Source of the DNA: Liolophura sinensis
Lineage: Eukaryota; Mollusca; Polyplacophora; Chitonida; Chitonidae
Reading direction: 5' to 3'
Assembly: GCF_032854445.1 (NCBI RefSeq)
Contig: NC_088295.1
Coordinates: 47,047,385-47,111,384 of the forward strand
Length of the DNA stretch: 64,000 bases
This document shows, piece after piece, positions 1 through 64,000 of the stretch (position 1 is the stretch's first letter; the number at the start of each line of letters is the position of its first letter). A program made the translations under genes and the position numbers. The notes below the pieces were generated by a model. That model did no database searches. It had not been told where the DNA came from and was given only the letters and a program-made list of their open reading frames with translations.

Positions 1-2610
1 CCAGATTTCACTATGATCGCTTTTATCCACACAATCAGTATCGTTTATGATGAATTATGTACTTCACTACGTGCAAATAGTTAATCAAATAAATAAATGT
101 ACATAAATATACAATAATCACATGTATGGTAAAGGACCCCTGCAAGGAAAAGAATGTTAAAAAGTGCTTGAGTGATATTTGTTCACAGTTAAGCATGCAT
201 ATTCTACTATCTTCTCAGAAGCTCATGCTAGTTTCCTTAAGCTACTCTAAGCTAACGTGCAGGAACACTGGCGAGGAGAATTGCTTCACTCCGGAAACTT
301 CGCAACAAACCGGACTGTCTGTGAACGAAATATTCTTGAGTGTATATGGCTGTTAACACCTATCAGTTAATTAACACCTATCAAATAATTGAGTAGATAA
401 ACTTAGTTAATTTAGAAATGACAGCCCAATCGGATTCGGAGTCCAGGTGATAACCCATACTTATCGTAAATAGTAAAGCTTGTCTTCATCTGTAATTTAA
501 TTTGTTTTTCAGTGTTTATATGACAAAACTGTTGGTCAGATTTGCCTGTCCATCTCTGATACTTCATGTATGTAAATATGAACACATATATTTGGGTATA
601 TACAAAATTCTGGATTAAGCGGGAATCGAATTCCCAGTGCTTCAAGATGAGTTTATACATAATCGGGAATTAGGTAGGACCTGGTATATATCTCTAGACA
701 TTGTTATCAACCGAATTTCTTGTTCGGGAATTAACCTCAGGATTTGTTGTGTCTTTCAGACTTGTTTGTCAACGGACTGTTTGTCCTTGGCTCACAACCC
801 ACCACCCCACCCTCCCCCCAAGTTTTCAACCCCTTAGTCCCTCAGTTTGCTGGTGTTAAACTCTACACCTATGAAAGTCACCGCGGTGTATCTGACCACG
901 TGATGCAGATGAAAGACGCCGTCATTCTTTATCACGCTCAGCTCGAGAGCTCTACACCCGTCTATTCCCTCTCGTCAAGTCCACAGACATCCGGTCATCT
1001 GACATGGTCTTAAGAAGAGATCCGTCGACTTTGTATATATATATACTTATATATAGTGTCTTAGTGACCCGACACGACCCTCGGCCGCCGGGGTCATGTA
1101 TACATACACCCCTGCAAGTACACTCGAAGAAAGAGAGGCCTACATATATTCATGTATAAGCCTACACACTTTCAAAGCGTGCACAAATGTACATTAAATT
1201 TAATTTTAAAATTAATTTTTTAGTCTCGTGGACAGAGTTGCTCAAAACAGTTTTTAGATATAATACTAGATTTAACTTTAAGCCAAGTCTTCAATTTTGT
1301 ACTTAACCAAAAAATAATTGCGTAACAGTATATTAAAATATCCCCTAAATTTGCTGCTGTTATAATTTGATTTTTGGATGGCTTCATTGGCTGCTGAAAA
1401 TTTTAAGTACACAAAATATGACTTAATACTAGTACTAGTTAATAAACTTTCGAAGAACTGTGCGTGGGCTACTTTACTTTGAGAAAAACCGAATATCAAA
1501 AATTATTCATTCCCAAAATTAATTTTTTATTTGTTACTAAAAGCTATGTTTTTGCTTAGTGAATGTAAACCAAGTTCAATGAGCACCGACAAATTAAGCC
1601 ACTGCTCTTAGGCAATGTCTCCAAAATATTCAGCGCAAATTAAAAAATATGTCGTCCACCTTGAGCTGGAGTCGAACTCATGGCGTGTTTGTTTTTGCCT
1701 CACCCTAAGATGAAAGAACCTGAAATTACCTTTGGCTGTGACAGCGCGTCAAAAGTAGACAGTGTTTCGTGTTGTTTTGCAGTCTGCCCCCTTGTTGAGC
1801 GAATGGCCTATGCTTATAGGATGTAATCATTTTATGAACTGACCGACCGACAGACAGACAGACTGACTGACCGACTGATCCGGGACTTATAGAGGTGCAT
1901 GCTTGTCGCGAAGAAAAGTCACAGAATTGTAGTCCTTTGAGAAATTCAGCCTACTCATTAATTTCAGTCCTATACTCATTAACAATCTTTAGCGAAGAAA
2001 GTTCTTAATATATACCACTGTGTAAAACCCCGATTGAAGGATTGAAGGATTGAAGGATTTGTTGAGATAAGAAGTTCCTTGAAATCTTCCTTATTTATAT
2101 GAAAAAACATTTCCGTCTAGGTTTCAATATCAACAATATATCCTTAAAATAATTAAAACAGAAACCTTATCTCTGTATAGTCTGCGTCTTTTCTATGGTG
2201 GCCTCCATTCATGTCCCCTCACTTTGCGGATTTGTCCAGCACCCTTAATCCCATGTTTGTACAAGGGGATGGTATTTTAAGAGTGTTCTTTCCTGACCTA
2301 CCCGGGTCTCGGTGTTGTCAAGTATGCACCCAGCCCTTTCCTGTACGAATTTTCGTCTTATATAGGATGGGTACGTGTGGCCACTAGGTCAGCTTTTGGT
2401 GAAGGGCAAGTTTTCTGAATGGAGAGGAATGTGTAGTGATAAACGTTATCATTTGAACACAATCGAAAAATACAAACATCTCCAAATTGTAGTGTGGAAG
2501 AGACAATGGGGGAAGGAGCCATTGGATTGTCAGTCATACAACAGTGTGTACACCATATGCAAAGCTGAACGTCCAGTTGTGACCTAGTGCAGTATAGTTA
2601 GTTAGTTATA
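1..2610. other. Intergenic, no gene seen
   Basis: AT-rich DNA. Small features: a short TA tract at 1035-1057, a GACC/GACA-type degenerate simple repeat at about 1843-1876, and a GATTGAAG triplication at about 2032-2058. ORFs are short and unconserved. Confidence 0.6.
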
Positions 2611-2750
2611 TGATTGGTGTTATACGCCGTATTCACTGCTCACGTGCTGCCGGAAGGGAAGAACTGGACTTGAACTCAAAGAAGTGAGAGGCTTCTGGAT
2701 GATTGCGCCGCGCTGGTACGCACGCTATGAACCGCCCAGCCAAGGAAGCC
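2611..2750 (-). repeat. Degenerate family-A SINE, internally deleted
   Basis: The tail motif TGATTGGTGTTATACGCCGT is at 2611-2630. It is followed almost at once by the head-side sequence TGGACTTGAACTC and a diverged tRNA-like segment (about 2665-2750), so most of the middle of the element is missing. The tRNA head is on the right, so the element reads on the minus strand. Confidence 0.6.
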
Positions 2751-4056
2751 ACCCAGTGTAACAGTTGAATCAGCTTCTGTTGCCTTTTTTGTGATTACTG
2801 ACATTCTAATTTTCTCATTGTGTATCGTGACACTGAAGAGCACACCCTACTAAATTATGCTTCCAGCTTTGAACTATAGCAAATTTATCAAGCGAAACTT
2901 CACCTATATATGCATGCGTTTATTTTTCGGTACGCTAAAAATTATACGAAGCATGCGAAAAGGCACCCTAAGATCCAGGTCACAGCGATCTGGAATATGG
3001 TTTCCTCTGGACACAGAACGCTGTACCTATACCAACTCGTTGAAGAATTCTTCCGGATAATCCTCATAGCCTTCTTCCATGTAACCTATATTCAAGAATG
3101 TAAGCTCTATATGTGATGATATGCAAATTATATGACTCACGTAAAAATATTAATGGTTATGGTTTTACGGTGACCTAGAATTTTGAAATTATTGAAGGTC
3201 AAATTTCCATAACCTATTGAATATAATTTTTGTTATTCACAAATCATAATATCGGTATGGTCTATAGGTCCACAGGTTACTATTTAATTGAGATACCTTT
3301 TAGTTGATGCGAAAGCAAACTTATGACAGCTGTATTATAATTATAATGAAGAAACTGGCTCGACCTTTTTAACTGTTTGTCCCTTTGACGGGTCAGTAGA
3401 ATTAAAAGCAAAATGTAAATATAAAGCGTTTCATTTTGTGGATCGAAAATACCAGAGCGAATGTCCAGGCCAGCGATGGAAATGGTTTCAATAGACCAAT
3501 AGAGCATTCCACAATGGCATGACCATTGCTAACGCGTGCAAACCAATCCCCTCCCTTCTAATTTTCAGGACAATTGATTCCTTATAGATCTTGACAATTT
3601 TTCTTCACATTGTACACTCAGTGAACGATTTGACATGGAATCAGCTGTATACATGTGCATGGCCGCCCTTTTGCATTATACATACTATAAGGTGTTTACT
3701 TTTCTCAATTGAGGGCTTTTGTCAGCGAGTGTAAACGGTGGAATGCTTGAACCAATCATGGTCAATATACTTTGTATGTATGTACGGCTACGTGTATACA
3801 GACAGGAATGCAGTGCAAGCACGTGCAATCTGAGAAACATGTTTCTTAGAATTCTTTCTCAAAATCCTCGATTATTTGTTTGATACATAAATTGGTCATG
3901 TAGAAATTTAATATCTATAAAATTGATAATATTTGTCTTTGTTCATATGTTGATTATTTATACAATGCATATATTCCGTTGAACGTCACGTGGATCAATG
4001 CCCTATTTATCATATACGCCATGTAATGGTTCATGCAGTTGATTCAAAATATGCAC

Positions 4057-4138
<82 letters not shown>

Positions 4139-6057
4139 CAAATGCGTGTATACGTGCGTGGGAGCATATATGGCATTGGTTGATTGCTTGTTATTTAAGG
4201 TCATTTACACCCAAGAATTTGTCACTTTCATGTGTGAAGGAAACCAGTGTCCGGTGTAAACCACAGACATTTGGCACACGTGACACTGGACCAAATGTAT
4301 GTCGCAATTCATATTGTGCAGTGTACATGTGTATGACGGACAAAATAAAAATGCAATATGTATATACGTGTAGTTTTGCATGCATGCATGCTGTGGCAAA
4401 ATGTCTCCGCGCAGTCATATCCATTCCAAAAAATGCGAGTTGTCCACCATCCAACAGGCACACGTGACAACTAGAACTATTCCACCGGTACCAAACCGTT
4501 AAGACGCGCGCACGCGCAGAGAACACATGCAGCGGCGCAGTTGCATGGTGCTGACATGCAATCGTATACGCGTTATATGTATATGCTGCATTGTTTAACG
4601 CCGCAATCACACACACAGGCATAGGCCGTCATAGCCCAATGCACAATGTTTAAATTGGTCCTGAAACTTGATGATTCATTTTATTAACAACCTTAATGAC
4701 CTTGTATAGTGTACATTTAATGGTGATAATTTATCCGTTAAAAGTCGTACAGAGCTCAACACGTCAGAGATTATGTATAAGTACATGCACATATACGTAC
4801 GTACCATAGCTGACCATATAGGTGTCGAGAACACCTTGAACTCACGAGAGAGCTGCATCGCTAATTGAAACACATCAATTATTCTGTTTAATTTCTGTGG
4901 CCGAGACAAGCTTTTACTGCATGTACTTTACAGTGTAAGTGTGTTGGTACTTGTGTTGAATAAACACTCTGAGGTATAAAAAAAAAAATGGATGAGAATG
5001 AAAGTTTATATTCACGATGAATGATTGATTACGCTTTAACCAATGAAATGGTCTTATCTACTGGAAGGACGTCCATGCATGACTAAACCACAGCTTGCGC
5101 ATAAAGCAGTCAGCACGAGCTCAAATTAAGCAGTGTCGTGGATGATATGAAAAAGAAAACATGTTTATAGACGTTTCGTTTGCGCAGTGTTTTAGCTAAA
5201 TGTATAGGGTCTTTTTCGATGCGAAATATTTGATTACACTGCAAAAATGTCGACTCTGTGTAGATGCTGTGTATATACACTGTATGCATATGAGATCACA
5301 TGAATACATATTCATATATAAACGCATATACGGATTGCCCCATGCCCTCAAAAATGCATAAATACACGCGTTCTTTAAAGAAATGTTTATAGAGGCTCAT
5401 ATGTTGGAGACCACTAAATATTGAAGATACGGAAATTTAAGATGTGGGCTTTTATGTATGTAATGTAATATGGGGGGGGGGCAATCATTTTTGCAAGAAT
5501 AAAAAGGGATGTTTAGTGTGCATGATGACTGCGTGTAATGTCTGCTTGCACAGAACAATCGTATACAGATTCAACAGTTGCCGCATGTATTGAGACAATC
5601 GCTTGTACATTTTTACTCATCGTCGCAACAGCGTCAACATGCAAGGGGGTTGTATACAGAGGTGCGGTTTTGGAATGGTCAAAGAAAAAATAAACAGTTG
5701 CGCTTGGGGATACTGTGGGAGATTTGTAATAATAACATTTATATACTGGTATATATAATGTTGATTTGTGTATATTGTCCGATGTTGATGTATATAAGGT
5801 TGTGAGTTAAACGTGACGGCCACAACATCACGGAGGCCTCACGGCCCATAGACTGGATGCTTTGAAAGGTAAATGAAGCATGCCTTCAGGTATAAATGAT
5901 GTATACGCCAACATGGCACCTTGGTATATTCATATTTATGTTTAAAATTTACGCTTGCATGCATGTTAATATAGAATACATATCCAGAATATATGGACAT
6001 GCTTGTAGGTACACACTGTACGGTAAATTGTTATTTGTTTATAGGACGAAAGCCTGT
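2751..6057. other. Intergenic, no gene seen
   Basis: AT-rich DNA with the long TA microsatellite at 4060-4134, alternating ATGCATG/TACGTA-like short palindromes, and a G9 run near 5472. ORFs at 4033-4622 are driven by the TA repeat or are unconserved. Confidence 0.6.
4060..4134. repeat. (TA)n microsatellite, about 37 units
   Basis: An uninterrupted TA run. It creates the false poly-Ile/Tyr ORFs found in this interval and is likely to be length-polymorphic. Confidence 0.97.
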
Positions 6058-6067
6058 TCTGTTGAAT

Positions 6068-6154
6068 CATTTATTTATTTGATTGGTGTTCTACGCCGGA
6101 CTCAAGAATATTTCACTTATACGACGGCGGCCATCATTATGGTGGGTGGAAACC
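6068..6154 (-). repeat. Family-A SINE, strongly 5'-truncated, with 10-bp TSD
   Basis: Only the tail half is present (TTTATTTATTTG, GGTGTTCTACGCCGGACTC, then GGCGGCCATCATTATGGTGG). It is flanked by exact direct repeats TCTGTTGAAT at 6058-6067 and 6155-6164, so this 87-bp piece is a complete insertion event. Truncation on the tRNA side with an intact tail fits target-primed reverse transcription. Confidence 0.85.
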
Positions 6155-6164
6155 TCTGTTGAAT

Positions 6165-9100
6165 GACGACAGCCTGGTAAATATCTGTATACAAGTGGAG
6201 TAACCAATAAATTTATTGTTTTCTTTTTTGCGAATAAGTCAAATAAGAAGGCAATGTGATGTATGTAGGCCTAATGTTTGCCACTTACCCACCTGTACAA
6301 ACACACACATATTATATATATATTATACGTATGTATATTATAGGCTCTAGGCGTATATATTGGGGATTAATCCTAAAAGAGGTTTGATTTGCCAACCACG
6401 TATTGTATAAAAACATGCCCTAGAAGATAAATTATTCTAATGCAATACGATTTATGTTTATATGCCACTACTAAAGCTCTTTATCAACTGTGTAATAAGC
6501 CTCGATATCCACTGAAAGCCGAAATTATGTCTCTTGATCCAGCCCTGATCATGATTTGGACTGGGTTCTTTGGAATGTACTTGGGTTCAAGACGTGCTAA
6601 AACATGAACCAAATACCAGTCTACACACGCCTGGGAAAATAGGGTCACAGCCAATCAATGATCGTCAATCGCGGAATACATTTGCATATTCTCCCACGCG
6701 GAGCGCTCATGGGATCGACTACATAGTTGCGAGGCCGGTGGGACGTAAATGGATATAGTGGTATACATACGTATACATGTAGACATGCATAGTATATATG
6801 TGTAGTAGTACATTCTTCAGCACGAGTATCACACGAATGCATGTCTATACATGCTTTTTTGGAATCCATTGTACGCGATATCTCCAGGCAGGTCGATATT
6901 TATAGATCGGTTATTGCCGAAAAGACATGCCGTTAGCTGTATAGCTAGCACTTGATATGGAATGTGTACACACGTGTATTCACGTGTATACGTCCATACT
7001 ACCGTCTACGCCTACTTATACCGCCTGCATCAAGACCTTGTTGTGTATATGGAAAGACACCATATGTACGTCAATACGCCACAGTGCAAGACCAAACAGT
7101 ACATCACTCTGGAGCATATTGGTAAATAAACCATACACAGCTATTTTCTATACACATGTATATGCTTTAAGAAAAGCATATATTCCCTGGCACCATTACA
7201 AGAAATGTTATAAGCATACATCCGTTAAAGGGTCCATATAGAAAGAATAGGTATATATATACAATGACTTGATCATTATATAAGGGATCCCTCTTGGAAC
7301 CTCTTGGATAAGGGCTCTTCGGGGGAACCGTCATAACGTTGATAGTGTCCATGTATATATGCTACATTTATATAGTCTTTTGTCATGATATAGCTACAAC
7401 AGTTAAAAATGCCTATTCACTGAATGAAGAACCAATTGCCATAGTCATAAAGGTTCTTGAAAGAACCGTCTCTTTGTAAGCATTAGGAATCATTCTTGTC
7501 ATTTTTTAACATATGCGTGGTTTGCCGTGCACCTGTCTTGTTTTGAAGCACACATGGAGTTCGTAGCATAAACATATAGTTTCTTTTCTTCGGGATTTTC
7601 TTGCCTTCCCTTCGCCAAGAGTCGGCTGAAATTCATGCTTACCTTCCCATGCACCATGTATGAAGTGTTGCTTCAAAGAAACAGAATAGCTTGCATCAGC
7701 CAACAGCAAAGAAACTTCATGCATGTCTCTCTCTATATATATATTAATATATATACACACCAACTTTTCATCCCACCAAAAATGGATGTGTCCAGCAGTA
7801 TATATATATGGTCATCGTTTTGTCTTACTAGGTCGTGCTTTGACATAATTACAGTCTTGCCATGCATATACGTGGTAAATTTAGTCATTTACGATCGAGG
7901 TTATCTAAGCTTGTTTCAGTGTAATATATACAACCACAGATGTGCAAGGCTTAGATAGCATGCATACACGGCTTAAACTGGAGAAAATATATAACGACAG
8001 AATAAGATATGACTATAGTAAAGCGATTGCCATTGTGAGTGTTGGGTTAAAACCAAATGAGATAAATAATTGTACGAAGTTGTACAGACATCGGATTTTT
8101 TGTGTCGAGGAAGGACGAATAATACAGATCTTTATCATTGCGTAACTTCAACACGAACGGTTAAATTTTCCGTCCACGGACTAACAAAATCAGCGGTGAT
8201 AACAGAATACGTCGACAGACGAATATCACCAGCATTACATATGTGAGTGATCTGTAGGTGATAGACTGTGAATTGACTATTATAGCCCATGCATATACAA
8301 AGCTGATTTCTTTCATCAAGCAAAACAAAACACGTTTATAACCTAACAATAGTTTGTGACGGATGACGTCATATATATACATGGGGATGCATGGGCGGCG
8401 TACTTCGCTTTAATATGCAGGTGGTATAGACTAGACAAGGATTTGGAGGTGAGAATGGTGGGTGGTGAAGTAAGTTGAATGAGGGTAGTGGCGGGGGGGG
8501 GGGGGGCGTTTCTGGTAGGTGGGGGGTGGGGTGCATAGGATGTGTACTCAATCCAGTTGAGTTGGTATCATGTATGCATGATTTGATGCAATATTTCCGT
8601 GTTGGAAGCAAAGATAAAAATTCAACTGCATGAAAGCAATCCCTTTGCAACTCTTTTACTCCCGTGCAAATTTTAGCATCAATATTGTATGTAAAAATAA
8701 TTGCATTGTTTTCATGACATTGTTTATGTGTATATTTAAACCCAGCTGATGCATACATTATTATATATGTGTTTCATGTATTGTGTATACCACATACAGT
8801 CATGGTGGTCGTGTGCTATCTGTCATATCGCCATGCTTAATTTTATTAAATTTTTATCTGCCCCATGCACACTGAGTGTAGTTTTTTTCAGTGAAACGGT
8901 CACGTGATCTTCACGTGATGTGGTATTTCATGGATGTTTAGTGTTCCTGCCTGCGAAAAGACAATCAAGGATATTCCGTTTTCAGCAGTACTACATGAAC
9001 AGGCATGGAGTTGGAAACTTTGCAATTGTACTGACATCACAATCGACGGTAAAAATATGTTAAGACATTTGCACACAGGGATTGTAAAATGATTGTAAAG

Positions 9101-9464
9101 TTAAGATCGTGAGCGTGCGGTAAATTGTGTGTAATGTGTACATAATCTGTGTGATAATCTGTGATGAATGACTTCAGGAAATAATATGGACAATGTACCA
9201 GTCAGGAGCTTTCACTTTATCCCGCACCCTTCTCCAAGGTCTTAGGCGCCGTAATAATTCAGCATCAACTATAATAACAGCAACACCTTTAAACATTCTT
9301 GCATATATATGTGCATGTAATATCATCATTTCTAGATAATCTGCATTCATCCTTAATTCCAGCTTACAAAGTTGAAAACTACCAGCAGCATGCAGTATAA
9401 TAATAAGCGTATGCATATAGCCCACCTTGAGCAAAGGTTTGTACCAACCCTTATCAGTTTGGCG
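6165..9464. other. Intergenic, no gene seen
   Basis: AT-rich with short TA tracts and a G-rich stretch at about 8445-8540, including a G run near 8492-8506. The 129-codon minus ORF at 8369-8758 is a translation of that G-rich DNA (proline runs) and is not a gene. A 35-bp sequence at 9154-9188 recurs at 11344-11378. Confidence 0.6.
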
Positions 9465-9601
9465 TGGGAGGGTCTTCCAGCAACCTGCAGAAGGTCGTGG
9501 GTTTCCCCCGGGCTCTACCCGGTTTCCTCCCACGATAATGCTGGCCGCCGTCGTATAAGTGAAATATTCTTGAATACGGCGTAAAACATCATTCAAATAA
9601 A
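9465..9601 (+). repeat. Family-A SINE, 5'-truncated
   Basis: Contains CTTCCAGCAACCTGCAG, CGTGGGTTTCCCCCGGGCTC, CCACGATAATGCTGGCCGCC and the tail GAATACGGCGTAAAACATC. Flanks CTTATCAGTTTGG (9450-9462) and CTTATTAATTTGG (starting near 9603) look like an aged target-site duplication. The tRNA head is missing. Confidence 0.85.
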
Positions 9602-11579
9602 CTTATTAATTTGGGGAGTTTGTGAATATTTACAACAGAGACCCTGCAGCCGATTGTAAGTTTTGACAGTAAGTTAGTGGACGATCTCACGGCAATTCCA
9701 AATTTGTGCAAGCACTCCTAGAGTTCATTTGGTGATATAAATTTCTTTCTTGATCATTTACTTTTTGTGTGTATAAAGTAAACAAGCAACTGTAAAACAC
9801 ATGCCGCACTCGATGCAAAATACACATGCTGTTGAATGGTTGTCTTAATTCTTTAACAATACAAACCCAAGTCAATAGTAAACGCTCGCCAGGCAATCCG
9901 GTGAAATTTTGTTTTGAAATTAATACATGCTGAGCTATCACCAACTACACTTTTAATTACGAAAGTCAATTAGATCAATTGGACAATGAAGAGACAAGAC
10001 AGCGATCGATTTGAGCTTGTTGTGTCAGTGATGTTGCCACTGTGGGCGGCGGAAAGTGTTAGCACTCACATGCAGTTTGCGCCATGTCTAATGCATGTTC
10101 TGCGAGAGCAGGGTGGCTGCAGGGTAAGGGAGACCCTGGAGTGGGAGGGGCGGGGGTCGTAATAGCGTTAAATACACATTATAATCGGATGATCTCCGTC
10201 GTTGTCTCCGAACGTCGGTCAAAGTGAATTTCAACGGGATGGAGACGAAATTAGTCTTTGTAATCATATTCGTGTGTTTTAGTATGTTTTTGAATGAATG
10301 ACAGAAAGACAGCTGTTGCCGAAAAGGAACAGTGATTCCTCTCGGACATGATTTTAGAAGTTTACGAAAAATGTCATGATCCTCATAAATACACGCAGGT
10401 TCAAGTGAATCTCCATGTTTTTCATCAATCTCTCATCTGTTGAGACGTTCTGATTCTTTAACAAAAAGTTTCTAACGGTCCTTGAAATTCATCCCAACCA
10501 CCCCCACCCTCACCGCAAATTTCAACCGGACCCACCCTCTTCCCCACCCAACTACAATTACATGTCTGTTACGCACCACCACACTCGAGCACGTTAGCTA
10601 CCACATGTACAAAGTATACATAGTTGTGTAAGTAGACTGTTTTATCTGCAAAACATGGAGTACAAATTGTTGCAGCTATCAAAAGCTACACATTTTAACA
10701 AATCTGTTTTTTTTTGTTTATTTATTTATTTATTTTTTAACAGCACGTGTCGTTGCTGTAAGCGACTGGAGATCTTGAAACCGCCGATTCGACAGAAAGC
10801 ACCGAGTAAACCCAGTTGCAACCATTGTTTCAATTTCCATCATTTGCAACATTTTGTACCGGCCTTGTGCTTTCACTTTAAATCCTTTCGTCCATGAAGT
10901 CTGGATCACAGATTAATTTACCAGTTGAAAGAAAAACGAACAAGTTTGAGACAATAATGTACACAAGATAAAACCAATAACATTTTAGTTACTACAATAC
11001 GCGTTTTTAACAGTTGTCATTCCGACACAGTCGTTGCCGTTCCATTCCTACACATGCTTTCACGTGCAGCTTGTGACGACCAGTCACTGGTCCGACACCA
11101 TCCGATTGTAAACTTGCTTCTCTGGGCGGGATTTCAACCGGGAATAGGCGGGCCTTATATCTTGAGATTCATTCAAGTTGTGGCTCCACCTTATTGGCTG
11201 CAGACCGAAATCGCCCCAATTTTGCTAAAAATAGAATCGGAGCTCGGCAACCCGACAGCATAGTTCCTTGTTCGAATAATCCCCCAAAAAGCATTGTTTA
11301 CCTCAACAAATATTACTTACAAACACGCATTATATGGTCAGTCATAATCTGTGATGAATGACTACGGGAAATAATGCGAAAAATAGGTATTTATAAGCAG
11401 GAATATTTATTTTATTATGGCATATTATATGTAAGTCTGTTGTATCTTCTTTGTAGTCACGGCCGTAACATTCAGAGATCTCATTTAGATTTTACGGTAA
11501 AGTGAACGTCGTGTAGATCTACCGTTAACTTTGGGTATTTTTCAGTGTTTTAAGCTGTACTCTAGACTGAAGAAGAGAA
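9602..11579. other. Intergenic, no gene seen
   Basis: Ordinary AT-rich sequence. It includes CCACCCCCACCCTCACC-type C-rich DNA at about 10498-10550 and an inverted CCAAT motif (ATTGG) at about 11192. No convincing exon was found. Confidence 0.5.
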
Positions 11580-11819
11580 ATGTGGATTTGTTATCATTCA
11601 AGTGACGAGTCTGTTAAAAGATTTCCAACGAACTTGGTGGTGGAAATATATGATGGAAAAGTCATGTACGTAAGTCTTATAGTCGGCACTGAAGGAATGT
11701 CTTTTGTTTACGAAAATGCCAATCAAATCCTCATGAATATGCAAGTATTTTCGCTTGACAACTTCACGGTGAGGATCGGTGCAAAAGAAAGTGGGAAAAA
11801 TGAGATAATAATCACATAA
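11580..11819 (+). CDS. Unassigned 79-codon ORF upstream of cyclin D
   Basis: An ATG-started single-exon ORF beginning MWICYHSSDESVKRFPTN and ending GKNEIIIT. It has no signal peptide, transmembrane segment or domain I recognise. The sequence is of ordinary complexity, unlike most ORFs here, which come from repeats. It lies about 160 bp upstream of the presumed cyclin D promoter on the same strand. It may be a chance ORF, a fragment of an older gene, or a small protein. Confidence 0.15.
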   Translation: MWICYHSSDESVKRFPTNLVVEIYDGKVMYVSLIVGTEGMSFVYENANQILMNMQVFSLDNFTVRIGAKESGKNEIIIT

Positions 11820-11976
11820 TTTCCAATCTTTTAATGGTGCATTATAAAATGCATGCCTTAAGTTTACAGTGTGGCTTAAAAATTTTGCCCCTCATTCTCA
11901 ATTTTATGCAAAAAGCGATGTGAAGATGTTCAATCTCGTACTGTGGACACGTCCCCTGTCAATCAAAATCGAGCAG

Positions 11977-12302
11977 GCGCATGCGCATTCCTATGTTAAT
12001 AGCCCCAGCTGGTTCATTGAGAAGTGCGGAGCATAAATATAAGCTGAGAAGAGCACTCGGCAGAGGCTGTTGGCCGAAGCGAGCTGTGGTGTTAACGTCG
12101 AGTGAGTTAAACGCTTGTTAGCAGTTGTGACGGCCATACCAAGTACTATATATATATAATCACCAACTGCCACTGGAGACATCGTCTTTCGGAATTCCAC
12201 TACTGTCCATTTCTACGAGGAGATTTTACCCTGTTCAATCGCTGCCCAGTGCAAGCTAGGCTGATTCGACGAGCAGATTCTAACTTATTAATATAAGACA
12301 GA
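11977..12302 (+). promoter_or_regulatory. Probable cyclin D core promoter and 5' UTR
   Basis: Upstream of the start codon are an NRF1-like palindrome GCGCATGCGC (11977-11986) and a TATA-like CATAAATATAAG (12032-12043). A TSS about 25-30 bp further on would fall near 12062-12072, giving a 5' UTR of about 230-240 nt that reaches the ATG without a splice site I would trust. Motif matches are seen directly; promoter activity is inferred from position. Confidence 0.45.
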
Positions 12303-12503
12303 ATGGCTGTTGAGTTGATGTGTTACGAATCGAACCGAATTCCTCGGGCATATGAAGACCCGGTCCTTATAAAAGATGACCGAGTGCTTCATAATTTGTT
12401 GACAACCGAGGATAGATATCTGCCTACTCCCTCTTACTTCAGTTGTGTGCAAACGGACATAAAACCTTACATGAGGCGGATGGTAGCGCAGTGGATGCTA
12501 GAG
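12303..12503 (+). CDS. CCND: Cyclin D coding exon 1
   Basis: Codes for residues 1-67, from the start methionine to WMLE. It carries the LxCxE motif (L5, C7, E9) and the first helix of the cyclin box ([11 protein letters not shown]). The donor is GAG|GTACGT, phase 0. The exon ends at the same protein position (after WMLE) as the first coding exon of vertebrate D cyclins, as far as I recall those gene structures. Confidence 0.95.
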
Positions 12504-15500
12504 GTACGTAAAGCTGTGACAGGCACTTTCATTCATTCATTCCCCTCCGTTTTTACAGGGGTGGTTAAAGTTTGATATATGTTGTCATCGGATCGTTATG
12601 TGTTGGGATTAGTCGAGAAATAATTTACAGACGACTTATCTCGACTGACTGCAAGTCTTAGGGGACCTCTGTTTGAGCGAAAATGTTATGCGAAAGGCAA
12701 ATATGCAGGCGCTCTACTTTAAGCAGTGATGGGGCTGGCAGCCATGTTGTCACCAATGCACCAGATGTGCGCTGCCTAGACTGCCAAGAAGACTCGATTT
12801 CTGGCCGTTTATGTTTCTCTTCTTGTCACTTTTTTCCCATGAATCGATGGAAATGGTATTTCTCTTCCCATTAAATACCATTTTTTACTTATTCGTGTGA
12901 TATTAAAAAAAATTCGAACTCTCCCTGGATGGTGTCGGGATGGTGAAAAAGGTCACATATTTACTGGGGGTGTCTTCACCTAAACTCTGATTTCCCGAAA
13001 AGTACTGGTGCAATTTACTTGTAAACTTTTGCGATCTCTTCTGGGAATGATGTTACAGCGATTTTATCATGTAGCTTGAGGGAATTTTATTTTGTTCTCG
13101 AGATATTTACAAATTTTAGGATGTGAACGCATGAAAAAACTTTGGCGCGCTTTTGGGGAAGTCATGGGTACTGGGAGGGATCATCCATATGTATTTGGGA
13201 CGAAGAGATTTCCTGGCTGCAACATACCGACAAGACACCCACTCGTTTTTTCTTTTTGCTTTATTTCGAGTTTCAAACTTTCTAAACGGCATAATTTCGG
13301 TATTTCTACAAGGTTAAGGGACTTGTTCATGTCCTTAAAACTTGTCAACAAACATATACATACACGCCTATGTTGCAGACCTATAGAGTTCTGTATGCTA
13401 TATTTTTTAGATGACTGATTGAGAGGAGTTTTCTTTTTCATTGTAGGTATGTGAAGAGCAAAGGTGCGAAGAGGAGGTGTTTCCATTATCCATGAATTAT
13501 TTAGACAGATTTCTTTCACTTCGAGATGTACATAGGAGCAGACTACAGTTACTGGGAGCATCTTGCATGTTCTTGGCATCCAAGTTAAAACAGACATTGC
13601 CTCTGACAGCCGAGAAGTTGGTCATATATACCGACAATTCAATTCATCCAAGAGAATTAATGGTAGGCCTACATATTTTATCATTTTTGTTTCTTCTCTA
13701 AGTCGATCTTTTGTAATTTAATAATTATTTCCCCTCCACCCCTTTCGCTTTTGGCGGGTTATTCGGTGCGTGTTGCGAGGCACCTGGAGGAAGCTAACAA
13801 AGTCACAACTCAACATTGTTGCCTATCTGCAAAAAATAAGGCCTGCCGTTGGAAAGGGGTGTGGTTTGGGGTGGGATTTAATTTACTTTCGCTTAGAAGT
13901 TAGAACAAACATTAATATGGCATATATGGGCTTTGTATATTGAGTTTCTCTCGGCAACGTGAGAAATTAAATTAGTGTATAAATGAAGCATCTGACGAAC
14001 TTGCATTGCACCACATCATTCTGTAACGGTTTGAAGGTAGAATATCGCGGTTTTCAGCATTATTGATTTCTCTGAATATCTGGAATTCACGCCCGCCTGC
14101 ATGCCAGCAGGCCTACACGACTTTCAACAGGTGCCTGTCGCTCGGCGGTTCACCGGCTTGCCGCATGAGCTGATCCGCCGGACGCAGGCCACTCGGCCGG
14201 CCAGGACGTTTCCGATAGCTCTTTTCCCATCGTGGTCGCTTCAGTCGCAGGTCCTTAGTTAATTTGACTTTCCTGTGTTTACATAATTTCGCTTGTAGAT
14301 AACGCCTGCAACAGAATACACTGAAAGTGTAGCTATTCTGTTTTGGTGTAGATAACACGTTTTGTGGGAGGCACTCGGCAAGGCTAAATGTTCTGGCCGA
14401 AGAAGTCTATGGCAACAACGGCGTGTTCAGTCAGTGTTTGCCTGCCTGGTCGAGTTGACTTTTCCGCCTGGCCGCATCGCTGTTTTCGAGCCCGTAACCG
14501 GACAGTCCGATCACCGTGGGTGTTCACAACACTTCTCGATAACTGCTTTCAGTACATAGGCGCCTCCAACTTCGGATAAGGTGTGCTTGAATGAGGTTAA
14601 TCCCAGACTCAACCTACCGTGCTGCAGTCTTGTGTAGGTCTGACATACTTAACTTACACCAATTTTCTTTTGTCTTGCAGGAAATGGAATCGGTACTTCT
14701 GAATAAATTGAAATGGGACTTATCGGCTGTCACGCCTCACGATTTTCTCGGACAAATTTTACACAGACTTCCGTTCGACAAGCACAAGAAAGAAGCAATG
14801 AAGAGACATGCACAGACATTTATAGCCCTTTGTTGTACCGGTAAGTTCTAACCTTTATTTTTATCTTTGCTTTGCTTTTGATATAAATGTAGTTGATACA
14901 GTTTTTAAGCATGTTTACTACTACCAGATCTCGCCGTTTTGCATTTTAGGTCTGTGAAATAATTTACATGTCGGTTGATGTTGTGAAATAATTCAAGTAA
15001 AAGGCTATTTATAGAGTTATTCGGTAGAGTTTTATATTACAGAAGTCATTCACCCGCTCCATCCTTTTTCATAAGTTTGTCTGCGACACTGCTACCATTG
15101 ATGGTAAACAAGAAGAAATTAGAGCTAGCTTGGATTGTTTATGGTTGAATTTCCTGTTTGGCCTCAGTAATCCGTAAACACAAGGGGTGTGGCAAGTCAC
15201 AAGAAATCATAACAGGTCAACCCATAGTCTCAGTATGATGTGGTTTGGGTTATGTCATTTGCGCTTTCGGTTTAATCCATGGCGACTGTAACTAGCTTAA
15301 GAGTGCCGTAGCTTCGAAATGTTAAGCCTCCAGTTTACCAAAGCATTTGCGAAAATCAAACTCTCCCTATAAAAATCATTGATAAAATTATAAGGCCAAG
15401 TCAAGATATGGCTGCTAACGTGTCAAAGCCTTGGCTAAATCAGTTATCAGTTTGAATATAGTCTATAGAGATGCCCCACAGAGTATTTATTGTCTTAGAT

Positions 15501-18500
15501 TAGGGTGGGATGTGTTTCCGGGCTTAGTGTATGTGTTCATAAGAGCAGCAAGTGGACCCCCACTTCCCGCTGTGGCTTTCGGGGTATGTGGCCCGTTGAA
15601 TGAATGAATGAAAGGCTGTCGGAGAGCCACGTGTGTGGCCACCTAGAGTTAGCTCCCTTGGACCTCATTGTCTCGAATTCGTTGCTTGGCCCAACTACCC
15701 AGTTATACCTTAACATATAATAATATCTCTCTCATGCTGTGTTCAGGCAGGGGTTACTTATGATAAAAATTCAATACAGTTATAATTGATTTAATATGCA
15801 TAATAAATGAATAACATCTAATTAAAATAAAACACTGGAACTAATTGAAAAAAAAATTTGTGATAAAGTTACAAGAAGTTAAATTTCTTATTCTGAAAAT
15901 AAGAAAATAAATATCTATAAAAAAAATAAATTAGTAAACTAGTTAGGGTAGTACATTTTCCAGTGTACAAAGAAGTAATTAATAAGGTGTTGTTCAGAGT
16001 TAAGTTTGTTTGCTCTTGTTGCTAACAGCTGGTGTAGGATGGCTTAAAACCTGAGCTTGGCTAGCCATGGAATGTGGTTTGAGCTGACCTAAATTATAGC
16101 GGATGAGATGGATCACTAAGATTTCGCGAGGCATTGGAATGCGAATTAATTAAGAGCTGTATTGTTTTAACTTTGTGCACTGGCTTTACGTGTCGGTTGA
16201 CTTAGTACTTAACAACTTGAGGTGGCGTGCAGTAGTACACAATGTAAAACTGTTGACCCAAGATTTTTATTTGTGCAAAGTCGTAAATAGCTGAGTATCT
16301 CCTATTCTTTCTACGTATAGTAATTTTTCTATTTTCTCCTCTTCACATTATATGATTTAATATGACAAGTTACGAGGCTTACTAAGTCTAGCTTTATTTG
16401 TGAGTGATAATGTAAGTGATAGGCGGCTAATGTTTTTGATTGAGCTTCAAATAAAGTTCTGTTGTTGACTTTCATTGTACTAATATGCGAAGCTCATCAG
16501 AAGGGTTTGTTAAAGAAGTGTAAAGCTTCTGGGCAGAGGTCGGCTGTTTTATTACCACTGTGACCTAGACTAGAGGATGAGGTCACCCCACAGCAGGTGG
16601 CTGGGGGAGAAAAGGTAAATCTGACCTCAGCAGTCTTCATAATAGGTCTCATCAAATTTCGGTTCTCTACAGAAAAAAAAAAGATTAAAAGAAAAAATGA
16701 TGTGTTGAACAGCAGATGTCTAGTAAAGGTTCTTTTACAAAGTGGAGTCATTTCAAGTCTCGTGCCTATACACTGGCCACACAATAAACTTGTGTTTTTA
16801 TCTGGAGTAAATGGCACGTTCCTGTATTGTTCAAAGTCTGAGCCACACGCGAACATCTGAACATCTGCCTCTTGCCCTGGTGATACCTATTGTGTCGAAC
16901 GTCTACTCCGAGTTGATGAAGGGCTTTTGCTCCCCCCTTCCAGTCTTTAGCACAATGTAGGTGTTTCCCCTTTCAAGCCCATCCTTTAGTCACCCCTGGA
17001 TAACTGGGTGATGGGCAGCTGGTCTTCTGTCTTGGCACATAAGTCATAAGACACTAAGTTCCATTATAGCAGCATGGCATTATTTAAGCCTCATGAATAT
17101 GTATTAGGTATGCGATGTTACTATTATTAACATTGGTCATATTATGAAACAGTTAATCCGTTTAGAATTTAATATTATAAGGTGATCATAGTATTATTAT
17201 GTTTTTTTTTTTTTCACTTGTACTTGTGGAACACGTTTCTAAATCAGTAACTCAGAATATAAGATAATATCTTAGTGTAAAGTTGGGTCATAACATTGTA
17301 TAGCACCATAGCCTCACAAGTCCTCGATTGCTTCCTCGAAAAGGACTGCATATGAATTTAAAAGTCCCTAAGATTTTGGCTGAAGTTCAAGAGATCAGAA
17401 AGATAATAATATTCAGCTCAAATTGTTTCAAAGAAAATTTTAGCTCGTTTGAATAGATTTCGACTGAAGATCATTTGTGGCCTGTATTACGTGCCATGGA
17501 TTTATTCACGAAAATTCTGGGTTTTCTGGGTACATTTTCTTTATCTGGTTCTTTTCTTAGCATATAAAACTTAACACAGTCACAGATAATACCTCATGCA
17601 GACTGTATGTATAAGTGTATATAAAAAAGTGCACACTTTCATGATCTTTTTTTAGTGGCTTTATTTGAGCTCTGCTGTTGGTCTTACAAACCTTATATCC
17701 TTCTTATAGGGGGCTCACTTCCTCCCTTTTCAGAGTTCCCTCCTTCACCTTGGTCGTAAAAAGACAACTTTTCTACTTGCTCTCATTTCTTTGGGTGTCA
17801 TGTGCCATTGAAAAAAAAATAGGTGAATGCGCGGGACATACAGGGAATGAGAATCCTAAAGCTTATAGCAGTTGCCAGGGGTAGGCGTGAAGTGAATAGC
17901 TGAAAAGAAAACTGACTGTTAATTTTATAGAAATGGGGTCAACTTGAGGTCAGTGCGATTCTCAGCATTCTGGCTGTCTTTATCTAGGTCAGGAATTAGA
18001 CCAAGATGTCTGTGGAGGCATAGACGGCTGAGAAAGTCTGGCGGGCTAGTAGTTAACTTGTTTTTAAAGCCTCGTTGTCTTTTCGTCCTTTCAGACCACA
18101 CCTTCATGATGTACACTCCGTCTATGATTGCGGCCGGTAGCGTGGGGGCGGCGGCGCATGGCTTGTCGTGCGGATCACCGTCACAAGTACTGCAGTGGTT
18201 ACAGCAGATTACAGGCATAGAAATTGTAAGTATATGTACCTTTTTGTTTCCAACAGTTTAGATCTGTCTGTCAATAGCTGGTTATTAGCCATAGCTTATT
18301 AGGTACAAGAAGTGCGCAGAACCTCTCAGTTTGCAAAACATCCGTGTTGTGACTTTTAAAAGTGTTTGCGTGGCTGAAAGTTGTCTGGGCGAGTTTGTAG
18401 CAGTATTTGCATCATGCGCTGTGCTAGCTGCATGGTGGTTAACGTGAATCATGTTAACATAAGTTAAAACATTTAACTTTGAAAGCTGTGTGCATCTGAA

Positions 18501-20202
18501 GCGCTTAGCCCTGAATCAAGAAATGAAAGCACTTGACTTCTGATGCCCCAAGTCAGTGGTTTGTCTTAACAGGTGCTTGATTTGGGTGCCCCTCCCGCAG
18601 GGCCGTCCACTGGAATTGGGGTTGATGGAATGGTACTGTTCCATCTTTTAATGGAATCCTCTTGGGCTACCCAGATTCTCTCAAGGGTTATTAAGTGAGG
18701 GAGACATCCTGAATTGCTCTTTGCTGGTGTTAATTTGCCGAGGCTAGAAAAATGTGTCACTCAACTTTATTATATAGTGTGTGCCTCTCCAGCAATGGCA
18801 CAAGTTTTAGGTTCTGCACAAAGTTATTTACCAAGAATCTGCAAATTTTTATTTCATATGATGACATGATGCCCTGCAGCAGATCACAATGTTAACTCAC
18901 TGTGGCACATTTTCCCAGGGGTCTCCCCAGCACTGAATGGAGTTCATCTGATCTGTGTTTTGTAGATTTGTAACAGATCTGCAGTTATCGCACGTTGAGA
19001 TCTTGTAATGTGCACTTAATCTGTAATTAAGGTGTGCATATATTTCAGCCATTTCAAAAAGTAGGACCCCCCTTTGTGCTGTGCCACTACCAGCTTCCCC
19101 CCTCAGTTTCGTCATGATCTGTGTAGGCGTTTACATGCCAGCCCTTTAATGATTAAGACATAGAGTTGTGTTAAAAGTGTCTTGCAGTTAAAAGGTGTAA
19201 TGTGTGGCTATCAGGTTACCAGTGGGTGTCATTGCCCACTCTTCTCCCCTCCATGTTTGGCCAGCCCCTGAACCTCTCCTCCCGGCACCCTGCCACCCAG
19301 TAGCTGCCCTCTACATTAGGAGGATCCTGTTTGTAAAATAAGCAGCTAAGCCTCTGCTCTGCACAGAGGTCTCTTTGTATGGGCAACCTCCAAAAACCAC
19401 TGCCGCCTGATTCTTGCAACTGTCCATCAGCTAGAGTGTAAAAGGGCGGAAGTAAGAAGTGATTAGATTAAGGGAGACCCCTGCTATGGCTAGGGTCATT
19501 AGAATTCCCCTATCAAGTAAATTAGTCTGGGGTCACTGGCTCAGGATTGAAATCTGATCCTTGGGGTCTGGGAGCTGATGAGAGTTCAGAAATCCCCATC
19601 TCCTACCCACAACTTTTAGGCCCTTCTCACCCAGCCTGCTTCTTGCTGTATTGAAACCAGGCTGGTCTATACACTAATAGAGTGTTTAAAAAAGCAAAAC
19701 AAAATGGTAGTGAATAACATGACAAATTTGGTTTGTTCGGCATAAGTTTCTGGTTTCTGTTGTTTCCCATTGTTACGTTATGCTGTATTGTAGCTTGTTA
19801 CTGTATTAATTTGATGTTTCAATTTGTGGACCATTCAGTTTGACAGGTTTCTTGTTTACCTCATAATTTGGTTGCCTGGTATGTAGTGTTTTTTGATTAC
19901 CATTTCAGACTGATTACCACTTGGTAACAAAGTTGAATAGCACATTGCTCATACAATTTTTGAGTTAAACAAGACATTGTTCATAAAGTGTTTTTTGTCT
20001 ACTTTTTCTATAGACTATTTACGGCGTGTCAGAACAAATTGAACAGGCACTGACGTCAAACCTGTCCAGCAGTTCACACCAGTCTTCACAGGTCAGTTCG
20101 CAAGAGGTGTCTCAACAAGAGGGATTGTCGCCAAACAGGATTCCCAACCCCAGCAACCAACAACACCTACAGACGTTCGTGATATTCACTACTGACTCTT
20201 AA
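12303..20202 (+). CDS. CCND: G1/S-specific cyclin D (five coding exons)
   Basis: Regulatory subunit of CDK4/CDK6. In the known family it activates the kinase in G1, docks on Rb and phosphorylates it, releasing E2F. The coding exons are 12303-12503, 13447-13662, 14681-14840, 18095-18225 and 20014-20202, all with GT-AG introns, giving 298 codons as assembled (human D1 has 295). Visible motifs: LMCYE at residues 5-9 fits the Rb-binding LxCx[12 protein letters not shown] (58-67) and [20 protein letters not shown] (68-87) are the core of the cyclin box; K113 (in ASKLK) and E142 (in [12 protein letters not shown]) correspond to kinase-contacting K112 and E141 of human D1; HAQTFIALC and the AAGSV segment mark the second cyclin fold. 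The start is well fixed: an in-frame TAA lies 6 nt upstream and the context is good (A at -3, G at +4). The C terminus is odd: the assembled frame ends ...TFVIFTTDS, whereas the conserved TPTDVRDI tail is in the -1 frame just there. Family identity is near certain; the exact C terminus is not. Confidence 0.96.
12504..13446 (+). other. Cyclin D intron 1
   Basis: A 943-bp GT-AG intron. It contains a perfect E2F-type sequence TTTGGCGC extending to GCGC (13141-13150). ORFs here have no conserved features. No SINE copy is present. Confidence 0.92.
13141..13150 (+). promoter_or_regulatory. E2F-like site in cyclin D intron 1
   Basis: TTTGGCGCGC matches the TTTSGCGC E2F consensus exactly. It lies 838 bp downstream of the start codon. 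Cyclin D acts upstream of Rb/E2F, so a functional site would imply feedback. Only the sequence match is seen. Confidence 0.3.
13447..13662 (+). CDS. CCND: Cyclin D coding exon 2
   Basis: Codes for residues 68-139, starting [20 protein letters not shown] and ending HPRELM. The acceptor is a pyrimidine-rich tract ending in CATTGTAG and the donor is ATG|GTAGGC; both junctions are phase 0. It holds most of the N-terminal cyclin box, including K113 of ASKLK (CDK contact) and the conserved LTAEKL and IYTDNSI segments. The exon is very close to vertebrate cyclin D1 and D2, which fixes the family. Confidence 0.96.
13663..14680 (+). other. Cyclin D intron 2, with a CpG-rich segment
   Basis: A 1018-bp GT-AG intron. 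The part from about 14090 to 14560 is clearly richer in G+C and CpG than its surroundings, with runs such as GATCCGCCGGACGCAGG and CTCGGCCGGCCAGGACG. ORFs in it show no recognisable domain on either strand. It may be an intronic regulatory element. Confidence 0.9.
14681..14840 (+). CDS. CCND: Cyclin D coding exon 3
   Basis: Codes for residues 140-192 plus the first base of codon 193. The acceptor is TTTTGTCTTGCAG and the donor ACCG|GTAAGT, ending in phase 1. The peptide contains E142, the NKLKW helix, the TPHDF turn and the HAQTFIALC helix, so it covers the end of the first cyclin fold and the start of the second. Confidence 0.95.
14841..18094 (+). other. Cyclin D intron 3
   Basis: The largest intron of the gene (3254 bp). 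A very A-rich stretch lies at about 15780-15960. No SINE, minisatellite or convincing coding exon was seen. The ORFs near 16500-16860 and 17680-17880 are open by chance, with no splice support. Confidence 0.9.
18095..18225 (+). CDS. CCND: Cyclin D coding exon 4
   Basis: Codes for residues 193-236. It enters in phase 1 (the D193 codon is split) and leaves in phase 0. The acceptor is CGTCCTTTCAG and the donor [29 protein letters not shown] matches the conserved NPPSMVAAGSV region of D cyclins; the rest covers the final helices of the second cyclin fold and is more divergent. Confidence 0.93.
18226..20013 (+). other. Cyclin D intron 4
   Basis: A 1788-bp GT-AG intron (GTAAGTATAT to TTTTTCTATAG). 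No repeats or conserved ORF were noticed. Confidence 0.9.
20014..20202 (+). CDS. CCND: Cyclin D coding exon 5, with a probable frame break near the C terminus
   Basis: The acceptor is TACTTTTTCTATAG. The frame begins [17 protein letters not shown], which matches the EQIEALLESSL region of vertebrate D cyclins, then runs into a Ser/Gln-rich stretch ([20 protein letters not shown]). As assembled it stops at TAA 20200-20202. In the frame one base earlier, 20163-20195 reads [10 protein letters not shown] followed by TGA, matching the C-terminal phosphodegron of the family (T286 of human D1). The assembled last 20 or so residues are therefore probably not the real protein. A missing base between about 20092 and 20150, or a small unrecognised intron, would restore the tail and give about 296 residues. 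Confidence 0.88.
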   Translation, partial: TIYGVSEQIEQALTSNLSSSSHQSSQVSSQEVSQQEGLSPNRIPNPSNQQHLQTFVIFTTDS

Positions 20203-23200
20203 CAGTTCATATTGAACCGGGACACTCTGGTTCGTCCAAGCAATTGTTCGAGTACAGCTGTTTCAAGAGTTTGTAGGGCGAACCCGAAGGGAAGACGCAA
20301 ATCAGCTTTTTGATTATGCAACCAAGATGAACTGTGTTCAAAGAAGGCTTCCGGACTCTACGAAACGCTGTTGGCCCAGCGCTGTCACCAGGCACCCCCT
20401 CGGCGGCTACTGCCTATACGAGTGACTTGCTTCACTTTGCGGGTACTGCTTGCTGTCACCGCTCTGCTTGCAACTCAGCTGCTCAGTGCAGTCGCAACAT
20501 CCGCAGGCATCGATTGGTAACACTGTTCCAGATAAAGGCTGCTGCACTTGAAAACGGGACCAAATTCTGCATTAACTGATAGTGGGACCCAATTTTTTTT
20601 TTTTTTTAAAGAAAAAAGGCTGCTTACAAAATGGTATTAAGTTTTTTATACTGCCGAAGACTATTTTTGATAACGATCATAAAAGTTGTTATGCATTGAA
20701 AGAGGTTTATTTGTTGTATCAAAGCATTGCTACTGTTATCTCATCCATTTCAAAATTTCCTAGACCATTTTTTTGATACTTCAAGACACAATCATGCTCC
20801 CATAATCAAGGTCATAAAAATGACCGTTCTATCATCAAGGTTACACATTGTGGTGAAGAAACCTGAATGTTTTATATTTTTATAGAGTTCATAGATATTT
20901 TAGGGAGAATTCATCAAAATTTTTAACAGACATCAATGGAAGTTTAAAACTTTCCTCTGGTGCTTTGCATTTAAATTGTGCCCACCCTTTATCATATTTT
21001 GTAATAATAATTCATGAAAAAAAAAACATCTACAATTTTTAAAACCCATCTACCCTGAAATCATGAAATTTAATCCATATTTTATCAAAATTATAAGAAT
21101 ACTTGTTTCATTAAGCCTACGCTCATTAGGATCTGAATTGATGTGAAATATACATACCGTGAGAAAATGCAAAAAGCCTCTCTGTACATTAAACGTTCAT
21201 TTGACCATGTTTCCACAACAACGTTAACTGGCGAATTGGTGTGTGACTGCATGATTGGATGGTGTGCCCTGATCTTTACCTTCACCAGCATTGTACAAAG
21301 GCACTTGAGCCCAAGTCAAACTTCAGAGCCCATGTTCTAGACCCCTTTACATGTGCTCTGCAAATATGCAAGGAATCTGAGAGCTTTTGTGTTTGGCAAG
21401 CTAGCCTCTTGCATTCCCCCCTCCAAGACAAGACTTGAACACATTGCAGTTATTATCACTTGTACATCCTTTCCCATTCAGAGCACTGGTTTATCTTTTC
21501 TTAGCCAAGAGCCTTTCTTCTGACCTAATTTTGACATTCAAGTATGTGTTAATTATGAATTTGAAGAGCCATGAAATGCTTTTTACGTAAAAAGAAATTA
21601 ACCATGCTGTTAACTCAGTGTAAAAAAAAAAACGCTGTCTGTTGATTCACATGAATGCAAATTTTAAAGATTTTAGCGATGTTGATTTTCTCTCCGAGTG
21701 TCAATTGTCACACATCGCTCTTGAAGACAGGAGCTACAAACGTGAAAATTAATTATAAGAATTCCAAAGTGCAAACAATGCAAAATTTTATAATTAATTA
21801 TATTAATTAGTGGACAGCAACATGATCACCTCAATTAGTAATTAGTTTCCTCGGGTCTGATGAAGTGTGCATATCTACCTCACAGACTATGAAGTTCTTC
21901 ATTCTAAACTCACTTCTTGGTGACAAAATTGAATATTTTGTCTGTTCCAAAGCAATGATTACCTTCCTTTTTTCATTATTTTATGTTTTTTTTTTTTTAC
22001 TTGAACGGGACAAACTTGTAGAGATTGTCTACCTCAGAGGCTCGTTTATAGAATACTGAAGAAGTGTCTGTCAAAATGAACTGTTTTTGAGGACTCATCT
22101 TAAGGGGTAGAATTTGTGATAAAAAAAACTTTTGCTGGTCCTTTCTGGAATTGGTTCCAGACAAGACCGGCCATCTTGAGACTACTGCAATTTGTAGATA
22201 CTGCTATTTAAGTGTTTATAGTATAAATAGCTTTGCATTTAAGTTTTATTATTTACCTTTATGTTAATGAACCAAGCATTCAAGACCATTACTTCTCACT
22301 GTCAAACTGTATTTATTTTGTTGCTATAGTTGAACTAATGAACGAATATATACGATTGAATTTCAAGCAGGCTTAAAACAAGAAAAGGTCAGCCTCAGAA
22401 TTATTGTAGTAATTGGTTTGACAGAAAATTGTCTAATGAAATGATTGTACATTTTTGCAGTTACTTTTTGAGCACCATTAATTGCCTTGAACAGCTTCCG
22501 AGCAGGGAAATCTAATATATTATTCAGAGCCGCGTAGAGTATTCACTGTTTTTCGGGATGCTGTTCTCCATTTTATAACCACAAACCCTGATCAATGAAG
22601 ATTGGTTTTTGACTGCCCAGTACAAAAGTAACACTGTGCTTGTCCATATATACGAGAGGTTTTAACCGCCCCCAACCATTATCATCATGTATAACCAACC
22701 TTATGAGAAACCAAATGTGGAAACCAACCAAGCCGAATGAACTTTTTTTTTGATATTTCAATCAATGCAACTGTGAGTGATGGGAATATGTGACTTAATG
22801 AGAAAGAAATGTACCTCAGACCATGTTTAATGTGATAATACAAAACAGAGAACAAGGATTGGCTGCTGTCTTACATAAAACCTGATACAGTGATACTGGT
22901 GTTACCAACACTGTTGAGAAGCACTCCCAGTACCATGTCTCTCTGTTTTTTTTTTTTTTTTTTTTGCTGTCTTGTCTCAAAAGTGTTGCTGTGCAGTACT
23001 GGTATAATGTACTGTAGGCAGTACGAGGAGCCTGTGCTGATACCATTGTCTCACTGTCTCGTAGTTGGTGGCGTTCATTTCAACTGACCTTTTCTGATGA
23101 TGTATCGTAAAAGAAAGGGAGATAATGTCTGTGATGCTCTGGCTTGATTTAGTCTTTAGTTTTGTTTTATTTCAAATAATAACATGTATTGAGTGCTAAT

Positions 23201-23842
23201 GTGATAAGGACTTAAGCGCACACAGACAACGTGTTATTTGTTTTATGTTCATTTTTTTTTCTCCATTTTTATGGGTTTTTTTTTTTCACGTGTTACTCGT
23301 CTGTGTGCGATAGAACACCGGTGCTAAATGATGCGAATCCATGTTGATGACCAAACTCAGCAGTTTGATAGGTTGAAAGTGTGCAAGTGTGCACATTGAT
23401 TTAAAAGGGAAAAATAAAAAGAAGCAAGGAAATGATAATAATAAAAAAAAGAACATCTGAAGACAATGTGAATGAAATAAGAATGTTTGTAATTGCTGAT
23501 GAAAGACTGTGAGATGTGTATATATGCCAACTAGAAGGAGTTTGTACAAGTGTGACGTGGCTGTCTTGTAAGTAGTGTCACCATTATAGAAAGCATTTTC
23601 AGCAGAAGCTGTTCAAATGCTAATAATCCAAACAAATCATGTGATAAATCATTACATTGTTATTATTATTAATTTTTTTTCTTTATTTTTTGTTTCATTT
23701 TTTTTTTTCATTGTCACTTCTAAATGTGCAAGCAGTGGCTGCCATTCTAGGTGACCCTATGCATTCGACCATACTGCGGTCTGAAATGTATTACCTCTAG
23801 AGTTTTTACTGCCATCTGACATTCTTTGTGAATAAACTTGAT
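20203..23842 (+). other. Candidate long 3' UTR of cyclin D
   Basis: Downstream of the stop codon about 3.6 kb is U-rich and free of the SINEs that begin at 24120. It contains several long T tracts (about 21984-21997 and 22947-22965) and AUUUA-like pieces. It ends at AATAAA (23831-23836), followed after 6 nt by a run of 17 A (23843-23859). Long 3' UTRs are usual for D cyclins. The end point is inferred; an earlier poly(A) site is possible. Confidence 0.45.
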
Positions 23843-23859
23843 AAAAAAAAAAAAAAAAA
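23831..23859 (+). terminator. Candidate polyadenylation signal AATAAA and A tract
   Basis: GTGAATAAACTTGAT is followed by 17 A. It is the best poly(A) signal downstream of cyclin D before repeat-rich DNA begins. The genomic A tract could also mislead oligo-dT priming, so cDNA ends here need care. Confidence 0.4.
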
Positions 23860-24119
23860 CTTTATTGATGATTGCCATTATTGATACTGGTTGAAAAACT
23901 TTGTAACAATTTAATTCCAGAATGAGTTTTTTTAATATCAGGATTTCCTCTCTGAATGAAACTTAGAAAAACCTTTCAAATTCTTTCTAGGTTTCTCCAG
24001 AATTCAGTGACCAGTCAACAAAGTGGGAACAAATGAAATATACTTGCTGTGCAAAGTTCCACAAACATAATTTAAGTTTCCATCACAATTGACTTTCCTC
24101 CGCAATCGATTCTGCAGAA
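23860..24119. other. Short intergenic stretch downstream of cyclin D
   Basis: Unique AT-rich DNA between the candidate poly(A) site and the first downstream SINE. It ends with one copy of the SINE's target-site duplication (24108-24119). Confidence 0.5.
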
Positions 24120-24283
24120 TTTATTTGCTTCGTGTTTTACACCGTATTCAAGAATATTTCACTTATACAATGGCTGCCAGCATTATGGTGGGAGGAAACT
24201 GGGCAGAGCCTGGGAGGAAACCCACGACCATCCGCAGGCTGGTGACAGACCTTCCCACATACGGCCAGAGGAAGGCAGCATGA
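24120..24283 (-). repeat. Family-A SINE, 5'-truncated, with exact 12-bp TSD
   Basis: Tail TTTATTTGC...GTGTTTTACACCGTATTC, body GCCAGCATTATGGTGGGAGG and ACGACCATCCGCAGGCTGG. It is flanked by identical GATTCTGCAGAA at 24108-24119 and 24284-24295. The tRNA head was lost at insertion. Confidence 0.9.
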
Positions 24284-24295
24284 GATTCTGCAGAA

Positions 24296-25615
24296 GTGTA
24301 TCAATGAAAAAAATTTGCACTGTCAGCTGTATTTCTTGGTAACCAAAATCCAGTTTTGCAAGTTTCATCCAACTATAATTTGGTTTCCTCCTTGCTGCAC
24401 AAGTGTACACTGGGCTAACATCTGATTGCATCAATGAAAAAATGTGCATAGACTTCATCTCTTGGAAACCAAAATAATAACGAACACAATTAGCATTATT
24501 TTGGTATACAAGCACATTACAGTTTACACAGCCTTCAAAATACCTAATGTGTGAAGTTGTTCAAGACGCTGCAAGAGATACCATGGGACGAAGCATTGCA
24601 ACAATGCTTGTGTTCTCCAAAGGTCCTTCGCAAAGCTGACAACAGATCGTTGATGGGGGTGGGGGGCCATGTTTGGTAACATCCTCTCCAAACATCCACT
24701 ACGGAGATGGAATTCTGAAGACATTCCAGGCTGTTCTTTTGAGGAGAGCAGGAAGGGATGAGAACAATTCAGCCAACACACAGGAGCACTGAACCTGTCC
24801 CGCTCGCATATCCTCATAGGATTGATTTCAACGCAAACACAACAGAGATCGCGGTGGTCACAGCTCCAGCCCTGGACGTTCAAACTGATTGCATAACTTG
24901 AACTATCCTGTGGTTGACCTATCTCTTGTTGATGGTTGGTTTAATCTGGCTATTGTGTGGGCTGTGCCGGGAGGGTTTGTGCATGGGTTTCAATTTACGC
25001 CTCAGTTGGTGAGATGGTATTTCACAGGTTTTCTCTGAAGCTTTATGTTCAGTTTCTAGTACAACGCCAAGGTTTGTGGATATCAACAGTCAATTACAAC
25101 AAAACGAAACCAATCAGATGCTGTCACAAGATTCAATGCCTGGGCTTGAAGGCGATGCCAACATTCACAATCCAGTCCTGATGCCAAACTTTTTATCATT
25201 GTGTTAATGTGTAAACCTTCTAGGTTAAAATTTTACTAGTTCCACCTCAAAAGCCTTGAAAAGCAATACATGTACTTATTTAATTATTTATTTCGTTGTT
25301 GCATAATTCTCTATTGAAGAATTTCCACGTACACAACGGCAGTCAGCTTTATGTGCGGAGGAATCAGTTAAAACCACCAACCTTTAGCACTTCATTCACA
25401 CAATTCTCTTGCAAAAATACAGGCCTACATACCACATTGTTGGAAGTCAAGTGCTCTTCAAAGAGGACACCTAGTTCCCCAGAAGCCCAAAGGGCAAATC
25501 ATGCTCACACTACTTTTGTACAGAAAACTCAAGATAACGTATCAGTATCACAGTTATCCTAGATGAAGTTATGACAGAGCTGAATAATTATTAGACTAGG
25601 AGCCATAGCTGTGAA
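24296..25615. other. Intergenic, no gene recognised
   Basis: Unique sequence. The 119-codon minus ORF at 24524-24883 is of normal complexity but shows no domain or splice support, and I do not call it a gene. Confidence 0.4.
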
Positions 25616-25862
25616 GGGGCCTCTGTGGCTCAGTTGGTTAGTGCGCTAGCACAGCGTAATGACCCAGAGGCCTCTCACCAATGCAGCTCATGCTGCCTTC
25701 CTCTCCGGCAGTAAGTGGGAAGGTCTGCCAGCAAACTGCGGATGGTCGTGGGTTTCCCCCGGGCTCTGTCTGGTTTCCTCCCAGCCATAATGCTGGCCGA
25801 CGTCGTATAAGTGAAATATTCTTGAGTACGGCGTAAAACACCAATCAAATAAATAAATAAAA
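25616..25862 (+). repeat. Family-A SINE, full length but lacking the B box
   Basis: Begins GGGGCCTCTGTGGCTCAGTT with the A-box-like TGGCTCAGTTGGTTAGTGCG, continues through the conserved centre (GTGGGTTTCCCCCGGGCTC; CATAATGCTGGCCGACGTCG) to GTACGGCGTAAAACACCAAT and (AAAT)n. Compared with the copy at 36981, about 21 bp are missing at 25684/25685, and these hold the TTCAAGTCC B box. The copy should therefore be unable to drive its own Pol III transcription. Confidence 0.92.
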
Positions 25863-26033
25863 TTTAGCTATGGATATAAGTAATACTGACTTGGACAATG
25901 GTTTTATCATTAGACTAAGAGCCCTTAACTTTCAATTCAAACAATTATGCCTTGGTTAATGGTTTTATCATAGGCTAGAAACCTATAACTTTCAATACAG
26001 GTTTATGATGACTTTAATGGAACCCATACCTAT

Positions 26034-26163
26034 TTATTTATTTGATTGGAGTTTTACGCTGTACTCAAAAACATTTCACTATTACCACATCAGCCAGTGT
26101 TATGGTGAGAGGAAACTGGGCAGAGCCTGTGGTGAAACCCACAACCATCTGCAGGTTGCTGCC
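26034..26163 (-). repeat. Family-A SINE, 5'-truncated, with 12-bp TSD
   Basis: A diverged copy (ACGCTGTACTCAAAAACATT; CCAGTGTTATGGTGAGAGG; CATCTGCAGGTTGCTGCC). The flanks ACCCATACCTAT (26022-26033) and ACCCATAACTAT (26164-26175) differ at one base. Confidence 0.85.
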
Positions 26164-26289
26164 ACCCATAACTATCAATTCAAGTTATGATGCCTTGGAT
26201 AACACTTCTATTATTTATCAGGCTAGCATACATAATTTTGATAGCTTTATCAAACACTTTTAGCAGTGTAAAGTGACCTGTGGAAAGGA

Positions 26290-26516
26290 TTTATTTATTT
26301 ATTTATTTATTTGATTGGTGTTTTACGCCGTACTCAAGAATATTTCACTCATACGACCGCGGCCAGCATTATGGCGGGTGGAAACCGGGCAGAGCCTGGG
26401 GGAAACCCACAACCATCCACGGGTTGCTGACAGACCTTCCCACATACGGCTGGAGAGGAAGCCAGCATGAGCTGGACTTATTCTCACAGCAATCGCATTG
26501 GTGAGACTCCTGGGTC
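26290..26516 (-). repeat. Family-A SINE, nearly full length, with 14-bp TSD
   Basis: (TTTA)n tail, GATTGGTGTTTTACGCCGTA, GCGGCCAGCATTATGGCGGG, AGGAAGCCAGCATGAGCTGG, ending within CATTGGTGAGACTCCTGGGT before the A box. The flanks ACCTGTGGAAAGGA (26276-26289) and ACCTGTGAAAAGGA (26517-26530) differ at one base. Confidence 0.92.
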
Positions 26517-26530
26517 ACCTGTGAAAAGGA

Positions 26531-29449
26531 TGCATGATCTTTAATTACTGAAGATGGCTACGTGTATGAAGGATGCAGGGGATCTAGATTACAGCTCTCA
26601 GTCTACATTCTGTCAGGTGTCAAATGGGGAAACGTGCCGGTGAAGATCTGGCAATGTCTATCACTTTCACTCCTTATCAAACCAAGTTAAGACAGTGGAA
26701 CAACAAAGGGATTTCTGGCATGCTTCAGAGATGATTTCAAAGTGTAACACAACAAAAGTGCTGTGGCACACAACAGGCTCTGGTCTTGTTCCTAGCAGGC
26801 AATCAGTGGGCCGGCTGCGTGGAAGTGGCCCAGGCAGACAGACGAAAAAGAGGGGGTGGAAATGTGCGGAATGGCATACCTGAGGCCCGGTATGCGCTTG
26901 GCAATGACCTCTTTCCGTTCGGTGAGAGCCAGTCTTTGTGTTCGGCCATTCTCTCAAGCCATGGTGAAAATGCTTGCTCCGCCAAAGTCATTTCTAACCG
27001 CTGATCCAATCCCTTGTGTTTGTGTACGTATCTCAGTGGATTTTCGATGATATTTTGCAAACGTCCTGTGTGAGGTGGTATGTCCATGGGCAGTCACCTT
27101 CAAGCGCTGTGCCATGCCTCATTTGTGGAGCATTTCCTCGCAACTATGTAATAGCCCAAAGATCAGAGACAATTAAATTTGATGCATCTGACTCAACATA
27201 GCTCAACACAGCTTGAGCGTTCCTTACAAACTTCAGATGAACTGGGTTTGCTCCCACGTGCCTTAGCTAGAAAAAAACCTCAGATAAACCAGTCAATGTT
27301 CGCACTTTCCTTCAGCATTAGTGAGAACACAATGTGTACATCTTTAAGAATAAATAAATTTTATTTATGCCTTGCACAGTGCAACAGAACTGATGTCTTT
27401 ATTCATATTTAATAAAATAAATACAGAATGGGAACACCTGAAATGCCAACAACAGGACTCATGGATGCCACTTTAATGACGTCAAACGTTCCTTTCCCAG
27501 TTCATCATTATGACATCACATTAAAGTCAGAACGACATTACAGCAGAAACTGATACTTTCTAACATCATAGATGCTTTGCTATCAATCCCTGATGTAATA
27601 TGGGTAAAGGCCATAACCTACCTGATTAAAAAATATTTTGCCTCCCCATTTCATTACTTTATGGCACAAATTTGAAATTAGCAATAAAATGCATACATCT
27701 AACTATTCAAATAGTTAATCTCTTCAATTGTACAATTTTGCTTGCCTCTAGATCTTGTCACACCCTGACATCACACTGGCCTTTGTTTATTCAACTAGCA
27801 TTCCACAGCCCCACACAATCCATTTCATATCATAAAACAAGAACCAACAGTATGGGCTTGGGATAAATGATGGTGTTGGGTACCTCTGTAATGTCAGGAA
27901 AATCTACTACAGAACACATATACACAAAATTCAAAAGAGGTTTAAACTAAAACCAGTAAATACCTTTGCCAATAGTTTACTTTATCCAATAAATAAAAAA
28001 CCCAGTGCAGATATGTTCATGGGCAGTGTTATTCACAGTCAAAATGTCAAATTAATATTGCAAACTATTAAATAGATGTGCACAAATTGCCTGGAAATGG
28101 ATTTGAACTCAATATTATCAACTCTGAAACTGCTTCATAATTTTGATAAATTTAAAATCTTCAAAGCTAATTTTCTCTAAAACAAGCCGTGGTTTAAGTT
28201 TTCCCCTGGATATTTTACAGATAAGACATCCGTTAAACTCACAGCTCTTTAATAAATAAGTCAATAAATAATTCAATGTAGAAATGTTTATATATGTTTT
28301 TAATGCACTATAATAAAAGTGCATGCCCAACCAGTTTAAAGGGGTAAAAAACATCCCTCTGATGGAATTCACAATTAAATCTAACAGCTAGAAGCATATA
28401 TACAGAGATATAAATCAAGTCAGATTAACTATATTCTTTAACCCACAAAGAATGCAGTGAAATTTCATCCCCTTCACCCCTAACAATGTTCTAGACTGAG
28501 GGCCTGGGTCCACAGTACTTTATTATTACACAACCAGATCATATCAAATTCAGCCCAGCCAGTGAAAAGGAATTTCTCACTTTCCAGAACAATAGCTTTC
28601 TCTCACAAAAGTAGCCTGTATTTCTCGCATCAACCATTCTCCCACATAAGTTTGCAAAACCCAAGAAAAAAAAAAAAGACTCTCGATTCAAAGAAAAAAA
28701 AAAAAAATGACAAATCTATTTTTGGTAATGATTTCCACATTTGTTGTGTCTGTGAGTATAGCTAACAGTGGAAATAATAAAAACAACAACACCTGGTCCC
28801 TAGCTTATGTCAAATGGACATCTATAGAGGGGATAAATGTACCAAATATTTCACATGGTGAAAATTCCACACGTTTTGCTTAGTCCCTTCGGCACACTTA
28901 CAGTTTACAGGTGTGTTTATCATTTATAAACTGTTAAAAAGATTTGCTGTTCTACACACTGACAAAATCATGACATGACTTTTTTTCCCCTCTTTATTGT
29001 GAATTTCGCTCAAAGACTGACATATGATAGGTCTGGATGTCTGTGCAGGGCTCACAGAATTCTGATCATCTCAAATCACTTAAACATGTTCTGTCCAGAA
29101 TGTAAAGGATGGATGTCATTTTTGACCCTGGTACTTGTAACTGCCAAAAACCTAATGAGGAGAATGGAGGGGATGGGAGTGGGGGTTGGAGGGAAGGGGG
29201 AGGAGGATGGAGGGGATGGGGGAGCGGGTGGGTGGGTTGCAGGGGTGCAGTGAATGAACAGCTTTCAACCCTAACTTTTCACATTGAAATTCTAACGTTA
29301 ATTTGAATGTTGTGCTACACCTTAGCAACTCTGTCAGTCTGTCATTGGACAGGTTGTGTGTCATTGGACAGTGCGTGGGTGGATTAATCTGTGGCTCAGT
29401 GGGTAGGTGGGTGGTTCATTGTGTGTGTATTTGTGTGGGTACTTGGGTT
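26531..29449. other. Intergenic, no gene recognised
   Basis: The block at about 26640-27180 is G+C-richer and open in several frames on both strands. No domain is recognisable and frame use is ambiguous, so no gene is called. 27200-28960 is AT-rich. 29150-29245 is G-rich (runs of GGGG). 29340-29449 starts a degenerate GTGGGT/GGATTGG simple array. Confidence 0.45.
29157..29245 (+). repeat. G-rich tract with G-quadruplex potential
   Basis: Many G3-G5 runs separated by short loops (GGGGATGGGAGTGGGGG, GGGAAGGGGGAGG, GGGTGGGTGGG). This meets the usual four-run quadruplex pattern several times. The overlapping Gly-rich ORFs are artefacts. Confidence 0.7.
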
Positions 29450-29468
29450 TGTTGGTGGATTGGGTGAT

Positions 29469-29816
29469 TGAGTGAGTGAGTGAGTGAGTGCTTGGGGTTT
29501 AGCGTCATACTTAACAATTTTTCAGTCATATGACGACGAAGGAATCCTTAGAGTAATGTGCCTCCTTGTTACAGGACAGATTTCCATCGCTCTTTTATTT
29601 AGTGCTGCTTCACTGAGACGACTTACCGAAGGCAAGTAAGCTGCCCCACCCGAGCCATTACACTGATACGGGTCAGTAAGGCATAGTGCTATCCCTTTAA
29701 TGCTGAATGCCAAGCGGGGAAGTTACAACTTCCTCTTTTAAGGTCTTTGGTGTCACCTGACCCAGGATTGGCCCTGGATCTACTGCCTCCCAAAGCGGAT
29801 GTGTTATTGAGGCCAA
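29469..29816 (-). repeat. Family-B SINE-like element, about 348 bp, with TSD
   Basis: Read on the minus strand it has a tRNA-like head near 29816, a body with CTTCGGTAAGTCGTCTCAGT, and a tail TCGTCATATGACTG...CTTAACAA...CCCCAAGCACTCACTCACTC. It is flanked by TGTTGGTGGATTGGGTGAT (29450-29468) and TGTTGGTGGATTGGTGAT (29817-29834), a target-site duplication of about 18 bp. It sits in a GGTGGATTGG-type simple array. Confidence 0.85.
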
Positions 29817-29834
29817 TGTTGGTGGATTGGTGAT

Positions 29835-30229
29835 AGATAGATAGGTCTTTGGGTTGCAGGGTGGGTCATTGGATAAATGGGTTGGATGGACAGTTGGCAG
29901 ATCAGTGGGTGGGTTGGTGGGTGGATTCCTGTGTTAATGGTTTGGTTGGTGCAAGATGACATGAAGATGGTTGAATTTCTGAGTTATGTCACAGCAGCTG
30001 CATATTTGTACTTGTTCTCATAAAAGACAGTAATGAAAGGCTGAGAAACCTTGCAAAAAATAGTCCTCAGTATTTGACTAGAAGTTGATTTGAACTTTGG
30101 GACTTTCTTTAGGTTAGATCAATGATACACTTACGAGATAAGCAGACTGCAGTTATTTTTGGGTTGTTTTTCTCAGGTTGAATCTGTGAAGAACTCAAAT
30201 TGCTCAAAGATTTACTTTAACACAATGTT
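29835..30229. repeat. GGTG/GGAT-rich degenerate simple sequence grading into unique DNA
   Basis: 29835-29950 continues the array interrupted by the family-B element (GGGTGGGTTGGTGGGTGG, GATAGATAGATAGG). 29960-30229 is unique DNA without a gene. Confidence 0.55.
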
Positions 30230-30990
30230 TCTGTGGTGTTACTGGGACAGTTGTTTCACATCCTGAGTGATGGGTGGTTTGCATCACATCAAGAGTGACA
30301 GGGTGATGCATTTATTTCACAACTGAGGTGATTTTTTTCGTCACATTCAAAAATAAATTTGTATCACATCCAGCGTGACGGATAGATGGATTTATGTGAG
30401 ATCCACTGTGATGGAGAAATTCACTTATACTGATTCATCCACTGTGACTGGGGAAACTCACTTGTGTTTCATCAAGTGTGAAGATTTGGCTCTCATCCAC
30501 TGATGCTGAAACTCATTTGTCTTTCATCAAGTGCATTAGGTGGATGAATTTGGGTCTCATCCACTGTGACGGGAAACTCATATGTGTCACACCCACTGTG
30601 ATGGGAAAACTCACTTGTGTCATATCCACTGTGATGGGAAACTCATGTGTCACATCCACTGTGATGGGAAAACTCATGTGTCACATCCACTGTGATGGGA
30701 AACTCATATATGTCACATCCACTGTGATGGGGAAAACTCATTTGTGTCACATCCACTGTGATGGGGAAAACTCATTTGTGTCACAATGTGACAGGGGGAT
30801 GCATCTTTTTGCATCAAGATTCACTGGGGATCATGCTTTGTAGCACATCTACATACAGTGTGACAGGCCAAGTATTTGTATCACATCTTGGGAATGTACT
30901 GACTCAGGGAGTCACTTCAGGGATCCCATGCTGTGGGGATGTATATTTGCATCACATCCAGTATAGTGGGGAGGTGAGGTCATCTCTCAC
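30230..30990 (+). repeat. Minisatellite A, about 32-33-bp unit, core 30565-30790
   Basis: The core unit resembles CACATCCACTGTGATGGG plus AAAACTCATTTGTGT, with about seven good copies at 30565-30790 and older degenerate units on both sides. The 121-codon ORF across it (repeats such as STVMGKL and HCDGKL) is a translation of the satellite, not a gene. Confidence 0.9.
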
Positions 30991-33900
30991 ACTGTGAGGG
31001 GTAGGGCTGCTTGGTGGGCCAATACAATAAAAATTTCCACCATTTCCTCCAAGTATGTCTCTGTCACACACACAAATGTTAACACACCATTTGTATAAAA
31101 ATGGTGATTAATTTCTGATTAATTTCTGATTAATCTCCTGTTGAACAACAAAGGTATGTATGCATGGTTCTCCCGAAGTGACTGCTAATCTGTGGTTGTT
31201 GGTTCCTTGCAATGAAGGATACCATGCACAAAAACAAATTAATTCAGAAAATTTCTATTTCACGTATGAGTATACAAATATTGTGCAATGGGTCAATCTG
31301 GTTTCCCACTGTACCTGTGCACCAAATTTGACCAAAATCAGACCATTAATGGAGCTGTTTTACATGGAAAACAAGGTCTGCCAGAAGGACACACCCAAAT
31401 TAATATCGCTAGATTTGCAAGTTTAAAAAGTGGGGATAAGAAGCAAAACATAAAGTGAATTGCAATGTGCAAACTCAGGACCCTTTTTGGAGTTGTTTTG
31501 ATTTGATCTGAGCTTACAAGAGTTTCTGAATGAAATGTCTGATGACAGTGTCCCACCCCATTACGGGAGTTGGACGGGAGGGATCAGGTCTGAGCATGTG
31601 CAGAGGCAAAAGTCTTAGCACCGCCCACAAAAGCCGCAAGCAAACACTGCCACTATTGCATATACACACAGATTGGAAAGAAAACATGACTTTTGTAATT
31701 CAGTCAACAACTGCCAAAGCCTCATCTGCAATATAAACCCTTCAATTACACATCCTCGCAGCTTAAGGTGTACAAGTTTCACTAGGATGGTTGGTTTGAA
31801 AGTTTCGTCTAATTCGTTTACATTTCTCGTCAAACAGCAGCAGTCAGTGCTGAACAGGGTTGTGGCTCTGATGTAGATCTAAAGGCTGGGAGACTGAGAA
31901 GCTGCGTAATGCGTCAATATTTCATAAATGCCTATTGACCCCGGCTTCATACTAGCCATAACCTCCACGCATTGGGACCGTTGGGAAAAACACACAAGAA
32001 ACTCTTACGCAAACTGCATAGATATTAGATGAGCTGATATAACATCCACATGTATGTAAGGTGAGGACGGGAAACTCCATGGGTGTTTTGGGGTTAACTC
32101 AGGACAGGAATCCATGAACCTTGAGGGTTTAAAGGTATCACCTAACGAGATATAGATATAACACATACCTGGAGTTCATAGATCTTAATGTCTGTAAATG
32201 GATTAAGTCCTTGTTTATATCTAAGCTATAAGGTATAAAGCAGTTGTGCAAACCGGAAGTATATCTGGATCAGGTTTTAACTTACATGCATCTGCTCAAA
32301 ATACTGACCGATAATTTAGACTAAGAAAACCATTTCACTGTTATAATACATGTATAGACTAATGTTGATATTAGAATTTTAAGTTATTGATTCTGAAGTG
32401 GGATTATCCAAACCATATGAAATCTGCGTTGACAAACAAAATCCTGCATTTAGATGCAGTTCACATTGCATATTGATTCTGCTTATTTTTTATTACATGT
32501 TCCACAAATAGATTCTTGTCCCAAAAAATGCATGGCAAAAATGTCAGAAATTTTTAACTTTCAGACATGTACAAATGATACATTGAGATCTGTATGTATA
32601 TTTATAATATACGCCTACATGTACTGCATGTTGCTATCTGTAATGTTTTACAGCAAAGTTTAATATTGTAACTCCTTTGATTTGGATGGGAAGGGGTGCA
32701 TCTGCACTCTGGTTGGGGTATCGTCTAACTGAGGGCCAAATGGCTCCTGAGCCCCGTCACCCATCCATTCTCGATCCGATCCTCAAACCTTGTGTAACTG
32801 AATGAAAACAGGCCAATTCCTGGCTCTCTTAAAACCAATGACTGTTTAACTTTCTCATGGCACCTCATACAAAATCACATCACAAAGTGAGGGCCATCAA
32901 AATTGTTCGCTCACCATCAAGCAAACCCATTCTTTTGGCTCTAATCCTTGTGTCAGTGCTGTGATATCTTTGGTAAACACTGGAGGGATTTCCTCCTGCA
33001 AACCAGCCTTCTCTGCCCACATATTTCAATTGCACTTGGGAAGACCGCCTCATCATATTCTCCAGGTAAAACTTTACCCACAACCTTCACATCTTGCCAA
33101 ATCTCAGCCTTAAATAACATAAGTGTATGCAAAGCTTTTTTTTTTATTTTCCTTTTTTTTTATGCTGTCCAAATTTCTTTCGTTTTTGTCCTCGAGGCAT
33201 TTTTTTTTTATTGTCGTTGTTGTTATTTTATTCGCCCTGGAATCCTTAAGGGCTGTAAGGTGAAGAGTTCAGCCAGATTCCCGTCAACTTGATTATCAAA
33301 CACGAGTTACATGCTTCATATAGACAAAACCTTTATCCCTCTGGATACAGTCAGTGGAATTCCCGGATGAAACAGTCACTTTTTAAATACACCTATACAG
33401 AACATTCTATATGGCCTTCAGAAACAACACACCACATTCCATTCCGCTCTTTTTTCAAAGGGACACTGGAATCACATTTATTTGCTTGCTCCCTTCATCA
33501 GAAGAAGTAAAAAAAAAAGCGGTTTAGACAAAACTTAGACTTAAAATTAGAATCAAGCAAAAATAATTTCAGCTTATAAAACTTCTGAACAGCTTGTCTT
33601 TCTACTTTTATGCCATGTCCATCAATAAAAATGGCCATCATAAAACTAAGGTTTTGTTTTATTTTACTAGTCATTTGATACAATTCTACAGCGCCTCAAT
33701 GAACGACATGTACCCATAAACTAACACGTAACATTCAGACTGCTGTTATCAAATACCAAAGCAAAGAAAAAAAAAAAAAAACAAACAAAAAGAATGTCAC
33801 AGTCTATCACAGAAACAAATATAGAAAAGTCTTGGTTTCCGCTCTATGTTTGAGCCTCCACTGCTTTTTTTCCTGATCACTTAATGCAGGAAAAATAACA

Positions 33901-34065
33901 AATGTCACAAATTGGAAAAGAAAAAAGAAAGAAATTATTTTAAATTTCTACACATTACACCTCAAAGCTTTTGAAAATGAACTTTTACTTACCCCAAATT
34001 CCCTTAATCCTAACTAACTTTTGAATCAAAGAGTGCATAGCTGAGTGGTTACAGAATGCATCTTG
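30991..34065. other. Intergenic, no gene seen
   Basis: A short triplicated TGATTAATTTC lies at about 31104-31134. Long T/A tracts occur at about 33137-33211 and 33765-33782. No exon with good splice sites and conserved translation was recognised. Confidence 0.5.
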
Positions 34066-34665
34066 CACCTCCATGATGAGCCTGCAACTTGGTGAGGCAG
34101 CACCAACACTGACACCCCCATGATGAGCCTGCAACTTGGTGAGGCAGCACCAACACTGACACCCCCATGATGAGCCTGCAACTGGGTGAGGCTGCACCGA
34201 CACCAACACCTCCATGATCAGCCTGCAACTGGGTGAGGCAGGACCGACATTGAAACCTCCATGAACAGCCTACAACTGGGTAAGGCAACACCGACACTGA
34301 AACCTCCATGAACAGCCTACAACTAGGTGAGGCAGCACCAACACTGACACCCCCATCATCAACCTACAACTAGGTGAGGCAGCACCAACACTGACGCCCC
34401 CATGATCAGCCTACAATAGGGTGAGGTAGCACCGACACTGAAACCTCCACAAGTGAGTGACCCAGCATGGACTCTGACACTTCCATGATTAATCTCCAAG
34501 TGGGTGACCCAGCATGGACATTGACACTTCCATGAGTAATCTCCAAGTGGGTGACCCAGCATGGACACTGACACTTCCATGATAAATCTCCAAGTGGGTG
34601 ACCCAGCATGGACACTGAAAACTTCCATGATTAACCTCCAAGTGGGTAATCTGACACAGACACTG
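34066..34665 (+). repeat. Minisatellite B, 47-bp unit in two subfamilies
   Basis: About 12-13 units. Subfamily 1 (34066-34440) carries GCCTGCAACTGGGTGAGGCA; subfamily 2 (about 34450-34640) carries ATCTCCAAGTGGGTGACCCA. They meet at a shortened unit near 34441-34477. Because 47 is not a multiple of three, the array is open in more than one frame, which explains the overlapping repetitive ORFs on the minus strand. Confidence 0.93.
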
Positions 34666-35675
34666 GCACCTTACATTTAATACTGGTATTTCCTTAGTTA
34701 TTATCAGTTATCATGATTTGTGTAGGTTGTGAAATCAGTGTAACACTTACAGTATAACAGAGAAATAATATGGGAAAGAGTAAAAAGGTTAAGTGGGGAG
34801 TTATTGAAAATTTACAGGTGGCATAACTAAAGCAGTGCGAGAAAAAATATCAAGGATGAGAAGGCAATAAATGTATGATTAGAGGTAATATAAAAATAAT
34901 AATAATAATAATAATAATAGAGGCATTTTTTGACATGATACACAAGTCCATTTTTTTACTGAAAACACTGACATTCTGGGATTTAATATGTACAGGTAGT
35001 CGGTTCCACAGTTTCACCACAGAATATCTAAAAGATTAGGTTAGTCTGAAAGACAGTTGCAGATACTTGGACATAAAGTGTAAATACGATTGGGAAGTTA
35101 CTTCTTTTTTCTACTATTGTAAATAAATAACCCAAAACATCCTACTATTGGAATCCTACACAACTTTTAAGGTATTTAAGAGCCAAATATGCTGTACAGG
35201 TAGTACTATTAAATAAAACACTCTCATATTGGAGCTCCAATAATGTGAACTAACATAAAATAGTTATCAAGTTACTTTAGAGTTAATAGTGACACGTCAG
35301 TCCGAGATTAAAAGCTTTCTCTCTGAGTACATAGTGTGTATATTGTATTTAGTGTGAAAATGTCCACCTACACATATTCACACCTACTCACAGCCATAAA
35401 ATAACTGTTAATAATATAACCACAAACCGCTGAACACAATACAGTACACTACAAAAATCTGTATCAGATATTTAGTACCAGAAAGAGCCTTTTGGTAGGC
35501 ATGAGATAATTTTAACGCACCTGGTGAACTCAAAGATGCGGGTATAATATGTCACTGCGAATCTATCAACGACAATGTAGAATTACCTCTGATTGTTTGT
35601 ATTGACCAATTAACTACATGTATGAACTCTGAAATGAAATGTTATATGTGCCCTAAATAATACAGAAAATTCTTG
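34666..35675. other. Intergenic, with (AAT)n microsatellite
   Basis: AT-rich. An (AAT)n run of about eight units lies at 34894-34918. No gene was seen. Confidence 0.6.
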
Positions 35676-35686
35676 TTACTTTTCTA

Positions 35687-35946
35687 TTTATTTATTTATT
35701 TCCATGGTGTTTTACGCCGTTTTCAAGAATAATTCACTTATACAACGGCGGCCAGCATTATGGTGGGAGGAGACCGGGCAGAGCCAGGGGATACCCACAA
35801 CCATGTTGCTGGAAGACCTTCCCACTTAGCGCCAGAGAGGAAGCCAGCGTGAGCTGGAGTTGAACTCACAGTGAGCACATTGGTGAGAGGCCTCTGGGTC
35901 AATACGCTGCGCTAGCGCGCTAACCAACTGAGCCATGGAGGCCCCA
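35687..35946 (-). repeat. Family-A SINE, full length, with exact 11-bp TSD
   Basis: Complete from the (TTTA)n tail through GTGTTTTACGCCGTTTTC and GGCGGCCAGCATTATGGTGG to the tRNA-like head GGGGCCTCCATGGCTCAGTT (minus strand). The B box is visible as GAGTTCAACTCCAGC. It is flanked by TTACTTTTCTA at 35676-35686 and 35947-35957. Confidence 0.95.
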
Positions 35947-35957
35947 TTACTTTTCTA

Positions 35958-36870
35958 CTGCCATTATTGACAAGTTCCAGACGATGATCGATTGTTGTGA
36001 GTTATGTTCATTTATAATGCTTCTTCATGTATATAAAAGTTAGTTCAGCACAATAATGTTTTTCTGACTTGGAGAGGAAAAGATGCTTATGGTATCAATG
36101 GATGCTTAAATGTTACAGATGTACAAAGCCTAGTCTACAGGTATAAGGCGTGAGATTGCATTCATTTATATGAAGAAAAAAAATAATCTAGTAACCCTAA
36201 AGATAGTTTTCTTGTGGACCAGAGTTAAACTTTGAGACGTTTTCATCTGCAAACATGGGATTATTTACTTCAGATCGAAGTACAGGTGAAAGAACAAAGT
36301 AGAGAAAAAAAACCCCAGCATGTATGGTCCAGTTAACATATGCCACAGCTTTGTTACAGGTTGAAAAGGAATTTGTACTCTTTCACCTGCAGATCAACAA
36401 CACAATATCTCATGAGAAGATTTTAACGGGAACAATAAAAACCCTGATGCCCTAAGGCCTTCGGGACACACGTCCCTGGTCGTAAGCATGACTGCATGGA
36501 GTACAGGTCATATGTGATATAGCAGGACAACAACAACAAATGTAGTACCATTAATGGAGTATTGACTGAATGTTGATTTTATTACATATGATGTCGTTTC
36601 AAAGATGCTGAACATTCTACTGCATCTTCAGCGTGATGTCTTAGTAAGGGGACTGTATATGAAATGGTCAAAACCGCATATACGTCAGGGATAAAACCAC
36701 AGCAGGCAACAAAAGACTTATGGAAGTCCCACTTAATCGCAGTGCCAACCGTTGCAAGAGGAAAAACTGAAACTGCATCATTGCATAGGCAAAATCCAGG
36801 TGGGTGTGAATGACACATAAAGACAGCCTACACAGCATACTGGTAAATGTATATGACCAGTTTACAGTTG
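35958..36870. other. Intergenic, no gene seen
   Basis: Unique AT-rich DNA. The ORFs at 36582-36991 on the minus strand overlap the family-B head and have no recognisable domain. Confidence 0.5.
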
Positions 36871-36980
36871 GAGACCACATAGGTGGCCTAATGGTTAAAG
36901 TGTCCAACTCAAAGTCGGGAGACAAATTGGGTTCATACCAGACTTTAAAAATGGTACTTGTTGCTACCTCTTTTTCCACT
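36871..36980 (+). repeat. Family-B-type SINE, left part (interrupted)
   Basis: A tRNA-like head with A-box-like TGGCCTAATGGTTAAAGTG and B-box-like GGGTTCATACC, then TTTAAAAATGGTACTTGTTG. The element is broken at 36980 by a family-A SINE and resumes at 37266. Confidence 0.75.
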
Positions 36981-37253
36981 GGCACCTCCATGGCTCAGTT
37001 GGTTGGCGCGCTAGCACAGCGTAATGATCCAGGAGTCTCTCACCAATGCGGTCGCTGTGATTTCAAGTCCAGCTCATGCTGACTTCCTTCCGGTTGTAAG
37101 TGGGAAGGTTTGCCAGCAACCTGCGGATGTTCGGATGTTCGTGGGTTTCCCCCAGGCTCTGCCCGGTTTCCTCCCACCATAATGCTTGTCGCTGTTGCAT
37201 AAGTGAAATATTCTTGAGTATGGCGTAAAACACCAATCAAATAAATAAATAAA
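36981..37253 (+). repeat. Family-A SINE, full length, nested in a family-B SINE
   Basis: Begins GGCACCTCCATGGCTCAGTT. The A box is TGGCTCAGTTGGTTGGCGCG and the B box lies in GCTGTGATTTCAAGTCC. The centre has GTGGGTTTCCCCCAGGCTC and CCACCATAATGCTTG; the tail is GTATGGCGTAAAACACC plus (AAAT)n. Flanks TCTTTTTCCACT (36969-36980) and TCTTTTTGCACT (37254-37265) are the target-site duplication with one mismatch. Confidence 0.95.
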
Positions 37254-37265
37254 TCTTTTTGCACT

Positions 37266-37495
37266 TGGCACTGAGGGGTGTGAGCAAGGAAACAGGAATG
37301 ATTAATAATGTGTCATATAATGTGGCTCGGAGGGGTTTCATGTCTGGTGTCTTCGGCATGATAGTTCAGTGGCGGCATGAACTCGCTCTGCCTCAAGATA
37401 TATATAACACAGTATATGTACACACACCTAGTTACTCCTCGTCGTCATATGACTGAAAAAATTGTTAAGTACAACGTTAAACCTCGAGCATACAC
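37266..37495 (+). repeat. Family-B-type SINE, right part and tail
   Basis: Resumes as TGGCACTGAGGGGTGTGAGC, then AAGGAAACAGG, and ends in the tail CGTCGTCATATGACTG, GTTAAGTACAACGTTAAACC, CGAGCATACAC. This tail matches, in reverse complement, 29490-29543 of the other family-B element. Confidence 0.8.
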
Positions 37496-37698
37496 ACATA
37501 CATACAATGTATTGGACTCCAGGAACTCTCGAACACCTCAGCCTGGATTTAACTCTTGATCACGTGTGCCCAACCACAAACTGTTCATTCCCACCTACAT
37601 ATAGCACCCAACTGAGTTGGCGTTATTCGATCATGATACTCCAGCTAGACAGAGAAGCATACAGTACAAAGAAACACCATACCTGACTAAAATTTCAC

Positions 37699-37746
37699 AA
37701 TAAAGTGCAAGGAGGCCAAGGAAAAAAAAAAAAAAAAAAAAAAAAA
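37699..37746 (+). terminator. AATAAA followed by a long A tract
   Basis: AATAAA (37699-37704), about 17 nt, then about 25 A. It could be the 3' end of an unrecognised + strand transcript, or of a retroposed copy. The upstream 200 bp shows no conserved ORF. Confidence 0.35.
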
Positions 37747-40133
37747 GGATTCTGCTGTGTGGTGGCTATGTCAAGACTGAGCAATAGCTTCATGGTAATT
37801 TAATTCAATTATTGGAATCAATTCAGCCTGTGAGAAGAATGTAGTAAATAGCAAGTTCACAGTACATTAAAATGCTTTACCTTAAACCTGTGTGATGTTA
37901 CTTAAGTCCATTAGCCTTTGAGTCTGAAGGATGATTGATGTGTATGTAATAAAAAGAAAAGTATAACTGCGGGCATTTCTGATCTAAGTCACTCCAACAG
38001 AACAATTCTTTGGTTATGCTAGCCGGGTGTATCGCAAAGGTGTTCAAACAATTACACTGACAACAAAGCCCGATTATGCTGAAGCTGGTTATAATGGTTT
38101 TACTTTTACCTCACAAATATTCACATCCTGCCTCTCACATCAGTAATTTTATTTTTGAGATGTAAACTCCGCTTTGGGCTTAATTGTCTCAACATACACG
38201 CTGTAATATGGTCATTCAAAAAACTGAAAAAGTTTTTTTCTACCCCTGTACATTACACACATAGCTAACAACAAGCAAGAGAGAATGTGACTTCTCATTA
38301 TTCATGTGCCAAAATAATGTATTTTACCATTATTGCACTGCTCAATAATGTAATCTCACAGCAATGCTCTGCCAAAATAATGTATTTTACCATTATTGCA
38401 CTGCTCAATAATGTAATCTCACAGCACTGCTCTGCCAAAATAATGCAAATTACCATAGCTGCTCCTCTAAAATAATGCTGTTCACATTACTATAGTCTAG
38501 TGTCTCACAGGAAAGAGATTCCATCAGATTATTATTTCACCAGTAAAGAATGTTATTATTATTATTATTATTATTGAACCCTTTTTGCAAATTACACACA
38601 AATTCTACACACAAAAAAATGTAGTTTTACAGGTGAACTCAATGCATATTATTAAGATTACCCAGAATACATCATCAATACATTATCGTTACACCGGTTA
38701 CTGCAACCAATCAATATATGCTTGTTTTGACAAAATCATACATGTACATAATTTCTTAAGTAAAACACTACAGTACTGTTTCATATGAACCACACACATT
38801 ATAAATACAAAGCAATAAATTACAGTTTCATCAGTTATATGTTATTGCTTCATCAATGCTATATGTTTTATCATCTACTATCATCAACAAAGCAATAAAT
38901 TATTGCTTTGTTACAATATTGTTTCATTGGACATATATTATTGCTTCACCCTGGCAATACATGCAGCAGAGTAATGTAACCATAAGTTAGCTCTTATTGT
39001 CTTAATTGTATGTTTGCTACCATTTTCAAAAAGGCCATGGATTTATTTGAACCCTTCTCAGTATATACATTCAGGTTTCATTATTTTAGGTAAATACCTT
39101 TAGGTTGTGAAGACATAAATATATTAAAAAGACATTATTAAGTAGTCTGTTCGAAAATTTTTAGAACAGATTTCTCATCTCCCAGAACAAAATTTCACTG
39201 TTCCGCAAAGTGTACAAGGTGTTCCATGTGTGCCAAGGCTGAGGCTTGAGGCTAATGTTGTTCTAGTCCCCTCCAGTCAGGGTCTGTGTGTTCAGGCCTG
39301 CTGAATGGAATGTATGAGGGGGAGGCCGCAACTGGGTCACATACATAAGCAGTCGGGCTGCGATTAGCTGATTCAGTGTGCTGGATCTGATCCATAGCGA
39401 GACTTGGGACTGGTGTATATATATATATACCACACAGCCAGCCAGCTAGCCAGCCAGTCAGTCAGTCAGCCCAAAGATTGAGGAGAGGGGTTAGGTGCGT
39501 GGGAGTGCTTAGCCCTGTTGCTCATCACCCCAGGCACCCCAGACCCCCATGCTCAAGATCCCAGCGGCTGCCAGCCAGCCAGTGCTAGACCCAACCCTCA
39601 GAACTCCCCACTGGAATCAAGGCTAGAGTACAGTCAGTCAGCTGTATGAATGACTCAAGTGGTCAATTTCCCAGGCTGGGGGATCCGGATTCATTCACAA
39701 CTGGCCTACATGCAAACTTTTTTTCAATGAGGGACTGCCAGTTTTACCAGTCAGGCACCCACCAGGCTTTGGTTGTGGGAGGCTTTTCATATACACACCC
39801 CTGGCAACTCTTGAAGCTGCTCTTGAATACACAAAACTTTAATACTCATAATATCTCCTAAACCTCTTTAATACATTTAACTGGTAGAACTATGATTCTG
39901 AAAAGCCTTTAGCCATGCAGCAAACATAATGACTAAGCTAAAAAATAACATAAAATGATTGGGTTTTTAGAAGTTGAATTCAATGTTTTCACAGGATCTG
40001 AAAACAAACAAACAAAAAAAAAAACAATGGTTTTGTGAACAGCTAGATTAAAAAGCTCTCTCTGTAAGTAAACCTGCATGATACCTTATATGTTGGAATT
40101 TTAATAATATGCCTTATAAAAATGAACGTACAT
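37747..40133. other. Intergenic, with short tandem repeats
   Basis: Contains the 63-bp tandem repeat at 38307-38470, an (ATT)n run at 38551-38575, ATTGCTT-rich palindromic DNA around 38820-38945, a TA tract at about 39417-39430 and CAGC/CAGT-type repeats at about 39436-39470. No gene was seen. Confidence 0.55.
38307..38470 (+). repeat. 63-bp tandem repeat, about 2.6 copies
   Basis: Units start GCCAAAATAATGTATTTTAC at about 38308, 38371 and 38434. The first two are almost identical and the third is diverged and partial. The unit is a multiple of three, so a short ORF runs through it. Confidence 0.9.
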
Positions 40134-40283
40134 GGGAAGGTCTGACAGCAGCCTGCAGATGGTCATGGGTTTCCTCTGGGCTCTGACTGGTTTCCTCCTA
40201 CCATAATGCAGGCCTCCGTTGTATAAGTGAAACATTCTTGAGTACTGGTATGACTTAAAACACCAATCAAATAAATAAAAATA
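40134..40283 (+). repeat. Family-A SINE, 5'-truncated
   Basis: GGGAAGGTCTGACAGCAGCC, ATGGTCATGGGTTTCC, CTACCATAATGCAGGCC, then GAGTACTGGTATGACTTAAA with a small insertion in the tail motif, and (AAAT)n. The head is missing. The flanks TATAAAAATGAACGTA and AATAAAAATAAACATA may be an aged TSD. Confidence 0.85.
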
Positions 40284-40799
40284 AACATAAAAAAAGGCAA
40301 GTCAATACTTGGTCATCAAAATTTTTTTCCAAAAAAATTTAACGTAGAAAAAAAAAATTAAACAACAAAGAAAACACGGCACAAATAACTCTTCAAACAG
40401 TTTTTATTGTCGAACGCAAATTATCCCAAATTTTTGCGTTAGCACACCACAAAAATGCCATGCAATAACAGGTAACTGCAGATATTGCACGGATAATTTG
40501 AATTTACGTTACAAATTCCGTCGACAGATAATTAATTGATGGTTTTAAACCAAGGTCAAGAATTTGTCCCTTTTTTTTTCTTTTTTTTTATACTGCAGAC
40601 TGGTTTATTATTGGAGGGCACTTCACTATGTACCTTATAAACCTGGCCTTGGTGTAAAGCCACATCAACCAATGAACCAAGTAGAAACAGTATGAGCAAT
40701 TCTATTTTTTAAACATGAAAATAAAATACATACGTCAGCTGGAATTAGCTGACTTGTGTTACTCGTTGAAATAATTTTTTAAAACATCGTGACACAAAA

Positions 40800-40912
40800 G
40801 CAGAGAGTGGTGCAGCTGATTAATCAGGATCTGGATTTGAACCTGTGATATTTGTGGGCAAGGGCTAGTGACATAAACTATGATCAGTCAAAGCCTAGCT
40901 CCTCTAACCTTG
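40800..40912 (-). repeat. tRNA-related SINE fragment
   Basis: On the minus strand a perfect B box GGTTCAAATCC (40833-40843) is preceded by a tRNA-length segment with degenerate A-box-like sequence. It resembles neither family A nor family B in its body. Confidence 0.4.
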
Positions 40913-42225
40913 TGCTATACATATGCTCTCCCCTTGGCTCCAATATTTGGGAATAGTCAAGGCATGTAATATTATACCCTTTATCTTTGTTACTACAATT
41001 TGTGATTAGGATTATATATCACCTTTATAACTGCACATATAACATACATTGCAAGGTCCATACAGTATAGGAAGGACCATACAAGTACTGACCATCCTTG
41101 TCAGAGTTAATATATGCCCATAACATCATTAGTCGCAGAAGCATTCAGATGTACCTTCAGGGTGGGACAGTTCAGATGTGGGACAGGATAAGCCCTTCCT
41201 ACCAAAATTTGCCACTACAAAAAAAAAAAAAATGCACAGTGAAAACTTGTTAGGATTTTTTTTTTTCAAACCTCTTCTTTTTTCCCTTTCAAAGCTGTAC
41301 TGGTTTCGAAACAACATACATTGGAACTTTCCAAATACCTGATCATCTCTCTGTACATATGATATCCCATATATCGTGTCTGTTTGAATTTTAATTCAAA
41401 TTTTTGGACACACTAATTATTCAAACAAATGTGTAATGGACAACCGGATGCTTACCCCCTTCAAAAAAAATTAATGAAAGAAAAAAAAAAGGAAAAAAAA
41501 TCAGAAAAAATATAAAAGGCATAATTGACCAATCAGCCCCTATACCCTCATTGGACTATTACATAATTTTACTGACTATTAAGACAATCATTATCATCTT
41601 CAAATTAGGGAGATAAAGTTGGAATGACCCAATGCCCCAGTGTTGAATGACCTCATTGTGAGAATTGGGGCATGGGTTATGAATGAGGTCATGTTTCGAT
41701 GGGTCATTGTGTTCTTATTTCTACATGACCCATTAACATCTAAAGTTTTATAGGAGTCACTTTCAAACTTCTGCTTAAGGGGGTCTATTTTTTGGATACG
41801 AGATCTATAATAAATCTGTGTGTGCAGGTTATAACAATGATAGAAAATATCTACAATGTACTGCATTTTATACACTCCCTAGTACTTATTATCTATGATT
41901 TGTGTTAATTTCTTAACCTTTTCACATATGTAAGAGCAACTTTCAGAGCAATTTATGCATGTTTTTAATTTGATTTTGGAGACGAAACTACAGAATTTGC
42001 TTAAATAAACACCCTGCAAATATAAGAAAAGGTTGAATATTACAATATCCAACGTACAGCATTTTATATATAGTGGTGTACTTACTATCAATGATTGGTG
42101 TCAGACATAAAGTGCATGACCTCCACAGTGATATTCATCGGATGATATTTCATAACTACTTAATCAACTTCTATAGATCAATGATTATCAGGGTCCTAAG
42201 AGTAGCTCTGATACAAAACGTTTAG

Positions 42226-42312
42226 AGTAACATTATTATTAGAGTAACATTAGATTTTTAGAGTAACATTATTATTAGAGTAACATTAGATTTTTAGAGT
42301 AACATTATTAGT
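42226..42312 (+). repeat. 36-bp tandem repeat, about 2.4 copies
   Basis: The unit is AGAGTAACATTATTATT plus AGAGTAACATTAGATTTTT, itself an internal near-duplication of AGAGTAACATTA. Confidence 0.85.
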
Positions 42313-45300
42313 AGGAAAAATTGTAATGCATCTTACACAAGATTCTGTAATTATACAAGATACTTTTGTTCACAGGAATGAAAACTCCTGAAATTCAACA
42401 GGTTATAAAATTATTCGTAGGAAATTTGCTCATTTAAAACAGGTGATTGGTGCAATAATTGTATTCATAGGAAATGAAAAGTGCCAGCATACCTGTATAT
42501 ACTCAATACGTGCAGGTTTTTGTACAATACCATTCATAGCAATTAAATGCCCTTATACTTAACACAGGTAATTATGGTATTCATTGGAAACATCCTGATA
42601 CAAACAATTTAAATACAAGTGATTTCCATTATAAAAAATACAACAGAAAAATAATTAATATACAACGTTCTTTTTGGCTTTGTCACAGCAATGAGTACAA
42701 TGTGTTGATACTTAACAGATGATTTCTTATAAAAGCTATACATTCCAAAAGTAAGTGCAATGAAGGTGATTTAACATGGAAAAAAAGTGGTTCAGCTTTT
42801 TCTCTCAAGCATCAGCTATTACATGTTAATGTATATAAGTGACATCTGTATTGATGCCTTCAAATCTGTACGTCTCCCAAGTCTATACCTCGGAGATCAC
42901 ACGAGGGACATCCTAGTGCACACTGGTGATCCTGTGACAAATTAGTCCCCTTGAAAAAACTATAGCAGAGGGTTTTGCTTAAATGCACAATTAGGCTTTG
43001 GTCTAATGGGACGGAAAAAGCTTCAAAGGACAGGAGAATTAGGGAGGAGGGTTGGACATAAATCAAGGGGTGCATTGCCCTTTATACTCTTAACTTTTCA
43101 CACACGTTAAGCTGTGTAATGTGACAGATGTGGGGTGTCATGCATTCTATCCGAATTAAACAAGTTATATCTTATGACCTATGTGTGAAGCTACAACATG
43201 TGTTTTAATAAAAAAAAACTCATACTTTTTTTGGCACAAGTATTGCAGTTAAAACGGTTTGGAAATTTAAACTTTTTTTTTTAATTTACCACAAACCTGT
43301 TGGTATGTGTAACTATACAACCACCCACATGTCTGAAGCCTGTGGTTTAAGCTTATGTAATATATTACAAGCAATGACAGTTCACCCTCCCACTGTATTA
43401 ATACACTTTGTCTGACTGACACAATTTCCCTTTGATCAGAAAGAGTAGTGTATGAAGAATAGGTCAAGAAGGGTATAGATAGAGCCACATCCCCTGCAAA
43501 GCCGCCCACCGCCACCCCCCCAATCCCCCACGAAAACATTCAAAAGTATGCAAATGAGAAAGGTCACAAATGGTAGGTGAATGTGACCAGAAAAGAACTG
43601 GTTTGCCCACTGGAACAATCTGTGCAAGAGGGAGCAGCGGAAGACGGGAGAGAAACTTTGATGAGAAAGGTGGGGTGGGTATACCTTTTCCCCTACTGGG
43701 GTTAGTATTCATTCCTAAGGGCACCCTTATTCATGCAGACTTAGACCAGTAGAAAGCTGGTTCAATCCAGCTCTGTTTTTCTTACCCAGGAAACAGGCAT
43801 GCCTGTGGTTTGAGACATCCAGTGTTAAGTCAGGCGGGGTGAATGTTGGGAGTCAGTCTGCTGGGTCCAAGGACTGAACCATCTGTAGCCTGGTTGAGCC
43901 AGTGGCTACCGACTGTTTATAACAACCACTTGTCATGTCAACAAAGCACAGGAAGTAGCAAGGCTGGGATGGCTTTAGTCAAAATGGCAAGCTAGCAGCA
44001 TGTGCTAGTTATCACCATACCAGCAGGCCTAGGTTACTATCTTGTTCTTTTTAGTCAGAGGGTTATGTCCATGCCACAGGGTGACAGCAAACAGATTTCA
44101 GCGTGACCTTGTGTGCGGCGTATACAAGTATTACAGATATAGCCACCCATACTTCAGACACTCAAAAGTTCCACACCAACTGAATTCTGTTCTCTTGCAT
44201 TCAAGTTTAGTACTGTAATAAAATGTTTTCAATCCCTAAGAAATATAACAAGTAAAACTGTCATAGAATTGTCAAGCCTCTTAATTTGTGAGAGAGAGCA
44301 AAAATACATTTATATAAATACAGGTAACCTATAATTCAATCAGTTTGTATAGGCCCATGCACGTGACTATCGTTTTGACATGATATACTGTTGTTACTTT
44401 TTTTTGGGCCAAATTCTTGCTTGGAGATTAGGATAAGATTGTTGGGCGAAAAAAAAAGCACTGTCGACTTAAGATCAGTTTACTTTAACACTTCAGTGAA
44501 AGCTAACAGAAATAAACAGCATGGTTTGCCGCTAGTAAGCTCTTTCATCCAGCGGTTGCTTTGTATGTTTATTGCGATTACCATAAGAGTATGGAGGTGT
44601 TGATGTGCATTAAGCTTTGGTTATTATCCAGGTAGTAAACAGTTCCAACGAGGTGTGCTTAGACCCCTGACTGAGTCAGTCCAGTTGCTCTGTAAGGGGA
44701 AAAGTAAACCAACGAAGTCGTGGACCGTGACAGAAACACTTTTATGCTGAAGTACCGAGTCAAACAGGTAGCATGAGAAGAAGCTTTCACAAGTCGTTTA
44801 AGACAAAAACAAGCAGTTGGACTCATGCTTGGATGACTCTGTCTTTACACCGGAAAGACGGGACCATGTTTTTGTGTGCTCTGATCAAGACAACAAACAG
44901 GTATACAGATTCTTCAGTGAGACACTAAGTCTCAGTCAAGTCTGAATCATAGACTCTACACACACAACACAGTCAGCAGGTTAGCATAAATAAAATAGAG
45001 AGGGTAAAAACAAATGGGAAAGTAATACACATGCAAGGTTACTGAATTTTTCCTTAATTGTGATAATTATTTGATATTTGGGAAAAAAAATAACTCAATA
45101 ACCAATAGAAAAAGAGGGCATTTCTAGTTCCACTGACAGCGTGACACTGATTTCAAATTGGGAAAAGAGTAAAATTTACATATGAATTGGTTCTTAATTG
45201 GTTCTTGGTTCTTTGGAACTCCTGTTGAAGGACACAAGACCCTGTACAGATTGTACCACATAACAGATTGTACCACATATATTATAAATGAATACTGAAA

Positions 45301-45361
45301 CCTACCATCAGTATCAGTAACAACATCTATTATATTTCATTCATGTCATAAGAAACACCAA

Positions 45362-45551
45362 CTTTATTTTGTGTTTTACAGGTGAGCCAACACTAAAAAA
45401 TTCAGAAATGGAATAAAAAGAACACTGAGAACCCATTTTGTTCAAATTCTGTCTTGCCTTGATGTTTTTCATTATTTCCCAGTTTTTCCAATCAGTCTTT
45501 AAGAAGAAATATCACTTGTAAAGTCCACATTTCCCACAAATTAGATGATCT
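45362..45551 (-). other. Candidate 3' UTR of an unidentified minus-strand gene
   Basis: Follows the candidate stop codon at 45554-45552. AATAAA on the minus strand lies at 45367-45362, about 185 nt after the stop, a usual spacing for a short 3' UTR. Confidence 0.25.
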
Positions 45552-45608
45552 TCAAGCTTCAGGTTTGTTTTTATACCAACTACGGCGGCGATTAAAGATT
45601 TCTGCCAC
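45552..45608 (-). CDS. Candidate terminal exon of an unidentified minus-strand gene
   Basis: After an acceptor ending TATGTTTTACAG, the minus strand reads VAEIFNRRRSWYKNKPEA and then TGA. The CGCCGCCGT run is unusual for local intergenic DNA and fits codon use. With the candidate exon at 46760-46783 (phase 0 to phase 0) the join reads YLQESLSKVAEIFNRRRS, which looks like a helical protein end. I do not recognise the family. Short open exons with fair splice sites also arise by chance here, so this is tentative. Confidence 0.3.
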   Translation of the reverse strand: MAEIFNRRRSWYKNKPEA

Positions 45609-45718
45609 CTGTAAAACATATATTTAAATTGTTGTAGCCTCATTACTCAAAACTATATTATCTTGATTCTATACACTGAAATTTGATAAAGCAGTGAAGG
45701 GGACCATGCACTAGAGCA

Positions 45719-45905
45719 AATTAGGGTCACCCTGCTTTGCCTACCACCTGTCACACTTTCCAAAATGCATACTTGGACGGGTTTCCAAGACCTGGACTTG
45801 AACTTGTGCCCTCAATGATAGATGTTAAGTTGACTAAACTCACAGTGCCTTTATCCTCACTTGACACAGCTCACCAGCTAGCACAATGATTAGTACAGTT
45901 TCTGA
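45719..45905 (-). repeat. tRNA-related SINE-like fragment(s)
   Basis: A B-box-like AAGTTCAAGTCCAGG (minus strand, 45805-45791) lies a tRNA-like distance from TGAGTTTAGTCAAC. A second tRNA-like piece with GCTAGCACAATGATTAGTAC follows near 45877-45896 on the + strand. These are old fragments without a clear tail. Confidence 0.35.
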
Positions 45906-46759
45906 CCTCCATAGGCTGAAGGTTCCAGAGAGACAGGCGTGACATACAGCTGAAGGGTAATGTATTGGTGTTTCACCTTTATGACACACTTTGTGACACT
46001 ACACTTTATCTGTACAAATTGGTCGCAAGCTTTTCGTGCTGTCGTCTCATCAAGCCTCTGCCTATAGCTATCATTTTTCCCAATTGCTTCTTGTCCAAGG
46101 CAAAAATGTTCGCTTACAAGAAAAGGTGAAGGAATTGCTATCGTCTTTGTTGATCTATATAAAGTGAGCCAGAAATTAGAAGGAGGGTTTTGCTCACTCA
46201 CCTGTAATTCCTTCGCGATCTTTTGCACTTTCAGAGGATTAACGGGTGTTCGGTTACCACGGTAACCAAATGGTGGTCAAAGTCCACTGCTGCTGCTACA
46301 AAAACCTTCACCTCTAAAAGGTATGATAAGACGGCTAGTGTTTTGGTCTTAGTTCACTGGGAACAATGAGTTGTTTTCTTGAGATGGGCACTTATGAATG
46401 AATCCCTTTGAGCTGTACAGCATGATTACCAGGTAGGTAACAAGGTAGGTATAATGGGTTCGTATTTTAGCCTGAGCAGCTGGTTCCACCATGGTACCAC
46501 TGTGATAATCACCCCTTCTCTTCCGCCTTCCATTACCCCAGCAGTAACTGAGAAGCAACCCAGGACCACTGGGAACAGCTCACTCGTGCGGTTTCCATTG
46601 ATGTCCCGTCATTCCTTGAACCATAATTGCAGGTTTGTAGGTACACTTTGAGCATAAGTATACCACCAGGTAGATTTAAAGTAGAAATTTGGAGTAGATT
46701 TCACACCATCCATCCACGAGCTCTAAGTTATACATATTTTCGACCCTTGTCAACTTTAC

Positions 46760-46783
46760 CTTAGAGAGGCTTTCTTGCAAATA
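46760..46783 (-). CDS. Candidate 24-nt exon of the same unidentified gene
   Basis: Between an acceptor ending AAAATCTCCAG and a donor AAG|GTAAAGT, the minus strand reads YLQESLSK in phase 0 at both ends, so it joins in frame to 45608-45552. Very short exons are easy to find by chance; support comes only from the paired splice sites and the phase match. Confidence 0.2.
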
Positions 46784-48049
46784 CTGGAGATTTTAGACAA
46801 AGAATTAATATTCTGCAATGAAATCAAATTTTCAGTATTTACCAAGAATAGCTCAACTTATTGCCTATCAGTAAATATCAGACTCTTACCTGTACTATTT
46901 ATAAGTCTGTTTATATCTTAGGAAACAACCTAAACATTTCATACATCCTTTAAAACAGAAACTGTTACGAATTTACAAAGATGTTAGATATTAGATCTAA
47001 TGAAAAGTTTTTAAAGCAGTAAAATGGAGGAATCTAACTGGAACACGATATTCAGTTCACGAGAACATAGACACAAAGTTGTATTTCTAGGAAATAACTG
47101 AAGGCTTTTGTGCACGTGTACATTATCTAGAATAGACAAAAATAGTTCATAGCGCCTCCCACGCGTGACAGGTACAAATACACAGCGAGCAGCAAAAATG
47201 CACACATGACATTCCTGCAAGCAGCATATCCTGGTCATTTGACATGACCTTTGGAATATTCTTTGTCTTTTTTTTTTCAAGTCTAAATGCACTTTTTAAA
47301 GTCTACATTTTATTTTTTCCCACAATGATCATTATGTGGGTTGAGCTAATATTTACAGAAAAAAAAAATCATCTTCACATTAACTGTAAAGACTGCATAA
47401 TAAATTACTTGAACCAAAAAAAAAATTACATACAAATACCCCTCTCAGTCTTGTCATGTTCCCCCAGATCCTTCTCTGCTCGAGCCATTATGCTAGCTTA
47501 CATTAGCCTTGCGCAATCCCCAGGACAGGATGTAATAAAGTCTACGGAGAGGTGGTGGGTGGGTGAGGGGGGGGGGGGTGAGGTGGGTAGAGGTAGTAGA
47601 GCGAGAATGGATTGAAATGTCACCCCCGCAGATCTGCACAAACCCAATGTTCAGCTCTCCATTCACCTGCATCCTGGCAGATCAAGTCTTAGTACTGGAG
47701 TGATAGCTATATTAGACTACTCTGTTAATCTCTCTTTAAAAAGTTTACTTAACACACACGTATCATATATAAAAGCCTTCACAGTAAATGACAATGTCAT
47801 GGGTGATGACAGTAACTAAAAATTGAGTTGACATGGAAGTTTACTAAATGTATTGCATGCGTATGAAAGTTAAAAGAATGAAACTTTCAACCATTTTTTC
47901 AACTAAAACCACGGCACCAAAAATCTGTTTACCGGTACCTTAAAAATATTGTACACTGACATAGCATATATTAATGTGTTATACAGTTTCACTTTGGCTG
48001 ACAAACATATGTCCTTATGAAACTAAAGCACATGATTTAACAGTGTGTC

Positions 48050-48190
48050 ATGACATAAATGTACTGCATGCTCCATGGCGTCTGTAATAACAGAACATTC
48101 ACAACACTGTCATTTTCCCATGACATAATTGTACTGCATGCTCCATGACGTACTGTAATAACAGAACATTCAAAACATTGTCATTTTTCC
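48050..48190 (+). repeat. 70-bp tandem duplication
   Basis: Two units starting ATGACATAAATGTACTGCAT (48050) and ATGACATAATTGTACTGCAT (48120), each ending in CATTGTCATTTT-like sequence. About 90 percent identical by eye. A degenerate third start lies at 48191. Confidence 0.9.
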
Positions 48191-48665
48191 ATGATGTAAT
48201 TGCAGAACTTAAAGAACTCATGACCATGGCATGAGAATAATTAACGCACTATATGGCACAAAAGCAACTCTATGTCCACGACACAGGGGTATATGCTCAT
48301 TGGTATTTATGCCCATTGGTATTTATGCCCAGTGGTACTCATATATTTCCACGACACAACTGGACAATGAGACCATTAGATGTTAAAACGATTTAGCTTG
48401 TATGCTCTGGATACAACTAAATGTCAACAACACTTGATTGTCAGTGCCACAGCCATATATAAAAGTGTCCATGGCTGTACGCTTATAACATAATTATGTC
48501 TTAATTCCTTTATACTTGTAACACATAGATCTCATATATACGACTGCTGTACAACCACCAGATAAGAGGGCTTTAATGAGAAATAATGTAGTCTATACAT
48601 GTGCATCTTATGCATCAAGTACAGCTTTTATAATTGCAAAAATAACTGAATTTTCAGAGTTGTAC

Positions 48666-48727
48666 CTGCATTTCCATGTGGATCCATCCAATCACCTTGA
48701 AGTTTTCTTCAAGTTTCTCCAATATGC
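48666..48727 (-). CDS. Candidate 62-nt exon of the same unidentified gene
   Basis: Acceptor ATACATGCAG, donor ATGCAG|GTACAA. After two leading bases the minus strand reads ILEKLEENFKVIGWIHMEMQ, ending in phase 0 and so compatible with the exon at 46783-46760. The peptide is charged and helix-like. I do not recognise it. Confidence 0.22.
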
Positions 48728-48831
48728 CTGCATGTATTTGAAGTTTTTTTTTTTTGAAGTCTTCAAATTGAAAGATTATATGATCCTGGTGTATTCATGT
48801 ATATATGTACAAGTCTATAAATCCTATGTCA

Positions 48832-48833
<2 letters not shown>

Positions 48834-48890
<57 letters not shown>
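48834..48890. repeat. (TA)n microsatellite followed by GTGTGTG
   Basis: A continuous TA run of about 25 units, then a short GT run. It generates the poly-Tyr/Ile ORFs on both strands. Confidence 0.97.
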
Positions 48891-48891
<1 letters not shown>

Positions 48892-51800
48892 ATAAATATG
48901 TATTCTTCTGGGCCTGAAAGCAGTAGAGTCAATGTAAAACAGTCTAAGCACAGGTATGCTGCCCACAGGCAATATACATGTTTGGAAATCACAATGGCAG
49001 AAAGAGCGAGTCATCGGAAGGGTTGTCAGGCTTTGATTGATTGACTTTGACATTCCAGTCTCCAAAGTTATGTCACAACCCACCACTGTGCAGAACCTGG
49101 GAGGCCTTATCACTTTCTGGTGGGGACAAAGCCACAAACACAGTGACATTGTGCCACCGTGACAACTTTGGTCCGTCAAGACAGTGACAAAACTCTTGTC
49201 ATAAAAACACGGTTTCTCGCCAGTTCTTTCACCTACAGCCATATTCACTGAAGTGTGAGACTTACACGCACATGCATTTGTAAGGAATTAAGGATGGCAT
49301 GGTTACCTGTATACTCTACAGTTGAAGTTTGTAATGTGAGGATCATGTTTCACAACAGCAACTGTAGGCTATAAGCTGATTGTAACTACCATGGTGACAA
49401 ATGTTTAAGAAACATGTTGCTATGGTGTGTGCAGTCGTTACAATCAACAAACCCTCATTTGCATTTAATTACACATCCAAACATGTCAGAGCTCATTTTT
49501 ATCGAGAAATCAAAATCTGAACACAATTCCCTACTTGGAAAAATGGACTGCTTTCAGCAGACAAATTTACCAACTTTATGACTGAAATGCTCTGGAGATT
49601 TTCATCGAAAGGTCTGCATATTATCATTTTGGGGAAAATGAAATTCTTTCAGGAAGCAGTTTCAATATGAACATGAAAAAGGGTCAGTTTTGTACCAACA
49701 GATGACTTATTTTATGAATAGTCAGGTACCTGTATGTCTTTAATGTTGTCAGCCAGATGAGTAGACAACAGCCCACATAGTAAAAATCACAGTCATTACT
49801 CATTATTCAAGATAAATTGTAACACAAGTTTCAGTCAGCTTAAGCATCTAATTATGTTCACTCAAGCTCTTCCATGTCCCTCATTAGCATTCAATTACAC
49901 GGACCATCCAAACGTGTCAGCGCTCATTTTTATTGAGAAACAATTCACAAATAACAGAACAAAAATAAATACAAATCATATCTTTTAATATACTTCCAAG
50001 AGGAATTTAACTTTAATCTCTATAACAAAGCCTGTGATTAAAAATCTAATCTGGTTGAAAGTGAGCAAAACTATTACCTGTGTGACCGAAGAGATTTTAT
50101 CACCTGGATTGATCACTCTCCAAACTCACTTAATTAGTCGCACTGTCCAACACAGTACCAAACAGCAGAACTCAATATCTCAGTCTAAGTACAAACTAAT
50201 GTCTAACTCAGTATCATGATGGCCTTTAATATTGTTCATGTAATTATGTATAGTGTCCAAATCATCTTTGTCTCCCAGTGTTATGTAAATTTTTAATTGC
50301 TAACTTTTGGCCTTTGGGCAAACTCGACTGTGACAGAGGGTGTTATCTGATTCCCACATGGTCTGCACCATTAACCTTCTAATGGCCAACAATTCAACTG
50401 GAAACTATGTTGACTCCAGATAATTCCTCTTCTTGGTGCTCTATCATTACTTGTATCCTAGGGTTTACAAAACTGAAATCTATAATCTGTTTTTGTTTTA
50501 TAAAGCTGCATTTTTATCTTGTGTAAGACTTAAAAAAAATTATGTGGTAATGTAATTTTTGAAGTCATACATACTTTTCCAAAGAAGGCAATGAAGCCAC
50601 GAAGAAAAAAACAAAAAAAAACCACCTTATACAAAAACAGCAATTGTGGACATGATGCCAAATTCAACATGATAATCGCTAATAATGGATCATGTAAAGT
50701 CATTCACACTTTCTTTTGAATGAAGAAAGGAGATCAAGTAAAATATGGAACAAAAAAATAAAAAAATAAATAAAAAGAGGAGGAGTAAAAATCTGGGAAT
50801 GCGACAATGAGATGGTGGCTTGTGGTTAAATGCTAAAATAACACGTCTTTCACACGCCTAAGGGGTAAGCGGCTTGCCTCACCCTGTCCCTCACTATAGC
50901 ACACTAAATTAATTCCCCATGATTACTGCTCACTAACGCCATGTACATATATACCAGCATTTCAATAAATTAAGTCAAAAAGACCTGCTGCCTAAAAAAA
51001 AAAAAAAAACCCAGTTCAGCTGTTTTTATGTGTAAGCAGTGGAAAGCTGGTTCCCATGCCCTAATTAGCATTAATGAATTAGGTCACGAGCATCAGTAGC
51101 TTAAGTATACAATGTTGTTTCGACAAAATCTGACATTCATCAGCACACTTAATTTGTGGGATTTTTTTTTTGAGTGTTTGTCTGCCGTAAAGGGTGAATT
51201 TGAGTTCTCAAAAATAGACATTTGCATAATAATTGTACAAAGGTTACAAGGTGCTGATCTGAATTCCATTCCTGTGATATTTGCCTTGTGTGATGATGTC
51301 ATTTCACACTACTAGACCTTGCCTTTTTTATTTTATTTTTTTTTTTATTCAGCAAGAATGTTCAAGACCAGAGCAAACTATTAAGACAATGCACATAGCA
51401 CAGATACAGGTATCATGTAAACCTGTACAAATCAAATACAGAATATGACTACATATGATGATGTGAAACAAAAACTGATTGTCACCACAAGCACAGACAA
51501 AAAAAAAAATCGAGTACCACTGTAAGGTCACAAAATGTATTGAAACAATCATGCACATATGTACCATAAGATAGCCATGGTAGTTAAAATATATAAATGT
51601 CCTCCACCAATAAGACTGACTGTGGTCAAAGTTAATGAGCTTTATAGAGTCGTCAATCAGTTATTCAATCAATCAATCAATCAAATAATAAGTTTAGATT
51701 GACCTATATACATGTATCTTTATATGACTACCAATGTACTGATCAATCACAATGATATGTCTCAGATACTGGCGATGAGACAATGTAGCTCTGGATGACA

Positions 51801-52071
51801 ATTAATCCAATTATGTCAACTGATCAAGACCAAAGAACTCTTGGGTAGATATGAAAGGTCAAGTTCACTGCTAGAAATGGATCACTTAGCTATTTTGTTG
51901 ACCTTTGGATTCATATCATCCCTGCCTTTCGTGTTTCACAAGAATTTTCAAATAATTACGGCTTTCAAAGCCGCTGCAGTATGGCCATTTAAGAGGGTCT
52001 TTTTGCAAGAGAATGTATACGTCACCAGGAAGAGTGGGCTGAGACTCTGCATCCTGTGCTATGTCCTGACC

Positions 52072-52183
52072 GATCTACCTTATTCCAGTGGACAATACGT
52101 ACATGTTAACAAAGGAGTTATCTCACAGATCTACCTTATTCTAGTGGACAATACGTACATGTTAACAAAGGAGTTATCTCACA
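52072..52183 (+). repeat. 56-bp tandem duplication
   Basis: Two nearly identical units from GATCTACCTTATTCCAGTGG (52072) to CTCACA, repeated at 52128 with a single C/T change near the start. It lies within the 141-codon ORF at 51841-52266, which I do not regard as a gene. Confidence 0.93.
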
Positions 52184-52697
52184 GCTGTGAACAAACACCC
52201 ATAAAATCAACTACCTCGTTTGTACCTGAGCTTTTCAGATTTTCGCAGATTTGTGCATGTCTCTAGACGACAATGTGTGACACCTATACAGCTCACCACA
52301 TACCTGCACTGACTTACTTGGAACAAAGGTGTGACAACTTAGCCCTCTAGGTTACATAGCATTTGTACGTACATGTACACTCAAAAAACATGTTCTACAC
52401 TTCCAGAAAACATGCCTCAACGGCTTACACTTTTCATCACCAGTTCGCTAATTCTTTCTATTTTCTGGAAATATAAATACATCCATTTACCAGATCCTGT
52501 CATATGCTTGTTAAGGAAAGCGTGTTAGGAAAAGTTGGCTGTGCGCCCCCTGCGTCTAAAGGGAGGACATCTTATCGGGGGAGGAATTTCACAGCCACAC
52601 AGCATTTCCAGGGACTGGGTACAGTTCAGCTCAGTGTCAAGTCAACTGCCTGTGATGTATTTAAGCAGTAGAAGTGATCTTACTTCCCTAACAAAAA

Positions 52698-52801
52698 AAA
52701 ATGCTTGTTTATCTGTTTTGAATAACATTTAATATAAGGTATATGACCTAAAATGCTTGTTTAACTGTTTTGAATAACTTTTGATATAAGGTAAACAACA
52801 T
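52698..52801 (+). repeat. 52-bp tandem duplication
   Basis: Two units starting AAAATGCTTGTTTATCTG and AAAATGCTTGTTTAACTG, with the shared internal motif TTTTGAATAAC and TATAAGGTA near the end. Confidence 0.88.
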
Positions 52802-53132
52802 AAAATTTCACCCAAAGACATGCATTTTTAGGGAAAAATAAATGTAATGAACTATTACATTTGGTGGTGAAACTTATATTTTTCGGATAAGATTTGATTC
52901 TACCTTCAACAAACATCAAAACACTTTGAGAAGATCAACGGAACTGTAAGAATTGTCAGAAATGTGCAACTACACTGTGTGTCACAGGTAAAGTTTTAGG
53001 TCATTTATTGTATGCCAATTCATGGCTTAATCCATTCCCCAAATATTGTGAAGATACCCTGAGACCATTACGAATGCTGGTAGTTGTGATTATACCAATG
53101 GTGGCCTATCCCATTTGCGTAATAACAAAATA

Positions 53133-53271
53133 TTTATTTATTTATTTGATTGGCGTTTTACGCCGTACTTAAGAATATTTCACTTACACGACGGCTGCCA
53201 GCATTATGGTGGAAGGAAACCGGGTAGAGCCCGATGGAAACCCATGACCATTCGTAGGTTGCTGTCAGACC
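53133..53271 (-). repeat. Family-A SINE, 5'-truncated, with 12-bp TSD
   Basis: (TTTA)n tail, GATTGGCGTTTTACGCCGTA, ACGGCTGCCAGCATTATGG, CGTAGGTTGCTGTCAGACC, then an abrupt end. The flanks AATAACAAAATA (53121-53132) and AATGACAAAATA (53272-53283) differ at one base. Confidence 0.92.
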
Positions 53272-53283
53272 AATGACAAAATA

Positions 53284-54696
53284 GCAAATTCATCAAATAA
53301 CTGGCAAATCGAAAATGCTGCCTTGCACAATGAGCGAGTTAAAGCATTACTACAGGGATGCTTAACTGCTCTCATTTTAGGACTCGGGGAGTAATGTAAA
53401 TAAATGTATTGACCAAAGCAATAATATTCCAATGACCATGAAGATGTTAACATCTTTATACATGTAATGGTTTGTTTATTTCACTTTTCTTTCAGCAGAA
53501 TATTTAATATCAGGATACCTCTCCTGTATATTAGTAGACAAAGGTATTTTCATCATGCAGTTAATTCTCAGTGATATCTGTATTCCATATTGAATCCATA
53601 GGATACAAAATGTTGTTTTTTAAGGTAGTAAAATTTCTTGTCCCTAAGTCAGCTTTTTTCAATGATACCAGCATACACACATATATGACATAGCACGGTA
53701 TTCAGCAGCAACAAGGCCCACATTCACAAGATTTTATAAATCAAATTTCTTGGCATAAATGAGATCCAATTTATAGCACCATAACAAGATGAAAAGATTC
53801 CAAAATTAATTTTCAACATTTGTGAAAGTGGACTCAGAACCATCTGTTTTCAATAAATTTGACAATTAATCAGCTTTTGCTCTGTAAGGTGTCGATATTT
53901 TATGCCGGATTGCTTACACCCTATGAAGGGAAAAATTAATACCACCAGGTACACTGTATTTGTCCAGTTCTGGTTGCTGGGAATATTATACTTGACCAGG
54001 GGGTATATATACATTTAGGCTGGTGTGAAGAAACATAAAAAACAAGAGGAATATTTTTCAGGCAGAACTGGGGTAAAAAAAAATTCCACTTGTGATAGGC
54101 AATAAAGCTATTTGTCTTCAAATTCCAGATGTGCTGAAAGACGAGTGCATTTGCGTCTGGAACTGAGGTGGACGGGCACTTTGAGAAAACAAGGGACAGA
54201 ATCCGGTGGCAGTTAGGGGGACAGTGCCAGGCTTTACAAGTGAACAAACAGGTGGCAATACCGCATTAAATGACTCCCTGACCATGGCCTGTGTTTAGCA
54301 TTCATGTCCCAGACCAGCCTGTTAACATGTTCCCGTGTTAGCCGGCTCGTGTACATTAACACATTTTTGTGTCAAAAATATGTATCGCAGGAGTGACTGT
54401 AAACAGGAATATGGAAGTGTCCGCGACACGGCTTGGCTTTTAATCCCACAGGGGTCCAGTTCTAAGCTTGTACATCAGGTGTCAGAAGTCACCCCTCATT
54501 AGTGCTTCATTAGCAAGTGGATCAGTCCAATAGCATCACAAATGTTACCAACTCTGTACCAATACATGTTTATAATTAAGTACTATATTCTACCAACGCT
54601 AATGCACTTATCTGAAAACATGTGAGTTGACAATTAACATGCTGGGCTTGTTTATGGGACATCATATTGGCCAAGACCACCAGCCAAAAACACATT
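53284..54696. other. Intergenic or intronic, no gene seen
   Basis: AT-rich unique DNA. The 103-codon minus ORF at 53936-54247 has no recognisable domain. Confidence 0.5.
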
Positions 54697-55470
54697 CACC
54701 ATATATAATGTTCCTGCTGTAAGCAACTATACTATCTACAATGTTCCTGTCATAAGCACCTACACTATCTACAACGTTCCTGTCATAAGCACCTACACTA
54801 TCCACAAGGCTCCTGTCATAAGCACCAACACTATCTACAATGTTCCTGTTATAAGCACCTACACTATCTACAAGGTTCCTGTCATAAGCATCTACACTAT
54901 CTACAAGGTTCCTACCATAGGCACCTACACTATCTACAATGTTCCTGTCATAAGCACCTACACCATCTACAATGTTCCTGTCATAAGCATCAACACTATC
55001 TACAAAGTTCCTGCCATAAGCACCAACACTATCTGCAAGGTTCCTGCCACAAGCAAGTGCACTATCTACAATGTTCCTGCCATAAGCAATTACACTACCT
55101 ACAATGTTCTTCCCATAAGCAACTACACTATCTACAATGTTCTTGCCATAAGCAACTACACTATCTACAATGTTCCTGTCATAAGCAAATACACTATCTA
55201 AAAGGTTTCTTCTATAAGCAACTGCACTATTTACAATGTTCCTGTCATAAGCAATTACACTATCTACAAGGTTCCTACTATAAGCAAATACACTATGTAC
55301 AAGGTTCCTGTTATAAGCAACAACACTATCTACAAGGTTCCTGCCATGAATACTTACACCATCTCCTCAGAAGAATGCATGTGGGCCTATACACCATGCA
55401 TCTACAGTGTTCGAACCACAAGCACATCCACAATCTCCCTACCTAAAACAAACTCTCTACAATGTTTCTA
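54697..55470 (+). repeat. Minisatellite C, 33-bp unit, about 23 copies
   Basis: Consensus by eye CACTATCTACAATGTTCC plus TGTCATAAGCACCTA. Since 33 is a multiple of three, a long ORF of 11-residue repeats (HYLQCSCHKQL type) runs through 55057-55446. It tracks the DNA unit, has no promoter or splice context and is not called a gene. Confidence 0.95.
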
Positions 55471-55559
55471 CCTAAAAATATGTAAACCATAAAAATGTTC
55501 CCACAATCTATGATGTTCCTGCCAAAAAGACACAAACCACTAAAATAGTTTTTGAAAAA

Positions 55560-56020
55560 AAATGTACACCATCTACAATGTTCTTGCTATGCACACATAC
55601 ATGCACACTATCAACAATGTTCCTACCACAAACTTGTACACCATCTACAATGTTCCTGTTATGCACACATACATGCACACTATCAGCAATGTTCCTACCA
55701 CAAACTTGTACACCAGTTACAATGTATACACACATACATGCACACTATCATCAATGTTCCTACCACAAACTTGTACACCAGTTACAATGTATACACACAT
55801 ACATGCACACTATCAACAATGTTCCTACCACAAACTTGTACACCATTTACAATGTATACACACATATATGCACACTATCAAAAATGTTCCTACCACAAAC
55901 TTGTACACCATTTACAATGTAAACACACATACATGCACACTATCAACAATGCTCCTACCACAAATTTGTGCAACAATGTTCCTGCTAAAACACATAAGCA
56001 ATCCACAATGTTCAATCAGA
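55560..56020 (+). repeat. Minisatellite D, 65-72-bp composite unit derived from C
   Basis: About six units of the form ACACCATCTACAATG...CACACATACATGCACACTATC followed by AACAATGTTCCTACCACAAACTTGT. Each unit contains two halves related to the 33-bp unit of minisatellite C plus a CACACATACATG insert, so it is a higher-order repeat. The first units are 72 bp, later ones 65 bp after loss of TTCCTGT-like sequence. Confidence 0.92.
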
Positions 56021-56451
56021 ACACATTACAATGTTCCATACACTAGTGCCAGTACTAATATTCCAATAATGTATTCTATTATCATTGCAATTCCCTCCAT
56101 TGGGATTTAATCGCCTCAGCCTGAGTGCCTATACATCTCTTCCTTCAAAAAAAAACAACAAAAAACAAACAAACATGAAAACCCTTAAAAAGGTTGTTTA
56201 TTCCTAAAACAACCTTCAATTACTTGCAACATCCCACCTCTTCATAAGTGGAAATTCTTTCTTCTTCCTTCCATCTGATGAATTCATAAAATATCAGCTT
56301 TATTATATCTCTAACATACATGCATCTTGTCTTTGTAAGAAAATACAGCTTTTGTTATCACACAATGTGTTACATAACACTTTCACAATTGAAGGATATT
56401 AGCTTTAATTACCTATGATAACATTAGATGCACCCAGACATGCATATACAT

Positions 56452-56514
<63 letters not shown>

Positions 56515-59041
56515 ATATATTTTAACATATATATATTCAATTCAATTCAGGTGATAAGGAGAAAGACAAAACAAAATGATATTTAACTGTTTGGCACTTG
56601 ATGACCAGAACATGCATTTCATTTCTCTTTAATGGTGATCAGCATCAAATTAAGACTCACTTAATAAAGCTGTAGATAAATTTGTAGATATTTTTAATAA
56701 GACTAACTGCTCCCTTGAGAAAATCAGTAAAAGGCAAGCCTGGGGAATGATTCTTAGCCACTTAAGGTGTAAAAATCCAGACAGATATTTTTAAAGTAGA
56801 ATATTTTAACATGTATCGCGTATGTAGATCTTCAAATTACCTATCAGTTCCATCCGACAATGAGGTTTAATTGGCAGCTCTATGACTGTGTGTGGCCAAC
56901 CACAATGCAGGCAGACTGGAGGCTGTCCCTTAGCACCTTGACCTGTCATACATTATCCCTCCAGCCGACCTTTAACCTCTACGCTCTCACATTACTGGTT
57001 AAACATATCCTCTGACCACTAGACTTCAAAGACGGGCCCTTCTGGAGAGCTCCAAGCAGTTCTTCTTTTGAATCAATTAATTTAAAATGCGTCCACTGAC
57101 TTGTAACAGTGTAATCACGACAAACAACCCCCAGGTCGTTTAAATCTCTTACCTGTAGTCTAACGAGCTTAAAAACAGGTAAATGTACAGGTGAAAGAAT
57201 AGAAACACAAATAGAGAGCATTAATCTTCTTGTAGGGTTGTTTATTTATCTGCTTTAATTGGACAAAATCTTAAAAATGCTCTAGATCCATCCTCTATAA
57301 ACAAAGTAAACAAAAGCTCAGAGATGAAGGCACACCTGGTCATTATCAACATGAAAGTGCATGTAATTTCATCTACCTGTGCAGTAGGTAGGTTTTGATT
57401 GATTGTTGTTTAAAGGCTTGACTTCACCAATACTTTAGTCATCAGCCAATGATGCCAGCTTCTGAGCTTCAGCATATGAAACTGGAAGGCAATGTTGAAC
57501 AGACGAAATTTAACATATAACAGTCCAACTGAATTGTATTAATTTTAACCTTCTCTATCCCTCAAGGCAAGGATCAAAGATTTTTTGCATCAGTAAATAA
57601 ATAAAAAAAAAAACACGAAAATCTTATGTTTAACTTTACATGTATCATGCATAAATTACATAGCACATATCATTTGGATATTCTTAATTCTTAATTCACA
57701 ATATCCCGTGGCACATTAAAAAATTCTCGCTCTGTCTGGTGGTAGTCCAGCCTGTAGTTACTATTTATCTTATAAAGTAGAACATTAAAGAAGCTTCAAA
57801 ACTGTCACGGTCAATGGAGGACAACTTGACTTCTGTGGATTAATGTTATCCTGTGGCCTTATACTCCCAGTATACAGATAAAACCATAAAGGTCTTAACA
57901 CAAGAGGAATGTCCAAAGGAAAAATAAGCTGCTGAACAAGATACCTGAGAAAATTTCTAAACAAAACATGAAAGCAATTAACCCGCTGATGTGAAGCATG
58001 AATACTGGAAGCCTAATGATTAATCGGGGCTATGAAATGTACAAGGAAGATAGTTTTCTTTTGGTGTAAATAGATTTATCTGTAAAGGTGAGATGATATC
58101 TCGGCTTTGCCAGCCATCTATTGCCTGCCAGGTATACGGCGATGTCAAACAACAAAAGTGACCAGATTGTGAATATGTTCCGCTAACAAACAACTTAGAA
58201 GCGAGTCCTCCACCCCCGAGGTATCGTTATTCAGGCCTCGTTCTTCCGCTGACCGGACCTATAAGGACCCCCTTGGCAGATGAATTCATTATGGGGGTAA
58301 CTTATCAAATAGATTTAATATGTCTTATCTCTTTGAGATTACCAACGTGGGAATACATCAAGCAGACGGGGAAAGGACTGGTTAAGTACCTGAGGCTCAC
58401 GAGGGGTGCCCCTCTTTTTACAGGTAAGAAAGCATAACATTACATTATGTACCTCTCTAATCCTTGAAATGTCGTTGACCACTCCTTGGCAGTCTCCAAA
58501 CCTGTCAGACAAAAATAAATTGAAAGTCATTCTTGTCTGTCAGCTTATACTTTTCCCAGAGGTATATATTTTTTTTCCTCTTTTTCCACAAACTACATTC
58601 CTTCATAATACAACAATAGATATCTACTGATTTACAATCCTGGGAATACTGTTTTCTCTGTGTATGCTTCCACACAATGCTTCTTCAGTAAACACAAACT
58701 CGGGATCGAATATCAAAGGGAAATAAATCTCACACTATGGTAGAAGAAGAGCAGTATAATGTGTGCTTCCTTGCAGCTGAAAACTTTCATGGAATTCTTG
58801 TGTGCTAAATACTTTCTATTCAAAACCAGAACACAATTTTATTAAGTTTACGGTACATATGTACTGTTGAACACTAAGCTTTTACGTCAGCACTTCGAAG
58901 GAAAAAAGCCAAAAAAAAAAAAAAAAAGAAAAAAAAAGTCTGAATCTCCATGATGTGAGAAAATTTATTTATCGTTTAATAATCAAATTCTTAAACAAGA
59001 TAAAATGCAAGGTAGTTTCACATTCACTTCTTTTAATATGT
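56021..59041. other. Intergenic or intronic, with TA microsatellite
   Basis: (TA)n lies at about 56459-56510. The rest is AT-rich. A possible but weak minus-strand exon is at 58453-58501 (acceptor GTCTGACAG, donor GAG|GTACAT), open in two frames. No gene is called. Confidence 0.5.
56459..56510. repeat. (TA)n microsatellite, about 26 units
   Basis: An uninterrupted TA run. Confidence 0.95.
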
Positions 59042-59322
59042 TATTTATTTATTTAATTGGTTAGTGTTTTATTGGGGCCCTCAAAAGATTTTTCATTGTT
59101 ATATGATAGCAGTCAGGTGTACATGTGCATAAAATCAGATATGGCCTTGGTGGGGGTAGGGGGATCGGGAACTACTGACATTAACCAGTTACCTGAGAAA
59201 TATCCTGACAAAGCTGTGCCCAAGCCAGCTGTGGGTCAGATTTGAGCCCAAGACCACACTGGTCAATTATGGCCTGAGAAATCCTGACTGATGGAGAAGG
59301 CAATGTAGTCCCAATGGGCCAG
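59042..59322 (-). repeat. Diverged SINE-like element related to family A
   Basis: Begins with (TTTA)n and AATTGGTTAGTGTTTTATTG, then TCAAAAGATTTTTCATTG, a diverged form of the family-A tail. The body has TTTGAGCCCAAGACCACAC, resembling a B box on the minus strand. It has no close match to the central region of family A. Confidence 0.5.
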
Positions 59323-59593
59323 TGGTGTTTTACGCCGTACTATTTATTTGTAAAGTGGAGTTCAAGCCCAGGTCATGTTGGCGTCCTCTCCGGCTGTACG
59401 TTGGAAGATCTGTCAGCAACCAGCGGATGGTCATAGGTTTCTGACGGGCTCTGCCAGGTTTTCTCCCACCATAATGCTGGCCGTCGTTGTATAAGTGAAA
59501 TATTCTTGAGTACGGCGTAAAACGCCAATCAAATAAATACATAAATATTTATAAAATGGTGTTTTACGCCGTACTCAAGAATATTTCACTCTC
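59323..59593 (+). repeat. Family-A SINE inserted in an older tail fragment, 19-bp exact TSD
   Basis: The + strand copy (59342-59556) runs from GGAGTTCAAGCCCAGG (B box) through CCACCATAATGCTGGCCGTC to GAGTACGGCGTAAAACGCC and an AAAT-rich end. It is flanked by identical TGGTGTTTTACGCCGTACT at 59323-59341 and 59557-59575. That flank is itself family-A tail in the opposite orientation, continuing to 59593. Confidence 0.85.
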
Positions 59594-62500
59594 AACAGAA
59601 TACCGAAATTTTATACACACACTGGAATGTAATTCTCTCTACATGCCACGTATAAATCTACATTCCTACTCAAAATATGTAATCATCAATTTCTGTTTAG
59701 ACCTATATTGAGCCTTCATTAAAACTTTGGGATTAATAAAGTTCCTTGACCTATTTAGTGTCCTTGACCTATTCATATTTATTAGGAAAATATGCAGTAA
59801 TATGCAACACTTTTCATAACGTGTTGGTGTAAAATGAATGTTACACACAAAATATTCATACACTATGGAAATTTGCAGATAACATCTTCTTTTTAGCATT
59901 CTGCCTTTTGCATCAAAAAAAGGATTGAGGTTGAAACATTTCTTTTTAAAATCTTTATACAACTACAACTGGCTTTGAATAAATCAATGCACATTCAAAT
60001 ATCTCTCATCCGAGAGATGCTGAATGAGCCGTGTATACAGGATAGTGTTAATAATTAAGTCATCATGTTAGAAATACATGAACATAGATACGTGCTACAA
60101 GAGATGTCCATTGTTATTGAGGATCAGTACATAACCTGAACAAAGAAGTTAATTCTTTTATTAGTCATTTAAGCAATTATTTGCTCCCTCATAGCTGTCC
60201 TCAGAGACGTAAGTAAAGGCATACAAGAAATTCCTCACTCCTTAGTCACTGGAAAAACCGAGTGAAAATGAACAATCTTAAGCTAAAACTTAACATGTCC
60301 CAATCTAGTTACAGCTGTTCCTGTTTTGTGCTTTCAAAAGCACCTCGTTTAATGAAGAATTCTTTTGTTAAACTCTTGTTCTGTCTACTGGTTTTTCTTT
60401 GGCAAACATATATCTCAGACCCACCTAGCTATTACAAAATTTTCATTCTACAAAGATTTTTATTAAATTAGACCTATTCAAAAAAAGCTTTTTAAATTCT
60501 TCACTGATCAGCTTATCAATTTCACATGCATGCATTTATTTGTATTTTATTTTACCACTACATCAATCATCTTTTAGTGAATAATGAAAGAAAAACTTTT
60601 GATGGCCAAAGACATTGGACGTTTATCTAAACGAAGTCAAGCTTATCCACAACTAGAAAGCAGACATGTTTGGTCCATTAAGGTATCTTTTAAATGCAAC
60701 ACGCACAATCTGAACTTGAATATTTATCAAACCACAAATATAAGAAATGAGAAAAGTAACATATACGTACACATTTTATGGTTAGCTCATAGTCAAATGA
60801 CAAACATTCCAATGTGTTTATCAGTTCACAGGTAAAATACAGTTAACTGTCTAGCACACATCTGCTTGAGAGCACAAGGCAAAAAAGAAAATTCTTGTCT
60901 GTCATGAATTCTACAATCCATGCATTGTAACAAATAAATTTAACATGAAACCACAGGGTCTAATGTAACCATATTACATGAATGATCCATTTAATTTTAA
61001 CACCATGTGAAACAAAGAGCATTTTATAATATTGTATACATATAGAGAAAAAAAATGAATCTTTAGTTATGCCATATATCTATGTAGGCTACAGAAAAAT
61101 GAGCTCTGTATTTTTGTAAAGAATGCTGTAAATTTCACACGTTAAGTGCACTTTTATATAACTAATAATATAGTTTTTGGTGCTGAAACTAACAGTTAGC
61201 CCACTAAGCTGTCATTTTACCTTCCCGTAAGTTCAGAACACTTTCCTATAATCAATAGCTCACATAGAATGAGATGAAATTATACATACTTTTAGCTCAG
61301 TGCCTGCTTCCTATAACGAAGCAAACTCAGGTAACATATTGCTTCCCTAAAGTTTACCATTTCTGAAATCATTGAAAAGATACATAAATTTAAAAAAAAA
61401 AGGTATTTTTAAGGTTGCTACTGAAGGTCTAAGTACACTGCTATATATACATGAATGGAGGTGCGCAGCCGCAACAGAAGTATTTGAAGAGTGTTTGGGA
61501 TTGTTTGGCCAGCAAACAAAACTGTCAACAGGGCTGTGATAGTACCCCCTCTCCCCATAAGTCTTCTGAACACACAGTTTCAATAAGTGACCCCTGATTT
61601 CCTGTTTGCTCCAAATACACTCTGTCTAAACCCTGGTGCACCAGGGCAACCTGATTTCCCCTTAAAGTGTAGATTTCATTCTGTCTTGCCCCAAATAAAG
61701 GGCAACAGCTCTCCCAATGCTCTGGATTTCACCCTTTAGTCACTTAACAAGGAAGGGCAAAGTGGGTCTCCCTGAAATTCATTCATTCATCTCTGCATGA
61801 ACGCCTCCCCCCTGACTACAGCTCAGCCAATCACAGCCTGGGTGAATGAAGACTGAAAGGCTGCTAGGTTATGTGTGAGGTTCTCTACTTACACTACCCA
61901 TGTATTCTCGAAGAATATCACAAGGTGATCACTCAGTCCCTGCAGTATACGCCGTGTCTGACCTAAACAATTATCCCCTAGTACTTAATATAACGACTTG
62001 ACGCAACATAAAAATGATCAGTACCAGCAACATAGATGAATAGCTTCACAAGCCATTTTAAAATGCAACCAGCAAAATGTAGATGAATGAAGACTTAGCT
62101 ATAACTTTTAAATGAACGTCAACTGCATGATTTTTTTTCGCCCTTCTGCTTGTAATCTGTCACCTTCTAAGGATGACATAATAGACGTAGAACGTGCGGG
62201 AAAACACCAAAAATGTTGATCCATCAATCACACTACGCCCCCCCAGTTGTACCTTTGATATTCCTAAACGAGTGACTGGCTGATGTATTGTTCACATTCT
62301 TTCACCGATCCGGCAAAGCTGAGGTGGACAAGCCGGACTAACAGCTTGTGTAAGAGATGAAGCTAGGGACTGTTTTCATGTTAAGCTGGCCATTGACTAC
62401 CACAATCCCTCAACCTTTCCGCATGTGAAAGGGCAATTGTAATTAATTGAAGAATTACAGTAGTATCACTATAATTTGATTAAACACATGTATATACATG

Positions 62501-63142
62501 TAATGCACATTACAAAGACAACACAATTCAAAGTAACACCCCTTCTAATAATTTAAGCCTTTAACCAATTTAAGGCGATAATTTAGTTTCATACAATATG
62601 TATGATACAGGATGCTTTAAAACAAAATAATCAATTAAATACTCAAACAGGACAGGAAATAGAATATTTAAGGGTCCTGACTATTAATGATGTAAACATA
62701 ATGGTGTAATAATTATACAAAAGCATGCATTAATAATTGTAAAAACAATCATTTAGTTTTGTTATTTAATCATAATGAACAGCAAAAATACATCAATAAG
62801 ATTTTATTATTATTATTATTGGCAAGACTTTTAGTTCAAATACTAAAAACAGGATTATTTTCTTTGATGATTTCAGTAAAGTAAAGAAACAGGCTTATAT
62901 AGATTTAGATATGTAGCTGAAACAAGCTTTTCACACTGTTCAAACTCTGTTGCACATTGAGTCCAGATAAATGCTGCAGTACATGCAGGCATAAAAAAAT
63001 AATCCCTGAGTCCCATAAAGGCGATGAGTTATGAAACATCATGGCTAATAATATGCCACCTCAACAATATTACAGCAATATCAGGCTGACTTTGGATGAC
63101 CACTTAGTGTGAGCATAACCAATTTTGATTCTCTGTTGATTT
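59594..63142. other. Intergenic or intronic, no gene seen
   Basis: AT-rich unique DNA with an (ATT)n run at about 62804-62820. A short duplicated CCTTGACCTATT lies at 59742-59773. A 25-nt minus-strand candidate exon at 61245-61221 reads ESVLNLRE but is too short to call. Confidence 0.5.
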
Positions 63143-63226
63143 CCACCCACCATAATGCTGGCCGTCGTCGTATAAATGAAATATTCTTGGGTACAGCGTA
63201 AAACACCACACAAATAAATAAATAAA
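63143..63226 (+). repeat. Family-A SINE, strongly 5'-truncated
   Basis: CCACCCACCATAATGCTGG, CCGTCGTCGTATAAATGAAA, GGGTACAGCGTAAAACACC and (AAAT)n. Only the last 84 bp or so of the element are present. Confidence 0.88.
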
Positions 63227-63306
63227 CATTGATGGTTTGATGAAGGGACTCTGCTGTCTGTTTCAGCTCTACTACTGTACGTGTTATCACTTTCTGTATG
63301 GATGAA

Positions 63307-63555
63307 TTATTTATTTATTTCATTGGTGCTTTACGCCGTACTCAAGAATATTTCACTTATACGACAGCATTATTTTGGGGAAACTAGGCAGAGGAACCTG
63401 GAGGAAACCCACATACATCCGCAGGTTGCTGGCAGACCTTCCCACCAGACCAGCCACCATGAGCTGGACTTCAACTCAGAGCGACCGCATTGTTGAGAGG
63501 CTCCTAAGTCACTACGCTGCGCTTATGTGCTAACCAACTGAGCCACAGAGGCCCC
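63307..63555 (-). repeat. Family-A SINE, full length, with 9-bp TSD
   Basis: (TTTA)n tail, GGTGCTTTACGCCGTACTC, a small deletion in the centre (ACGACAGCATTATTTTGGGG), ATGAGCTGGACTTCAACTC with the B box on the minus strand, and a head GGGGCCTCTGTGGCTCAGTT. The flanks ATGGATGAA (63298-63306) and ATGCATGAA (63556-63564) differ at one base. Confidence 0.92.
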
Positions 63556-64000
63556 ATGCATGAAGCTATATATATAACATATACATGTGCATATATTACA
63601 TATACATGTGCATATATGCATACGCATATGCATATTACGTAACTACAGATAAATTAGGTGGAGAAAAAACCTCATGTCTGAAAATCCAACCTCTTACAGC
63701 TGCATAAACAACCTCATATAAATCACACAGAAGAGAAATTGTCTACCTAAAATGCCAATCAAATCAATCCTACAGTGTCATAGATCTACATCTGAGAAAT
63801 GTAAAGAGGCCAGGGACTGCCCACGTAGTTTATACCTTGCACAGGTATAGGTACGGTCATTATCTGCAAGTCTAATCAGCTGATCGAGCAGGTATATAAG
63901 CTGGCAATGGTCAGTCTCAGGTAACCTTATACAGTCTAACAATAGCTGTAGATGAGGGGATACATATTGCCTGGGGCACCAGCTGATCCCAGCCTGGCGC
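63556..64000. other. Right edge: possible promoter-like sequence
   Basis: TATATAT/CATATG-rich DNA lies at 63567-63640, then unique sequence. TATATAAG at 63893-63900 is followed by TCAGTC (63911-63916), an arthropod-type initiator, but the spacing is shorter than usual. If real it would drive a + strand gene beyond the window. Confidence 0.2.

What the first reader, a model, noticed from the sequence alone, without database searches (positions are those of the whole stretch)
20092..20202. Conserved cyclin D phosphodegron tail is present but out of frame
The frame that carries the EQIE...SQQEG part of exon 5 ends in an unrelated peptide (TFVIFTTDS). In the frame one base earlier, 20163-20195 reads [10 protein letters not shown] then TGA, matching the TPTDVRDV/I tail with the T286-equivalent threonine (codon 20163-20165) that controls export and degradation of D cyclins. 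Ten conserved residues ending at a stop codon are very unlikely by chance. Either one base is missing in the assembly between about 20092 and 20150 (the GAGGG run at 20118-20122 is a candidate), or the animal carries a real frameshift that would remove the degron.
Basis: partly seen in the sequence, partly recalled or inferred. Interest (0 to 1): 0.72.

Follow-up and report, generated by a model that had tools for sequence, protein, structure and literature searches.

The report
Chiton cyclin D with out-of-frame tail
A chiton's only detected cyclin D gene still carries the tail that tells cells when to destroy the protein, but in this assembly the tail is one reading frame off, most likely because of a small sequencing or assembly fault and possibly because of a real mutation in the animal sequenced.

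Summary
The window holds a five-exon cyclin D gene (12303-20202). In the frame set by the splice junctions, exon 5 ends in TFVIFTTDS, while [14 protein letters not shown] lies at 20163-20195 in the frame one base earlier. Chance is excluded (about 5e-8 expected). The genome is the chiton Liolophura sinensis (GCA_032854445.1, published as L. japonica), identified by exact scaffold lengths. One cyclin D locus was found.

The cause cannot be settled without reads or related chitons, and neither is held here. I favour a local base error in a 14X hifiasm assembly (0.6). A real frameshift allele in this animal comes next (0.17), then a short unannotated intron (0.12).

The evidence is mixed. The undamaged tail suggests an artefact or a very recent event. 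But two limited controls show no one-base break: 87.9 kb of mitochondrial copies (one 8-base and one 2-base indel) and 20.3 kb of HSP70 matches. The likely site has no base run above 3, not the usual HiFi error context. A composition model from human cyclin D linkers puts the switch near 20122-20140; a general codon-usage model disagrees. The species' protein probably keeps its degron.

The parts
12303..12503 (+). cyclin D exon 1 (ATG; LxCxE-like LMCYE at residues 5-9)
   Evidence: phase 0, donor GTACGT
13447..13662 (+). cyclin D exon 2 (cyclin box)
   Evidence: 75% identity to human cyclin D1 over the tblastn segment 13432-13662
14681..14840 (+). cyclin D exon 3
   Evidence: ends in phase 1, donor GTAAGT
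18095..18225 (+). cyclin D exon 4
   Evidence: restores phase 0
20014..20202 (+). cyclin D exon 5 as assembled: frame A, ends [12 protein letters not shown] at 20200-20202
   Evidence: Cyclin_C match runs to residue 260, exon 5 begins at residue 237
20119..20140 (+). most likely place of the frame switch (frame A reads SQQE up to 20121; the other frame reads KQDSQPQQP from 20133)
   Evidence: linker-composition model; contradicted by the general codon-usage model, which gives 83% to 20047-20068
20163..20195 (+). C-terminal phosphodegron [10 protein letters not shown] and TGA stop, one frame earlier than the rest of exon 5
   Evidence: (tblastn 286-293 of human D1 at 20163-20186)

Best explanation
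This is the only cyclin D gene found in the chiton Liolophura sinensis, otherwise intact. The species' protein most likely runs from the Ser/Gln-rich linker into [10 protein letters not shown] and is controlled like other D cyclins: phosphorylation of the Thr before Pro, then nuclear export and ubiquitin-dependent destruction. The break of frame in the assembled exon 5 is most likely a local one-base error of a low-coverage (14X HiFi) assembly, and not a property of the species. Shown: gene structure, phases, motif, offset, one locus found. Inferred: the cause of the offset, and the function of the tail by homology.
For: All four junctions are canonical and in phase, and exons 1-4 are unbroken. 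The tail keeps TPTDVRD[IV] and a stop, so it has been under selection until now or nearly so; long-standing loss of use would have let it decay (inference). Other-frame Lys 20133-20135 lies 10 residues before the Thr, while exon 5 as assembled has no Lys; human D cyclins have a lysine in this neighbourhood (D1 K269, 17 before, PMC12101500 passages; D3 15 before; D2 recalled). The assembly used 14X HiFi with hifiasm 0.16.1 and heterozygosity is 1.24%, so each haplotype has about 7X (inference); in the held text the word 'polish' occurs only for library ends (2 of 2 places). The assembly does hold indel faults or variants: among 6 full mitochondrial copies in contig C99, one has an 8-base deletion that breaks COI and one a 2-base insertion.
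Against: Controls show few such faults: no one-base indel among 6 mitochondrial copies of 14.6 kb, and no split of the kind a frame break inside an exon would give in 49 HSP70 matches, 20,268 bp. The likely switch region has no base run above 3; the longest run in exon 5 is CCCC at 20148, whereas HiFi indel errors gather in homopolymers and tandem repeats (PMC11429912, a preprint, passages).
Confidence: 0.6

Rival explanations
1. A real one-base frameshift allele carried by the sequenced animal (one haplotype or both). The protein would lose the Thr-Pro phosphodegron and end in an unrelated tail, a gain-of-function-like change expected to hold cyclin D in the nucleus.
For: HiFi assembly with few indels in two controls; no homopolymer at the likely site; 1.24% heterozygosity; one cyclin D locus found, so no second copy explains the break.
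Against: A dominant degron loss in the only cyclin D should be selected against (inference). The tail shows no decay. Human cyclin D1b, which lacks Thr286, is nuclear but was not significantly more stable (PMC1559605, passages), so even the effect is not certain.
Confidence: 0.17
2. A short, unannotated intron of 3k+2 bases inside exon 5 joins the two frames in the mature mRNA; candidates include 20092-20138 (47 bases) and 20092-20153 (62 bases).
For: 18 GT/GC-AG pairs 26-107 bases long would join the frames; CAG|GTCAGT at 20092 is close to the donor consensus (consensus recalled).
Against: Of 48 neighbouring exon pieces measured (33 HSP70, 11 kinase, 4 cyclin pairs; kinase pairs picked by eye), the smallest gap was 155 bases. 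The acceptor sides lack a clear pyrimidine tract. The supposed intron reads [10 protein letters not shown] in frame, like the flanking linker. With an acceptor at 20138 or 20153 the nearby lysine is lost. With so many GT and AG pairs, some fit the frame by chance.
Confidence: 0.12
3. Fixed loss or replacement of the degron in the species or lineage: all L. sinensis end in TFVIFTTDS.
For: The assembled sequence as it stands.
Against: The tail and its stop are undamaged; no relative could be compared.
Confidence: 0.05
4. Programmed -1 ribosomal frameshifting makes a fraction of the protein with the degron.
For: The offset has the direction of a -1 shift.
Against: No X XXY YYZ heptamer in any frame of 20013-20195.
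Confidence: 0.02

Closest known systems
Human cyclins D1, D2, D3 (CCND1-3)
   Same: Cyclin_N and Cyclin_C domains, best solved-structure matches cyclin D3 (2.4e-93) and D1, LxCxE-like N terminus, C-terminal TPTDVRD[IV] motif.
   Different: In the assembled chiton exon 5 the motif is one frame off.
Cyclin D1b splice form
   Same: A cyclin D without the Thr286 tail and with an unrelated C terminus (PMC1559605, passages).
   Different: D1b comes from reading into intron 4; here exon 5 is present and only its last part changes frame.
AMBRA1-recognised cyclin D phosphodegron
   Same: The peptide 284-295 of cyclin D1 with phospho-Thr286 binds DDB1-AMBRA1 at about 200 nM (PMC12101500, passages); the chiton [10 protein letters not shown] corresponds to its last 10 residues.
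   Different: Binding in chitons is untested.

Membership tests
D-type cyclin | Cyclin_N and Cyclin_C domains | tested here: met
   1.4e-40 and 1.4e-14, both over the cut-off
D-type cyclin | Closer to cyclin D than to A, B or E | tested here: met
   (best 60 of 72 shown): D3 2.4e-93, D1 6.8e-87; best viral cyclin 4.2e-28, cyclin A 1.6e-24, cyclin E 1.7e-17, cyclin B 6.9e-15
D-type cyclin | N-terminal LxCxE Rb-binding motif (recalled) | tested here: met
   LMCYE at residues 5-9 of the translation, by reading
D-type cyclin | C-terminal Thr-Pro phosphodegron in the reading frame of the gene | tested here: not met
   present at 20163-20195 but one frame off in the assembly; D1b shows that a D cyclin can lack it, so I count it as a usual, not a defining, feature
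Cyclin D with working phosphodegron | Thr phosphorylated and bound by AMBRA1 or an F-box protein | not testable with these tools
   needs experiment
Assembly error | Reads disagree with the assembled bases | not testable with these tools
   reads SRX20411988 and SRX21911526 not held

The most novel reading that the evidence does not exclude
The sequenced chiton, or its species, really carries a cyclin D whose conserved destruction tail has been frameshifted away in its only copy: a natural degron-loss allele in a wild animal.
Probability: 0.2. Interest if true: 0.7.

Novelty: new member of a known kind. Interest (0 to 1): 0.22.

Why it matters
If the frameshift is real, a wild animal lives with a cyclin D that has lost the tail whose loss is oncogenic in mammals, which would test how essential that tail is. 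If it is an assembly fault, which I think likelier, the use is practical: the cyclin D model of this chiton should be checked against reads before anyone reports a degron loss from it.

Tried and rejected
Second cyclin D copy, haplotig or retrocopy as the source of the tail: exon 5 DNA and the tail peptide each matched one place, the window. Of 15 Cyclin_N pieces one is exon 2 of the window gene; the 14 others are at most 46% identical to this cyclin D where tblastn aligned them (L016 and L025 gave no row), against 75% for human D1 over exon 2, so none looks like a second cyclin D. They were not named further. My 860-codon training set used ten of them.

Slippery heptamer for ribosomal frameshifting: none.

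Placing the switch by general codon usage (860 codons of cyclin exons) gave 83% to 20047-20068 and 2.6% to 20128. I prefer the linker-composition model (20122-20140) because exon 5 past the cyclin fold is a Ser/Gln-rich stretch unlike the folded domain, but the two disagree and the place is not settled.

Relatives: one scan of genome contigs with exon 2 gave one weak bacterial match (36% over residues 8-68, Clostridium), not followed. I had no animal genome other than the window's own; viral contigs was not scanned.

Literature: three degron-peptide strings gave 7 papers, none on molluscs by title. 'Cyclin D' with oyster or Thr286 (20 of 388 listed), with mollusc, chiton, phosphodegron, frameshift (15 of 26 listed) and with invertebrate and Drosophila terms (12 of 567 listed) showed nothing on a chiton cyclin D in the rows listed.

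Larger frame-break control: PF00118, PF00063, PF00091 and PF00022 were asked for and not answered.

Ten long ORFs of the window that I picked (of 267 listed, tandem-array ORFs left out, not strictly the ten longest) had no Pfam match at 0.01. No tRNA was found.

Full report
What is there. The window is C1:47047385-47111384 of a 609-Mb genome. Contig lengths 96,433,062 (C1), 58,388,612 (C8), 37,343,639 (C9) and 31,077,156 (C12) are exactly lengths printed for the chiton assembly GCA_032854445.1, which also has 632 scaffolds (PMC11068029; part 1 of 5 read, found passages). The total differs slightly (609,464,459 here, 609,495,693 in the paper). The authors later renamed the species from Liolophura japonica to L. 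sinensis (PMC12441733, whole text).

The gene. Splice sites and phases give five exons, 12303-12503, 13447-13662, 14681-14840, 18095-18225 and 20014-20202, all introns GT-AG, encoding 298 residues as assembled. Pfam Cyclin_N and Cyclin_C match. The closest solved structures are cyclins D3 and D1, and the alignment runs through the exon 4/5 junction. It is a D cyclin. Exon 5 DNA and the tail peptide match one place each, and the other 14 Cyclin_N pieces of the genome are at most 46% identical to it where they align.

The offset. With phase 0 at the exon 4/5 junction the frame of exon 5 is fixed. It reads [62 protein letters not shown]. One base earlier, 20163-20195 reads [10 protein letters not shown] and stop. 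Under a first-order model 4.7e-8 copies of TPTDVRD[IV] are expected in about 600 positions. So the tail is a real, conserved degron that is not joined to its gene as assembled. To join it, the mRNA would need one more base, or 3k+2 fewer.

Where the switch lies. A model with the composition of the human D1, D2 or D3 linker, or all three, puts it at about 20122-20140. A model from 860 codons of folded cyclin exons gives 83% to 20047-20068 and 2.6% to 20128. The first fits the kind of sequence better, but I count the place as open. No slippery heptamer exists, and the only base run of 4 or more in exon 5 is CCCC at 20148.

Error, allele or intron. The assembly came from 14X HiFi reads of 8.3 kb mean length with hifiasm 0.16.1; heterozygosity is 1.24% and the RNA came from another animal. 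In the held text 'polish' occurs only for library ends. As controls I used, first, contig C99, a chain of mitochondrial copies: 6 full stretches of about 14,645 bases agree with each other except for one 8-base deletion, which breaks COI, and one 2-base insertion. The seventh copy, split over the contig ends, showed no gap against C632; the control regions were not compared between copies. Mitochondrial depth is normally higher than nuclear depth (general knowledge, not measured here), so this control may flatter the nuclear part. Second, 49 HSP70 matches over 20,268 bp, with 58 of 58 candidates scored, gave 33 neighbouring pairs, none closer than 155 bases, so no split of the kind a frame break inside an exon would give. 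Overrun of matches into introns can give such stops: two Cyclin_N matches on C9 with four stops each read, by eye, as parts of two exons with intron sequence attached. Kinase pieces (131 of 842 candidates scored; 22 of 138 rows examined) gave 11 pairs with a smallest gap of 168; cyclins gave 4 pairs with 155. The 48 pairs together speak against an intron of 47-62 bases.

Weighing. One-base faults look rare in this assembly, but a frameshift that removes the degron of the only cyclin D should be rarer still in a living animal, and the tail shows no decay. I therefore put a local assembly or read error first (0.6), a real allele second (0.17), a short intron third (0.12), a fixed loss at 0.05 and programmed frameshifting at 0.02. 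These are judgements, not computed posteriors.

What it would do. In mammals phospho-Thr286 drives CRM1 export and turnover, and the phosphorylated peptide 284-295 binds DDB1-AMBRA1 (PMC12101500, passages). Cyclin D1b, which lacks Thr286, is nuclear but was not significantly more stable (PMC1559605, passages). If the chiton frameshift were real, nuclear retention would be the safer prediction, longer life the less safe one.

Known or new. This is an ordinary D cyclin with an ordinary degron. The only surprising reading, a natural degron-loss allele, is not excluded but rests on one unverified base in one assembly.

Noticed in passing
G000 contigs C99 (108,685 bases) and C632 (15,209 bases): The assembly, described as coming from a single chiton, holds two mitochondrial haplotypes that differ at 36 sites in 14.6 kb (32 transitions, 4 transversions), C99 as a chain of about seven copies. 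Possible causes: DNA of a second animal, heteroplasmy, or a mitochondrial record of other origin. If two animals were mixed, depth per haplotype at cyclin D is lower still.
   Followed up: partly
window 54707-55347 and 55575-55996: Two tandem arrays (33-base unit, 19.4 copies; 65-base unit with 130- and 195-base forms) whose units share AATGTTCCT. They underlie the longest stop-to-stop frames of the window (up to 245 aa), on both strands; likely not genes.
   Followed up: no
window 34066-34647: Two adjacent tandem arrays with the same 47-base period but different consensus units.
   Followed up: no
G000:C1:28756494-28757417: An HSP70 match (profile 1-308) reported with an open frame of 42,745 residues, which suggests a long run of N or withheld bases beside it.
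   Followed up: no
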